Both the position numbers and the translations under genes were made by a program. This document shows positions 1-64,000 of a stretch of 64,000 nt of DNA, one piece after another. The stretch lies in the NCBI GenBank assembly GCA_021904315.1, contig CM038914.1:8866001-8930000 (forward strand), read 5' to 3'. The stretch's first letter is position 1, and each line of letters begins with the position of its first letter. Under the pieces are notes generated by a model, which was not told the DNA's origin, made no database searches, and was given only the letters and a program-made list of their open reading frames with translations. The stretch is from Sphagnum magellanicum. Lineage: Eukaryota > Streptophyta > Sphagnopsida > Sphagnales > Sphagnaceae.

Positions 1-466
1 CCATATAGAAGCTCCTTTCCCTAGCTTCTTCAACAAGCTTACACATTGAAATAATTGCCCACCATTAAAACCAAATGTGAATTTCAGCCCCCCCCCCAGA
101 AAATCTCCAAAATGTTCCAAAAATGTTGTAATGTGAAAAACAAATATAACCAACATTGTATGGTGAAAGCAACAACCCTAACCTTAGCCTAATGAGAATG
201 CCAAGTTATTTTGGTGTTACGATTCCACACCCAAGATGAAAAATATGCACACAAGTTTCTTGAAAAACTAACTTGGTGATGAGATGAACAAACTACACAT
301 ATTGTGTGGAGGTTAGGCATGTGTCTAGTTTAGTTTCTTTGGATAATTCCGTATCTTGTGATATACATTTCACATTGAAAGAAGTTCCAAAATTAAAAAA
401 AGTGTTTTTATTAAAATGATTTAATAGATATTCCATTGAAAATATTTATAAGTTGTAATTTTTGAG

Positions 467-469
<3 letters not shown>

Positions 470-498
<29 letters not shown>
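470..498. repeat. (CA)n microsatellite
   Basis: About 14 uninterrupted CA dinucleotides. It sits in intergenic DNA with no gene nearby. Confidence 0.95.
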
Positions 499-500
<2 letters not shown>

Positions 501-3500
501 TGAGTATATATAAGAGATTGCATCTTAAGAAGTTGGATAAGGTGTAAGCAAAAGACTAAAAGCTAAAATAAATTTAAATTACATTCCCACTTTGGGGGGT
601 GAACTCTTGGGGAATCCTACATGTTGTAATATTAATTTGGGTATGCAACCAACTCCTAGGATGGGTAAAAAAGTGTCATTCCCAAGATAAAGGGAAATCT
701 AAAAGCATTCAAATTGAAATTAGACCAAACAATGGACAAAAACTAATATATTGTTCTCGAGTTGTTTTTTCCATAATAAACCTTAATTGCATATACTATG
801 GTCATTTGCAACAACATTGAAATTGCCAATGTGAGTCTTGAAGATTTCAATGACAATATAAGGAACCAAATGAAGTTTGAATGAAAAGTTTGATACATCA
901 TTCAAAAGATGTTTTTAAGGAATATAATTAAAAAAATTATATTGTCAAATTTGGATACCATTTGAGAAAGATATGAAAATTTAATTTTTGGGATTCATAA
1001 ATAAACAAAGATTGTGAGTCCCAATTCAAGATGAGCCCACATTTTTTCATTCCAATGTAGGTGCAAAAAAATGCTACAACATATATTATAGGGGAGGAAA
1101 GTGGTGATTCCTCCAAAGTCTAAAAAGTGGTGAATGTTATCAATCCATGGTTTAGTTTGTGAACCAAAATTAATTCCAAATGCACTAATTGCCCTCTTAT
1201 TCGGTTTATGCAATTTGATGTGACCAAGAGTTTGACGTGAAGGGTTGACTTGTTTTAGTTATATCCTAAAGTTCATGCACAACACTTTTGTCCCAATACA
1301 TGGAGTTAAGAAGTGCACCTAAGGCTTACAAGTCTTTCAAAACACATTGTATCAAAGAAAATTTATTTTGATATCATATGACAAACCTTTGGGGTTGCAT
1401 CACCCAACCTTGTCCAAATAAAATTATTTTTGGTTTCTCAAATAAGTCTTGAAAAGGGTTACAACAAATTGTGTTCATATTCCTAGAAAAATTCATTTAT
1501 CAAAAATTGAAAAATGTGCCCAAAAAAAAATCAATTTGGAAGGGGAAATGACATCTAATTTGTATAGGGATGGTTAACAGAAAATTGTGAATTGTCTTCA
1601 CTTGCTGCATTCACAATCATTGCAGAAGGATGAGAATATTTCTACCTTTGCAAAGCCAAAAACACAAGGTGGTTGACGGAAAAGTTTGTTGCAATAGAGT
1701 TATCCATAAAGTCACACTGTCTTCACCCTGTCTTTGGGCCTGCTTTCACTCTCCTATTCACTCTTTCAGTGGCATCTGCAAAGTAAGAAATTTTATTAAA
1801 TCTCAGTATGAAATGCTGAAACTCAGCATTTAATGCACAATGTTCGAGAGCAATTATAGTAGTTGTACAGGTAGGAGCAGTGAAAATACATGGAGCAGCA
1901 GTGGAGGCGGTCAGGAAAAAGGAAAGACAAGATGAAACTCAGTTTACCACCAAAATTGGTGGAAAAATTAGTTTGGGTCCTAGTTATTTCATTTTGTAAA
2001 ATTTTCATTCCGAGTTCATTTGATGCCATATTATGCCGAAACTGGCTGTTCTCGCCCCCCTAATCAAGTGACTTTACTACAGATAACTCTAATTTCACGG
2101 ATCGTTGTATAAACCTATAATAGTCATAACAATACATCAAATGTCATTTGCAATAATATTCTAGAATAATAAATAAATGCATTCAAAAGTTTTAAAAATT
2201 GGGTAAATGTAAACACATTGTTTAACTTCAGCTGTGTGTCAACATATGAAGGAAAAAACAGACTTGTAGAAAGGAAATCTTTCAGTTTCTAGATGACATG
2301 AACCGAGCACTGCGCAATGTCCAAACTTATGATTTTGGTACCTTAAACAATTTAGGAACCCCTTGCTCAAGTGAGAGATGAAAAAACAAAGGGTTTTGAT
2401 TCTTTGAACAACTTGGAATTGGAGGCTTTAGAACTTTACACAACTTTTAGAACTGAGACTTTCTTTTCAGCCACCACCCTCTCTCTCTTCCCACCAGCAA
2501 GAATTGCTGATGGAGCTAACTTATTCAACTTTTGACCTAAATTTGCCTTTTTTGTGAAGGCAACTACCTCATGGTGACCAGATATGCCAGGCCATGTTGG
2601 CTTTGCTTACACCCAACACTGCCTTCCTGGCTTGATTCAATTCTTGCAGCTTTTGGTATATTAGTGCACGAGCGAGCGAGCGAGCGGTTTGTACTGGTCA
2701 ACTTTCAAGTTTCAGGCATTTCTAGTTGACAACATTGTATGAAAATCAAATGTTAACAAAAGTTCATCACAAATGAAAATGCAACATGGTTCCTTCCTTC
2801 CTTCCTTCTTCGACTCTCAGAATTTTCTGCAAATGACTTACATTTCCAGTTGAGTCATATAATAACTCAAGAAACTAAAAAATTGGAGATGTTTATTCAA
2901 ATGGGTTTTGCACTAGTTCCAGCATTTCTAGTTGACAAGGAGCAGCAGTACAAGATTTATTCATAAGTAAACAACTGAATCGAAATGCAACACCGTTCCT
3001 TTTTCAACTTTCAGTTGTTTTTGACACATCCTTTTACTAATGTCGCTTGGGAAATTTGGATAAATTGCTTCTGGTTTTTTTGATGGGTGGGAGGTATTGT
3101 TTTTGTTGGGCATTCGATGTGTGAGGGTTTTAGGGTTGGTATTCACGGGCACAAAACTTAACCCTAGTGTCGAATTATGCTTTTTTGACCTATGTCAGGT
3201 GCCATCATCATTTATGTGCAACAATGTGGTAGTGAGTTTAGTGTAGTGTCAGACGGTCAATTGGCAGATTGGTGTATTTGTTGAAAAATTTATCTACATA
3301 CTTGAATGCTATGCTCTGGGGGGTTGGTCACATCTACAACAAGGGGTGTATCACACTGCAGCCTTGCCATTTACATTAAAAAAGTATCTTAAGGCAAAAG
3401 AAGAATTATGGAAACTCAAATATTTCACCACGCATAAGTATAATGTTCAAAAAATCCTCTAAAAGAAACCAAAATCCTTCAAGATATTATACCTCTATAA

Positions 3501-4292
3501 CTAATCTCGAGTTTCAATATAATCCAAAATATCATCTTTCAAAAATCCTCATATAAAAATAGACCAGGCTATTTACCTAGGCGTCAAAATCCCTTAAGCT
3601 AATATACTCTATAATGAATCTAAACACAATATATCCTTGCCTTCCAAGGCAAAGGCCAACAAACACTAAGTGCAACAACAACACATGTGAGCAAACTGGC
3701 AAAAATCATATCCGACTTGCAACACTCATTGCAACCATCTTATGACAAAAGAATACTTCATGAAACAGAATTGCTGCAAAAGTATCTTTCCCCTTTTGCA
3801 GAAACTTCATCATCTCATTCAAATCTAAGCACGTATATCTCATCATCATCATCATAACACATAACTAGCTTTAGGGTTTTGTCGCCCTGACATGTCTCAT
3901 ACTCATTGGACGTCCATGCCCCCCGAATTATATCACATATGAAGCTGCTGACTGACTAGCAGTTTTCGGACCTAGGTCTATTACTTTACATCCATAACCT
4001 GCTCAGCACATGGATGATGATGCATCACAGAAAGAATGTATCTGGATATATTCATCACTAACCTAACTTTACATCCGTAACTTGCTTAATAACTGGTTGC
4101 ATCATGACCCCAATACACTGGTTATATCTGGTTACCTAGGCCACCGAAGGGTGAAATGGCTCCTTCACTAGTACCATGGTAAAAGCTCCATAAAATTTGG
4201 GTTGCTTTTGAACATGATAGATACCCGGTCCTGGAACAAAACCAGAGTCTCTGAGTGCAAATTTAACATTTCCTCAGTTGATTATTAGCTCT

Positions 4293-4373
4293 AAAGATGC
4301 ATTCACACTTGGTGTTAGGGACTCTAGTAAGTTTGGGTCCCCTAACACCATGCTTCCCATTTAGGACTTAAAC
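4293..4373 (+). repeat. Partial copy of the 5.2-kb MITE
   Basis: Roughly 80 bases match the left part of the element at 5167-5382. They share the terminal word GCATTCACACTTGGTGTTA, then GGGACTCTAGTA, CCCCTAA and CATTTAGGAC. No matching right terminal repeat follows, so this is a truncated or half copy. It shows the family has more than one member in the region. Confidence 0.7.
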
Positions 4374-5028
4374 TTCGGCGGGTTCACCAGTTCACCCTGA
4401 CCGTTACAACACATAGTTCTTTGTTTGAATGAAATGAAGCACTATTCACTTTCTGCAGTTGATGACGTTGGAAACAATAAATCTTGAAGGATTCAAATCA
4501 CCTTCAAATTTTTTTAAAAAAATCATTTGATTTGATTTGACTTGATTTGATGTTGGCCTTGTATGTAGAGACATTAGTAGAATTCCAAATTGGTCTTATG
4601 ATTCAAACAAAACACGCGGTGTTGGGGTTATCCTTCCTGACACGGTCTCATGAACAGAATGTGAAAAAAGAAAGCGTCCTGAATGTCACTCCAAAAAACC
4701 ACTGAACTTTTCAACTTATGCTTTTGCAGTCATGATGGACAACTCTCTTTCACTCTTCAGTCAAAATGGACAGGTTCAACAGACTGTTGTTGTTGTTGCC
4801 TGCCCAACTTAGATAGATAGAGAGCCGTATCTAGCCGACCAAAACCAGTCGGCTATCCCTCCCGCAAGAGCCATGTCCATATCTTGTAACAAACACTCGT
4901 ATTCATCACTGACCAACGGCAGCCAGTGTGGTAGACAAGAGTGTGAACCATTTGGGACCTTTTGTTTTGCCCTTTGTTTTTTTCTTCCCTTGAAATGTAA
5001 TTGTCACTCAAGAGAGAGATTCGTGTCG

Positions 5029-5462
5029 TCACCCTGAGTTCCATAGGGTCAACTGCTCTGACAAATTGTGTACTAACATACTAACTGCACATAGTACAAG
5101 TGATTCGCTCTTTCACCCTAAGATTCATAGGGTCAACTGCTTTGACAAATGTGTACTAACCTACTAAAGGTGCATTCACACTTGGTGTTAAGGGACTCTA
5201 GTATTATGTCCCCTAATGCCAAGCTAGTCATTTAGGACCTAAACCTATTTATCATGAATATTTTCTATTAAGTTAACATTCGTTTAATATTAAACAAGCA
5301 CCCATTTAACATTGGGTGCCACCTAAGATGCCACCTAGATTTTCACTTAACACTGACTTAACATTAGGTGTGAATGCACCTTAGCACATAGCACATAGCA
5401 CAAATGATTCTTTCTTTCACCCTGAGGTTCATAGGGTCAATTGCTCTAACAAATGTATGTGA
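5029..5462 (+). repeat. Three-copy tandem repeat, ~84-bp unit, middle copy interrupted
   Basis: Units start at 5029, 5113 and 5417 with TCACCCTGAG or TCACCCTAAG, followed by TTC(C)ATAGGGTCAACTGC and then GACAAAT and GTGTACTAAC. The first unit is 84 bases. The second is 304 bases because a 216-bp element (5167-5382) is inserted in it. The third is partial. Removing the insertion brings the second unit back to nearly the length of the first. Confidence 0.85.
5167..5382. mobile_element. MITE with 15-bp terminal inverted repeats
   Basis: The left end AAGGTGCATTCACAC and the right end GTGTGAATGCACCTT are perfect 15-bp inverted repeats, and similarity continues weakly inward (TGTTAAG). The element is 216 bp, has no coding capacity and lies inside the second unit of an 84-bp tandem repeat. 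Flanking bases are TA-rich (CTACTA on the left, AGCA on the right), and a clean target duplication is not obvious. A TWA target would fit the PIF/Harbinger superfamily, but that assignment is inference. Confidence 0.8.
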
Positions 5463-5465
5463 ATG

Positions 5466-6899
5466 ATGCATAGAATATTGTGAGGTCTAGCAAATAGTTT
5501 ACAAAAATTCCCAATGATGTGCCAAAATCTCTCCAGTGTGCTCTACACATCAGATTAATGGGCACTCGTTAGACCCTGCCCCCACTTGTGGCTACCTGCC
5601 ATTCATTTAGGCCCTCCCAATTGTTCCATTCCCTAATACATAACTAATGGACAAAATATACGATCAATGAGAAAAAAGGTTCACCCACACAACATACTTT
5701 TATTTTTATTTTTCAAATTTTGATTTCACATAAATTGGCAATTTTTTGCTGGAAAAACACATCTTGCATAATAAAAACTTGAATTTTTTTGGTTTTTGAA
5801 GTTTTAATCCCCAAAATTTCTAAAATGTTATAAAAAATCCACCACCCGAAAGAGGAAAAAAAGGGGTCATGCACATAGCTGGTCACAAACCCTTATAAGC
5901 AAGAGAAAGTGATACACATTAGTGTTTACATTATTTGACCACTAACAACTTAAAATTGTTAACTTAACAATGCAATATTGACATGTAAAGGTAAGTAAAA
6001 TTTAACTTCAAAATTTATTAGTTGACTTTAATTTTACAACACTTTGTGTGCAGACCTCGGTTAACATTTTGGCTAACATCATTGCACGATATTGTTCATT
6101 GACCGTCACTTCATTTTTAATCAGAAGTTTCATTGATCTCATTATTTCATTTGATCATCTTGTTCACTTCATTTGTTAGTCTCTTTTGTTTTGCTTTTTT
6201 ATTTGTTTCACGCACTTGTCATTTGTCTATTTTGTTTCGCACACTCATCTTCTTTAACACATCCACTTGTGATCTTGCTTTGCACATTATTACATCTTTT
6301 TTTGGCGATTTGTTATTTCTTTAAAAAAATTCATTGTTTTCCTTTTTAAAATTGCAGTGTTGGATTACAAGCATGTAATTTTTGTAGAGCTTTTCGTGTA
6401 CTTGATAAATTGTTGTAAAAGTTATTATTGCTTCTAATTGCAGCTTTTTTGTGAAATGTGCTTGCAAGAATAACCTTCAACTTTCTATTGTCGTCTTTGT
6501 GTTTCCATCAATGTCAACTTGCCTACAACATGGGATTGTTTCAAACATAACTTGAACATTGGGTGAACTTGAGGTTGACTACTTAATTTTGATCTTCCTC
6601 CTCAAAGAGGACAACAACAAACATTGGTTGCAATTTTTTTGAATGAAGGAATATATTTTGTTTTATATTGTTAATCAACTCAAGCCTTTGCTTAAAAAAC
6701 ATGACACATGATACAAACTCATCATTCTAGTTGAGGTTTGAGGGGCATGTGCTTTGTACAAAAAAATATTCAAGACTACAACTTGTGGCTGGTCAAGAAA
6801 TCAATGATGCATGTGAGGTTTGATTTGCAATGAATTGTTTGTTGTAATTTGATTGCTAGTCTTGCTTGTGCTTAGAGAAATTATAATTGTGATCAACAT
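5466..6899. other. Intergenic, no gene recognised
   Basis: AT-rich sequence without a supported gene. The right part (from about 6500) probably belongs to the N-terminal region of the Harbinger-type relic that becomes readable at about 6930, but stops and shifts are too dense to align it by eye. Confidence 0.5.
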
Positions 6900-6924
6900 T
6901 GTCTTCAAGAAGGTACTCATTTAA

Positions 6925-7590
6925 CCTATTGGAACCAAGATGCAAGTAGTAATGTAAAGTTTAAAAACTTTATGTGGTCTCTTGAACATTCAAGGGGTCA
7001 TAGATGGTACAAAATTTTCAATTTCATAGCTTGATAGACCTTTTAGTGAGAATCGATTTTATCACAAGATAGGTGGTTGTAACATTAAGTGTCACTCTAT
7101 CGTAAACAACTACCAAATGTTTATTAACCTATTTGTTAGTCTTCCAAGGAGTGTGAATGATTGTAAGGTTCTTAGGAAAATTGCAATTTATGTTAATGTT
7201 AATGTTTAACATGGATTTTTTAATGAAGACAAACATCAAGACAATTTTGTTCATAACCTATTGGGAGATAAGGGGCATCCCTAATATCTTGGTTGATGAC
7301 ACTGCATAAAGAAGGAGAAACAAACATTCTCGAGATAATTTATAATAGGAAGCATAGATGAGGACAATAAGTTGTAGAAAATTCATTTAGCATATTTAAG
7401 AAAACTTTTCATGAACTATAAAGGAAGATAGAAATGCACATTTCTATTGTTCTAGATTTAGTTCCTTGTTGTAGTTTGTTGCATAAAATTCTAATTAGTC
7501 GTCATAAAATAAATGTGAACAAATCTTGAATTTTGTTACAAGAGGTTTATGTTGTGCAAGACTTTACACAAAATCATTAAGCATGAGAGC
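6925..7590 (+). pseudogene. PIF/Harbinger-type (HARBI1-like, DDE_Tnp_4) transposase relic
   Basis: One forward frame, interrupted by about ten stops, reads through the DDE nuclease domain of HARBI1-like transposases. Visible blocks in order are LCGLLNIQGVIDGTK (first Asp, codon at about 7003), KCHSIVNN, SLPRSVNDCKVLRK (second Asp), LLGDKGHP, and after a shift VVENSFSIFKKTFHEL (Glu) and PCCSLLHKILISRHK. The DDE triad residues are still recognisable. Stops occur after FSIS, after VNVNV and after HEL, so no protein can be made. Harbinger elements normally also carry a Myb-like second gene; none is recognised here. Confidence 0.8.
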
Positions 7591-7599
7591 ATGAAGAAA

Positions 7600-10131
7600 A
7601 ACATTGGAAGATAAAGAAGTTTTTGGTGTGAACATCAATGTGCCAAGCTAAAGGGGGCGATAAAGGAATTTGGCTTGAAAATGTTAATCAATTAAGCTTT
7701 GAATAGGTACACAAATATGAGCACATTGTTTTGTTTGAAATACTATGAACAATTCTATGTAGTATGTATATGTAGGTAGTTGAAAGTTTCAAAATGCTAC
7801 AATGAATCCTCAAACCATTTCTTTGTCCCCGTCACCTATAGGCTTATGAATTTCAGCAACATGATCAAATTGGTATTTTGCTTCCACTTTGTGTATGTCA
7901 TGCCCATGACGAGAGTTAGCATGAAAATTGCTAGGATCATTTTTTTCATGTGTTGTTGACTTCAACATCTCTAAGTTTGAAATACTCAATTTTGTTGGCT
8001 TTGAAGCTTTTCCTACCCTTTTTATTGGAGCTTTTCAATGTCTAGATTGGTAAAACAATTGTTATCAATTGAACTTTTTATTGATGTCATTAGTATCTTG
8101 GTGCTCCTTTTGGTTGCTTCCACCATGCTATTGTTTTCCATACAAGTTTTTTGTTGAACATCTACATTTTTGAATGGTCTTCGATTAACAATAGGAGGAG
8201 GTTTGAGAATTTTTATTAATGCATATGAATCCTTGTTTGGTGGATTATCTTCATGCATGGCATCATTCGAGGAATCTTGAAACTCTCCTAGGCATATATT
8301 GAATTTTTGATATTTGGTGTTGGAGGAGTGTGCATTATTTGTGTGCTTGGAATCAATTTTGTAGGTGGTGTACATGACTCCAATTGGTTCACATTTCACC
8401 TTGGTGAGATGAAAATAGAAATCAATAACATAGATGTAGCAATATGATGTCATGGGGAACCACAAAATCATGTACATATAGAGGGTGCAACATTGGTTGA
8501 ACCCCCATGAATGCATTGATAATTTCATAGATGACCTTGTTGTAACGTTGACATACATTTTGATTTGTTTTCTTGTGTGAGGTTAAATCCCACTATGATT
8601 TGTTCTTTCTTATGAAGATATGTAATTGAAATATTGCATTTAAAGTGTCCATAACTTGCACCCTATTTATTTTTGCATGTTGCATTGTTTGGTAGTAGAG
8701 GTGAATGCTTGTTTGTATTCACGATGTTTACAATCTTGTATCATTTAGAGTTTGTTGTCTCGAACTAGTCTCGCTCAGATGAATCAGATCCAATCTTGTT
8801 ATGTGTTTAAAAAAAAGAAAAATTAACATGATGATTTCTTGGTATTCCTAGTTTGGTTGCCATGGCTTCTTTGTTTGCATCTTGCTGGTCAACTCACAAG
8901 TGGAATTCAATGTCAATTCAACACCAACATTATTCATTTTGTTTTTGAATTTTGCCCTCATTAGTTCCCGTCTGTGATTTGTGACCTCTTCTGAATTTTG
9001 TGATCCATGACAACCTTGGGTCTCCATATATTTTTACAAATTCCATGTGAGCAAATTGAATGCATTTTTAAATTTGTGTTTGTTTTGTATCACATGTGTA
9101 AGTCAATTGGTTCTCACTCTCTTTTACATTGTCAAGTTCCGTGGCAAAGCTACTAGCCCCTTATTACGAGACATGTTGAATGCTCTGAAATACTCAAAGT
9201 TGTGAAGGTAGAAGTGTTGTGAAGATTTGTAGAGGCATCATGAACGTTAAGAAGCTATTGCAATAGTAACTTCAGTCAAAGCTCCATCATATGTTAGTTA
9301 TGAAGCTTGTAGCCATGCTCCAAGTTTCATAGGATCATGCGAACAGAATGATTTGTGATCAAATTTTTGAAATATAACTTGCCACAAAGTTAGTAGGTCA
9401 ATTTTCAGACTATCAATTTAACAATTGGTTTCCAATGCAGTTTGGTTTTTTTTTCACTACAATTTAACATTTTTCATTATTTGACCCTTTTTTTGGGTAA
9501 CATTGTTTCAACAACAATCACCACATCAGATGCCATGTCAATTTTAGTGGTATCAATAGCACTAGTAGGTGTGGATAGTCATATCTTGCTAGTTTTCTGA
9601 CATTCATGTACCATTGCTTTAACTTGAGATGTGAACAAACTATTAGTACCAACCCACAACAACTGTTTTTCACTTTTAAGAGAAACTTTTTTTGTTAACT
9701 AGTTTTACTAGTGTAAAACACATGAGATGTTGAATAGTAGTCAGGTTTTACAAACTCCAGGAACTTGGAAACATACAAGTACGTAAAGCTTTCAGTGAAT
9801 CAGAGCACATACCGCAGGATCAGCCACATAGAATGGTTTAAGTCCAAAATTGAGGATATCCGTTATGCTTTGAAAACTCTTTGTCAATAGTCACATCTAA
9901 AAACAGTTTAGCAGAAAAAATTGCATATAACTATACCGAGTGGGAGGAAAGATAACACTATTTCAGGGTAGGTGATAAGTTGAGGTCTGTTTGCAACTTA
10001 GATGGCAGATCTGCATAACTAAATCTGGACCTACTGCAAGACCAGGTAGATTTCTGTAATGCCTTTCATCAGTCCAACAAATTCAAAACTTCTTCAGGCC
10101 AAGACAAAACTGGGGGCTTTGTCATGGAGGC
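7600..10131. other. Intergenic plus 3' flank of CCT2; one unrecognised frame
   Basis: A reverse frame of 178 codons (8022-8558) is open, but I recognise no domain in it and its composition (many Asn, Lys, Ile) matches the AT-rich background. It lies beside the Harbinger relic, so a decayed second transposon gene is possible but unproven. The last few hundred bases before 10132 should contain the CCT2 3' untranslated region. Confidence 0.45.
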
Positions 10132-13100
10132 TTACATCCGATCTTCTCTCTGTCTGGGTGCACACCGGATGATCTCATCCACACGTAGAATCATCTCTGC
10201 AGCCTCTGTAGCTGACAAAAGCACTGCCTGTTTAACCTTGAATGACTCATAAATGCCAAGCGCCTCCATATCACCCACCTGCCAGAACAATTCATTCGAA
10301 ATTCAGCATCCTTCAGAAACAGGAACTAACAAAGAAGAACAAACGGCATGTTACCTCAAAATCCTCCAGGTCTACGAACTTCCATTCCTTCCTTTTCTAT
10401 TTAATGATGACTGTTAATTTTTAAAAAATTGATGCGAGTGAAGGATTCAGAACTCTTCACCTTCCTTTCCTCAAGAGTTCTGAAGGCATTATTCACAACA
10501 AAGGGGGGGCAAAATTCATACAAAAAGCAGAAACTTAGGGAAGAAACTCATGACTCACCTCGCCAGTGATGACATCAATACCGGCCTTGCTGTGGTCTGC
10601 AGAATGGGCAGCACGCAACTGGGAGACTAAGTCAGCACTATCCAAGCCAGCATTATCAGCTATGGTTATCGGGATTGCACGCAATGCAGATGCAAATGAC
10701 TCCATAGCAATTGATTTCTTGCCAGGGGTTTTGCGAGCAAGCTCATCAACATGTTTGCCCATGAGAATCTCAGGCCAGCCACCTCCCAGGAGCACACGGC
10801 TGTCCTGGACTGTCTGCACCAGCACACATAGTGCATCATGCAGCGACCGCTCAGCTTCATCCAGCACGTGTGAACTGCCAATCACCATAAAAAGATCAGC
10901 ATTTTGAATGCCAATGAATCCACAGATCTAACGTCTGTGAAAAGTGACAATCCTGAGATTGAGAAAGCCACCAGTCACAACAGGCAAACAAGACCAACAG
11001 AAAAACTGCTGCAAGTTACAGGCTTATGTCTAGCATTGTCAATTAGATTTTCCTTGGAGGACTACAAATCCCTCAAAGTACTAAATAACTTCCATTGGTG
11101 TGTCAAAAAGGAAAATTTATCTCAAGAGTGGAGAAAACAGGGAAAGTGATGGATAACTGATAGAGACCTTTCTGATGAAGTAGCTCATCCAGCCACTTGC
11201 TAGCAATCTATATCCTCTTCAGCACAAAGCCACCCTCCTAATGCACCTTAGGTTTCCAAGGATCACCTATTCTCTATCAAAGAACCGTTGGACTAGTCAA
11301 GGAGCTTATCATAGTCAAGTCATTTTCCATTCTCCTTGCTCATTATCAGAAACTAGGGGTTTGTGGTCCTACAGTTTCTCAACACAGACATCATCCTCAC
11401 ACAAAAAATCATTAACAGCTAGTCATAAGGAAGAGAGTGATGAGAAAACATGTCAATCACCTGGCTCCACGTAGAACAATAGTACAGGCCTGGCCCAGTT
11501 CAACACCTGAAAAGTGGATGAGTCTATCTTCACCAATCATGATCTCCTCAATGAGCTTGCAGTGCCCAAGCTTTACAGACTCAGGACTGTCAAAGGTTGA
11601 TGTAATTTCACCCCCTGTTACAAGAGCTAACCGCTCAATGCCCTCAAAATCAGCATGCTCAATGGCCATAATGCCAGCATCTGCAAATAACTCTTCTGGG
11701 TAGTTATAGATGAGTTGACGGTTTACAAAGCAGTTGATTCCATGCTTAATGATTTGGCCCACTTTGTTCTTCATCTTGGTCTTTTCTGCTGCTTCAATAT
11801 CAGCTACTTTTGACATTGCATCCACACGCACACGTGCACCATAGATCTTGACTTTGTCAGTGTCCATAGCTGTATTAGCAACAAGGATGTTTGCATTCTC
11901 AATTCTCTTGGGCTGTCCAACTCCAATCTTCTTGTCAAGAATGAACCTGCACTTCATCAACAATTGACAAAGACGAGAGATTGCTCATGACAATAATCAG
12001 GGCTGATGAGGTTCTCCATTTTTGACCCCTAAAGCCAGTGAAGAACTGGTGGTGATGTTAATTTCATTACCAGAATGAATACAGAGAACAAGAAGCCATT
12101 GCCACAGTGAGAAAAGAAGGGCCCACATACCCCTCATCCAGATATGAATCCTTCAGTGAACCTCCCGCCTTCTTGATGATTTGAATTGCTTCCATGTTGG
12201 AACTTCCCTGTGGTCAGAGACAAGGACAACCTCAACAGAGATCACAGCCACAATGAAAATTGTTCATAATTGAAGATGATCTGTACATGAGTTATTTCAC
12301 ATTAGTGCAACAATCCAAAAGGGTGGGATCAGGTAGGTATATGAAAAAGCCCTGCTGCATACTGAATTCACTACAAAGACATACTGAGCTCCCTCAAAAG
12401 GATCACAAAACTACATTACACCCAGGGTAAACATAATCAAGCAAGTGTACCTTCAATCGCAAGACTGCATCCACAGCAAGGTTAGCAAAATGCTCCTTGT
12501 CCTGAGACAAAATTTTGGAGCTCAGCGTTGTCATTGCAATGTTACAGAGGTCAGACCGAAACTTCTCTGCAGTATATAACACACACATCACAGTTGTGAC
12601 ATGAGTTACAATAAGCAAATAACTCTTATCGAGAAATGTAAGAAAACAATGCAATTCTCAAGCAAACCTTGATGCAGGATTCAAAACAGTGTTTACCTAT
12701 ATCCTCTCTGTTGTCACGGACACTATTTTCTAGAGCGGTGCGTGCTGTTTCAGCTGCAATTCGGTAACCTGAAAATCTCAAGCAACCCATCAGCAACCAA
12801 AGTGCATGTGACATCTCATGCAAACCAAGGAGCCCAATCCAAGCTTGTACTCACTTGCTTGGTGGATTCCTCTTCTATTAGACCTTCTGGTGCAAGAAAA
12901 TGAAAAAGGTATTCAGAAGGAAGCCTTTTAGAAGATACCAGCAATTATGGTCATGGGGTGGATCTTGAGGGCAACTAGCTTCTCAGCTTCTCTCAGTAAT
13001 TCACCAGCCAGCACCACAACAGAGGTCGTCCCATCCCCAACCTCATCGTCCTGAACTTTGGAAATGTCTGTTGCCACTAGCTCCAGTTAGATATCCCTCT

Positions 13101-15551
13101 CACCTCATGAAAATAATACCTTGTGAGTTAGCACATGCAGTTGTCATAGCATGTGAAACTAGTTAGGCCATGACACTTTCTCGTTCTTGGTTCTAATCAA
13201 CATCAGATATCATTGAGAGTGTTCAAGAGTATCTTGAAAAGGCCCAGCAAAGATTTGACCCCTCCATGATCGCAATCACATCTGTATCAAAGCCATGAAC
13301 TATGGAACTCATATGGACCCTGTTTAAGAAGACCGACGGCTTCAAACTTTGAATTCTCCTTGAAATAGTAGTGGGAAACAACATCAATGTAACTAGAACA
13401 AAGAGGGCATACCAACAAGAACTTTTGCTGCTGGGTTGTCAACATGCAATGACTTCAAGATTGTTGCCCCATCATTTGTGACTGTAACACCATGGCCTCT
13501 ACCAGTTGACTGCAAGATCTTGTCCTGCAAGAAAAAGTATTGCTACAGCATTCAAAAGAGTGTCATATGACAATTTCTCATCTCAAGGGTTTCAAAGCCT
13601 GATGATTACCATATACTTTCTGTTCTGTTGCTTCAAAACTTACTCATTAGTCTTGACCACAATATAGGTGCAGGATGTGCAGATGTTTGGAAAGAAAGAA
13701 CTCACCATTCCCTTAGGACCAAGAGTTGTTTTTACAAGATCTGCTATTGCAATTGCTCCAATGAAAGATGCCTGCATGCCCAATAGAGACTTCAACATTA
13801 GCACTGTCTGGACTCTAGAATCTAACATTCTTGTTTTGCTTTCATGACTGCCACATATTCAGGACTGATTGTGGGATATGAAGTAGAATTTGGAAACTGG
13901 ACTTGGCTCCTCAAATTTACGTAACCATTTTCTGTTTACTCTAAAAGAAATTGCTTCCCACATTAAATACTATAACTCCAAAGACAGGTGTGATAAAGAG
14001 AGGAGAGATAATAAGGAAAAGCAAGGAGGAGGAGGAGGTATAATGGAAAGACCATTCTGGCACGCTCGCCCTTCTCTTCCATTGCATCAGCCTTCAACAG
14101 TGCATCCCCCTGTTAGCACACCCATCCAATATTCCCAAACAGAAACACAGAAGGAGGCTGTCAGCAAAGTAATGCACACATCTCCACTGAGAACATGACA
14201 AGTACTTTTCACCTACATGATGAACCAGGGCAGAAGGCTTTGAGCTGCAAGTTGGTGAGACAAACCATCCCAACATGCTGATGTGTAGATGACATGAAGT
14301 CACAGAGAACTTGATCCACTCTTCAAGAAAGTTGATTGACTGAGCTCAGAACGTTCTCAGGCTATGGAGGCATTCAGATATGTGCATAAGCAGATGGCAG
14401 CTTCCTTTTGATGGGAGTATGACAGAAGAAGGAAACATATACATACTTGTACCCCAGGCACATAAGGGGGAGTTAAAACTCACTCCTTATAACTGGGAGC
14501 CACAAAATCAAATGTGGTTGGTCCAACAGCCAATTACAGTGTCTGTGCAGAACAGAAAAAAGTTCCACAGATCACCAGCATGGTCCCGGTGAGTGGAAGG
14601 AAACTGCAAATGTATGGAAACCCTAATTATAGGGCTTCTTCATGTTGTGACATGTGATGGGCTTGGTACCAATTGGCTAATGAAACTACCTGAAATGAGG
14701 AGCTTGGAGTTGCAACTCAGTTCTGTGGCAACTCAGTTCTATCACATGCACAGCAACATGCGGTGCATCACAATGTACGTATGCTTCAGGTAGTTTGCAT
14801 CACAATCTTACGTTTCAATGTGAATGCTCTGTCAAGTAGGGTTTCAAGAACCTCAACCCTAAAAAAACTTCTAGCTCATTTTCCATTAATAAGAGCAGAT
14901 GGCGGCGGAAAGACGAGTATGGGAAGAGACGAGTGTCGTTTCTGTCTCTCTCTGCTGTGAAGAGCATGGATACAAGAGCTATGGTCGATGTTCTTTGATT
15001 TGCAGCTAGATAGGGTTTAAGCGAAGGCGAAGAAACGAAGACTTCGGTCGTTCTTTTAGCCGCCGCTGCAGTCATACGGGCCTAGAAAATCTAATGAGAA
15101 TTCTCAAACTTCGTTTGAGAATTTAGCTAAAATACACACGGTTTTGCAATGAAACAAAAGATCGCTTTTGTGGGGCGGCGGCTCAAAAGAACAACAAATG
15201 AAAATACATCGGTAGTCCCTGGTTGCAGAATGCTTCGTATTACTACTGGAGAAGCAAAGCAAAAGTTCCTCCAAGATGCAAACTGTTGCAAGAACCAAAC
15301 CATGAAAGCAAGATCCGAGACCAAAAACACATAGACCTAGTGAAGTATTGAAGAACAACCCGGAACATCTTCTCAAAAGCGTTCTTTCTTCTTCTCTCTC
15401 TCTCTCTCTCCCTCCCTCCCTTCTCCTCAGAGCCGAACACCGGAACAAAAAAACTACCAACGAAAACAACAAGGGCTTCCAAACGCATTTCTGGACCAAA
15501 TTGAGATAGGAAAAGAGCGTCAGGAACCGGAGATCTTACCCCATGCGCCAT
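10132..15551 (-). CDS. CCT2: T-complex protein 1 subunit beta (CCT beta)
   Basis: This encodes the beta subunit of the cytosolic group II chaperonin TRiC/CCT, which folds actin, tubulin and many other proteins using ATP. Exons in order are 15540-15551, 14053-14109, 13706-13771, 13413-13524, 12939-13067, 12697-12768, 12451-12566, 12131-12207, 11461-11946, 10559-10874 and 10132-10278. All phases join and give 529 codons plus stop, close to the 527 of Arabidopsis CCT2. Nucleotide-binding motifs are TTLGPKGM (38-45), NDGAT (62-66) and [10 protein letters not shown] (89-98). The beta-specific block [19 protein letters not shown] and the end [10 protein letters not shown] identify the subunit. The start is MAHG in a 12-base first exon, followed by a 1.4-kb intron. 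The exon 2 donor is the weak site GTCTTT. The antisense frames over the exons are shadows. Confidence 0.95.
15391..15424. repeat. CT-rich microsatellite in CCT2 intron 1
   Basis: A CT/TC run followed by CCCTCCCTCCC, just inside intron 1 of CCT2. On the coding strand it is a GA-rich tract. GA/CT tracts near plant transcription starts often bind GAGA-type factors, but no such role is shown here. Confidence 0.7.
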
Positions 15552-15850
15552 GATGCGTATCGAAGATTACCGGCGGCAACAACAGCAGCTAGCGTCGATC
15601 GATCCGGAGAGAGCAAAATCAAAAGCGAAGTTGGGAAGAAGAAAGACAAGACAAGACAAGACAAGAGCAGCTCGACGGCAGCAGGAGTGGCGCCAAACCG
15701 TAACAAGAAGATTCTGACCTTGCACCCTCACAGATTCCAATCCGGAATGTCTTGGGTTTCTTGTCTCCGTTCCAGGGCGTAACTTTCGTATGCGGACCAG
15801 AATGGGCACTGTCAGAGACTCAACAAGGAAGAGTACCACAGTGGAACCCT
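15552..15850 (-). promoter_or_regulatory. Putative 5' leader and promoter of CCT2
   Basis: This stretch directly upstream of the CCT2 start codon is GC-richer than the surroundings and has repeated ACAAG words (15645-15665), consistent with a transcribed leader. The sequence turns AT-rich at about 15850. No TATA box or start site can be assigned with confidence. Confidence 0.35.
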
Positions 15851-15959
15851 TTTTTCAAAATTATTTATATATATAGGCACCTAGTAAATTAGGTACCTAG
15901 TAAGCTTTAGATGTGGCTATTATTCTCAAGGTACTTTCTCTAAATTTTAGTTTTTTATT

Positions 15960-15981
15960 ATATATATATATATATATATAT
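15960..15981. repeat. (TA)n microsatellite
   Basis: About 11 TA dinucleotides in intergenic DNA between CCT2 and the Helitron relic. Confidence 0.9.
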
Positions 15982-16306
15982 GAAGGAAGGTAGTTTGTTT
16001 GTTTTGTTTGTACTTATGAGATCCACCAAACCGGGATGCTTCCCATTGTGTTCTTGGTGGCTTTGGAAAGCTCTCGACAAGGAGGGGTGCATGGGCTTGG
16101 TTCCATGACATTTGGACTTGCAGTGCAAAAGTTCTTGAATATTGAATGATTTATTCACTAAAAATTAAATTAAATTAAAATTGTAGCTGAAAATTTTGGA
16201 GGACTTGGAATGTGCCTTTGGTGCTGTTGGAAAGATCTTGATGAGCAAGATTTAATGGAATTTATTTGGGTAAGACTTGGATTCAGAATGTGGGAGATAT
16301 TGATTT

Positions 16307-17590
16307 TTAAATGATTTTTGTTTGTTGAAAATTGAAATAAATTCCAAAAAACCAGGTTTTGGAAGGAAAAATCAGTTGAGGACGTGATAACATTTTGGCC
16401 AACAGCATATGCCACACAAGTATATATATTATGTTAAATATAAAAAATGGAAATAAATGATGTTTTGAAAATTGATAATAATTTTCATTCAAATTCATCA
16501 AATGTTTCACGTGCATTTGTAATGGTATTTTCATGGGTTTATTGTTCATTTCAAGAACAACCAATTCCAAAAGGAAACAAGGTAGGAAACATGCATGCTA
16601 TTAAATTTGGGTTGTTCTACTCATTGTCCATTTTATTGTGATGATTATAGGATAAATATTTGTTGTGGTGTAAGTTTTGGAATGTGTTGCTCATTTTTGC
16701 ATGTTGATTTATGTCTATCCCATTAAAATCTATTAAACTTGACGTTTCTATGATATGTTCAAATTCATTACATTCTTTTTGTTGATGCAAGTCTGTGTGA
16801 TATTCGTACAATGCTAGTTGAGTTGAACATCGATCTCATTATCGGTTTTGGTATCTCATCATCAAGTAACATGTTCAATACATTTGTATCAACAATTATA
16901 TTTTTATACCTTACGTGCTTGGATTTTAACCAATTGAGTCATATAATTACAACTACTTTACATACGTATAACAATTTACAAATGTTTATTAGTTCAATGG
17001 GAGGGTGTGAACTTTGGACAAAATGCATTGCAATCGTGTCATTCAATGATTCTAATGATGATGGTAAAGTGTTTAAAAGTTCATTGCACTTTCAAGATCT
17101 TGTGCGAAACTTACTATGTTTCCTTTTAGTTCGTGTTGACCTGTTGTGTTTCTTCTATTGTTATATCTTAATTTAACCATTATAGTACGACAACGATAAT
17201 GTGTCATTAAGGTTTCTTCCACCATTGTTAATTTTGGCAAAACCATTGGTGCTATTCCAATCCATAAACCATTGACCAATGCAAGCTTTGACATCTTCTT
17301 ATTTTTCAAACAAACATAACAAAGTTTACATATAGAAAATTGAATCTCAATTTTTGAAATTCCTTCCTTTGATAACAACAGTCCTTCCAATTATTGATGT
17401 ACATGTTTGGACTCACTTGTCAGTTCGTATGGTATGAATTCAATTTTATTTTCAAAATGTTGTTTTGGATTCATTTTGAATATGATTTTCATATGTTTCA
17501 AATCAAAATTACTATTTGAAATATCACATTTTATGAGAGCATGCATAAACTTCATTTCATCACAAACACAACAATGGCCAAATTCAAAGC
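16307..17590 (-). pseudogene. Helitron-type element relic (DUF6570-like region)
   Basis: The minus strand reads, with several stops and shifts, through the region that precedes the Rep domain in many Helitron proteins. Blocks from N- to C-terminus are FGHCCVCDEMKF (near 17580), ICKLCYVCLKNKKMSKLALV (near 17320), NGLWIG, LPKLTMVEETLMTHYRCR, TTGQHELKGNIVSFAQDLES, VQSSHPPIELINICKLLYVC, WLNWLKS, and VDTNVLNMLLDDEIP. Further on is MHVKHLMNLNENYYQFSKHH, like the entry into the Helitron-like N domain. The cysteine pairs and the LANGLWIG-type motif are typical of the family. No helicase is recognised downstream, so the element is truncated or too decayed. Confidence 0.7.
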
Positions 17591-20329
17591 TAGATCATTT
17601 AATGAAAATATTAAATTGTTGTAGACAAATTTTTATTTTTATTTTTTCGATTTGTGGAAGGAAAATAATTTTTTTTCTTCCATGTTTGAATATTCTTCTC
17701 GTCTTTTCATATTAATTCAATCTTTATTTTGTTGTGTATTTTTCTTTCTTTTTTTTGCTGAGTTTTTTTTTGGTGTTTTTGCTTTTTCTACAAATGGAAA
17801 TTTGATTGTTTTCATTTTCATTTTTGGGTTATTTGTTAAATTTTTGTGTTAAGTTTGACTTCATTTTTCAAATTGTTGATTTGTGAAGGGAAAATGTTCA
17901 TTTGTTGTATTAAAATGTCTTTACATATTTTGAGATTATGTAAATACATTTTTCTTCTTTTAGTGTTTATTGAATCTTTAGTTTTTACATAATTTTCTTT
18001 TCTTTTCTTTAATTGATTTTTTCTTCATTCTTGTTTATTGTTGTCTTTTTTTATTTTTTGTTTCATCGTATGTTTTTCTCTTTCTTGTGTTTCTATTGAT
18101 GTTGTTTGTATTTGTCATTATGGATGATTATATGTTGTTTTATATGTAACGAAGATTCAAAATTGTATTGATGGATATAATTGATTTTTTGATAAATTTT
18201 GTTTGATGTTTGATATTTGATATTTGAATTGAGAAAATGTGTGTAACTTTTATTTTTATAACTTTGATAATAATTTTTAAAATCTTAGTAAAATTAAAAT
18301 TTGATACATTTGAAAGATTGTTTTTTCAGTTTTCATATTTTTATATTCATTTATTAATTCAAACTCACAAAAACATATTATAAAATATAAATTGATATTA
18401 TAATAATTATGTTGATTATAAACTTATTAATGATAATGAATGTGAAATTTGAACTTTTCCCCCAAATTCCAATAGCCCTATTGGCTATGTTGGAAGGAGT
18501 TAACCTTTGGTTTTAGATTGGTTATAAGAGACACACTTGAAAAAAAAAAAGTTGATTAATTTTTTTAAAAAAATTTGAAAATAAAATCGAACATGCAAAC
18601 ATGAGAAATAACAAATAATTGAGTATGAGTATTTTTTATTTTTTCAAATTTCATTTATATGATAAATTTATGAACATTGTAATGTCCTTGATTGTGTTTG
18701 CTTGGTTTAATAGTTTAAGTGCAACTAATTTTAATGTTTTAAAGGCAAAATGTATCCAATATCTTATATAACACTTTATAGATATTAAATTTCCTAGATT
18801 AATTGTGTCTTCATCAATTAATTTATTTTCAAAATCAAATATTTTTATTTTATTAATTTTTTTAGCATTCCCATTTTCTAAAGTAGTTTTCTACCTTTTA
18901 GATGCTAGTTTGACAATTTTTGATGGTGTTGCCATATTTTTCATTTTCAATATTTTTTTCCTAAAAATTATCTCTCGGTTTTCATGCTAGACTAAGTTTA
19001 TACATATTTTTTTCCGATATTGGCCCAAATTTGAAATTTTATTTTTGTATTCATGTATGAACTTTGAGTCATTTAATGTGATGTAAAAAGTTGCATTTGC
19101 ATAGGTTTTGTGAATGATACTTTATTGTAATTTCTTGTTTCTCCCACCTAATAAGATCCTACAATTCCTACAAATAGTCCAAAGGTTGTTTCCTTTGTTT
19201 TTGGATTGAACGAGGTGGTATGATAGTTTTGCACCCTTTGGAAGTGTGCCCCATTCACACTATGAAAAATCATGTCTGTAGAGACTAATTTGGCATGCAA
19301 TTAAATTGTCACGAAAATTACTGTGTAACTAGGGTACAACTATAGTATGGAAATACGATGAATTAAGAATTAAAATGCCATGTTAGAATATTTCATTGTT
19401 GTAATTTAGTTGCACATTAGTTGCAACTTGGACTTTATATGGGGGTATGTACGCAAAATATATATGGTGATAATCAACTATTGTTTGACCATGATCACAA
19501 GTTGGAGCCAAGTGGTTAATTTCAATTGTGTTCCAATTAATGTAACTTTGGTGTTGAGTGAGCAACTATTTTGTAACTAGCATATGGTGTTAATGTGTAT
19601 GATCATGCCACATGTACGGTTAATTAAAGGTCCATAACATTTAGAACTTGCAACTTGTTTACAACTAAAAGTCAACTAAATTGCTTAGTTTTACAACTAA
19701 ATGTGCCACTATAATTTCACTACATAACTACTACTTGTTCACTATTTTGGAACTAAAGTGTTCAACTAATCTAGAATTAGTTGTCAACCATGTAACAATT
19801 CATATTATTAAAATATTTACAAATTGTGCAATTCATTTAAAGTGTAAATGTAGGCCTTCAATTGGATTTGAATGGTGTATTAAAATGTTTATGAGTATGT
19901 ACATATAGATATCATTGTTTATACACTTCAAACTTTTTTAGACTAAATTATTAAATGCTTCATTGATACAAACCAATTTTTTATTGAATTAATTAATTAA
20001 AATAATTCATTTTCATAATTATCTAAATAATTTAATAAATATTATAGTCCTATTTTTTGTGATTGATGTTCAATTGTTGTGTTAATAATATTTCACTACA
20101 TTGGAATTCACAACACTATGTTAGTATACATATATATCAAACCATGGAATTTGATGAAAGGTGAAAGTCTATTTTTAAATAAAAATAAATGTGTATATTT
20201 TATTAAAAATTCAATAAGGGTGTACATATGAATATGTCTTTATATACTTCAACGTCTTCTACTCAAATTCATGTTCACTATTTAATATTTTTAAATGAAT
20301 TATTTGTTACTAATTTTTTAATTAGTAAT

Positions 20330-20770
20330 TCATATGTAATATACTTAATTACCATGAACTAATTAAGTAAAAAAAATAAAAATAAATTCATTAATTAATA
20401 TTTAATTAATTCAGATAATAATTAATTATCTAATAATTAGTTACTTAGACTCATTAACTAATTATATAAATTTAATTAATTCAAATAATTTTAGATAACA
20501 AACTTTGTTAATGTAACTGAATAATTATTGAATTTTATTTGAATTCAGATCATCAATTATCAACATAATTAATTATCTAATAGTTATTTAAATAATTAAT
20601 CATCTAATATTTATTTTGATAATTAATTAATTGAATAAATCAACTAACTAATTATCTGGATTATATTAATTAATTAATATAGTCAATTTAGATCATTAAT
20701 TATCATATATTTGATTCAAATAATTAAATTCAAAATAATTATGTGAGATGATGAATTATAAAATTCAAAT
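20330..20770. repeat. TTAATTAA-rich low-complexity tract
   Basis: Nearly pure A/T sequence built from overlapping AATTAATTA and TTAATTAATT words, unlike the mixed AT-rich DNA around it. The words are self-complementary, so the region can form many small hairpins. Confidence 0.7.
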
Positions 20771-21668
20771 TAATTACAAAATTAAAATCAAACAAAAAGC
20801 ATGTGGGAAAGTTTTTTTTAGTAGTTATAACTCAATTGCAACTAAGGTGCCATTAAAAGATTTAACCCATATGTTTTGTTTTCAATATTTCATTTCACAA
20901 ACTATATAAAAGAAGGTAAGATGCTTTCTAATGCTAAATATGTTGATTTAATAATTTTCTTTTTTGAAGTCTAAAAACCCTAACTATTGAAAACTAGACC
21001 ATAAATATTAAATATGAACCATCTACATGCATTTGTTTTACCTAGTAACAATTAGTTATGATTTAATATGATTTTACATACATGAATATCCTTTTCACAT
21101 TAGGTTTACAATGTGAAACCCAACATCAATTCACATTAAGTAGGTATGAAATTTGAAATAGTAAATCAACTAGTGGAGGCAAAGTAACATAATCTAAACA
21201 TATTTAGATAAGTTTTTAATTAATTAACCCTTGTAAGTTACATAATTTAGATGTATATATAGAAGAATGCATGAACATCACGTTGAAGTTTAGGTTGTTT
21301 TTTTTTTTAGCCTTTCTAACTTTTAACTTCATTTTTTTATAATCATTAGCCATGTGTTAATGTTTTAATCTTTGAATGAGTATTTAATCTAGGATGTACA
21401 TAATTCAAGTTTTAATCAAAATCATATAATGAATGAGGAGAGGAAATTTTTTCTTGAGGAAATGAAAATACAAATACAAATTTGAATAAAGTAAATACAA
21501 CTATGTTTATTTTTGTGAATAGTGCATGATAGTTGGTAGTTCAAATGGATTTGGTTTTGGTATCAAAGTTTTAAGAAAATGACTTTAATATAAGTACCTC
21601 AACATGAAACCATATATAAGAAGGATTAAAATTTAAAAATTTCATTATAAAATATGAATATCTTTCTA

Positions 21669-21692
21669 TATGTGTGTGTGTGTGTGTGTGTT
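21669..21692. repeat. (TG)n microsatellite
   Basis: About 11 GT/TG dinucleotides in the AT-rich gene-free tract. Confidence 0.9.
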
Positions 21693-23815
21693 TGCATTGT
21701 TAAAGTCCTGAGCATCGTAAAGGCAAGAAAAAAATTAAAAATTAGGTTGGTGTTGTGAGTATATTCATTCAATTCATTTTTTGCTTTGTGCTTTGTGTCC
21801 TTATTACTTAACTCTTGACTTATAATGCACTTAACTATAGTCTCCAATTAAATTTCATCATTCAAAAAGACAATGATAGTGGTGTGAGTAAAAGCAATTA
21901 GTGGGTTTGGCTTTGGTATCAAAGTTTAGGAAGATGATATTAATTTAAGTATTCCAACATGAAAACATATATGTGAAAGATCAAAATTGAAAATTTCTCA
22001 TATTTCAATTTAATGTTTGCATATCTCATCATTTTTTTTTGTTATGTTCTATTTTGGATTTTAGTTCATTTTTGGGTGGCAATTCAATAACAAGGAAGGT
22101 GTCCTTGTTTATGTCCATGTTTGTGAGATTTTATTTGGTGGACAAATGTGAATTTTATTTTTTAAAGGGGATTTTTTTTTGTTTTTTGGTGGTTGTTGCT
22201 TTGAAGAATTATGGTTCAATTTTTTCAATCTTTATTCAAGGGGATATCTAGCAATGGGTAAATGGCACCCCAAAGGATAAAAACCTTAATACACTAGAGC
22301 TATGTATGGTTCTTTTTGGTGTTGACAAGTAGGCCTAATTAGGTTTTCATTTTATGGTACATTTAATTCTGGGGAAAAAAAAAATCTTTTCAATATAGTC
22401 AAAGTGGCTTCTTCACATTTCAAGGCCCCAAGACCCAATTCTCCAAAAAATTGTAATAATATAATAATCTCCAAAAAGTTTTTTTTAAGTGGTTCCAATG
22501 TCAAATTGGATATAATTTTATCAACATATGCATAGCTCAAAAATAATTTTTTTCTATTTACAAGTAGTATACAATGAAGGAAAGTGATCACTTATATCCA
22601 TGCCTTAAAAAAGAAAAAATATATAAAAAAGAATCAAATACTTAACATCTCATCTTCAAATTTATTATTAAAAAATGTTTACTCAAATGTTTTTTCTCAA
22701 AACTAATTTTTTTAGTGTACATGTTTAAAGACTGAAATCATTTTTTTTAAAAATCTTTTTTCTTTTTTCAGTTTTGTAGTTTTGAAATTTTGGCAAAGTT
22801 TTCTATTTTAAGTGATTTAAAAAAATAGATTCTGCACCCCAAAAAAGAGAAAATTTCTAAATGTTTTATTCTATTTTTAGAGGCCACAATGGGAAAGTTT
22901 GCCAAAAATAATAATCATTGGTAATAAAGTGTCTAACTTACATGTGGAAATGGGTCAATTACTTGTAATTTGAATTAAAGGAGTTTCAAATATCAATTTG
23001 AAAATATGATTTCAACTTGTAAAAAATATTTTCAATGAAAAAAAAAGAAAATTTGCCCAATTTCAAAAAAATTGTTTATTTTCAATATTAAAGTTATCCA
23101 ATTTATAATATGTAAGGTATTTGAATGAACTATATCATTAATGATTGTGATTAATGTAGGGCAAGCTCACTTCTAAGATAAGACTTTAGTAATTTTATTA
23201 TCAATTAGGTTTGGACCCTTCTTATGATATAGGACCAAAATGAAAACTAAATTATTTCATATTTTGTCCTTACAAAAGAAAATTAACCCCTAGAAAAAAA
23301 ACCTTTGGGAAATGATTTTCACTACCAAAAAAAAAAAAAACTCCAAACATATTTTTCTTCATGGATTTATGCACATATTAACAAAGAGGGGAAACGCATT
23401 GTGGGATTTGAAAGTATGGTGTAATATATAAATATTTTAGAGCATATATGGATAAGATTGGGCATTCAAAATGAACCAATCTAAAGGGGGAAACTCTCGC
23501 TAAAAATTATGGCAAAACTTTGAACATTCAAAAATAAAATAGTTAGGATCAAATACCCATTGAACCACGCCTCACAACAAAGGATTGCATTTTAAGTATC
23601 TCATGCCTAAATTTTAATTCACACGGGATAAGAATGATTTGCATCAAATATTTTCAATGAATTGACATTCATGTAATTTGATGCTTGGAAAAAAACCCCA
23701 TGTTAAATAACAATTGCCCAATTAACAACACCTAACCCATTACTATTCAATTAATGAGATTGACTAAACATCAATTTTCTTTTTCCAAGAACATTTAAAT
23801 ATGTCCTATTCCAAA

Positions 23816-23838
23816 CTATATATATATATATATATATT
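23816..23838. repeat. (TA)n microsatellite
   Basis: About 11 TA dinucleotides flanked by two copies of ATTCCAAACT, one on each side. Confidence 0.9.
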
Positions 23839-24468
23839 CCAAACTCAGAACAATAAGCATTTAAAGGTGAAAATAATAAAAGGGGTCTATTTAATTTTTT
23901 TTAATAACCTTTAGTTGACATTGTGAAATGTAAAGCGTAAACCTAAAAAACATGGGTAGCTATTTGTTAGTGGTGTTAAATAGTTGTGGAATGGCAAGTG
24001 AATTCAAAATGTGTGATGAAGGGCCTCTTTGATTGATCCTAAAACCAAAACAATGGTAACATGATGGACCCTTCGATAATATAAAGATTTTACATAGCTT
24101 TCTTTGTGTCTAGATATCACAATGCCCTCCTTATGAGTAGAAGAGTCCACCATAGTTTTAAACATTATAAAAGAAGGAAAGAAACAAAAGAGTGTGTAAT
24201 GCCTTTCATATTTAGTCTAGAAATATGAAACATCTAATGCATGCAATATTTTATGTGTGGTAAGATGCCCTCCAACTATACACTATGAAAACTCTCGGAG
24301 TGTTTTATGAAAGCCACAATGCTACTACTATGCAAGGTTATGTTGCGTGAGGATACACCAATTCGGGTGAAATTGAAACCCTAAGCTACTATGCAATGTT
24401 ATGCAACATGAATCGTATGACAAAATTGAAATCCATGAGCCAGGTATTTGAATTTGGAATGCACAAAC

Positions 24469-24557
24469 CTGTGACTATCTTCGAGCCCGTCAAGGAGAGT
24501 GAGTGCTTTGTCATGGAACCTGATGGCATAGGCCCCCTTCTCCTTCTCCTTCTCAAC
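24469..24557 (-). pseudogene. Orphan exon-like segment, family not recognised
   Basis: On the minus strand a possible acceptor (CAAG) is followed by 89 bases that read VEKEKEKGAYAIRFHDKA and then LTLLDGLEDSH, ending at a GTTTGTG donor-like site. The codon choice and composition look coding, unlike the surrounding AT-rich DNA. I cannot name the family. It lies about 0.5 kb beyond the ELF6-like relic and may be part of another gene fragment. Confidence 0.35.
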
Positions 24558-25039
24558 CTTGATGAGCTATATAGCCAATGATCTTACCCTGGAAGTTTAC
24601 ACAACATAATAAGGTTTACCGTACATCAATTGAGATACATATGTTGAAGAAGCATATCATGATTCACCTGATTCAATTGATTCAATTACATTTGTTGAAT
24701 AAGCATATCATAGACAAACCTCTGGTTCATGAAACATCTCTGAGCTGAAATGTGTGTTTTCATCCATGTATATACATAATATCTGTGGTGTTTATCATAT
24801 AATTTGACATTAATGCAACATGTGCCATTGACACAATTCAAGTGTGAAGGAGTACTGTTCTATGAAAAGAAATATATATGTGTTGCCACTTCCTACACTG
24901 CTCGAAAGATCTCATTCAGAATTTTGGAGTTTTGACAAATGCACTTGAAAGGCATCATCATGTTTGTGAATAATCTCAAAAAATGGTGATACGTGTTTTA
25001 GGCAATACCTGGAGATCACCCAACCTTACCTTGAGGGTG

Positions 25040-26925
25040 AGGAGGAAACGATCATCCTCAATCATCCTCAATCTCACAATTAACACTATAAAACAGCTGT
25101 CAAGAGCTGGAGTGATGAGTGTGCTGGATCTGAATGTGATACACAAACCTCAACTGCTCCACTTGAATCATCAAACTCTGGTTGTTCTTCACACACTACA
25201 AATTCATCACCAGTGCTCCAAACGTCATCTGCCAAGCTCTCCATTATTCCAACTGAATTTGATGGGGTGGACATAGAAAACTTATATTGTGGGGCAGCTG
25301 AACCAACATCCTTGCCAAGAGATTGGCCCTCTACTGGGACAACTGAAAGTACTGCCTCTGATGCATACCAGTGTGATGTGCACAAAACATCTTGCCCATC
25401 AACTTCCTTCAGATTGGATGCACTCTTCCTTGGTGCGTCTTTGTCTGATAATACCACATCTTCCTTCTGCTCATGATGGGGGGACGCAGTGCATCAGCTA
25501 CTTTCACCTAATTTAAAAAGGCTTCACTTTCTACATTGGGGGTCATGGCCAAGCTCCAACACTGATTATTACAGTCCCCAGTAAAAAACTCTTTCTCAAG
25601 TACCCGAGGAGTCAATATTCCACCTTCTACACTCTGCTCCTAGCAAGCAAGGGCTTGCATCCCGGAGAAGAAATCATCCAACTTCGTACATGAACATACT
25701 CTTTAAACAGCTCTTTCTCAAGTACCCGAGGAGTCAGTATTCCACCTTCTACACTCTGCTCCTAACAAGCAAGGGCTTGCATCCCAGAGAAGAAAGCATA
25801 TGCAAATCATCCAACTTCGTATCAGTTTCAGCAGACATTGCTGTTGACAAATTCTGTTTAGTAACTACATTCCCTGGGTGGTTACCTGCTTTTGATGCTT
25901 GCCAGGACTTGAAGACTGAGGCTGCTGCCTGTGATGGCTGCACTACAGCCAACCCTGCATAGCATAGAATTCCGCATACTGCACATGGTAATGTGCCCCA
26001 ATTAAATGGGGACATTGTGGCCACTGGGTTGTTTTCAGCAATGACTTTCCTTGGTGAATGAACTTCATCTTGGAAGGTACTACAACCACCATCCCAGTCT
26101 TGACAATCCAAACATTCACCAGAAGATGAGGCAGTAGAATCCAAGTAAGGGGCAGTCACTATAACATCATGCAAACATGATGGAGCACCTTGTGTAGCAC
26201 CTCTGTCACCTTCCACCAGTGGATCCACCTCCTTTTCAGGGCACATTGTCCTGAAATTATCTTCAGGGTCCAGTTTGCTAGAGCAATTGTGCATGGAAGT
26301 ACACATAATGACATTGGAGTGCATCAGACTGGGTGCTGGCAGAGTTACATTACAAACATCACTCAGCAGAATGCAGCTGGTGACACCATGATCGGTGAGT
26401 TTGCCAAGCAGACTGTTATGGAAAATTACATTGTTCACAAACACAGTCTTCACGATCTCCTCACCGATTCTCTTCTTCTCTTTCAGGCATGAAGTTTGCA
26501 CCTCTGTTGGTGAGCTCAAAGGTGGCCTGGAATCACCCCATAATTATCCTCGTCATAGAATCCCTTTCAAGCTCTAATCTGCATCATGAGTCAGGAACTG
26601 TTGCCAATGTCCAAAAGTCAAGTTGGATGTGGAGTGACCAGTGAGAGATGTATATGGTTGAGCAAAAGAGATTTTCCAGAATTTACACTAATACACCGAA
26701 AAAGGAAAAGCTCTCTATAAAACAAGCTAAAAGCCTGGATGCAATAGACATGGCCAGCAAGTAAAGGAGTTGCTGGTGGGGAGAGCATGGGAAGATAATT
26801 CATGGCTCCTCGTCGAGCGGCTGCTTCTCTTGCCACATCCAGCCATACAAGGGATGGCAAAATTTGCTGCCTCACCACAGTTGAAACCTGCAAACCACAT
26901 CCCAATCTTAGGAATTTCCTCCATT
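25040..26925 (-). pseudogene. ELF6/REF6-type JmjC histone demethylase pseudogene
   Basis: The minus strand carries pieces of a plant ELF6/REF6-like H3K27/H3K4 demethylase. A real acceptor (TTTGCAG) precedes GFNCGEAANFA, the end of the JmjC domain. After a one-base insertion (about 26845-26850) the frame continues as WLDVAREAAARRGAMNYLPM, and after a second extra base (about 26778-26782) as HQQLLYLLAMSIASRL. A 256-codon frame (25749-26519) then holds EIVKTVFVNNVIFHN and the zinc-finger-like GTLPCAVCGILCYAGLAVVQ. A further frame (25086-25457) is acidic and serine-rich. The JmjN domain, the iron-binding HxD region and the C2H2 fingers are not found. Truncation at both ends and two frameshifts argue for a pseudogene. 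Confidence 0.72.
25589..25822. repeat. Tandem duplication (~110 bp) inside the ELF6-like relic
   Basis: Copy 1 (25589-25688) and copy 2 (25711-25822) share CTCTTTCTCAAGTACCCGAG, the words CACCTTCTACACTCTGCTCC and AAGGGCTTGCATCCC, and the end ATCATCCAACTTCGTA. They differ by a few substitutions and an 11-base indel. The low divergence means the duplication is recent relative to the decay of the gene. Confidence 0.9.
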
Positions 26926-26999
26926 TGAGAAACTTTATGTCCAAATTTCTAACAACTGGTGCAAGACCTCAATACCTTTGATGTTATTGGAAGCAACCA

Positions 27000-27530
27000 A
27001 AATTCAAGTGCAGTGAAAAATCAATGGGTATTAACAGTGATGCCCATCAATGTCCCAACATCTACGGTGGGTGTTGATATTGGGACAATGGAGAAAGCAT
27101 TTTGGGTGTCAACCTAACATACGGCTGCTCCACTGTCCTGCTGTCAACGCTGGCTGGTTTCATCTTTTTTGCAAACTTCAAGAGATTTAGGACTAAGAAG
27201 TTCACCAGGAATGACACTATTTGCTTGCTTACTGCTTCTTCTTTGTATCACTGCATCCAACAAACAGAATGACAGATTTCCAAAACTAAGATTGGAAATG
27301 TGTTGATTTTGAAATCTCTAGACTTGTGGGTTGCAATCAAAGAAACTGCACCAGATGAAGTCTACATTAACAGTTTGCACAAAGAGATTTTGAAGCGGAA
27401 AATACAGGAGCTTTAGTCTTTCACCAGACTTTGCTTTGCCATGAACTAGCTTTTTATGTACAAAGCAAGGGAGAAAAAAACAGACCAAGCTTTCTTGAAA
27501 AAAAAATTTATGGAAGTTTTTCATAAATAC
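27000..27530. other. Intergenic, no gene recognised
   Basis: This lies just 5' of the ELF6-like relic on its strand. I looked for upstream JmjC blocks here and found none. The base composition is less AT-rich than in the neighbouring tract, so it may be decayed intron or exon of the same gene. Confidence 0.4.
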
Positions 27531-27690
27531 TTAGTTTAGCCATGGTTAGTTTAACTTCATAATTAGTTTAGCTATGATTAATTTAGTTAGTTTGACCATG
27601 GTTAGTTTAACCTCCTAATTAGTTTAGTTTAATCATGATTAATTTAATTTCATAGCTAGTTTAATCATGTTTAATTTACCCTAGGTTTAA
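27531..27690. repeat. Minisatellite, ~32-bp unit
   Basis: About five imperfect copies of a unit like TAGTTTAGCCATGGTTAG followed by TTTAACTTCATAAT. Units start near 27531, 27563, 27588, 27620 and 27657. CCATGG is changed to CTATGA or ATCATG in some copies. Confidence 0.8.
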
Positions 27691-27929
27691 ACCATGTTTT
27701 GCCTTGGGTAACATTAGTTAACATGGGTTTGCCTTAATATTAAAAATATAAGATTACTGTACATAATCTAGTAGATATATTGGGTGTAATAACATAGGTA
27801 TGTATTAACTTAGGCCATGATTTTGATGACATGTGTTCATTTTGTACACTACTAATTATATGTTAGTTGCACACATAACCATATGACCAAAAATTATACA
27901 ATATTTAATTTGTAATTGTAAGCACAAAT

Positions 27930-29050
27930 AATCTAGTTGCAAATGACACCTAGTTGCACACAATTGCATAATGACTGGTTACAAATGACAAGATTTTTAT
28001 TAGTGCTTTTTATTAATCTAGTTGTTGTCACTAATTATGAATTATTATGTGATGTGCAAATTGTGATGGGATTAATGTGTGTGTTTGCAATGTTGGAGGT
28101 AGTGCAAAGTTTGAGCAAACTTGTTCAAAATGGAAATTGCTTCATTTGTGATTTTGTGACAACAATGAAGTTTATTCAAGTTGATCTCTGTAACCTCTAT
28201 GTGGACCTTAAGCAACATTTTTCACATGGTTAGTTCCATAATTTTGTGGATTTGGTGGGGTTAAAATTTGATGCATTGATGACAATTTGGCACCTTGAGC
28301 CCACCACACAAACATACTACACTACTTTTTGCTTCAAGGAGTAATTTTACGTGTTGCACAAAAGTGACAAGTGCATTGGAGTTATGTGCATGATCACTAA
28401 AAATGATTGGGCAACTATATGCCAAGATGTAAAAACCAATGCATTTCTATAGCAAAAAAGTTTGATAATTGAACTTGATAGAAGATTTCTAGCATAGGAA
28501 CTTATGAATGACCAATTGACATTATTTACCCTCAATATTGGGTACAACTAAAAGTTGGCATGACATTCCCTAAACATTTGCACATTGTAAAATCATATTA
28601 TTGTTGCCACAATATGACTTAACCATATGGCAAATCACATGCACCCTTATTACTTGAGCAACAATCTAGTTTTTTTTATAACCACCATGCAATCCAATAG
28701 TGAGGTTGTTATGAATCCTCCGCATGATTGCAATCCAACCACTTGAATGTGGAAAATGTTTGTTTTTAATGTGATTTTGATAAATAGAATTTTTGAATAC
28801 TTCAAACTTGTTGAACTTGCAATTCTTCTTATTTTAAAAAGTGTTGAAGATAAACATGCCTTTCTATCGTCACTTTCATGAAGTCCAAATTAAAGAACCA
28901 TCTAACAACTAATGTGGATTTGGTTGTTAAGATGTATGTTTATGACTTTTTAAATTTTGTACACATTTCCATTCCACGACGACATCATAAATTGGAATGA
29001 AGAGAAATCCCAATATGGGTTGACCTATATAGAATTTTGAAATACCATTA
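27930..29050 (+). pseudogene. hAT-like transposase relic
   Basis: Forward frames with many stops and shifts resemble the transposon-derived ZNF862/KIAA1586-like proteins of plants. Visible blocks are MCVFAMLEVVQSLSKLVQNG, FICDFVTTMKF, LYVDLKQHFSHG, LEPTTQTYYTTF, ITKNDWATICQDVK, and SLIIELDRRFL. Near the end is KSVEDKHAF followed, after a shift, by TFMKSKLKNHLTTN, which corresponds to the hAT C-terminal dimerisation motif. No terminal repeats were identified. Confidence 0.6.
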
Positions 29051-30814
29051 TGAGAAGGCAACCTATATGGCATCTTCATGAATCTTACCTCTTGTGTTTA
29101 AAGAAGTTCATAATTTTAAATTCTATTTATTAAATTCCTATTCAATAATGAATCTAGATAAAGATGTTAATACTCATGTTTTCTTTTTTGTAGGGTCACC
29201 TTCCATTACAAGAAAGCAATGTCTTCTTTTGGACTAGGGTTCAATTCCCTTAGAAGGCATTGCATTAAATCTATCACCACAAAAACTTTGTGAAAAATAC
29301 ATCTTCAACTTCAGGTTTTGGAAATGTATCAAAATTTTAAGTACTTCTCACTTAGCTGTTAGCTTGGATTTTGTAGATAAAACCTTTTGCCATAATGTCT
29401 ATTGCAATAGTGCAACCACTTTTTAAAACATTATAACATGATATACTAACTTAGGGCTTCCAGCTTTAATCATTATGTTGCCTTAACTAACATAATTTGG
29501 TGTTTTGGTGAAGATGTAACTAGAAGTCACATACTCAAAAGCTAGAGGAGTTGAAGTACCTAATGCAATGCTAATGTCAAGTACTTCATTAAATTGAGGA
29601 GGGCATTAGGCTTAGGGACTTGGGAAACGAATAGGAAACAAAAAAATTCTTTCTCTAATAATTTTTTTTCTTTGATTTAGTGGCACAATGTTTTGTTGGA
29701 ATGTGATGACCACTCTAGTACACATGTGATTCATTCTAGTTTTGCATAGACTTCCCACCGGTTTTATCCATGTTATGTTTGAAGATAATTTGTGTGTATA
29801 TGTGTGTTTGTTGCATTGCCTATTACTTTGGATTTTACTTTTGCAAAATGTCTAAAGAATTGTTTATGAACATGACCTTGTGTGACTTAGGTCTACAATG
29901 TGTGGTTGGTTGTTCAAAATTGTGTACTTGCAATTGATTGATATTGACATTTGTGGACATTGGATAATATACAATATATAATTGTGTGAATAATGAGTAG
30001 TGAAGATTGAGTTTCAAAATTCAAGAGCTTTGATATTGTTCAGTTGGCAACCAAGTTCATTTTGGTCTTGGTCGGACTTGTGAGGACATTAAAAGACCAA
30101 GTTGCTATTTGCAACAATATTATGATCAAATTGTTAACCGATAAACTAAACTTTGCAAAAATGTTAAAACCTTGACTTATCCCTTGCACCCTTGTTTCTA
30201 ACACTAACAAGTCCATGTTGCCACATACCATGAAAATTGAACTAAAACTATTGCCATCATTATACACAAAAAAAAATACTAAAAAAAAATATAACCATTT
30301 GAGCAATATTGTCAATTGGTATTTTGCCATCTCAATCCACCTATAAGATAAGGGCCAATTTTGCAACAATGAAAAAGCCAAAAAAAACATTGCATGGGCG
30401 CCTGATTGTAAAAGATTACAAAGCATTTGTAAGGATTGGGAAAAAGAAAAAATGAGAAAAAAGAAACAAAGTCAATTCAATTGAACTCAAAGACCTAATA
30501 TACCCAATTACATATCCTTCACAACCTAGTTTAATGTATGGGTACAAAGCAAAGGTATAAGTGCACATGATTAGTATTTAGGGTTTTGGAAATGGCAAAT
30601 TAAGTTATGGATATAGGTCTAACAAAGATTATGTTTTTTGAATATTTTTGGGTTAGATTACATACCCAACAAAGCTTTTGTATTGGCCGAAGCTCCTAAG
30701 TAATCTACACACTTGAAATCTATCTACACCCTTGAATTCTATCTACACCCGAAGCAAAGCTCTTAATCAATCACACCTCAAGATCTAGACCCAAATTAGT
30801 TCTTTGTGTTGTTG
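29051..30814. other. Intergenic and 3' flank of the LAZ1-like gene
   Basis: AT-rich sequence with no recognisable coding region. The right end should include the 3' untranslated region of the minus-strand gene ending at 30815. Confidence 0.5.
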
Positions 30815-33800
30815 TTATGTGTATGTCTTCTTCTTCACATCCTTGACTACCCTCTCTCCCTCTTCAATTTCGGTCTCTTCATACTCCTTGGTGATCTCTT
30901 TGTCACCATCTCCATTCTCATCCTTTCCTACCCATTGCATAGTTGTCTCCTTGCTAATGGGCTCGCCATGTCGATCCAACTTTCTTTGCTCACGAACTTG
31001 TACCCTTTTCTCTAATTGTTCACACTCACCGGCAGCATTGGTTCTCTCCTTTTCAGCAGCTGTTTCCTTTGTCTCCATTGAATTGGACCTCTCTCTCTGT
31101 TGCCGGTAACAAATCTTCTCACCACCACCATCACCCTTCATACTTGAACTTGTCATCAAGCCTGAAACTTCTTCTTTCAGATACCCTATAGACTTGGTTG
31201 AACAAGGTGATGATGATGAGGATGGTGAGTCCTCAGCCTCATCTGCATCGGCACCTGTTTGTTGTGTGCCATGCTCAACTCGCACATTTTCCTTAGTTTC
31301 CACAAGTTGTGGGTCATCTTTCTCCTCCTCATCAATGATGTAAGTTCCTTCTTTGCTGATATTCTCCTCTCGTTTATTGTCCCATTGCTGAACTTTCTTG
31401 TGAAATGTTTCATTCAACATTGTTCCTTTCTCCTGTAGTGTTTCGTTCATCTTTCCCACATTTTTTTGCACAGCTTTATTCACTTTTGTGATACCTGTTT
31501 CCACTGGCTCAGCTGCTTGTGAAACTGTAAGTCTCACATCCTCCACCACCTGACAACATCCCAAATTAGTGATAATAAAACTGCGTCCCAAAAGCAGGAG
31601 GGTTACACAAAAGCTTGAAATTTGGTCATGGAACCCAAATGAGTACTGGAAAAAGCAGGAGAACACAAAATTTAGCTCTTGGGTTCACACAAAAACTCTT
31701 TGGGTCATGGAGTCCTAAACTAAAACCCTAAACCCCAAGTTTTCAGTAGATATAACTTCATGAAATATGATCAGCAAGGATAAAAATCTTACATGTCCAC
31801 CACCGCCAAATACAACATCTTGTATACTGTCTTTAACACTCGTTGCTGCAATTTCAAGGTCTTCTTCAATCTCATCAACCGTCATGCTATCAAAACTGTT
31901 CACATTCTGCTCTTTCCTGTCCAGATGCTGCTGATAGGGAGTTGCAGGGTATACATAAATATGTGCCACAGCTGCAATTGCCATCTTTTCCACACATGCA
32001 CACACACAACCAGAAAATCAAGGTTAAGGGTTTAGCATACCCAAAAATCCAAGTGTTTCAATATGATGCTCTACTACAAGTCATAAAGGTTTCTTCTCAT
32101 CCATAAATCAGCGACTATGTGCCATTCACAACACTGATCAATTTATGGTATTAGAAAACTCAAAGATCACTTATGGTTGTGAGTTTTCTATGTGTAATTG
32201 TACAATGCAATTGAGCTTCATAGTTCTCTGGAACTGCACAAGACAAGAGAAACTTACTTCAATGCAAATAATGAAGTTCTGGAGGCTGGTCTGGAGCTGC
32301 TCTGCAGGCGCATCGTCACTGGGTTTGTGGGGAAATGCAGTGTGGGTTGTGACAATGCCAGTGGTGAACAGCAACGCGATTACCACACCTTGCCACCATG
32401 TGACAAACACAACTGCCTTGAAACAAAGGAATTTGGCTAATGGGTTGATCTTGTGGAGCTCGTGCTTGGTGACCTGGTAGAATTTCACAAGACAGTAAAG
32501 CGCCCACAATTGGCTAAAATTTTGAACTACTGTTATGTATGGGTACCTGCCCCAAGAAATTCCCCACATGATTTGCTGTTAGAGAAAATGCAAAGAAGGA
32601 AAATGTTCAACAAAAACCTTCAAGAAAAAAACATACATTTTGCTTTTTGAAATGCTCGCCCTTTTGCAGATGAAAAATTCTGCTCTATATATGGTTACCT
32701 CCAAATACACTAGAAAATTCCTCATAGCTCTTTGCATTGAGGCATACATTTATGTGACAATCCACCTCAGGAGACAGGGGCTATATAAGCACATACTACA
32801 GAAGGGTAAGGCAGAAAGGCTGAGAGCAAAATTGGAAACTATCCCATTTGCAGAAAGGATGACGGAAAAAGAACCAAGCATGCCAGAAATGTACTGAAAA
32901 TGTTTTACCCCTTTGAAAAATCAAAATCGCCTTCACCATACTTATCGAATATTTCCAGCATGAGAGCAGCCCATGATCCCAGCACTTTTATTATAATCTG
33001 CAATGTAAAAAAAAAACCAAACAAAAAAACCCTAGTGATTTGCTTGCATGAGATCTCTCAAGTCCAAAAACATCAAATTCTTCGAGCAAGGGTTTAGGGT
33101 TTAGGGTTTAAATCCTAAACCCTAAACCTGGAAACTCAAATTCTGGATTTCTCTCTGCAAAGGTGGCCCAAGTCTAGAATTAACTGTAACGTAAAAACTA
33201 AAAACTCCAACTCATCAAACAAAAGTTCTCAATATATATATATATATATATATATATACTGGAAAATCCTTGGAAGGATAATTTCTCATCCTCCCGTTCT
33301 TGATCAACGACTTCAATGGATAAAAGGTGAAGAAAAATTCATCCAAGGACATTTTCCCAAAATCGGCTATATGTTTGCAACATAACAGTAATGAGAATGA
33401 CGGATTGATTGATGTGGTTGTGATATAATAACACAAGCGTCTTCTTACATATTGCACAATGCCAAATTTGGTCGAGTCATAAAATTGGCGACCGAGTCGC
33501 CATGGATCCAGACACCATTTGAGAGGAACAGGATGTGCCACCAAATAGTCATGGTCCGAGCCTGATTTTTCATCCAGTAACAGCAAACTGTGCATGAACT
33601 CCTTGTCTGATCCTTGTTTTGCCAACGTTGTAACTGCCATCTCCTCTTCACCTATGTACAAATCAACACCGAAGTTAATTGCACATATGCAAATGGGCAG
33701 TTCAAATTCACAAACCCACACATAAACCCATCTATAAAGTATCTCCCCCCAGATGGGTAAATGTCACATTGTACAAGTAAGTGTCAAGGATTTTGTTTTT

Positions 33801-35079
33801 GAAAATAAAATAATAATCATATATATATATATATATCCAGATTTCCAACTTAGTTGCTAAGATCAAATTAGGGGAAAAATTAGTAGAGCAATTGGAGCAT
33901 TATGAGGGGATGTTCACCTAAGCAGGCGATCAGGTAGCGCCCAAAGGAGTAAAGAGCGAATGCTTCATAGCATTCTCCCAATGTTCCAATGTACACGGCG
34001 TATCTGGGCTTCCACAATGATAAGAACTGCAGCCTATGCGAGAGCATAGCAAATGAGAAGAAGGAAGTTCTGTGCATTGGACATGAACAATCTTTTTTAT
34101 TTGTTTCTTTTAAAAGGCGGCAGATCTAGGAAAGGAGGCTCAGGTAATCTGAGACCCTGGCACAGAATTCATCTCCCTAGTATGAAACAGGAATACAAAG
34201 TGATAGCTCAATGAAGTGAAAAGTTCTATTACCGATGTGACTGAATAAACAGGAACCATCAATATAATGCCGATCAGCCATTTTTGCTCCTGCAAAGGGA
34301 AAACACAAGAAGAGAAAACCAGTGAAGATTAATCATCATATCTTCTTCTTCTTGCCCCAAGGATTGATTTAACTTCAATCCAGTCAACCTTCATCATTGC
34401 CAAGATCATCTAAGGTGCCGCAATATGTTGATTCTATGATTTAACTGAGTGACTTAACTAAACCCATGAGAGAAAGAAGCAGACTTTCACATACATCACC
34501 CACCCATGACTCCATCAACCATGGATCAAGTTAAGGTCAAATTCAGATATTTTGGAATGAAAACAAATTCCACAGCAGAAACAACTGCATCTCTGATCCG
34601 TGACCCACTCCAGAACGAAGCAAAAACTGTAAATAAATTTCCCACATGCAAAAAATCGATACAAATCTGACACCAGATACTTCTTCTTCTTCTTCTTCAC
34701 ATATGAATTTGCTTTGGAACAAGTACCAGGCAATACAGTCCATGCAAAAAGAATCATGAGGAGAGAAATTCCAACTTTTTTTTAAAAAAAACAACTTCTG
34801 TCAGAAAAAATAAACCTCACATTTGGATCATTACATAGGCTGGAAAGATGGAGAAAATCTCACATTGGGATTGTTATAGCTGGAAAGATGGCTTCGGAGA
34901 AGGTGTGACGAAAGGCAGAGAGCAAAAAGAGTGAAAGTGCCAGCAATTATCAATGCCCATGTATACATTGAGAAGTCACCCAAGTTGATAATGAGCCGAT
35001 TGTCAAACTCCTCTCCAAAAACCAGTTTTGACCATGAGTTTGTACTGATCATTGTCTCCATCCTTAACAAATTGCCCAT
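30815..35079 (-). CDS. LAZ1-like DUF300 membrane protein
   Basis: A multipass membrane protein of the LAZ1/DUF300 family (related to TMEM184 and organic solute transporter alpha). Arabidopsis LAZ1 acts at the tonoplast and plasma membrane in cell death and brassinosteroid signalling. Exons are 34864-35079, 34233-34289, 33918-34026, 33449-33651, 32909-32997, 32258-32546, 31793-31984 and 30815-31549; phases join to 629 codons. Family blocks are TWALIIAGTFTLFALCL (first membrane segment, about 40-56), WLIGIILMVPVYSVTS, GECYEAFALYSFGRYLIACL, LDPWRLGRQFYDSTKFGIVQ, YPYITVVQNFSQLWALYCLV and FKAVVFVTWWQGVVIALL. The last exon encodes 244 residues of hydrophilic tail starting VVEDVRLTVSQAAEPVETGI, as in LAZ1, but with a much longer acidic, Glu/Lys-rich extension. 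Arabidopsis LAZ1 is about 480 residues. A second ATG 18 bases inside exon 1 is an alternative start. Confidence 0.92.
31711..31737. repeat. Telomere-like motif in LAZ1-like intron
   Basis: CCTAAACTAAAACCCTAAACCCC, about three copies of the telomere-type word CCCTAAA with drift, inside the intron between exons 7 and 8. Confidence 0.7.
33090..33128. repeat. Head-to-head telomere-like repeat in LAZ1-like intron
   Basis: Three forward TTTAGGG-type units are followed after AAAT by two CCCTAAA units, forming a near-perfect palindrome. It lies in intron 4. It is too short to be a former chromosome end, and isolated telo-box words are common in plant genes, but the inverted arrangement is less usual. 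Confidence 0.85.
33233..33258. repeat. (TA)n microsatellite in LAZ1-like intron
   Basis: About 13 TA dinucleotides in intron 4. A shorter AT run lies at 33820-33835 in intron 3. Confidence 0.9.
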
Positions 35080-36670
35080 TGGTGTGTGTGTTCACTGTCT
35101 GATCACCTGTGAGTAGCAATGGTCTCTAGTGTAAGTATCAATGTAGGCTGTATCAACTATCAACCTGTTCACTGTGCCGTTACAGGGGTGTATTAACTTT
35201 TGAACAAAATCCTGGCAAAGAAATCTGCCACAAGTAGAGTAGTCAGTTGTGGGTCATGGCAATATTTAAGAGAAAGCATCTTCATTTTGTCATTTATAAA
35301 AGAAAGAAGAGAACTTGACCTTCAATTACTTCTCAATCCATGTGAGCCCTGCTCGCTCACTCGCTTCCTTCCTTCCCCCTGTTTGTCCCCATGCCCCAGA
35401 AGTATTCATTCAAAGCAGCAAATACTATTGTGTGTATGGTTTTGATCAAGAGGAAATTTTTTTCCTACGATAAAAGTAATCAACCAGTTTGACATTTTGT
35501 CCATAAGCAGAAGGCAATAAACCTCATCCTTGACATTTTCTGAAATTTTCCAAAACCCATAAATCTCATACTTGACAGTTTCCAGAATTTTCCAAAACCC
35601 CACCACAAAAGATCAGATTTCTTCAACCATGTATTTCAAAGCATGATAAGAGCTCAAGATTTGTTAACCCTAAATTCCACAACCCCGCTTTGGAAAGAAA
35701 TGAGTCCAAGCTTCTGAACTTTCATGTCATCGACATAGAGCCAGAAGTTGAGATGTTGCAGAAAGAAACCTCACCCAAACCAGCGTGAAGAAATCTTCAT
35801 TGGTTTCAGCTAGAAATTTGCAATATGAGAATTTTTCTCAAGTGAGAAAAAAAGGGAAAAAAAAAGAAAAAAAACAGCTCCCAATAACAAGACTAAGGAT
35901 CAACATCAACCCAATTTTCATAACTTCTAGAACTGCAAGCTGAACCCAATTTTCAGCTTCTGCAACTTCTAGTAGGGGCATTGAACATTGCTCCTACACC
36001 TCATCAATCAATCAGGCAGCTCGTTGAAACAAATGATGAGCAAGAACCAATTCCACAACTGCAGCAGCCACAAATTCTTCAGTACCACCACAAAATAATT
36101 CACATACCTGGTGTGTACAAACTTCCAAATCTTCTTGTGGGGGGGAAGAAAAAAAAACCACTCACTTAAGAAAAGCTCGGACAGGAGCTGATCGTTTAAA
36201 CACTTACTATTGGCGATTATTAATCAATTCTATGAGCAATTATCTAATTAAACGAAATTGTGTCTCGTGCATGTATAAATTCTGCATGCAACTACTGCTG
36301 CTGCTGCTGCTGCTGCGGCTGAGCTCCCTCGAGATTGGAGAGAAAATCACCTAAAATTTCTCTCACTCTTCAGCAAATCCTACAAAAGTGAGGAATCAAC
36401 TACGACCCACCGTGACGCAATTTTACTTCCGATAACACCGAAAACTGGAAATCACCACCATTTCTAAAGACTGTAGAAGGGCATGAATCCACAGCAAAAT
36501 TTGGGTCCAAATTGTGTGCAACTGGAGTTGTGAAAGAGTGAGCGAGTGAGCGAGGGATGATGGTGGGGGCGACAAATCGCAGTCTTGGGAATATTCGCAG
36601 TTGCCACTTGTACGATGCCGCATGCACACGTGTAACAACATGTACGTGTACAGCTGTACACTCCAGACTC
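35080..36670 (-). promoter_or_regulatory. Upstream region of the LAZ1-like gene
   Basis: There is no coding feature. A CACAG acceptor-like site at about 35107-35111 on the minus strand, 28 bases upstream of the start codon, suggests a 5' untranslated intron. The GC-richer block 36280-36660, with a CTG microsatellite (36294-36315) and words such as GAGCGAGTGAGCGAGGG, is a plausible leader exon or promoter. This assignment is inference. Confidence 0.35.
36294..36315. repeat. (CTG)n microsatellite
   Basis: Seven uninterrupted CTG units in the presumed leader or promoter region of the LAZ1-like gene; on that gene's strand they are CAG. Confidence 0.9.
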
Positions 36671-39637
36671 ACTTGGAGTTTTTATTTTATTAATTTAATT
36701 TAATTTAATTTAATTTATTATATTATTATTATTATTTTACTTTGGTGGGTTTTTTCTTTAGGGGAGGGCAGTTTTCTGATGTAATTTAGCCATCTCATCC
36801 CTTTAAAAAAAATAAAAAATTCTGAATTTTATTTATTTTGCTAGATTTAGTAAATGAAAAGAAAGGAGGAAATTTTGTGATTTATTTATATTTTTACAGG
36901 GATTTATTCTTCATTTTTTGAGATAAAAATAAATAACTAAATTAGCCACATCTAGACTTATGCACTTCTTGAGTTGCCATTTGTAGCAGCATTTTTGTGA
37001 AATTTTTTAACACCCCATCTAGGGCAGTCGCCATTTAATGGCTAATAATTTGCTGGGGATCCTTGCCATTGGACCTACATGAGGAATTTGCCAAAAAAAT
37101 AATTTAGGAATTTAATATTTAATAGTTAATAAAATAATAATAATAATAATAAAAACCCAACCCCGGATTCTAGTGCTAAGTTTCATTTATTTATATTATC
37201 ATTGACATTTGTCTTCATTACATGGCTTGTGAATAAAATAAGAGCAAGAAAAAATAATTTCCAAGTTGGTTTGTCACCCAAGCTTTGCATGGACACCAGG
37301 TGTTAGGTGCTAGAGTAAACCCTACTTTTACCACTATTTGTTTTTAATCTCTCACTACCTATTTGACACTGCAAAACACTTAATTATCTTCCAAGATAAA
37401 TACCCCAAATTTTATTAAAAAAATACAAATAATAAAAAATAATAATACATATATATATAGTTTAATGCAATACTACAACAACAATCAAGACAATGAAAAA
37501 CTCAAATTTTCTTGTAAGGCAAATTTAAATAACACCAAAACACAAAAATTGTGGAATGCAACATGAATATGAAAAAAACACACACACACAATTTACACCA
37601 AAAAAATTCTATTGATTATATAAATTTCCAAATAAATTAATAAAATGAAAATTATTAAAAATTTAAAAAAATTTAAAATTTTATTAAAAAAAGAAAAAAA
37701 GAAAAAAAAAAGACACCATGATGAATCAAATACAAACACAAAAAATTGCTTTGACAAATTTGGCAAATTTGATCAGATAATTCCACAAAAGATCAAAAAT
37801 TGTGAGTAAAACACAAACATAAAAAATTGTCATGACATGACATGATAAAAAAGAAACCTGCACAAAATTGTCATGACATGAAATCTTGATGAATAAAACA
37901 TTGTACATAGAAAATTATCATGATATTATAAATTTTAAAAAAAAAAATTCAATTGACCTCTTCGACAATTTATTCATAATATTACAATGGGTAAATGCAA
38001 ATTGTCATGACATAATTTCTCACATCATAAATTGTCACATATTATTTTGATGGGTTATTCATTGACTAGTTGTACACACTAAATGCCTCACATTGCTTGC
38101 TGGGTACCTCACAAGTTTGAGATAAACAAGTTGGTGAATTGAAGTCTGAGATTTTATATGGAAAAAAATTGGAAATGGTTTTCACAAAGCTATATATATG
38201 ATCACAAAATTTTTGTTTCAATAATATAGGATTCAAGGAACAAAATTAAAACATATTAATATCTGACCTTAATGTCAATTTGATTGTCGCTTGTAGTGCT
38301 TCCCATTGCAGAGGCGAAATCTGATTTGTGCAATTCATGTTTCAATCTTAAGCTTGTAATCTGCTCTTGATGCTCAAAATGAGGTATGCGATATCACACA
38401 TCCAACAACTTACTTACATCATGAACTTCACCAAGAATTGTGCTCGGGTCCTAATGTGAAACCACCATGGATCATGTTTCTTGAGAGTAGATGAAAAACT
38501 AAGAGACTACCCAAAAAGACTTTGTCAGCCCACTGTCTCAGATCACAAAAGAGATGACTTCAAAAAAACCTCCATATGCAAGGACCTGCAGCTGGAACAA
38601 AAGCAGGAGCACAGGAAAGGTATTTGTTTGCTCTTTCTAGAAACAATTTCCTCTGGTCTAAAGGTCCAGTTGTACAATTGCATGGACAAAACCAACAAAT
38701 AAATTTCCAGGAGAGTAACCAGTTAATACCTCTGAAAAGGGGAAGAACCTCACAGTTTACTTCCTTGGCTTGTAATGCGATCCAAGCCCCAAAGGATCCA
38801 TTAAGGTATTGCTCTCAGATCTGGGCTTGCATGCTCATGAGGCCTAATAACCTCAACTGATGATCAGCCAGTCTGTCACTTCTGACAGCCTATTTCCATG
38901 AAAGTTTCAAGACAACAGTGATTGGTATCTCCAAATATGGGTTCTTACCAAAAACACAGGTTCTTAAATTTACAATCCTTCATAAATTCATTTATTTTAA
39001 GTGTGGCAACTTTTGACTGGTATTTCTATTTGCTAGTACTACTTCATGAAGCCCTATGCACAATTGTCAGTACTTTTACAATTAGTTTGCTGAAGCGTGT
39101 TGGGTAATGACATACATATATACAACTCCCATGAGCACTCCACCACCAGATTGGACCAATGCACAACCTGACACCAACATGGCCATATTGAAGACCCCAC
39201 ATTCATTCATAAACATCAATAAATATAATCACAGAAAAGGCTCTGTATAATGGGTTATCTAAGATTACAAATGTTGAGGCTGCTGATAACATGGAGGTTG
39301 ATGATGTCGACCCATGTTCCACACAATCACTAACTGTCTGGAATCCATCATCCCTTTTTCTGCAGACAGTAAGGCACATAATGTTGACAAGAAACTATAT
39401 CCATGACAAAGCTCTTGTATCTTGGTTGCATTGAACCATGTGCTACAGCCCCCACCCACATCAGTTGGTGGATCACCTATGTCAAAAAAAGAATGCAATT
39501 TGAAGTGAAATGTACCATTCACAATGTGGCTAGCTAGTTGCATATGTGTTTTCTTTACCTATGTACTAAGTATTCTCGTCCTAACACCAAGTTTAAGATC
39601 GTTGGCCATTGCACCCATGATGCATGCTTCATACAAC
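36671..39637. other. Intergenic and 3' flank of the ABCD gene
   Basis: An AT-rich left part (36,660-38,260) with A-runs, ATT/TTTAA microsatellites and ACACAC, then a more mixed part leading to the ABCD stop codon. No reading frame matches a family I know. The right few hundred bases are probably the 3' untranslated region of the transporter gene. Confidence 0.5.
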
Positions 39638-42600
39638 TCAGTTGTGCTTGATTGATCGCAGCTCCCAACCTCCTTCACCATCAATCAAGCGGAGCTCCAT
39701 TGAGTGGTAAGGTATCAATGCTGGACGCTGCAGAAACATCACCACTTTCACAAGGTAAATCATCTGAGACTTGAAGTGGTTCAAGGTCTTCTGATCACAC
39801 ATCAAATGGACTGTAAGTCTTCAACTGGCACATCCAATCTTGCTGATCATGGACACTCGGTGACAAGAAGTCACTTGTCTCCAAAGTAAAGCTTCTAGCA
39901 GTTACTGTCAGCTTGCATATCTGCTCGGCTACAGCACCATAAATTTATGCCTTGGAAAATGTACATGTGGTACATTGTGCTGGGTAGCTGCTTGTAGCAT
40001 GGCCAAGACACTGCTACCCTGTCACTTTTAATCCCATACCAAATGCTCTGTAAATGTGCCAAATGCACTATATGTTCTGACACCAAAACAAAACCCGACT
40101 GTGAAAATACATGAGGTTTGAGCAAACCTGTGAGATGGTGACAACAGCAATTCCAAGAGCCTGAGCTCGTTTGTAAAGACTCTCCTCAACATCCACACTT
40201 GTAGCACTGCAGAAAGATGCAGTGCATCTGATCAGGCTCATTCTCAAATTTGACAAGCCTCTTTTCATGCCTAAGGCTGATGCTTTAGCAGCAATTTGAA
40301 TATCAAAATAAACTCTCATGAGTATCGGTAAATCTCCATACTCTGCTAAAAATTTCAGAACCATGTGAAAAAAGCTTTCCTTTAAAGTCAAAGAAAAACT
40401 CCAGATAAGTGACTTCAGAACAGAGAAGAAGAAATACAGAGAAGGGAAGACTAGTTCGAAATGCAACTATACAGACATTGAACAATGTGATCCAAATTGC
40501 ACATCAGCACTACTGAAATCAAAAAATGTGTCTTGATGATGTGCAGGAGATGGGACTTACTTGGTACATTCATCCAGGATTCCAAACTTTGGATGATGGA
40601 AAAATAACCGCGCCTGCCAAAGCAAAAGCATGATCCATTAGTTTCCAGCTCTTGGACCTCTCAGATCATGATCTTTTGGCAATCACCATATATATATTTA
40701 CTGACTGCACTGATGTTGCCTGAGAGCAGAATCTTGAGAACCTTTTTGGGGAAGGACACTAACATACCATGCCAAGGCGTTGCTGTTCTCCAAGCGACAG
40801 CATGTCTTCCCAGTTTGCTGTCACATCCCAGCCTCCTTCACGCTCAAGCAAATAAACAAGCCTTACATCTTCCAATATGGATCGCAACCTCTGGTCCAGC
40901 AATTCTATGCCATTTTGGGGAGTATTTGTCTGCACACTTAAAGGACTCCCCGTTCCTATACAAAATTCAGAAAACCACAGAAACATTAGTTTGCTTCACT
41001 TGGTGTACTTGCTTTTGAAAGAAGAATCTATGCACAGATGTTGTGCAATAGCAAGTGCCATTGGGAATGCCATTCTCTCCTCCTAGAGTCCATAGATATG
41101 CAATATTGGGCATTCATTTTGCTGCGAACATCAAGGCCTACTGTTGATCCTGGTACCAGCAAGGAGTAAAGAGATCTGAGAAAAACTAGTTACCTTTGAT
41201 ATAGCTATCTTGTTCATTGTCTTGTAGGACTTTTCTAGTGGCATCTGCAAGAGTCAGTGGGTAGATCAGCTGATCCCGAAGACTTCCCAAGGCAGTGTAT
41301 GGCCGCTGTGGAACATAGAAAATCTCATGGCTTAATCCTGTACTCTCATTATTTCCATCTGTTAGGAGCATGCCTGGCTTTGCAATGCTTCCACTCACAA
41401 TTGGCCACAACCCTCCAAGCACCCGGAACAGTGAGCTCTTTCCACTTCCATTTGGACCTATACCCCATCAGATACAGAAGCACTCCATCATGTGTGCCAA
41501 AGCAAAGAGATTTTCCATGACATGCAAGCATTGTTGAAAGCTTCCACAGAACCATCACTTTTGCAAGATGAAAAGGGCACCCACATTGAAGAAGCTTTGA
41601 TCCCCATATTTCTTATTGAAACTCATTAGGCTACATACTGTCACAAGCATATGCAACAGATCAATGATTCCATCAACTTCATCCATTTAAGAAGGAAGGG
41701 ACAGTAGCAGACCTGTGACAAGCATGCTCTGACCAGAATTGATCCGGAAAGACAACTTGCGAGCAAGCAACTTTTGCCCAGGTGCCACTATATCCACCTC
41801 AGAGAAGACAATACCGTTGTTGACAGGAAATTTCCTTTGTTGCTCTATCATTAACAAAGGATTTGGGGATGGGCTTGATGACTTTGGAATCTTTGTATCT
41901 GCAGTGACAGGAAAGCCACTACTATCAACAATGCTAATTCTTTAACCTAACATGGCCAGCAGTTTCCCTTTACAAACAAATCATCCAAAAGTACACAAGA
42001 CTTCACTGCAAAGCTGTGTTAGAACTGGTTTTGAAGTCCTAAGTAGAATGGTTTTGTTCCCAGAACTTTGTAGGTTACTCTGCCATAAGAAAGTGAACAT
42101 CTGAAAACAACCCATAACAAACCATATTCATGAGGGAAATGAAGCTCATGCCAGTCTACAGTATGAAATGGTGACACTCACCATTCTGGGCTGCACGAAG
42201 CAATTCTTCCAGTTCGGAAACCCTGGTGATTCCACCTGAGAGCTCCACAAATTTCCGGTAGAGCTCCATAATATCCCCAAATGCAAGAAAGCTTTGAGAA
42301 ACCACTGATGCTAAGAAGCGCAGATCATGTGCCAGCTCCGCTGCAGACCCCATATCTTATACCTTAGTGAATGATAAGATGAGCTACCCAATTCTTCTCT
42401 AGTAACTTGTAGGCAATAGAAGAAAGTGACTGGGATTAGGGTTTAGAAAACCCTAAACCCTAAACCCTTCAAGGACATGCAATACCTTGAATATGAAACA
42501 CAAAGGGAAACAACCAACCTTGAACAGAGACTTGAGCACGGTCTCCACCATGCTCAACTGCGTACAGTAAGCTAAGCCCCCATGTCACATTGTGAGGCAG

Positions 42601-45600
42601 TTGCTTGGTTAGAAACTCATCAGCAATTCCAAAAACCCAACGCTTCCTCAGTAGCTTGTGTGAGTGTGTGAGCAGGGTTTTGAAGCGACCTTCAACCACC
42701 TGCATGAACCCAGATGAATCTCTCATTCTAGTCTTCAACACCACACCATATTCTTTGAGCCATCTCCAAGTATCATAGTAGTCTCTAAGAAGTCCAAGCC
42801 ACAAAACCATACTGACAAGGGTACAAACTGGCACTAGAGATGATAACTTCAACTAGAGTTGGTAATTCTTACTGCTTGTTCACGTGAGCCTCCTCCAAAA
42901 AAAGCCACTGATTCTGCATGTGTACGAAGCCTGGAGTGTGCATACCTGCAGGGAAAAAAATCACAGCACATCCATGATACACATTTTTTTCAACACAAGT
43001 AGGAGCTCTTCATGCCACACTTTTGGACAGAACTGCATACCTGAAATAACCCTCAAGCTGCTGTTCTTTGCTTGATAAAACTCCAAAATCAGGGGTAATA
43101 GCATGCAGGAAACCCAAGCCCAGAAACATGTATGCATATAAGATAGCCACCCCTCTCCTGCCAGTGAGGCTTTTCATTCGCATCGTGAACCTGCAACCCC
43201 CATTCACAACTCCCACAACTCCAAGTTTCAGAGAAATGACATATTGCAGGCTCTTTTCTGCTGAAGTAGCCTCCTCCCCCCCAACCCACTTTGTTAGCTT
43301 GCAGATAGCAGAAGCCTCTTGCAGAAAAGAAGCTGACAACTTGGGAGCTCTAACCCACCATAGAATATCCACCAGAGGCTTCACCATGCCTGTGACCAGT
43401 CCTGAAAGATCACCACAAAGTTTGTCCACATCTTGTGTTATCCGTTGGTCAGCATCCATGCCACTTTCAGACAAGTGCACTGCCTGCAACGCCCCCAATT
43501 CCCAGTACTTATAGAACAAATCCTTTTTTATATTGTCATTGGATAATAACACCATTCAACCTCTGCTTCTGTATGCAACTTATATATGATGCCCCAGCCC
43601 TTGGGTATCAACACCTTGATCATGCTTGTAGCTGCATGAAGAGAAGGCAGCTTTAGGGACCACCTACAAGGTGGTCCCTAAATAAGGACCTTTGCAATTC
43701 TCTGAAAGCTGAAAATGTGTGGGAATCTGACCTTATAGTATGCATTATTTTGGAAGTACAGTTTGGAGAGAGACTCTGTCAACCGGTATCGCCAACCTAG
43801 AGCTAGCTTAGCAGTCAAATTCCTGATCAAGAAAAAGAGCACCCATGTCAGCTACCAAAGGCACCAGCCATGCCTAAGACACTCCGTTTTGCCACAACAG
43901 GTCTCAAAACTATGGCTCAAGCTCTCTGTAGAAAAATGTGAAGGGTATTGAGTGAGATCCAATAGAGGTGGGTGCTCAAAGACCTGAGTGATGGAGCAAC
44001 AATGGCAGAGGCAACACTCTGCAGTACACTTATGCCTGTTAAACGAATAAAAGCCACTTTGTCTTGATGCAAAACATGCTTCAAACTTGTGCCTGCCAAT
44101 CCCAATCAACCCATAGTCAGGGCAACTATGCTCTGGCTTTTAAATTTTACCACAATAGCCTCTACTGACCAGCAAAAGCATCACACTATCACAGAAGGAA
44201 CGGTCACTCAACAAACAGCTTACCATTGAGATCTGCAATGCGGTCAGAAATCCATGTACGGCTCACAACAAGCAGTGCCACGGCCAGAAGCTGACCTCCT
44301 TGCTTACCCAATATAGTTGGTACCTACCCATAGCCATGAACACCTTCAGAACTGAACCCAGATCTGTAACATGGATGCGGAAACCCTTTCTTTGAACTAT
44401 TAAGACAACATCTAGAAGACCTCACTGTAATCAGAAACTAGTGCAGGTTTGGGAATAACTGATTGTTGCTCAAAACTCCAGATGGCAGTTCTACATGTGT
44501 CGGGGATAGTTAGATGCCAGATATCTCAGTTCTCAATCAAGATAAGAGAGAAAACCTACAAATCACACCCTTGAAAATGTTTTCCTTTGTAAGCAACTAC
44601 CAATTTCCAAGCCACTCCCAGCATGAACCCACATACGGTTGTGGCTAGGTCAGACTTACCAAAATTTTCAACAAGGAGCTGACTCGTGCAGCTGTCGTTC
44701 GAGGTTCTGCTTTCAACCTTGGGACCAATGGAATAGGCATAAGAGGGTCAGGGGGAGGAGATGTTGCCAATATAGTGCTCACATATGCATCATCTGCTTG
44801 TGAGTCATTATGTGTGTCCTGCAAAAAACCATAGTAAGACCAATTGCAGAACAGAAAATTGATCTCAAAAAAAATGCAACCTGAATAACATTGCAACTGT
44901 AGACATCATCCAGCCATATTGATTATCTATGAGGGTCAATGTACAAAGGAATTGTGTAACTCCACAAGGTAATAATAGGTACCTTGGTTGTTGAGGCCAA
45001 AAAATGCTCCTGGACTACCATTGCACTTGACTTGCAATCTGATTGCAGTTCGCCATCTTCCTGATCATTCTTCTCCTCCAAAAGGATCTCCAATGGGTTT
45101 TCTCTGAAGAAAAAAAATGAAATTCAAATCACTGTCACAGTTCTTGAACTCAATAAAAAAGAGAAACTCAGGTTCTTAAGACTTTACTCCATGTGAAACC
45201 CTAATCTAGTGGTTTGTAGAACTGATGTATAACCAGGATAAAAGCATACATTCAGAACTTCTTGAAACCCACATTAAGTCCCAACCTTTTGTAGTGAACA
45301 CTCCAGCCACCCTCACCATCAAGGGAAAGAACGGTGTCATGGAAGGCCACAAGTGCAGGACGGTGAGAGATGGTGACACACGATGTGCCCATGGCACGCA
45401 CTTTGTTGCAGAAGCGTTGCTCCATGTCGGTGGTGACAGCACTGGTGCATTCATCCAGGATTGCAAAAGCTGGACGGTGATAGAAGAGACGAGCCATGCC
45501 AAGGCGCTGCTGCTCTCCGAGTGACAGCTCGTCCCCCCAGTTCAATTCCTCTTCTAGCGGATAGCGGTCAAGCAAGTATTCCAGGTCCACCTAAACTCAA

Positions 45601-48600
45601 GAAAATAATTGACTCCATCAGAGGGCACTGACAAAGGTTGTCCACAAAACAACAGCAAAGACGATTTGCAGACTAGAATTGATTTTACCAATCACATGCA
45701 GAGTTGCACATGGGATGATGTTGTATGGAGAAAACCTTTTGAGTTGCAAATCCTACTCAAAAAAAAATTCACCTTTGTCCATCTTCCCATGACTATAGTG
45801 ACTGATCCCTACAAAAGGAGAGAAAAAGGGCACACTACATTTTTCAACAATTCCCGCATGCCATTGATCGTCAGTGGCTTTGTTTCTTCTGCAGAAGTAA
45901 GTGGGTAAATGAGCTGGTCACGCAAAGTTCCGACTGCCATATAAGGTCGCTGAGGTACATAGAAAATTTCATGGCTCAAATCTGCTCCTGTTCCAGGTTT
46001 GGCAATTCGGCCTGCCACTAGAGGCCAAAGCCCTCCCAGAACCCGAAACAAAGAGCTCTTCCCACTACCATTTGGTCCTGCAACAGGTATCCACATAAGC
46101 CAGACTAAGAAACACATAGTACATCCGTACTTTTGTTTGCCCCCAATGAGATCAAACTGAAGGACACTTCAGAAGGCTAAGATCACATGACAGGCATGCA
46201 TTTATTCTCCTAAGAGAGCTGGAAGTTGAAGTTAGGTTAAAGGCACACCAGTGATAAGAAGATTTGAGCCTTGTTCCACTTTCAATGTCAAGTCTTCCAC
46301 CAAGATGTTGCCTGTGGGTGTTACTACCTGCATCATGCTGATAGATTGATAACCAAACCTAAAATTTCGGACAATGGCAAAGTGAGCTGACACAAACAAA
46401 AATGAACAAGGCTGAATCTGCAACTAACCTTCACACCTTCAAACTCAATGTATTTTGCTTCCGCAAAGTAGCTGTCACTGTCTCTGTTACTAACAACCTT
46501 GCTACCACCAGCGATTCGCAACTCTCTTGCTACCATGATAAGCTCACGAATGCGATCTGCATACCCACTGCAAATCGGACACACAAAGATGCAAGGAGTC
46601 ATTGTTAGACTTCAAAACACAGTGATCACAGTACTGATTTTGACTGAAACAGCATGTTCAATTGGTTGTGCATGTAGGCTAACCTGACACGAGAAAGACG
46701 GCGAGAACTGCTGGCAAGCGTACCCATTGCCTGGAACAGGGAGATAATCACACTAGTGTGATACCGCATATTACTGAGCATCTTGGCACGGCCAAGTGTG
46801 GAACTATCCGGTCTCAAGTTGCCTCCAAAGAAGGGTCCAATAATGAGGACAACAGCAAAAGTGGCTCCAAGATATTTCAGGAAACAGTCCTGGATCATGC
46901 CAAACCACCACTGTGTGTGCAGCACTTTGCCCAGATGCTTTACAAGTGCCTTGAACCGTTGCTTTATGATTGATGCCTCACGCACTTGTCCTCCATAGAA
47001 TGCAATGCTTTCAGAATGTGTTCGGATTCGTGAATGCAGCTGCCTATACTCCCCTTCCAGCTGCTGCTCAGTTGACATTAGCCTCCCAAACGGTGGTGAG
47101 AGGACCCCCGTTATTACTCCAGCCCCTAACACATAAGCCTACATGGAACATCACTGAACATCATTTTAGATCCCGTCTCCCTGGACCAAACTAGAAACCA
47201 CAAAAACACCTCAAATGAGTGGCAAAATAATCAAGGACTACGAATTTCAAACATTGCTAAAATAATGAGAACAAGAACTGCCAGATAGCCTAGGGACCCA
47301 ATCTGTCAACTAGTACCACAGCAGAAATTCTCAACAGAACCCAAATCAAACTGACACCAAAATGAGCTAGAAGTCACATACCAATATGCTGAAGGCATAT
47401 TTGGGATGGGCATAACTACACAATCGCCAAGTATAGAGACAAGCATCAAAAATGGCCATTATGTCCTCCTGTATAAGGTCACTAAGTTCTGCACAAAATC
47501 TTGGAATGTCACTGGCTATCCTCTGTTCCGCATTGCTGATTCGATGATCCACATGCGACATCTTGTAATATGTCAAGTTCTGCCACAGCCAGCAAAGTTT
47601 TAGTTCACACAATGAATTGTTGGAAAACAGATCCCAAAAAGAAGAATTCAGCTGAAGGAAAACTCAGGCCACTGTCTTGCTGCACCCACCTGCCTGTGTC
47701 ACTCCTAGAAAATCACAAGACACATATACATTCTTCCACTTTTTGTCACTGACAGTATTAGGCAAGGAGGAGATCCCTGAAGGTATATAGATTTGCCTGA
47801 ATCTATATACCTCCCTGGATTTCAGAAGCTAAAACCCACCTGGAAATAATCAGCATGGACCTGATCAGTCAAGATCTTCCGAAAGCATAGACTTAAAGTC
47901 CCAGTCAGGAACCTTGTGGTTGATACCAAAACAGATTGCAGAAGACACAACACCAGATTTTCAGAAATCAACTGCATGAAGAGGGGTACACGACGCAAGA
48001 ATGCAGCTCTGAACAAAAATCCTTGCACCCGGGCTAATCTGTTCCCCAATGCTGTCCTCAACACCTGCTCCATCATCATCATCATCACATTATGCATGTT
48101 TTCACACCTCATTGGCTTACAAACCTAATCACTAAAACAATGATATATTCCAATGTCCAACTTTGAAATTGTGGAGATAAAATTACTGAGAAAGAGTGAA
48201 CAGGGCATCCTGACAGAAAAACACAAACAAAAAAAATAAAATTGAAGTGCACAACCAGCATACAAATAACAAAAGATGAGAATTTGTGTTAAAGGAGTGC
48301 ATCAGAAACTTGACACCAAAATCTTGCAAAGTTCATCAGGACATTCAATAATTTCAGCAAACATGTGTTGTCTGACAGTAGAAAGGGCCGGCCTCATACC
48401 GCAATGGCAGCCAAAGACACTAAATTCTCCATGCCTCGCTTCCCCATGTGTGCCAGAAGGATTGCACTGACCACCTTCACTGACTTCAGCCCACCCCTCT
48501 TCTGTTTCCCTTTCTGCAAAACTCCACTACTCCTTCCCTTTGCGGCCGCTTTGGCCACCTCCTCTCCATCATCTGTATCAGCTGCATGTGCAAGGGGATG

Positions 48601-49584
48601 GTGGATGGGTTTTTGTCTCTGACGATTAGAGTGATTATATGCTAATCCACCTCCTGCAAATAACACCACAGCTACAACTGCCAATGCTTTCCTGCAAAAC
48701 ACAAAAAGATTTATCTCTCATAAGAATCAAGAAATCTCCATTCTCCTGATTAGGAAAAGGCTAAGTGAGATTAACACTTTTTCAACCAGCCACAGAGAAT
48801 TCCAAAAACAGAGAACAAAGGACCAAGAAACAAAAATAAATACTCCAAATGCTGAAATTCCAAAAATAATTTTTTCCTTATAGAGCAACCCTCTAGTCCT
48901 CTTTAACAGAACCTTTAGAAGGTAGCATTTACTTTTCAGAAAGACAATAAGACTGACCATCTAAGAGACAAAGAACTCTTTACAACTATAAAAGCCTCAA
49001 AAACCTGTAAAATTGACTATTGACAACTCCCAATTTAGCACAAATTGAGATATTGGAATGAACATGAGGCACATGAATCATTTCAATTCCTGCATACCCT
49101 GGTTGAGGACATTTGTGAAAGATATCCCAGGATATACCTTGAGGACTTTGTTTCACAGCTAGATCCAAGAAGTTACAAGAGAAAAGTTACAAGAGAAAAC
49201 ACAAAAAGATATCCAATTTCCACTTCTTTGGAACCCTTCCTTCATCATGCCAGCTACTGGAAACCCTAATTTGCTAAAACAGGGGGGGGGGGGAAAGAGT
49301 AGATGTTGGTTTCAGAAAAGCTTCTCACTGTGCTACACATGAAGATGTACTAGTGGAACCCTTCATCATACCAGCTACTGGAAACCCTAGTTTGCTCGAA
49401 CAGAAAGAAAAAAGAGCAGATGTTGGTTGGTTTCAGAAAATTTTCCCACTGTGCACATGAAGAAGTACTGGTGGATCACGTAGTTACAACATCAGGGAAA
49501 GAGGGAATACCTTTTTGGGGTTAAGAAACGTGACTGGTTTTGCACTTTGCGCTTCAGTGCATGTGCTAGCTGCACTGAAGACAT
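39638..49584 (-). CDS. ABCD1: Peroxisomal full-size ABCD transporter (PXA1/COMATOSE type)
   Basis: Imports acyl-CoAs and jasmonate or auxin precursors into peroxisomes for beta-oxidation. Exons are 49511-49584, 48400-48691, 47840-48064, 47382-47579, 46684-47138, 46429-46567, 46249-46327, 45839-46077, 45286-45590, 44983-45103, 44660-44818, 44224-44323, 43984-44092, 43732-43822, 43359-43483, 43041-43190, 42873-42945, 42519-42699, 42182-42340, 41713-41898, 41194-41457, 40768-40955, 40561-40613, 40128-40206 and 39638-39727. They join in frame to 1377 codons (Arabidopsis PXA1 1337). It has two TMD-NBD halves. Half 1 has Walker [10 protein letters not shown] (488-496), signature LSLGEQQ (589-595), FAILDE and SHRPA. 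Half 2 has GPNGSGKSS (1154-1162), LSLGEQQ (1294-1300) and FGILDE, with SQRPA replacing the H-loop histidine. Peroxisomal ABCD blocks such as [14 protein letters not shown] and [11 protein letters not shown] are present. The linker between halves (about 669-760) is poorly conserved. Confidence 0.96.
42432..42467. repeat. Head-to-head telomere-like repeat in ABCD intron
   Basis: GGGATTAGGGTTTAG, then AAAA, then CCCTAAACCCTAAACCC: inverted telomere-type words in the intron between the exons at 42519-42699 and 42182-42340. It resembles the arrangement in the LAZ1-like intron. Confidence 0.85.
49230..49474. repeat. Tandem duplication (~122 bp) in ABCD intron 1
   Basis: Two copies, 49230-49353 and 49354-49474, share GGAACCCTTC, CATCAT(G/A)CCAGCTACTGG, AAACCCTA(A/G)TTTGCT, AGATGTTGGT and CACATGAAGA. 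They differ by a poly-G run in copy 1, a TTGG insertion in copy 2 and scattered substitutions. Confidence 0.85.
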
Positions 49585-50160
49585 CCCGAATCCGTTCCCC
49601 TTACAGCAGCAGCAGCAGCAGCAGCACACCCTCCTCCTTCTCCACTGCACCCAAGAAGCTCCTCAAAATATTATATTGCCATACCCCATAGCTAGAAAAA
49701 AGCTTTTACACTATTCAAATCCCGCAACGACATCATGGGCAAGCCTCAAACCACCCTGTTCTTCTTCTTCTTTTCTCTCAGACGCAAAACCCGCAAAATA
49801 AAAATCCCTTTCTTGCGGAGAGATCTCGATGATTCGAAAAAACTCCAAATTCCGGGGATCGAAGAAAGAAAAGTGGAAAGGTTTATTTATATGACCTAAT
49901 GAGACCATGAACCCTCTCCCGTCCGCAAAATCTGCACCAATTTGCGCGCGAAAAAGAGCTCTAAAGCTTGGCACAAACGAGACGCTCGACTGGGAAGCAA
50001 TCAGCGAAGGACCCAAATCTCTCCTGAAGCAACAACAAACAACAGCAGCAACTCTTATTCTGAAGCAAAACGTAAGTAGCAAAGTATCCTTCATCATCGA
50101 CGGTCTCTTCGGCCACCTCCTCCTCCTCCTCCTCAGAGACCTTCGTTAGGGGAGGGAGGA
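49585..50160 (-). promoter_or_regulatory. 5' leader and putative promoter of the ABCD gene
   Basis: Upstream of the ABCD start codon the sequence is GC-richer than the intergenic DNA. A (CAG)n run (49603-49625; CTG on the gene strand) begins 19 bases upstream of the start codon and is likely in the untranslated leader. CTT/TCC-rich runs lie at 49750-49780 and 50112-50132. No defined TATA box or start was found. Confidence 0.4.
49603..49625. repeat. (CAG)n microsatellite in ABCD leader
   Basis: Seven CAG units just upstream of the ABCD start codon, presumably transcribed. Confidence 0.9.
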
Positions 50161-50875
50161 ACCACGTCCCAATCCAGGTGCCGAAAACTTAGCCCATATA
50201 AACATGGCTTTTCAAACACCCAATCGACTTGCGTATTCAGATCTTGAACCCACAGCCCAAAAAATTGGCCACACTCTCTCCAATCATCTCTTCTCCTTGT
50301 GGGCCATCCAGTTGGCTTTGTCCCACAGGACAAGTTTCTGTGTCCAATTTAGGCCACCTTTTCAGGTGTTTGCATGGGCAGGACGGACTGTGTGAACAGT
50401 GGCAATTGCTCTTTTCTATGTCTTGATTCTTCATCCCTTGCAGGAGGAGGAGGAGGAGATTCTTGCTCGTTTGTTGGTGCTCTACAAGATGCAATCACCA
50501 GCAACCAACTTGCAGTTCACATACTAATGATGGTCACTATTCATCTCATGTCTCTCTCTATGTCTCTCTCTCTCTTGATGTGGCAAGAGGTTCCCTTGTT
50601 GTACAGTTATGGATTCCAGAACACATGGGTCATCTCTATGGGTTTTCTTTTTTTTTTCACAGGATTTGGTGTTTTGGAAGGTCCTTCACTATTTGGGACC
50701 AATCTTCTCTGATGCTGTTGCTCTGATCTGCAGCGAAGAGGTCACTTTATTATGTGGACATTGCTGATTTCATGAGCATGTTACTTCCAGCAACAACATG
50801 AGGTAAAAAAGAAAGGAAGTTGGAAAGTAGGGTTTCAAATGTAACTAATCTGCTTGTGCTCAATTCTGGTGGGAC
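50161..50875. other. Intergenic, no gene recognised
   Basis: Lies between the ABCD leader and the SGR6-like relic. A 113-codon forward frame (50374-50712) has no recognisable domain. KRSLYYVDIADFM-like coding potential near 50735-50770 may be a further piece of the downstream relic, but I cannot place it in the family. Confidence 0.4.
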
Positions 50876-50887
50876 GTTGTAGATTCC

Positions 50888-51640
50888 CAAATTGAAGGCG
50901 CACATCAATGACACGAGAAAATACCTGGCCCAACAAATCACCTGGGAGGACATGATCATCCATGTAAAGTGGAAAGTCTATGAACACAAGTAGACATGGC
51001 AGGAATGTATTTAGGCAGTGAGAGAGGATCAAACTAAACAAGCCTAACCTTGCAATGGCCTTTCACACTCCAGTCTTTCACTAGCAAGATAAGACTTGCA
51101 TATCTTGCAACATTCTCTGCTTGTATGCTAACTGATCTTGCTTGTCCTCTGATGTTCCAGCTGCTGTCAAAGATACTTGATGTGATTGATGACCCAGACT
51201 GGACTCAATCTTTTGGAAATGCTTTTGAAAAGCCAATATGACCTTTATGTCGGAGACTACAAACATTCTGCTTTGCTATGTACAGGTGTGGTCCCTATCC
51301 ACATGATTCTCATGATGTTATGGATGTTTTTATAAACAGTCTATGTTTCAAAAAAACAGTTTACATGCCTAGGAATTTTGTAGCAAGCACCATTCTAAGA
51401 AACACTGTTGACATTGCAAAGACACCTGAGTAGAAACATGTGATTTTCCTCTATGGGTTGATTAGAAATGATTGACAGAATAGATTGGCTGGCAGATGCC
51501 TTGGAATGTTGTTACAAAGGGTCAATGATGCCAGCTATGTGCAACAAAAACTAAACTTGATGGACAACCATGCCAACTTCACAGATGCACAAAACCGAGT
51601 TGGTCTTGCCAAAGCCTTGGGCATGGTACCAACTCTTTCT
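50888..51640 (+). pseudogene. SGR6/MROH-type HEAT-repeat protein fragment, frameshifted
   Basis: Three exon-like pieces on the plus strand match the HEAT-repeat family of plant SHOOT GRAVITROPISM 6 and animal Maestro heat-like (MROH) proteins, which act in vacuolar-membrane dynamics in plants. Piece 1 (about 50883-50962) reads IPKLKAHINDTRKYLAQQIT then WEDMIIH, ending at a GTAAAG donor. Piece 2 (about 51162-51288) reads LLSKILDVIDDPDWTQSFGN then AFEK; one extra base near 51233 shifts the frame to YDLYVGDYKHSALLCT. Piece 3 (about 51487-51625) reads LAGRCLGMLLQRVNDASYVQ, DNHANFTDAQNRVGLAKALG. Splice-like sites flank each piece. The intact family protein has well over 1000 residues, and no more of it is recognisable, so this is a fragment. 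Confidence 0.55.
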
Positions 51641-54189
51641 CCTATGCCATGTATCTTCCTACACATCAGGTGACAAGTGTTCTCCAATTATTGACCAGAA
51701 ATCACAAGGACTTGTATACTGCTGCTGTCAACCTAAATAGATGCAAAGGCCTTAAAAACCAATACAAATACATTTCGTTCTTCACAGGAGTGTTATGAAG
51801 GCCTCTGGTCACAAGTTCTCAGTGTATGTTGAGTAACTCTCTTGAACACTAAAAGATGTGTGTAAACAGTTTCTTGACTCCAACTTAAACAGTGCCCAAG
51901 GACCTGATGTTGATAAAGGACCATACTTGAGAATGTCATGCAGTACACTGTTTGGTGGAGTGTGCAGTAGGAAGGGGTAATAGAAAACAGCTTCAGAAAA
52001 GGACAAGTGTTGTGTGTGGATTTCTTACATCAACATGCAATCTTTCCTTTGACCAACTGTGACAACCTAAATCCAGAAAAGGTAATCAGGTTAGTTGCTC
52101 CATATAGTCATGTCATTTCACTTACAGAAGATTTGTGTAGTTTCAGGCAAACTTTGAAAACTAAAAATTGGAGTTCTATTTAGGGTTTAGTTATTTGTCT
52201 TGGTATACAAAATTTGCAATTGTTGTAGTTTTTTTTCCTTTTGATGTTTCAAATGGTTTTTTGTTCTCTTGTTGGACAGGCAAAGGAACCTTGTGGTTTT
52301 TATAACTTTCTTGGCATCAGATTTTTGCAATTTATGTAGTTTATGTTAGATTTGTTACTGAGTTTCAGCCTCTCTTTTTTCTCTTTTGAAGTTCATGGAT
52401 GAACTTGTACATCGCCCTAGCAAGAAAAGAGCAGCATCCATGTCTGTTGCGGGAATAATTGACGTGCAATAGAGGATGTTGGGTGTTATATTTGAAGGTA
52501 CATAGTGAGCAGGTATGGATCTTATGATGTGGCCGGTAGCGGCTTTAAGTACATACACTGTGATCTCACAGATGTCTCAGGGTATTTTACAATCACTTTA
52601 ACAGTTGGTTCAACTTTTGCCACTACTCTCTCTCCTCAACTCAATGTTGGGTCGTATATACATATTGCAAATTTTGGTGTTATGTTTTGAAACAAGTTTG
52701 AGATGGGTGATTGGGGATTTGTGTTGAGAGTCGGGACAACAACAGTAATAGAACCAATTGATCCATTCCCCATTAGCTTGCATTTTGTTGCCACTCATTC
52801 CATCCAAACTTTCATGCAGGGGTCAGATTTGGAAGAACTTGAAACCCTAGAAATGGTTGTCACAGGGATCTATGGCAAAGACCTTTATCTTGGTTGTGGT
52901 AGATAGGTTAGAAGCTAGTGATACACAAGTGCTATCCTTTTACCTTGAGTTTTACGCACAGTATGTGTAACTAGTAAACACTTACAGCACTGGCAGACTT
53001 CCTATAGTTCTGGTCAAGAATATTGGAAGTGCAGTTTTTGGGGAACAACAACTTGTGACAATTTTTTTCAAGGTGTTTGTTATCCCTGCACCTGATGATG
53101 CAATTGTTAACAAGCTCAGCAAAATGCACAGCAAAAAGACTGAAGGGCAAGACACTATAGTAAACTTTGAGATATTGTATGTGTATCTTTTGGTCTCTTT
53201 CTTAATTTCCTTGTACAATTAGTACTGAAGGTTCATATAGAATTAGTATTTAAGGTTTGCATTTTGAAGTGTAGGTTGTTGGGAAGTTGTTGATTGCTAT
53301 TGGGGCATCTTGCTTTGAAAATGTATGCATGAAATGCCACCTGCCTTCTCTGACCAATCAAGATGGGGGTTTCTACTGCTACAGTAGTAAGTGCACAATC
53401 CATCCTGAAACTCAGCCCAGATTTCATGCAAGATAAAGCAAAACAATGATGACAACTATGATTGTATCGTGTATGATCCTTGGATTGAATCTTTGTTGGG
53501 ACGCAAGCTTGTGAGTCCTAAAGATTTAGAACCAAGCTAGGGTTTTTTCTTCATCATTCCAAAAGCAAAAAACCTTAGGGCCATTTCATATTAAGTCCCG
53601 CTGCAGAGGTTGTGGGCTATTAGCCCTAAACGCATCTCAATAAATGAAAACTATAGAGGAATAGACATTGTTCATATGTCCATTATTGTTTTTGCTTGAG
53701 GTTTTGAAGACGGCGCTCTACATATCTACAAGGTAATTTTCAATTTTAGTTTTCTGCACTACGTTTTTACGATAGGTCTTTGATGTATGGTTTTTTTCCA
53801 ATTTTACAATTTGAGGCGTATCACTCTTGTACATTCCATGTAAATGAAAACAGTTCGGTGTTTAGGGTTTAGGGTTTAAGGGATGTTGGATTTTGGTACT
53901 GGAAAGTTTACATACTAACTTTCCACAAAATTTAATTTTAGGCTATTGAAATAGAACTTGAATAATGAGAATTTCTTTTTGGCTACAGGTGTGTGGATGG
54001 GTTTATTGGGTTTTGCTTTTCAAATGCCCACATTTACAAGTACTAGTTTTTATATCTCAACCACAACTCAAAACGTCTCAACAAACATTCTAGCATATAT
54101 ACATAGATTGTTTTTTAAAATCAAAGTTTCCAATCTAAATAAGAAAAAGATGTGCATTTTAAGGACACAAATGTTTAAATAATACTACT
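51641..54189. other. Intergenic, no gene recognised
   Basis: Mixed composition to about 53,600, then AT-rich. Short forward frames (52703-52906; around 52985-53170, containing PAPDDAIVNKLSKMHSKK) have coding-like composition but match no family I know; they may be more exons of the SGR6-like relic or of another broken gene. A forward telomere-like run lies at 53860-53882. Confidence 0.4.
53860..53882 (+). repeat. Telomere-like TTTAGGG run
   Basis: Three TTTAGGG-type units in a row, the last drifting to TTTAAGGG, in intergenic DNA. Confidence 0.85.
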
Positions 54190-55200
54190 AAAATCCAAAT
54201 TGTAAAAAGAAAAAATAACAATCAATAATAAATTGCAAATTAAATCAGGCAAAAAAAATTGAAATAAAAAAGTTAAAATTTGATAATAATATAAGAAAAA
54301 TTAATATAAATAATTGAAATTAATATTTCCTTACATTGGGACTTTGATAACATTAAAGTAAAAATTAAAATTAATTTAAATTATAAAATATTAAAAAAAC
54401 CCAAAAAATAATAATGAAAATAAAGTGATTGATCCAATATATATATATATATATAGTGACAAGTAAATAAAAGTGAAATAGAAATAGTTAAATTGTGAAA
54501 ATAAAATAATAATAGCCAATATTGATAACTAAAATTAGTCATTCATGACATTCAAATTTTGATAACACTCAAGTAAAAATTATAAATGTTTTCAATTTTT
54601 TTTTAAAATAGAAGCCCAAAAAGCAATCAATAGTAATTTAAAATGATTGACCAAAAATAAATCATTTAATACTATAAAGGTAACTAAATAAACGGGCAAA
54701 TAAAATATAAATAATTTTCTTACCTAAAGGTAAAAATAATTAAAAATGATTACACATATTAAACGAACTATAAATTGTTTTTAAAAATCAACAATAAATT
54801 GGAAGTAAATATGCCAAAACATGTCTTTTACAATAGGTCCTATTTGACTATAGTCGATTTTCTAGTCATTTTTTAAGTCACTTATGCCATTTTAGTCAAA
54901 TAGGACACATTGTAAAAGACATGTTTTGGTGTATAGTGACAAATAATAAAGGTGAAATTAAAATAGTTAAATTGTAATAACATAATAATAATACCCAATA
55001 TTAATAATTAATAATTAGTGATTTTTAATGTTGAAATTTTGATAATAATAAAGTGAAAAGTATGAAAGATAAATCAAAAATAAAAAAAGGAAATCAATAA
55101 TGAATTCAAAATAATTGGTTCAAAACAAGTGAACTAATAGTATAAAATTAAATAAATAAATCGTAAATAAAATATAAATAAATTTTTTACCTTAAAACTC
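54190..55200. repeat. Diverged AT-rich repeats upstream of the Helentron-like element
   Basis: Segments beginning TAGTGACAAGTAAATAAAAG (54455) and TAGTGACAAATAATAAAGG (54935) align for about 260 bases through GTTAAATTGT, ATAATAATA(G/C)CCAATATT, TTTTGATAA and ATAAATAAAATATAAAT-like words. A third, more diverged copy lies before them (about 54,330-54,440). The unit spacing is about 480 bp including the hairpin element. They may be the start of the neighbouring transposon. Confidence 0.6.
54814..54929. mobile_element. Hairpin MITE with 36-bp terminal inverted repeats
   Basis: Arms 54814-54849 (CCAAAACATGTCTTTTACAA...) and 54894-54929 are reverse complements with two mismatches over 36 bases, around a 44-base centre. 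The element has no coding capacity. It sits at the junction between two of the AT-rich repeat units. Flanks are AAATATG on the left and TGTATAGTG on the right, with no clear target duplication. It could instead be transcribed as a foldback small-RNA precursor, but nothing shows this. Confidence 0.75.
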
Positions 55201-55374
55201 TAACTAAATAAATAGAATTATATATATACACACACACATGCACACACGCATACATTTAAATAATATAAAATGATTTGAAACAAAATCCCACAAATTTTGT
55301 TTTATTATAAAAAAAAGGATATTGACTAAAAAAAGTAAATAAAATTGGTTTGCAAAGAATTACCAAATTGTATT

Positions 55375-55846
55375 ATGGTTTGGTGATTGCCTTTTTGATG
55401 CAATAGTATATTTGTTAAAATATTCAATACATTTAAAAGACCTTTGCAAAAATAATATGGTTCATTTATAACAATGTTTAATGCTTAGGACATGAGAAAC
55501 ATTAGAATGTCATAGGTGTGAATTAAGTTATGAGTTTCTACATAATTTACATCATGGATAAGTAACTAATGAAGAAACCTATATGCAAAAAATGTCAATA
55601 TATGCAACTAATGGTGGATTGTGGTGTGATTTCAATGTTGTGTATTATATATTAAGATATTTGGAATGCCCAATCCATGTTTGGAATAAAAATAATAGGC
55701 GAATAATGGCAAAAATAGGAGACCAATATGGCACTATGATTTTGAAGATAATATATGGAAACAATCATTTTAAACCTGTAAACAAATGTAATAATGTTAT
55801 TGATATCTCAACAATTTCCAAACATGACAATGCATACAATAATTAG
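55375..55846 (+). pseudogene. OTU-type cysteine protease domain of the Helentron-like element
   Basis: FGDCLFDAIVYLLKYS (from about 55380) holds the catalytic cysteine of an OTU domain. After a short gap the frame at 55583-55846 continues as LWCDFNVVYYILRYLECPIH then VWN, and ends with YGNNHFKPV, which holds the catalytic histidine. Both key residues are still present. At least one stop or frame break separates the cysteine and histidine parts, so the domain is not expressed as one piece. The position before the Rep region is that known for OTU-bearing Helentrons. Confidence 0.72.
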
Positions 55847-55903
55847 TTAGAAAATACAACAATAAAAAAGAAAAAAGTTATAATAAAACAAAAGAGGTTC
55901 ACT

Positions 55904-57265
55904 TTGAATTTTGAATTAAATGATACATTATTAAAAAAACAATTTAACAAATCTCAAATGGAATTCAAAAGAAATTGCATTAACACTTATCCAACAATAT
56001 TCGCATTTAAGTTTATCCATGTCACAAATCAAACAACATTTGAAACATCTTTATGCCCAAAAAAAATAAAAATTAATAAAATCAATATTTTTCCAAAAGA
56101 AAATCAAATAATTATTTCCAACATATTGCAAAATTGTGAAGGTGACATATTGAAAATAATCAAACAACCCTTAAAAAAAAAACCAATATTATTAAAATGT
56201 TCCATTACATGTATTGACCAATATTGATAAATTTTTTGCTAATCATAATATTCTAAATAATCAAGTTTTGAAGGATAAACCTAAATCTTTTTGAACCCAA
56301 ATTGTTGAAAAAGACAAGATATCAAAGCAAACAAATATTAAGACAAGTATCCATGACAAACACATTTTACAATATAAATTTGTTATTGACGACATAACAA
56401 AACATGTGTGTTATTGTCAAAAATATTGTCTTAAACATCAAGTTTATTATGCATCCTAATCATAAAACGTTTCCCCAATGCTATTAAAAACATAAAATCT
56501 AATGATCATGTACTAATGTGTAAGCCTTGTAAGAAAAAAATAGATTTTGGAAAGTTGTTAAATTTAATTTTACAAGAACATATTGTCAATAATAAACCAA
56601 ATATGGAATTTGTTTTACAATTAAACTAAATAGAATAACATTTAATTGCACCTCATTTCACATTTGCACAAATATGGCAATTACGAGGACACAAATAATA
56701 TGGAATGCATGGCGACATCATAAATGTACCAACAAACTTTCATTTAGTACAAAATGTGTTACCATGAATGCCATATGATGATTTTTCAATTTCAATTTTT
56801 TTGAAAAGGAAATTAGAATACAAGTCTCTATATATTTCAAGTTATGTTCACCTAAACATAGTTATGAAAACATTACAACAAATTTATAGAAACCTTTTAT
56901 ACATGAATGCAAATGTTTCAATAAAACCAAATTGGCAAGGTTTAATGGAATTTGTCAATGTAAGTCAAGAAAATGAAATTTAAAAAAATAAAATTGAAGA
57001 TGATTCGAATTTGGACAACTTAGACACATTTGAAGAAGTTATAAAAGAAAGTTACAATGACAAATTGATACAAAACATATTAGAACTTAAACAAATTGTT
57101 GACAATAATTATAAATCATTAACAATTGCCCCTAGTGAAGGTTTTCGACCTCTTGGGTTGTTCTGTGACAAACATTCAAAAGAATATAACTTTCTGACAT
57201 TGTTTTTCAAACATCAAAAACCATCCTTTAATTGTTCATATCAAAAAAAGTCCAAGCTGAATTAA
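55904..57265 (+). pseudogene. DUF6570-like N-terminal region of the Helitron protein
   Basis: Open pieces at 55904-56227, 56768-56983 and 57011-57265 match the segment between the OTU and Rep regions. Visible blocks are IAPHFTFAQIWQLRGHK, YGMHGDIINVPTNFHLVQN, YDDFSISIFLKRKLEYKSLY, NIVMKTLQQIYRN and LTIAPSEGFRPLGLF. The motif APSEG followed by PLGLF is the usual entry into the Helitron-like Rep region. Stops and shifts divide the pieces. Confidence 0.72.
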
Positions 57266-57489
57266 TAAGTGTGAATAAAAATTTGCGTACCACATAACAA
57301 ACATATTTTTCAAAAAAATAAAAATATTGATTCATTTCATATTATCTTCCACGTGGATTCGTATCCGAAAAGGAAAATTATTGAATTGTACCTTAATAGT
57401 TAAAGATGTGTCAATTGATTTTAATTTAGATAAAATATTAAAATCTGATTTAGGTATTTGAGAATTAAATTGTACAGGAACATTTACAA

Positions 57490-58410
57490 ATTATTTAGAT
57501 CGTTTTCAAAAAAGATTTATTTATAATGATTAGACAATTTGGACTTCCACCATTCTTTGTGACATTTATTATGGGTGTTAATAACTGGCCTATACTTATT
57601 ACAACATTCAAAAATTTACATACTCAACATTTCAATGAAAACATAACAACAAATAATGATAATTCATTAAATAACAAATTTTTTGTTAGAAATGATCCTA
57701 TTACATGTGTATGATATTACGAACATAAGATGAATAATTTTTGTAAATTATTTAAAAATATTATGATTTATTCGATGATGTTAAGGATTACTTTTTCATC
57801 GCATAATTTCAATCAACAAGCCTAATTCATGACCATGGAGTACTATGGATTAAAAACGCCTCTATATTTGGTATCTTTTCAAATGAAAACATTGAAAATT
57901 TTGTTAACAAATATTTAACAATAGATTAATCTCTTCTTCAAAATGAAACTCGTGTTGCACAAATACATTAACATAAACAAACATGCAGGAAAAAATGCCA
58001 ACAAATTTGTCAGTTTCAATATTCTAAACCTCTAATGAAATGTACAAAAATATTAATGCCTTTATACGAAAAATAATGTACGCTATATTTACATGATGTA
58101 GGAATTCAGATTTATAATAAACTTGTGAACATGGGTTTAAGCACAAAAATATCATTTGATGAATTCCTTGTAGAATTACAAATAGATGAAAATACTTATT
58201 TGTCTGCATTACAATGTACACTACATAAGCCAACATTACTTTTTCAACATAAACCAAATGATATACATACAAATATATTTAACATATATGTTGGGACTTT
58301 GTGGGAAGCAAATACAGATGCACAATTTATTTTAGACCCATATGCAGATGTTGTTTATTGCACTTTTCACTTAACAAAAATAAATAAATATATTACACAA
58401 AAAATGTAAT
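57490..58410 (+). pseudogene. Helitron-like Rep (HUH) domain
   Basis: MIRQFGLPPFFVTFIMGVNN (from 57526) then WPILITTFKNLH and FVRNDPITCV are characteristic of the Helitron-like N domain. After a shift comes the metal-binding HUH motif region HDHGVLWIKNASIFG (57828 onward), the counterpart of PHDHGLLW. Next are MKCTKILMPL and, at 58125-58409, LSALQCTLHKPTLLFQ, DAQFILDPYADVVYC, the region before the Rep tyrosines. Several stops make the domain non-functional. Confidence 0.8.
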
Positions 58411-59289
58411 ATATATTAACAAAAAATGTAAAATTGAACAAGCTCAAGCATTTGAACAAATCAAAAAGTTAGGAAATGCATTTTTAATGCATAACAAATG
58501 CCGATCTAACAAGCAATACACATATCATTATCCATTTAATTCTATCATTCAACAAAATCATTTCAATTCATAAACACATGTGAAAAGTCCAAAACAACTT
58601 TCATGTTATTAACACAAAAAATATTACAAAACTTAATCCCAACTTCAACAAACATTCATTGCAAATCATTAATTGAAAAATACAAAACATGACCCATGAA
58701 GTTAAATCATTTGTGTCTTGCATAATTTATAACAAATTACGACATAAAAACATGTAAAGTTCATAAACATAGTAAAATATTTTGTCTCTTTTAATCTTCA
58801 TAAAGATCTTGAAAACCATTATAAGGAACTATTCTTATTATTCAAGTTGTTTCATGGATCAAAAATTGATTTAAAAAAAGACTATAATTTGTGGAAATTT
58901 TCATATTTAAGTGAAAAAGAAAACATTAGAAAACATAAAAGAAACTATGTGTAAAATTTTAACCTTGTTGATAAATATAATGATGAATGGGATAATTTAC
59001 AATCAAAATTACAAGAATATATAAAAATTCATGAAAATAATGGATGGGAAAAAATTTCTCACAATGAAATGATCATTTTCACAAGTGACCCACATATAAA
59101 AACATTAAATACTAATGCTAATGAAATTAAACAATATGATTTAGCATATATGAAAATAATTCACAAATCAAAACCTCTAAAAAACCATTAAAACACGGTT
59201 TGTAGTTCATATGTACAAATAGATGAATGTATATTATACAAACAATTTTTTTCTACCATGAAGAAACTAAATGATGAACAAAAAATCAT

Positions 59290-60690
59290 TGTAGATGATA
59301 TTTTATATATAAAAAAACAAAAACCCATCAAAATATTTGCATCTTTTTCTAACAGGAGGTGCAAACACATGGAAAACATTCACACTCATGTGTATGATGC
59401 AAACATGTTGCAATAATATATGAAACAAATGCCAAATGTTGATCCTTTAAAACCCAAAATTATGAAATTAACATACACACAGGAAGTTGCATTCAACATT
59501 AATGGCACAACAATACATTTTGCACTTGCCATTCCATTAAACAAAAATTACAATGAACCCAAAACATTAAGTGATGTGAAACAAATGGTAACAATAGATG
59601 AAATATCCTTAGTAGGTAATATAATGTTAACATTTATTGATCGTAAATTACATGATATAAAACAAACACACAATGAATTTATGGATGGCCTTGATGTTAT
59701 AATGATAAGTGATTTATATCAAACTTCACCCTCTACAACTCACCTCTTACATGGTGCATCCTTGACACCCTCCTTCCCCCCCCCCCCCCCCCCCCCCCCT
59801 CCTTTTTTTTTCAATTTGATACGTAGCATGGGTGGCGATCATCCCACATAAGACTTATCTTTAATGGTGGCTTGTTTCATGGATTTTGAAATCAAGAATT
59901 GAAAAACTCAATATCCTTGGAATAAGTTTTTGGCAAGAAAACATATAGTGTTATGAATTACAATAAATCATGCACCAAAATGATCTTGAATTCATTATAT
60001 TCTAAATAGGTTTGAATATCATTATAGACCTTTGAAGATATTGACTTTATAAACAAATTTTTTTTGAGAGCACCACCAATAAATAATATTCTGCCACATT
60101 TATTTTACACAAATGCTAAAAAAATTGAATAGAACAAAATCATATTTCAAAACACAATGGGTCAAACATTCCCATTTCATGCAAAAGACATTCATTTTGA
60201 AACATGTTCTTCCCATTTCAAATTATTAATGATACCAAGCCTAGCCTCCACCATGAATTATTAATTAAAAAAATATGTTAATCAAATTATGTGCAAGGAA
60301 TTAGATAACAATATACGATCTTGTAAATGGTGCAAATGGGATTTTAAGAACTTATACATAAACCTTTTCAAAATCATTCATATGGATACATTTCCAAAAC
60401 CCTCAAATTGGAATCAAAACAAGATTAAAAAATTCACAAATATATAAAAAATTCCTTAAACTTGACAAAAAATGGACACCAATTGAATGAAAAATTGTTG
60501 AAATACAAATAGGTACCAATCATACCCATTTCATCACAAGAATCCAATTCCCTAATTAATTAGTTGTAGGACACGCTATACATTGTGTAGAAGGTTTAAC
60601 TTTTGATTGTCTAGCATTCGATCCATTTGGTGTAACAAAACATGGCTTCACATGTATAAACAACATTATTTTGTATTCATTCAAAAGAAC
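59290..60690 (+). pseudogene. PIF1-type helicase domain of the Helentron-like element
   Basis: The Walker A region reads GGANTWKTF (59354-59380), with Gly-to-Trp in place of the usual GGAGTGKTF. The 143-codon frame 59420-59851 contains FALAIPLNKNY, the Walker B-like TIDEISLVGN (about 59590-59620) and DVIMISDLYQTSP. It is then interrupted by foreign sequence with a 24-base poly-C run. Helicase blocks resume at about 60065 with LPHLFYTNAKKIE, then WTPIE, IVEIQIGTNHTHFITRIQFP, and GLTFDCLAFDPFGVTKHG (about 60596-60650). It is clearly defective. Confidence 0.8.
59776..59799. repeat. 24-base poly-C run
   Basis: An uninterrupted run of C followed by TCC and eight or nine T, embedded in the helicase region. 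Such runs are unstable and may be a sequencing or assembly weak point. Confidence 0.9.
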
Positions 60691-61059
60691 ATTTATATTT
60701 ATTTTCCCCATTATCAAACAAAAATTTCCATGTAGATTCCATTGTACAATTAAAAATGTTACATTTATAAAAAAAAAACAATATAAACTAACAATGCTTA
60801 ATTTGAAATTTTATAAAAAATAATTTATACTCATATAATCCATGTTAATTTATTATTTTTACATACATTTTTTCCCTTTCATAAGCTATTGGGTTCTTGC
60901 TCGTGCCATCCATTAAAGTACCACATACCCAATGGTTCGAGCTTTCTTAGCAAACTACCTCATTGCCTTACTTTTTTGTATTGATGTTTTACCAGGTCAC
61001 AAACCTCCCTCACAAATATACAATGTTGTTCTTAAATCTACCCATGCCATAGATTGAAT

Positions 61060-61083
61060 TGCTCACACACACACACACACACA
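61060..61083. repeat. (CA)n microsatellite
   Basis: About 12 CA dinucleotides between the helicase and EEP regions of the Helentron-like element. Confidence 0.9.
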
Positions 61084-61184
61084 CCATGTCTTTGGAAATC
61101 CATGTTTATTTACAATGTTCCTTCTTTACATCATTGGAACGCCTATTTATCAAAAATGGCAAACCCTAAACTATTGGACTTCTC

Positions 61185-61885
61185 TCCTTTTACCTTTACC
61201 TATCAATCCCTTAACCTTCATTCTTTACATTTACATTTCCAAAACATCCTTGTAAATCAAAACTTCATCACATATTTTTTGCTTTAATGAAACAATAATA
61301 CAAAATATTTGTACATATGAAAAAATTCACAATGTTATACTAAATAACAAATTTAATATCTTGTTATGATCAACATGGAATAATGATACTTTATGATGAA
61401 ATGGTTTCTTTGTCAAACACAATTTCAATAACAAATTCAAATATAAAAATTCATTGTCGCAACCTTTAATAAAAATTACGTGAGAAGCTATACATGTAAT
61501 TACAATTTATAAACTGTAAAAAATGCAAGTATCTTATTTCCTTTCCATTTAAAAAACTATTGTCCAAAAAATATTTACGGATTGTCCAACTATAATAATT
61601 TGGGAATTTCAATATGAACATGTTAACAAACACATTACAATCAATGGAACTACAAAATTTTATGGATAATTTTATGGTTTAAAACGTGTTTTCTTCGAAA
61701 CAACTACTATTTATAACACTCAAATAGATCACATATGGACCAATGCAAACACTAATACAAACAAGATCATTTGGATCCACTAAAGCTTATTGGACAACTC
61801 ATAAACCCATACACATTGCGTTTAAATTACAAGGCTATGTCCCAAAATTTACCTTCCCAAATAACACAAACATAATATTAACCAC
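61185..61885 (+). pseudogene. EEP (AP-endonuclease-like) domain of the Helentron-like element
   Basis: Shifted forward frames read SLNLHSLHLHFQNILVNQNF (about 61210), NETKIQNI (metal-binding Glu), YDQHGTMILYDE, ATFNKNYVRSY, and TTIYNTQIDHIWTN followed by KAYWTTHKPIHIAFKLQGY (61700-61840). The pair IDHIWTN and a WT(D/T)HKPI block matches the closing Asp-His motif of EEP nucleases; the Asp before His is changed to Thr here. EEP domains C-terminal to the helicase are a hallmark of Helentrons. Many stops make it inactive. Confidence 0.65.
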
Positions 61886-61942
61886 ATCCATAATTATTTG
61901 GACATGTGTATTATGAAACTTCAAATTTGGAAATTATACTCA

Positions 61943-62057
61943 CAAATAAATAAATAAATAAAAACACATCCATTATTTTTTTAATAAATAAATAAAAACA
62001 CATCCATATTTTTTAATAAATAAATAAAAATACATCCATAATTTTTTTAATAAAAAA
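61943..62057. repeat. Minisatellite, ~36-40-bp unit
   Basis: Three copies of a unit of the form AATAAATAAATAAA, AACACATCCAT, then A/T and a T-run. It follows the EEP domain directly and may mark the 3' end of the element. Confidence 0.85.
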
Positions 62058-62059
62058 AC

Positions 62060-63373
62060 ACCAATCAGGAAATACATCATAAATATAAATACCCAAATTC
62101 ATTTATTCGATGGGCAGGGTCTGCACCTGCGTGTTGTGAGACCTTTGATTTTCCTCGCTTTTTTTGGGGCTTCTGTTTGCTTCGTTGGGGTGTCTTGTGC
62201 TGCTGTTGCCGCTGCTGCTGCCGCCGTTGCTGCTGCTGCTGCTGTTGATGCGGCGTGATTCCACCGTCTTCTGTTCCCTGTCTGACACTGGACTGCGCCA
62301 ACCTCGGGGGAGTTGATCAACAACACCTTCGTGTGTTGGCGTTGTGGTGGCGTGTGAGCTTTGTAGCCTATATTAAGCGACGCGGCTTCCTCATCGACTC
62401 GACGACGCAAACAAAAGGGTCCAAACTGTCAGCTCACATCTGTCCGTTTCGTTTCCCAAGTGTAAAGTGGCCGTGCCCACCCCCCCCGAATTCCATGCCA
62501 GGAATGTAGAGAATGACGCAGAGCTGCTGAGAGAGAGGTGCTTCTGAGAGTAGCTTTTTTGCCTGACCAGGAACAACTAATTGCAAGGACAAGGGTATAA
62601 TATCCGCTTGGCTTGGCGCTTGTTTCTTCTTGGAAGAAGAACCCAAGCGGCAAACAGGTAGTATGTGTAGAAAGGAGAGAACAACTAGTAAACAACACGT
62701 AGCAGTAGTTGCACGGCTAGATCTATCTGCCGCAATAAACCAAATCTTTCGTACTCTGGGGAAGCAGTGGAGCTATCAGATCCCCACCCCCACACATTCC
62801 CAGAGAGGGGACTGCCTGCTTGAGAGTAGTGTACATCAACAACCTGACTTGCAGCTTTCCCAGGTTTAAGAAGGTACGCGGCACTCACAGAATATCTACT
62901 TCTACTGCTACACATGCATTTGAGTGCTGGAATCTTCCTTGCATCCTTTACTCCACATCATGCAACATGGGTTTTTTTGGTCATGAGACATGTCTAGCTT
63001 CAAGGCCTTCATGGGTCTTTTTTTTTCTGCGTCGTCTTTTTCTTAGGTTTTCGAGAACTTGGTTTTCTTTTTGCATGATGCGTTGTTGCCTGCGCTCCTT
63101 GTTGTGGTGCTCCTACTCACTGCAGTTGGCTTTTTCCCCTTTCGATATCTGCTGCTACTGCTCACTGCATCTTTTTCAAACACCGTTGTACCCCAGGGAT
63201 CTTCAGAAGCTGATACATAGAAATGCAAACAATTAATTTTTTCAGGTGTTGTAGTTCAATATTTTGAGATCAACTGAGGGAGACGTTGCTCGTGTTAAGT
63301 TTGGACTTGCATTTTCCGTGGCTTGTTGATTTGAGAGAGCCCTGCTAAATGTAAATCTGAATATTTCAGAGGG
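62060..63373. other. Intergenic; upstream region of the XTH gene
   Basis: The composition becomes GC-rich and gene-like here. A GCT/GCC-rich tract (62199-62247) creates alanine-, serine- or glutamine-run frames on the minus strand, which I do not accept as genes. The block 62,250-63,240 could be a leader exon or promoter of the XTH gene, or the 5' end of an unseen minus-strand gene, but no domain is recognisable. Confidence 0.4.
62199..62247. repeat. Imperfect (GCT/GCC)n tract
   Basis: TGCTGCTGTTGCCGCTGCTGCTGCCGCCGTTG-type sequence, an interrupted trinucleotide repeat, the source of homopolymeric amino-acid frames. Confidence 0.85.
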
Positions 63374-63409
63374 ATGGGTTTTTTTTCCTGGGCTGTATTG
63401 CTTGCAGCT

Positions 63410-64000
63410 ATGGAGAGAAGATTAATGGAATGCAATGATGGGAATAATCTGCGGCAATCAAGATTGGCAATGCCGGAATCAAAATGTGACTGCCACTTAC
63501 TGTTAGCAATTCTGGTATTCATCTCAGCAATAATATCAGTGCAATCATCTATGGACAGAGGGCCAGCAAGCCCAGACTCAATGTTCCGTAGCCATTTCTG
63601 GAGCACAGCAGATGCAGATCATTACAAGCTATTAGAGAATGGTGAGGTTGCAGAGCTTGTCCTTGACAGGGTAGCTGCTGCAGGATTTGCCTCTAATACC
63701 AGATACTTGTTTGGGTGCATCAGTATTCAAATGAAGCTGCATCCTGGTGATTCGGCAGGAACTGTCACCACTTTCTACACATCGTCTTTGAGTGGGAAGC
63801 ATGATGAGCTTGATTTTGAGTTCTTGGGAAATGAGATTGGCAAGCCGTATGTACTGCAAACCAATGTGTATGCAGCTGGAGTCGGAGATCGGGAGCAGCG
63901 CATCAAATTATGGTTTGACCCAACAGCCGATTTCCATAACTACACCATTCACTGGAACAAGAAGATCATCATTTTCATGGTGGATGAAACACCTATCCGA
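63410..64000 (+). CDS. XTH: Xyloglucan endotransglucosylase/hydrolase (GH16), 5' part
   Basis: A secreted wall enzyme that cuts and rejoins xyloglucan. The frame is open to the window end (197 codons) and continues beyond it. The catalytic motif [10 protein letters not shown] lies at residues 131-140, with the nucleophile and acid/base glutamates present. Other family blocks are [54 protein letters not shown] and ETPIR. A hydrophobic stretch ([20 protein letters not shown]) is the signal peptide. It follows an in-frame ATG at 63470, which may be the true start; ATGs at 63410 and 63374 are also in frame. The N-glycosylation sequon usual just after the catalytic motif is absent (GNEIG instead of GNxT/S). 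At least one more exon is expected downstream. Confidence 0.92.

Follow-up and report, generated by a model that had tools for sequence, protein, structure and literature searches.

The window analysed here is a 64-kb stretch (64,000 nucleotides) lying at 8.87 to 8.93 Mb of a 25.3-Mb moss contig. On its plus strand, remnants of an OTU cysteine protease, DUF6570, a Rep protein, a Pif1 helicase and an EEP nuclease follow one another in that order (span, 55343–61850). ABC transporter exons lie upstream of the element, and an XTH gene reading frame (63461–64000) lies about 1.3 kb past its 3' end. The features of the element are as follows.

51948..52183 (+): first segment common to another Helentron-type copy (L072); may be an exon boundary of the gene upstream
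52400..53230 (+): upstream gene remnant, possibly RPA-like (OB-fold); DNA matches in other copies
53230..55340 (+): non-coding part between upstream gene and OTU; pieces match other copies at roughly 65–85%
54251, 54466, 54945 (+): copies of diverged direct repeats within 53230..55340
54809..54934 (no strand): palindromic MITE-like insertion, also dispersed at other sites in the genome; arms of 42 bases, 90% complementary
55343..55792 (+): OTU cysteine-protease remnant in one frame with three stops; motifs GDC and NNHF readable
56400..56983 (+): zinc-finger-like Cys pairs (by eye) and DUF6570 (Pfam PF20209, by profile)
57125..58409 (+): Rep (Helitron_like_N) remnant in three frames (Pfam PF14214, by profile)
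59240..59731 (+): N-terminal half of Pif1 helicase (PF05970, by profile); degraded Walker A and B, by eye
59731..59875 (no strand): later insertion interrupting the helicase and containing a C run; 59750–59849 uncovered, flanking bins covered by 14–20 relatives
59876..60841 (+): C-terminal half of Pif1 helicase and the sequence after it; 10–18 relatives per 50-base bin; protein by eye
60842..61203 (no strand): later insertion of 362 bases between 5-base direct repeats (AATCC); no relative covers 60900–61199
61204..61935 (+): EEP (Exo_endo_phos_2) nuclease remnant, with IDHIWTN and YWTTHKPI still legible; two frames by profile
61936..62162 (+): 3' non-coding end; a conserved end motif preceded by three 34-base tandem units

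Segments 59731–59875 and 60842–61203 are later insertions, absent from the relatives compared; within the MITE-like insertion, the 54850–54899 bin is covered by no relative of the element.

Domain profiles were built with rows from 20 to 36 other loci of the genome (window rows omitted; columns originally set by the window query) and scored on the plus strand 206.9 bits for OTU (55343–55792), 233.7 bits for DUF6570 (56450–56935), 475.8 bits for Rep (57138–58406), 208.4 bits for the helicase (59240–59731) and 169.9 bits for EEP (61298–61765, with 92.4 bits in a second frame to 61850). Among 100 first-order Markov sequences for this region, domain scores peaked at 8.6 bits; the rest of the 64-kb window beyond the element gave no profile score above 6.5 bits. 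The five domains of the original prediction are confirmed in their order and strand, far above chance (170 to 476 bits versus at most 8.6 in random controls); each is also broken, as had been proposed, with stops or frame breaks in all five. The span first given, 55370..61935, holds for the coding remnants and falls short of the element, whose homology runs from 51948 to 62124–62162. Judged by this shared sequence, which spans 51948 to about 62150 and takes in the upstream gene remnant, the element is longer than reported.

Read-through composites of the window passed the curated Pfam cut-offs for DUF6570 (PF20209; 36.1 bits, cut-off 24.3), Rep (PF14214, Helitron_like_N; 31.2 bits, cut-off 28.9) and helicase (PF05970, PIF1; 39.6 bits, cut-off 25.9), and the window OTU and EEP composites matched no Pfam family. 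Among relatives, OTU passed PF02338 in one of four scanned proteins (cut-off 23.3; L059, 35.0; others, 14.9, 13.3 and none), and three of six passed Exo_endo_phos_2 (cut-off 27.4; L059, 30.2; L067, 28.5; L069, 38.4; the remainder, 23.4, 15.0 and none). L059 is the passing EEP locus with Rep; L067 and L069 are EEP loci without Rep nearby among the matches listed. The helicase of L063 scored 63.6 bits against PF05970. Searches of the PDB returned five weak helicase/ATPase matches for the window helicase (E, 1e-4 to 3e-3) and no match at E <0.8 for the EEP stretch.

Across copies, the OTU Cys survives in 14 of 18 rows, the His in 15 of 16; the Rep HxH is present in 22/31 loci, and the residues of the motif 3 Tyr pair in 23/29 and 24/29. 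The window Rep keeps the HDH of motif 2 and one Tyr; its Y-motif lacks the second Tyr. In all five domains, codon position 3 is the most divergent and position 2 the least, which suggests past coding constraint on the element, with contrasts that are biased by an alignment built on protein similarity.

A serine between the G and P of Rep motif 2 has been given as a residue signature of Helentrons (Thomas 2014; PMC4067079). Across 31 moss loci, the residue before P is L in 21, including the window, S in 5 and another residue in 5. A rough Rep tree of moss copies only (32 of 40 rows, after removal of five that duplicated the window or a further locus, and of three that were short), with rows stitched from multiframe matches that include some out-of-frame residues, placed the five serine rows in one clade (support, 100/99). 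OTU and EEP were found both inside this clade (L059) and outside it (L060 to L063 and the window).

Copies elsewhere in the genome

After merging, 92 Rep loci (window included) were retained, and neighbours were sought within 8 kb, all counts being among the matches listed. In all 41 same-strand pairs OTU preceded Rep (0 followed it), and 2 further pairs were on opposite strands, where uniform placement predicts about 0.12 Rep-OTU pairs; EEP lay downstream in 42 same-strand pairs and upstream in 0, again with 2 opposite-strand pairs. Spacing was 1.8 to 2.8 kb in 39/41 OTU-Rep pairs and 2.6 to 4.2 kb in 35/42 Rep-EEP pairs. At least 20 of the 92 loci carry a same-strand OTU upstream together with EEP downstream within 8 kb; among the matches listed, 21 others have OTU alone, 22 have EEP alone and 29 have neither, so that 72/92 are without OTU, EEP or both. 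Such absences are weak evidence, because L059 (OTU unlisted) and L063 (EEP unlisted) both proved by profile to hold the domain in question. All five retrieved loci carry the five domains in order by profile search, with readable frames shifted. The domains and their order recur in other copies, and the co-linearity that had been proposed as a check is borne out (order constant in 41/41 OTU and 42/42 EEP same-strand pairs; 5/5 retrieved loci complete). No unbroken full-set copy was seen in which EEP and the helicase could be read through as a single-frame fusion.

Canonical plant Helitrons also occur in this genome. None of eight PF14214 loci (L001 to L008, 3.5 kb each) matched any of the five profiles, and 150 scored PF14214 loci were free of OTU and EEP on their own strand out to 8 kb, one having an opposite-strand OTU. 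The best 150 of 576 PF14214 candidates include 0 of the 92 Rep loci; annotation by strong PF14214 matches could therefore overlook such elements. The Rep loci are spread over 19 of the 31 contigs, all of them bearing PF14214 loci as well.

The upstream gene remnant is 50–62% identical to three other copies. Among its 31 nonwindow DNA matches, OTU follows on the same strand in 17 pairs, precedes in 0 and lies on the opposite strand in 1; for 10/31, none of OTU, Rep and EEP was among the matches listed within 10 kb. The gene scored 12.7 to 12.9 bits against DUF223 (below the cut-off of 24.6), had no PDB match, and is conserved among copies and possibly RPA-like (OB-fold). The upstream and 3' noncoding parts are common to the same kind of copies. 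The conserved 3' end motif contains a possible GGTCT...AGACC stem, and T-runs follow it in several copies; in DNA folding of five 3' ends, the hairpin was not significant versus shuffles (z, −1.2 to +0.7). A search for a 17-base subterminal inverted repeat gave no inverted match upstream, and the shared sequence did not reach a 5' end. Helentrons are marked by subterminal inverted repeats, a 3' palindrome and insertion in TT.

Interpretation

The window element is very probably a decayed copy of an old, multifamily Helentron-type rolling-circle transposon resident in a moss genome, probably of Sphagnum, and this copy is now dead. Helentrons are reportedly, after Poulter in 2003, the EEP-bearing Helitrons. 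Judged by its gene content, the element is a Helentron in a moss; the label originally given is right on that content, and the window lineage departs from one published residue signature, having L in place of the motif 2 serine.

The ancestor would have encoded, in order, a possible RPA-like single-stranded DNA-binding protein, an OTU protease, and DUF6570, Rep, Pif1 and EEP in one or more proteins. From general knowledge of Helitrons and Helentrons, from which we infer every catalytic step, the HUH Rep would nick the element and hold one end, Pif1 would peel a single strand off, the RPA-like protein would coat it, EEP would aid the cutting of a T-rich target, and OTU may strip ubiquitin from transposition proteins.

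Chance insertion of unrelated OTU and EEP fragments beside a canonical plant Rep-helicase Helitron is very improbable. It would account for the 72/92 Rep loci without OTU, EEP or both among the matches listed (29 without both), but both such absences checked by profile (L059 and L063) were false, same-strand order is constant in 41/41 OTU and 42/42 EEP pairs with mostly narrow spacing, and within 8 kb of the 150 scored PF14214 loci neither OTU nor EEP occurs on the same strand. We rejected this explanation on the co-linearity counts; the claim of a single element with OTU ahead of the helicase and EEP after it survived the test against stray pieces. That the sequence is contaminating animal, fungal, oomycete or algal DNA, a source which an earlier survey was unable to exclude for its few plant matches (PMC4067079), is here just as improbable: the window lies at 8.87 to 8.93 Mb within a 25.3-Mb contig with ABC transporter exons upstream, and Rep loci occupy 19/31 contigs, all with PF14214 loci. 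Contamination is unlikely because a plant XTH gene stands about 1.3 kb away on a 25-Mb contig, and these observations together strongly disfavour it. The land-plant host named in the original prediction is upheld by the same adjoining gene (63461–64000).

Convergence, in which a Helitron2-group element acquired OTU and EEP independently of animal Helentrons, is unlikely, if less so than these. The L in motif 2 of the window lineage and the single clade of five serine rows (100/99) speak for it, as does a Helitron2 reported from SMo (PMC3627910), whereas identical order with identical extra domains is most simply explained by descent, and both OTU and EEP occur inside the serine clade (L059) and outside it (L060 to L063 and the window). 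We found no point in support of a domesticated, still functioning host locus, and stops or frame breaks in every domain, with two later insertions interrupting the coding part, make it scarcely credible.

Earlier work portrayed Helentrons as widespread among animals and fungi and as doubtful for plants, since the few matches there might be contamination (PMC4067079). Beyond those doubtful matches and the SMo Helitron2 (PMC3627910), no plant Helentron reports were found in open-licence PMC. With at least 20 co-linear OTU-Rep-EEP loci (window included) in a chromosome-scale assembly, the host question is settled for this moss; on sequence evidence, the other co-linear copies show that Helentron-type elements really lived in a land plant. 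The moss copies offer an outgroup for dating the entry of EEP and OTU into rolling-circle transposons. We suggest tentatively, as a possibility that we rate below even, that full-set Helentrons (RPA-like, OTU, DUF6570, Rep, Pif1 and EEP) are old, vertically kept in the green lineage and deeply diverged within the moss, with EEP and OTU capture an early-eukaryotic event and not an animal invention.

Comparison with known systems

Relatives outside the moss were sought in IMG/VR and GTDB genomes, and none were found. Helentrons (PMC4067079) have the same HUH Rep, Pif1, downstream EEP and OTU gene, possibly RPA, and repeats in the noncoding part like those of the moss element. The moss element differs in its land-plant host, with no unbroken copy seen, and in having L at the motif 2 serine position in 21/31 loci, which concerns a residue signature and not a defining gene feature. 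DUF6570 before Rep is a possible further difference.

Canonical plant Helitrons (Helitron1) share the Rep-helicase. Here they have GLPHAH in motif 2 (8/8 PF14214 loci read) and no same-strand OTU or EEP (150 scored loci, 8 kb), while the window has HDH, OTU and EEP in place of that combination of a GLPHAH-type motif without OTU or EEP.

The Helitron2 group has members in Chlamydomonas and in a species coded SMo (Bao and Jurka 2013, PMC3627910). It shares with the moss element the Rep-helicase and a possible hairpin near the 3' end; the 5' hairpin and asymmetric terminal inverted repeats that define the group are not demonstrated for the moss element. The moss element differs from the Helitron2 group by having OTU and EEP. 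SMo we take to be Selaginella. The proto-Helentron of Phytophthora infestans (PMC4067079) is likewise a Helentron-like Rep-helicase outside animals; it is described there without EEP, whereas the moss elements carry it.

The OTU, DUF6570, Rep, helicase, and EEP domains lay on the plus strand in the order given by the original prediction, according to frame readings and window-free profiles. In the three plus frames of the window, an OTU-like stretch (GDCLFDA and NNHFKPV readable) was followed by Cys pairs with a DUF6570-like stretch, a Rep stretch (FFVTF, HDHG, and Y motif), and finally Pif1 and EEP stretches, the EEP one containing IDHIWTN and YWTTHKPI. Stops and frame breaks occurred in every domain, as predicted. 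Profiles lacking window rows scored 170 to 476 bits in the window, and the highest score across 100 random sequences was 8.6 bits; the scores are slightly favorable, since the random sequences were first-order Markov and the window query had defined the profile columns. DUF6570 exceeded its Pfam cut-off already on plain frame translations, and window composites exceeded cut-offs for DUF6570, Helitron_like_N, and PIF1; the OTU and EEP composites matched no Pfam family. Among relatives scanned, one of four OTU proteins and three of six EEP proteins passed. Both passed at locus L059, where Rep was present; two of the passing EEP proteins (L067 and L069) had no Rep nearby among the matches listed. 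Other features of the window were as follows.

Features of the window
45812-47135, minus strand: ABC transporter exons (ABC_membrane_2, 119 bits)
52400-53230: upstream gene remnants, 50 to 62% identical to three other copies
54809-54934: dispersed palindromic MITE-like repeat (42-base arms, 90% complementary)
59731-59875: insertion
60842-61203: 362-base insertion with AATCC 5-base direct repeats
63461-64000: XTH-type glycosyl hydrolase 16 gene

The window lies at 8.87 to 8.93 Mb on contig C8 (25.3 Mb) of the genome searched (438,994,042 bases, 31 contigs), and its XTH-type gene identifies the host as a plant. A similar ABC transporter-like reading, recognized by eye at 43010-43555, points to a tandem arrangement with the exons at 45812-47135.

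Searches with the window EEP (144 matches; best 150 of 365 candidates scored), OTU (150 matches; best 150 of 350), and Rep (105 matches; best 99 of 786) showed an old, diverged, multicopy population, with Rep identity at or below 60% among the matches listed, the window itself excepted. Merging of the matches listed gave at least 92 Rep, 147 OTU, and 126 EEP loci. Within 8 kb, and among these matches, OTU lay upstream of Rep in at least 41 pairs and downstream in none (2 on opposite strands), EEP lay downstream of Rep in at least 42 and upstream in none (2 opposite), and OTU and EEP were correctly ordered in at least 32 and wrongly in none (3 opposite). Spacing was 1.8 to 2.8 kb in 39 of 41 Rep-OTU pairs and 2.6 to 4.2 kb in 35 of 42 Rep-EEP pairs listed. 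Co-linearity in several copies, proposed as a check, was found: at least 20 of 92 Rep loci, window included, had both OTU and EEP among the matches listed (21 had OTU only, 22 EEP only, and 29 neither), and all five fetched loci, picked for readable frames or listed domains, carried the full five-domain set in order. L059 and L063, which lacked OTU and EEP, respectively, among the matches listed, both carried all five domains.

Canonical Helitrons of the same genome (PF14214 loci) differed, with GLPHAH as motif 2 in eight loci, whereas the window has HDHG. None of the five domain profiles matched in these eight 3.5-kb loci; among the 150 PF14214 loci scored, none was within 8 kb of OTU, EEP, or a Rep of the window type on the same strand (one had an OTU in that range on the opposite strand), and the distance from a Rep locus to the nearest PF14214 locus was at least 30.6 kb among the loci listed.

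The predicted coding remnants stood, and the extent did not: homology to the DNA preceding OTU in other copies reaches back to 51948, making the element longer. The upstream gene gave 31 matches (window left out), 21 of them with an OTU, Rep, or EEP among the listed loci no more than 10 kb away. Within that distance of listed loci, it never lay downstream of these domains on the same strand (OTU, 17 downstream of it and 1 opposite strand; EEP, 16 and 4; Rep, 10 and 3). Its sequence resembles an RPA OB fold by eye, but DUF223 reached only 12.7 to 12.9 bits, below the cut-off of 24.6, and PDB searches returned no match. Homology begins at 51948 in an apparent exon edge, and two other copies have additional upstream sequence in common, so the 5′ end may lie beyond 51948. 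Two repeats adjoin the upstream side, 50500-51718 (90% to a match on C10 and 87% on C17) and 51720-51944 (89% on C19). The 3′ limits of homology with L012 and L015 were 62124 and 62162; an end motif followed by T-runs is readable in other copies, and DNA folding for a 3′ hairpin was not significant.

The 60842-61203 insertion may be a SINE, given a GGTTCGA word resembling box B and a CA microsatellite within it (by eye). Copies of the MITE at 54809-54934 elsewhere made up 47 of 56 DNA match rows of one genome search. Only 4 of 105 listed Rep matches were free of internal stops, each covering less than half of the query, and, as far as the matches listed show, this family is apparently dead in the assembly. 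Three Rep loci (L036, L046, and a third) sit within 0.17 Mb on C19 (10.77 to 10.94 Mb) with shortened Rep-EEP spacing, L036 and L046 being nearly identical in the Rep tree; the trio may have arisen when a deleted copy was duplicated locally. At C9:10117276-10119341 (L074, L018), the 5′ noncoding part is joined straight to the helicase end and EEP, a form with an internal deletion that may be nonautonomous.

Counted by eye over rows with a residue at the position, the OTU Cys was kept in 14 of 18 and the His in 15 of 16; of 22 EEP rows, also by eye, 6 had an intact GDFN and 7 an intact IDHIWTN, and the window retained IDHIWTN alone. With gap-rich rows and duplicates of the window or of another locus excluded, Rep HxH was present in 22 of 31 loci (D as middle residue in 20) and the motif 3 Tyr residues in 23 and 24 of 29. 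Mismatches by codon position ranked 2 < 1 < 3 in all five domains, as expected if most differences accumulated during the time when the proteins were functional, a contrast toward which alignment by protein similarity is itself biased. Ser between G and P of motif 2, reported as a Helentron signature (PMC4067079), occurred in 5 of 31 Rep loci, which formed one clade (support, 100/99; tree of 32 rows); the window clustered with L032 and L039 (97/96).

In Helitrons, the Rep Tyr nicks one strand, which after unwinding by Pif1 is taken to the target site. By analogy with known elements, the moss element would have used Rep nicking, Pif1 unwinding, OTU proteolysis, and, if the upstream gene is RPA-like, single-stranded DNA (ssDNA) binding, and we infer that EEP would help cut the target. 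Previous work suggests that OTU acts in proteolysis and that RPA binds ssDNA (PMC4067079).

Thomas and co-workers described Helentrons from animals and fungi; algae and oomycetes yielded Helentron-like Rep sequences, and the only plant hits were few, short, and low in copy number and might reflect contamination (PMC4067079). Bao and Jurka listed a Helitron2 from "SMo" (PMC3627910). None of the fungal elements found in another study carried the endonuclease, and that study treats endonuclease-bearing Helentrons, often with OTU, as a distinct group (PMC5148889).
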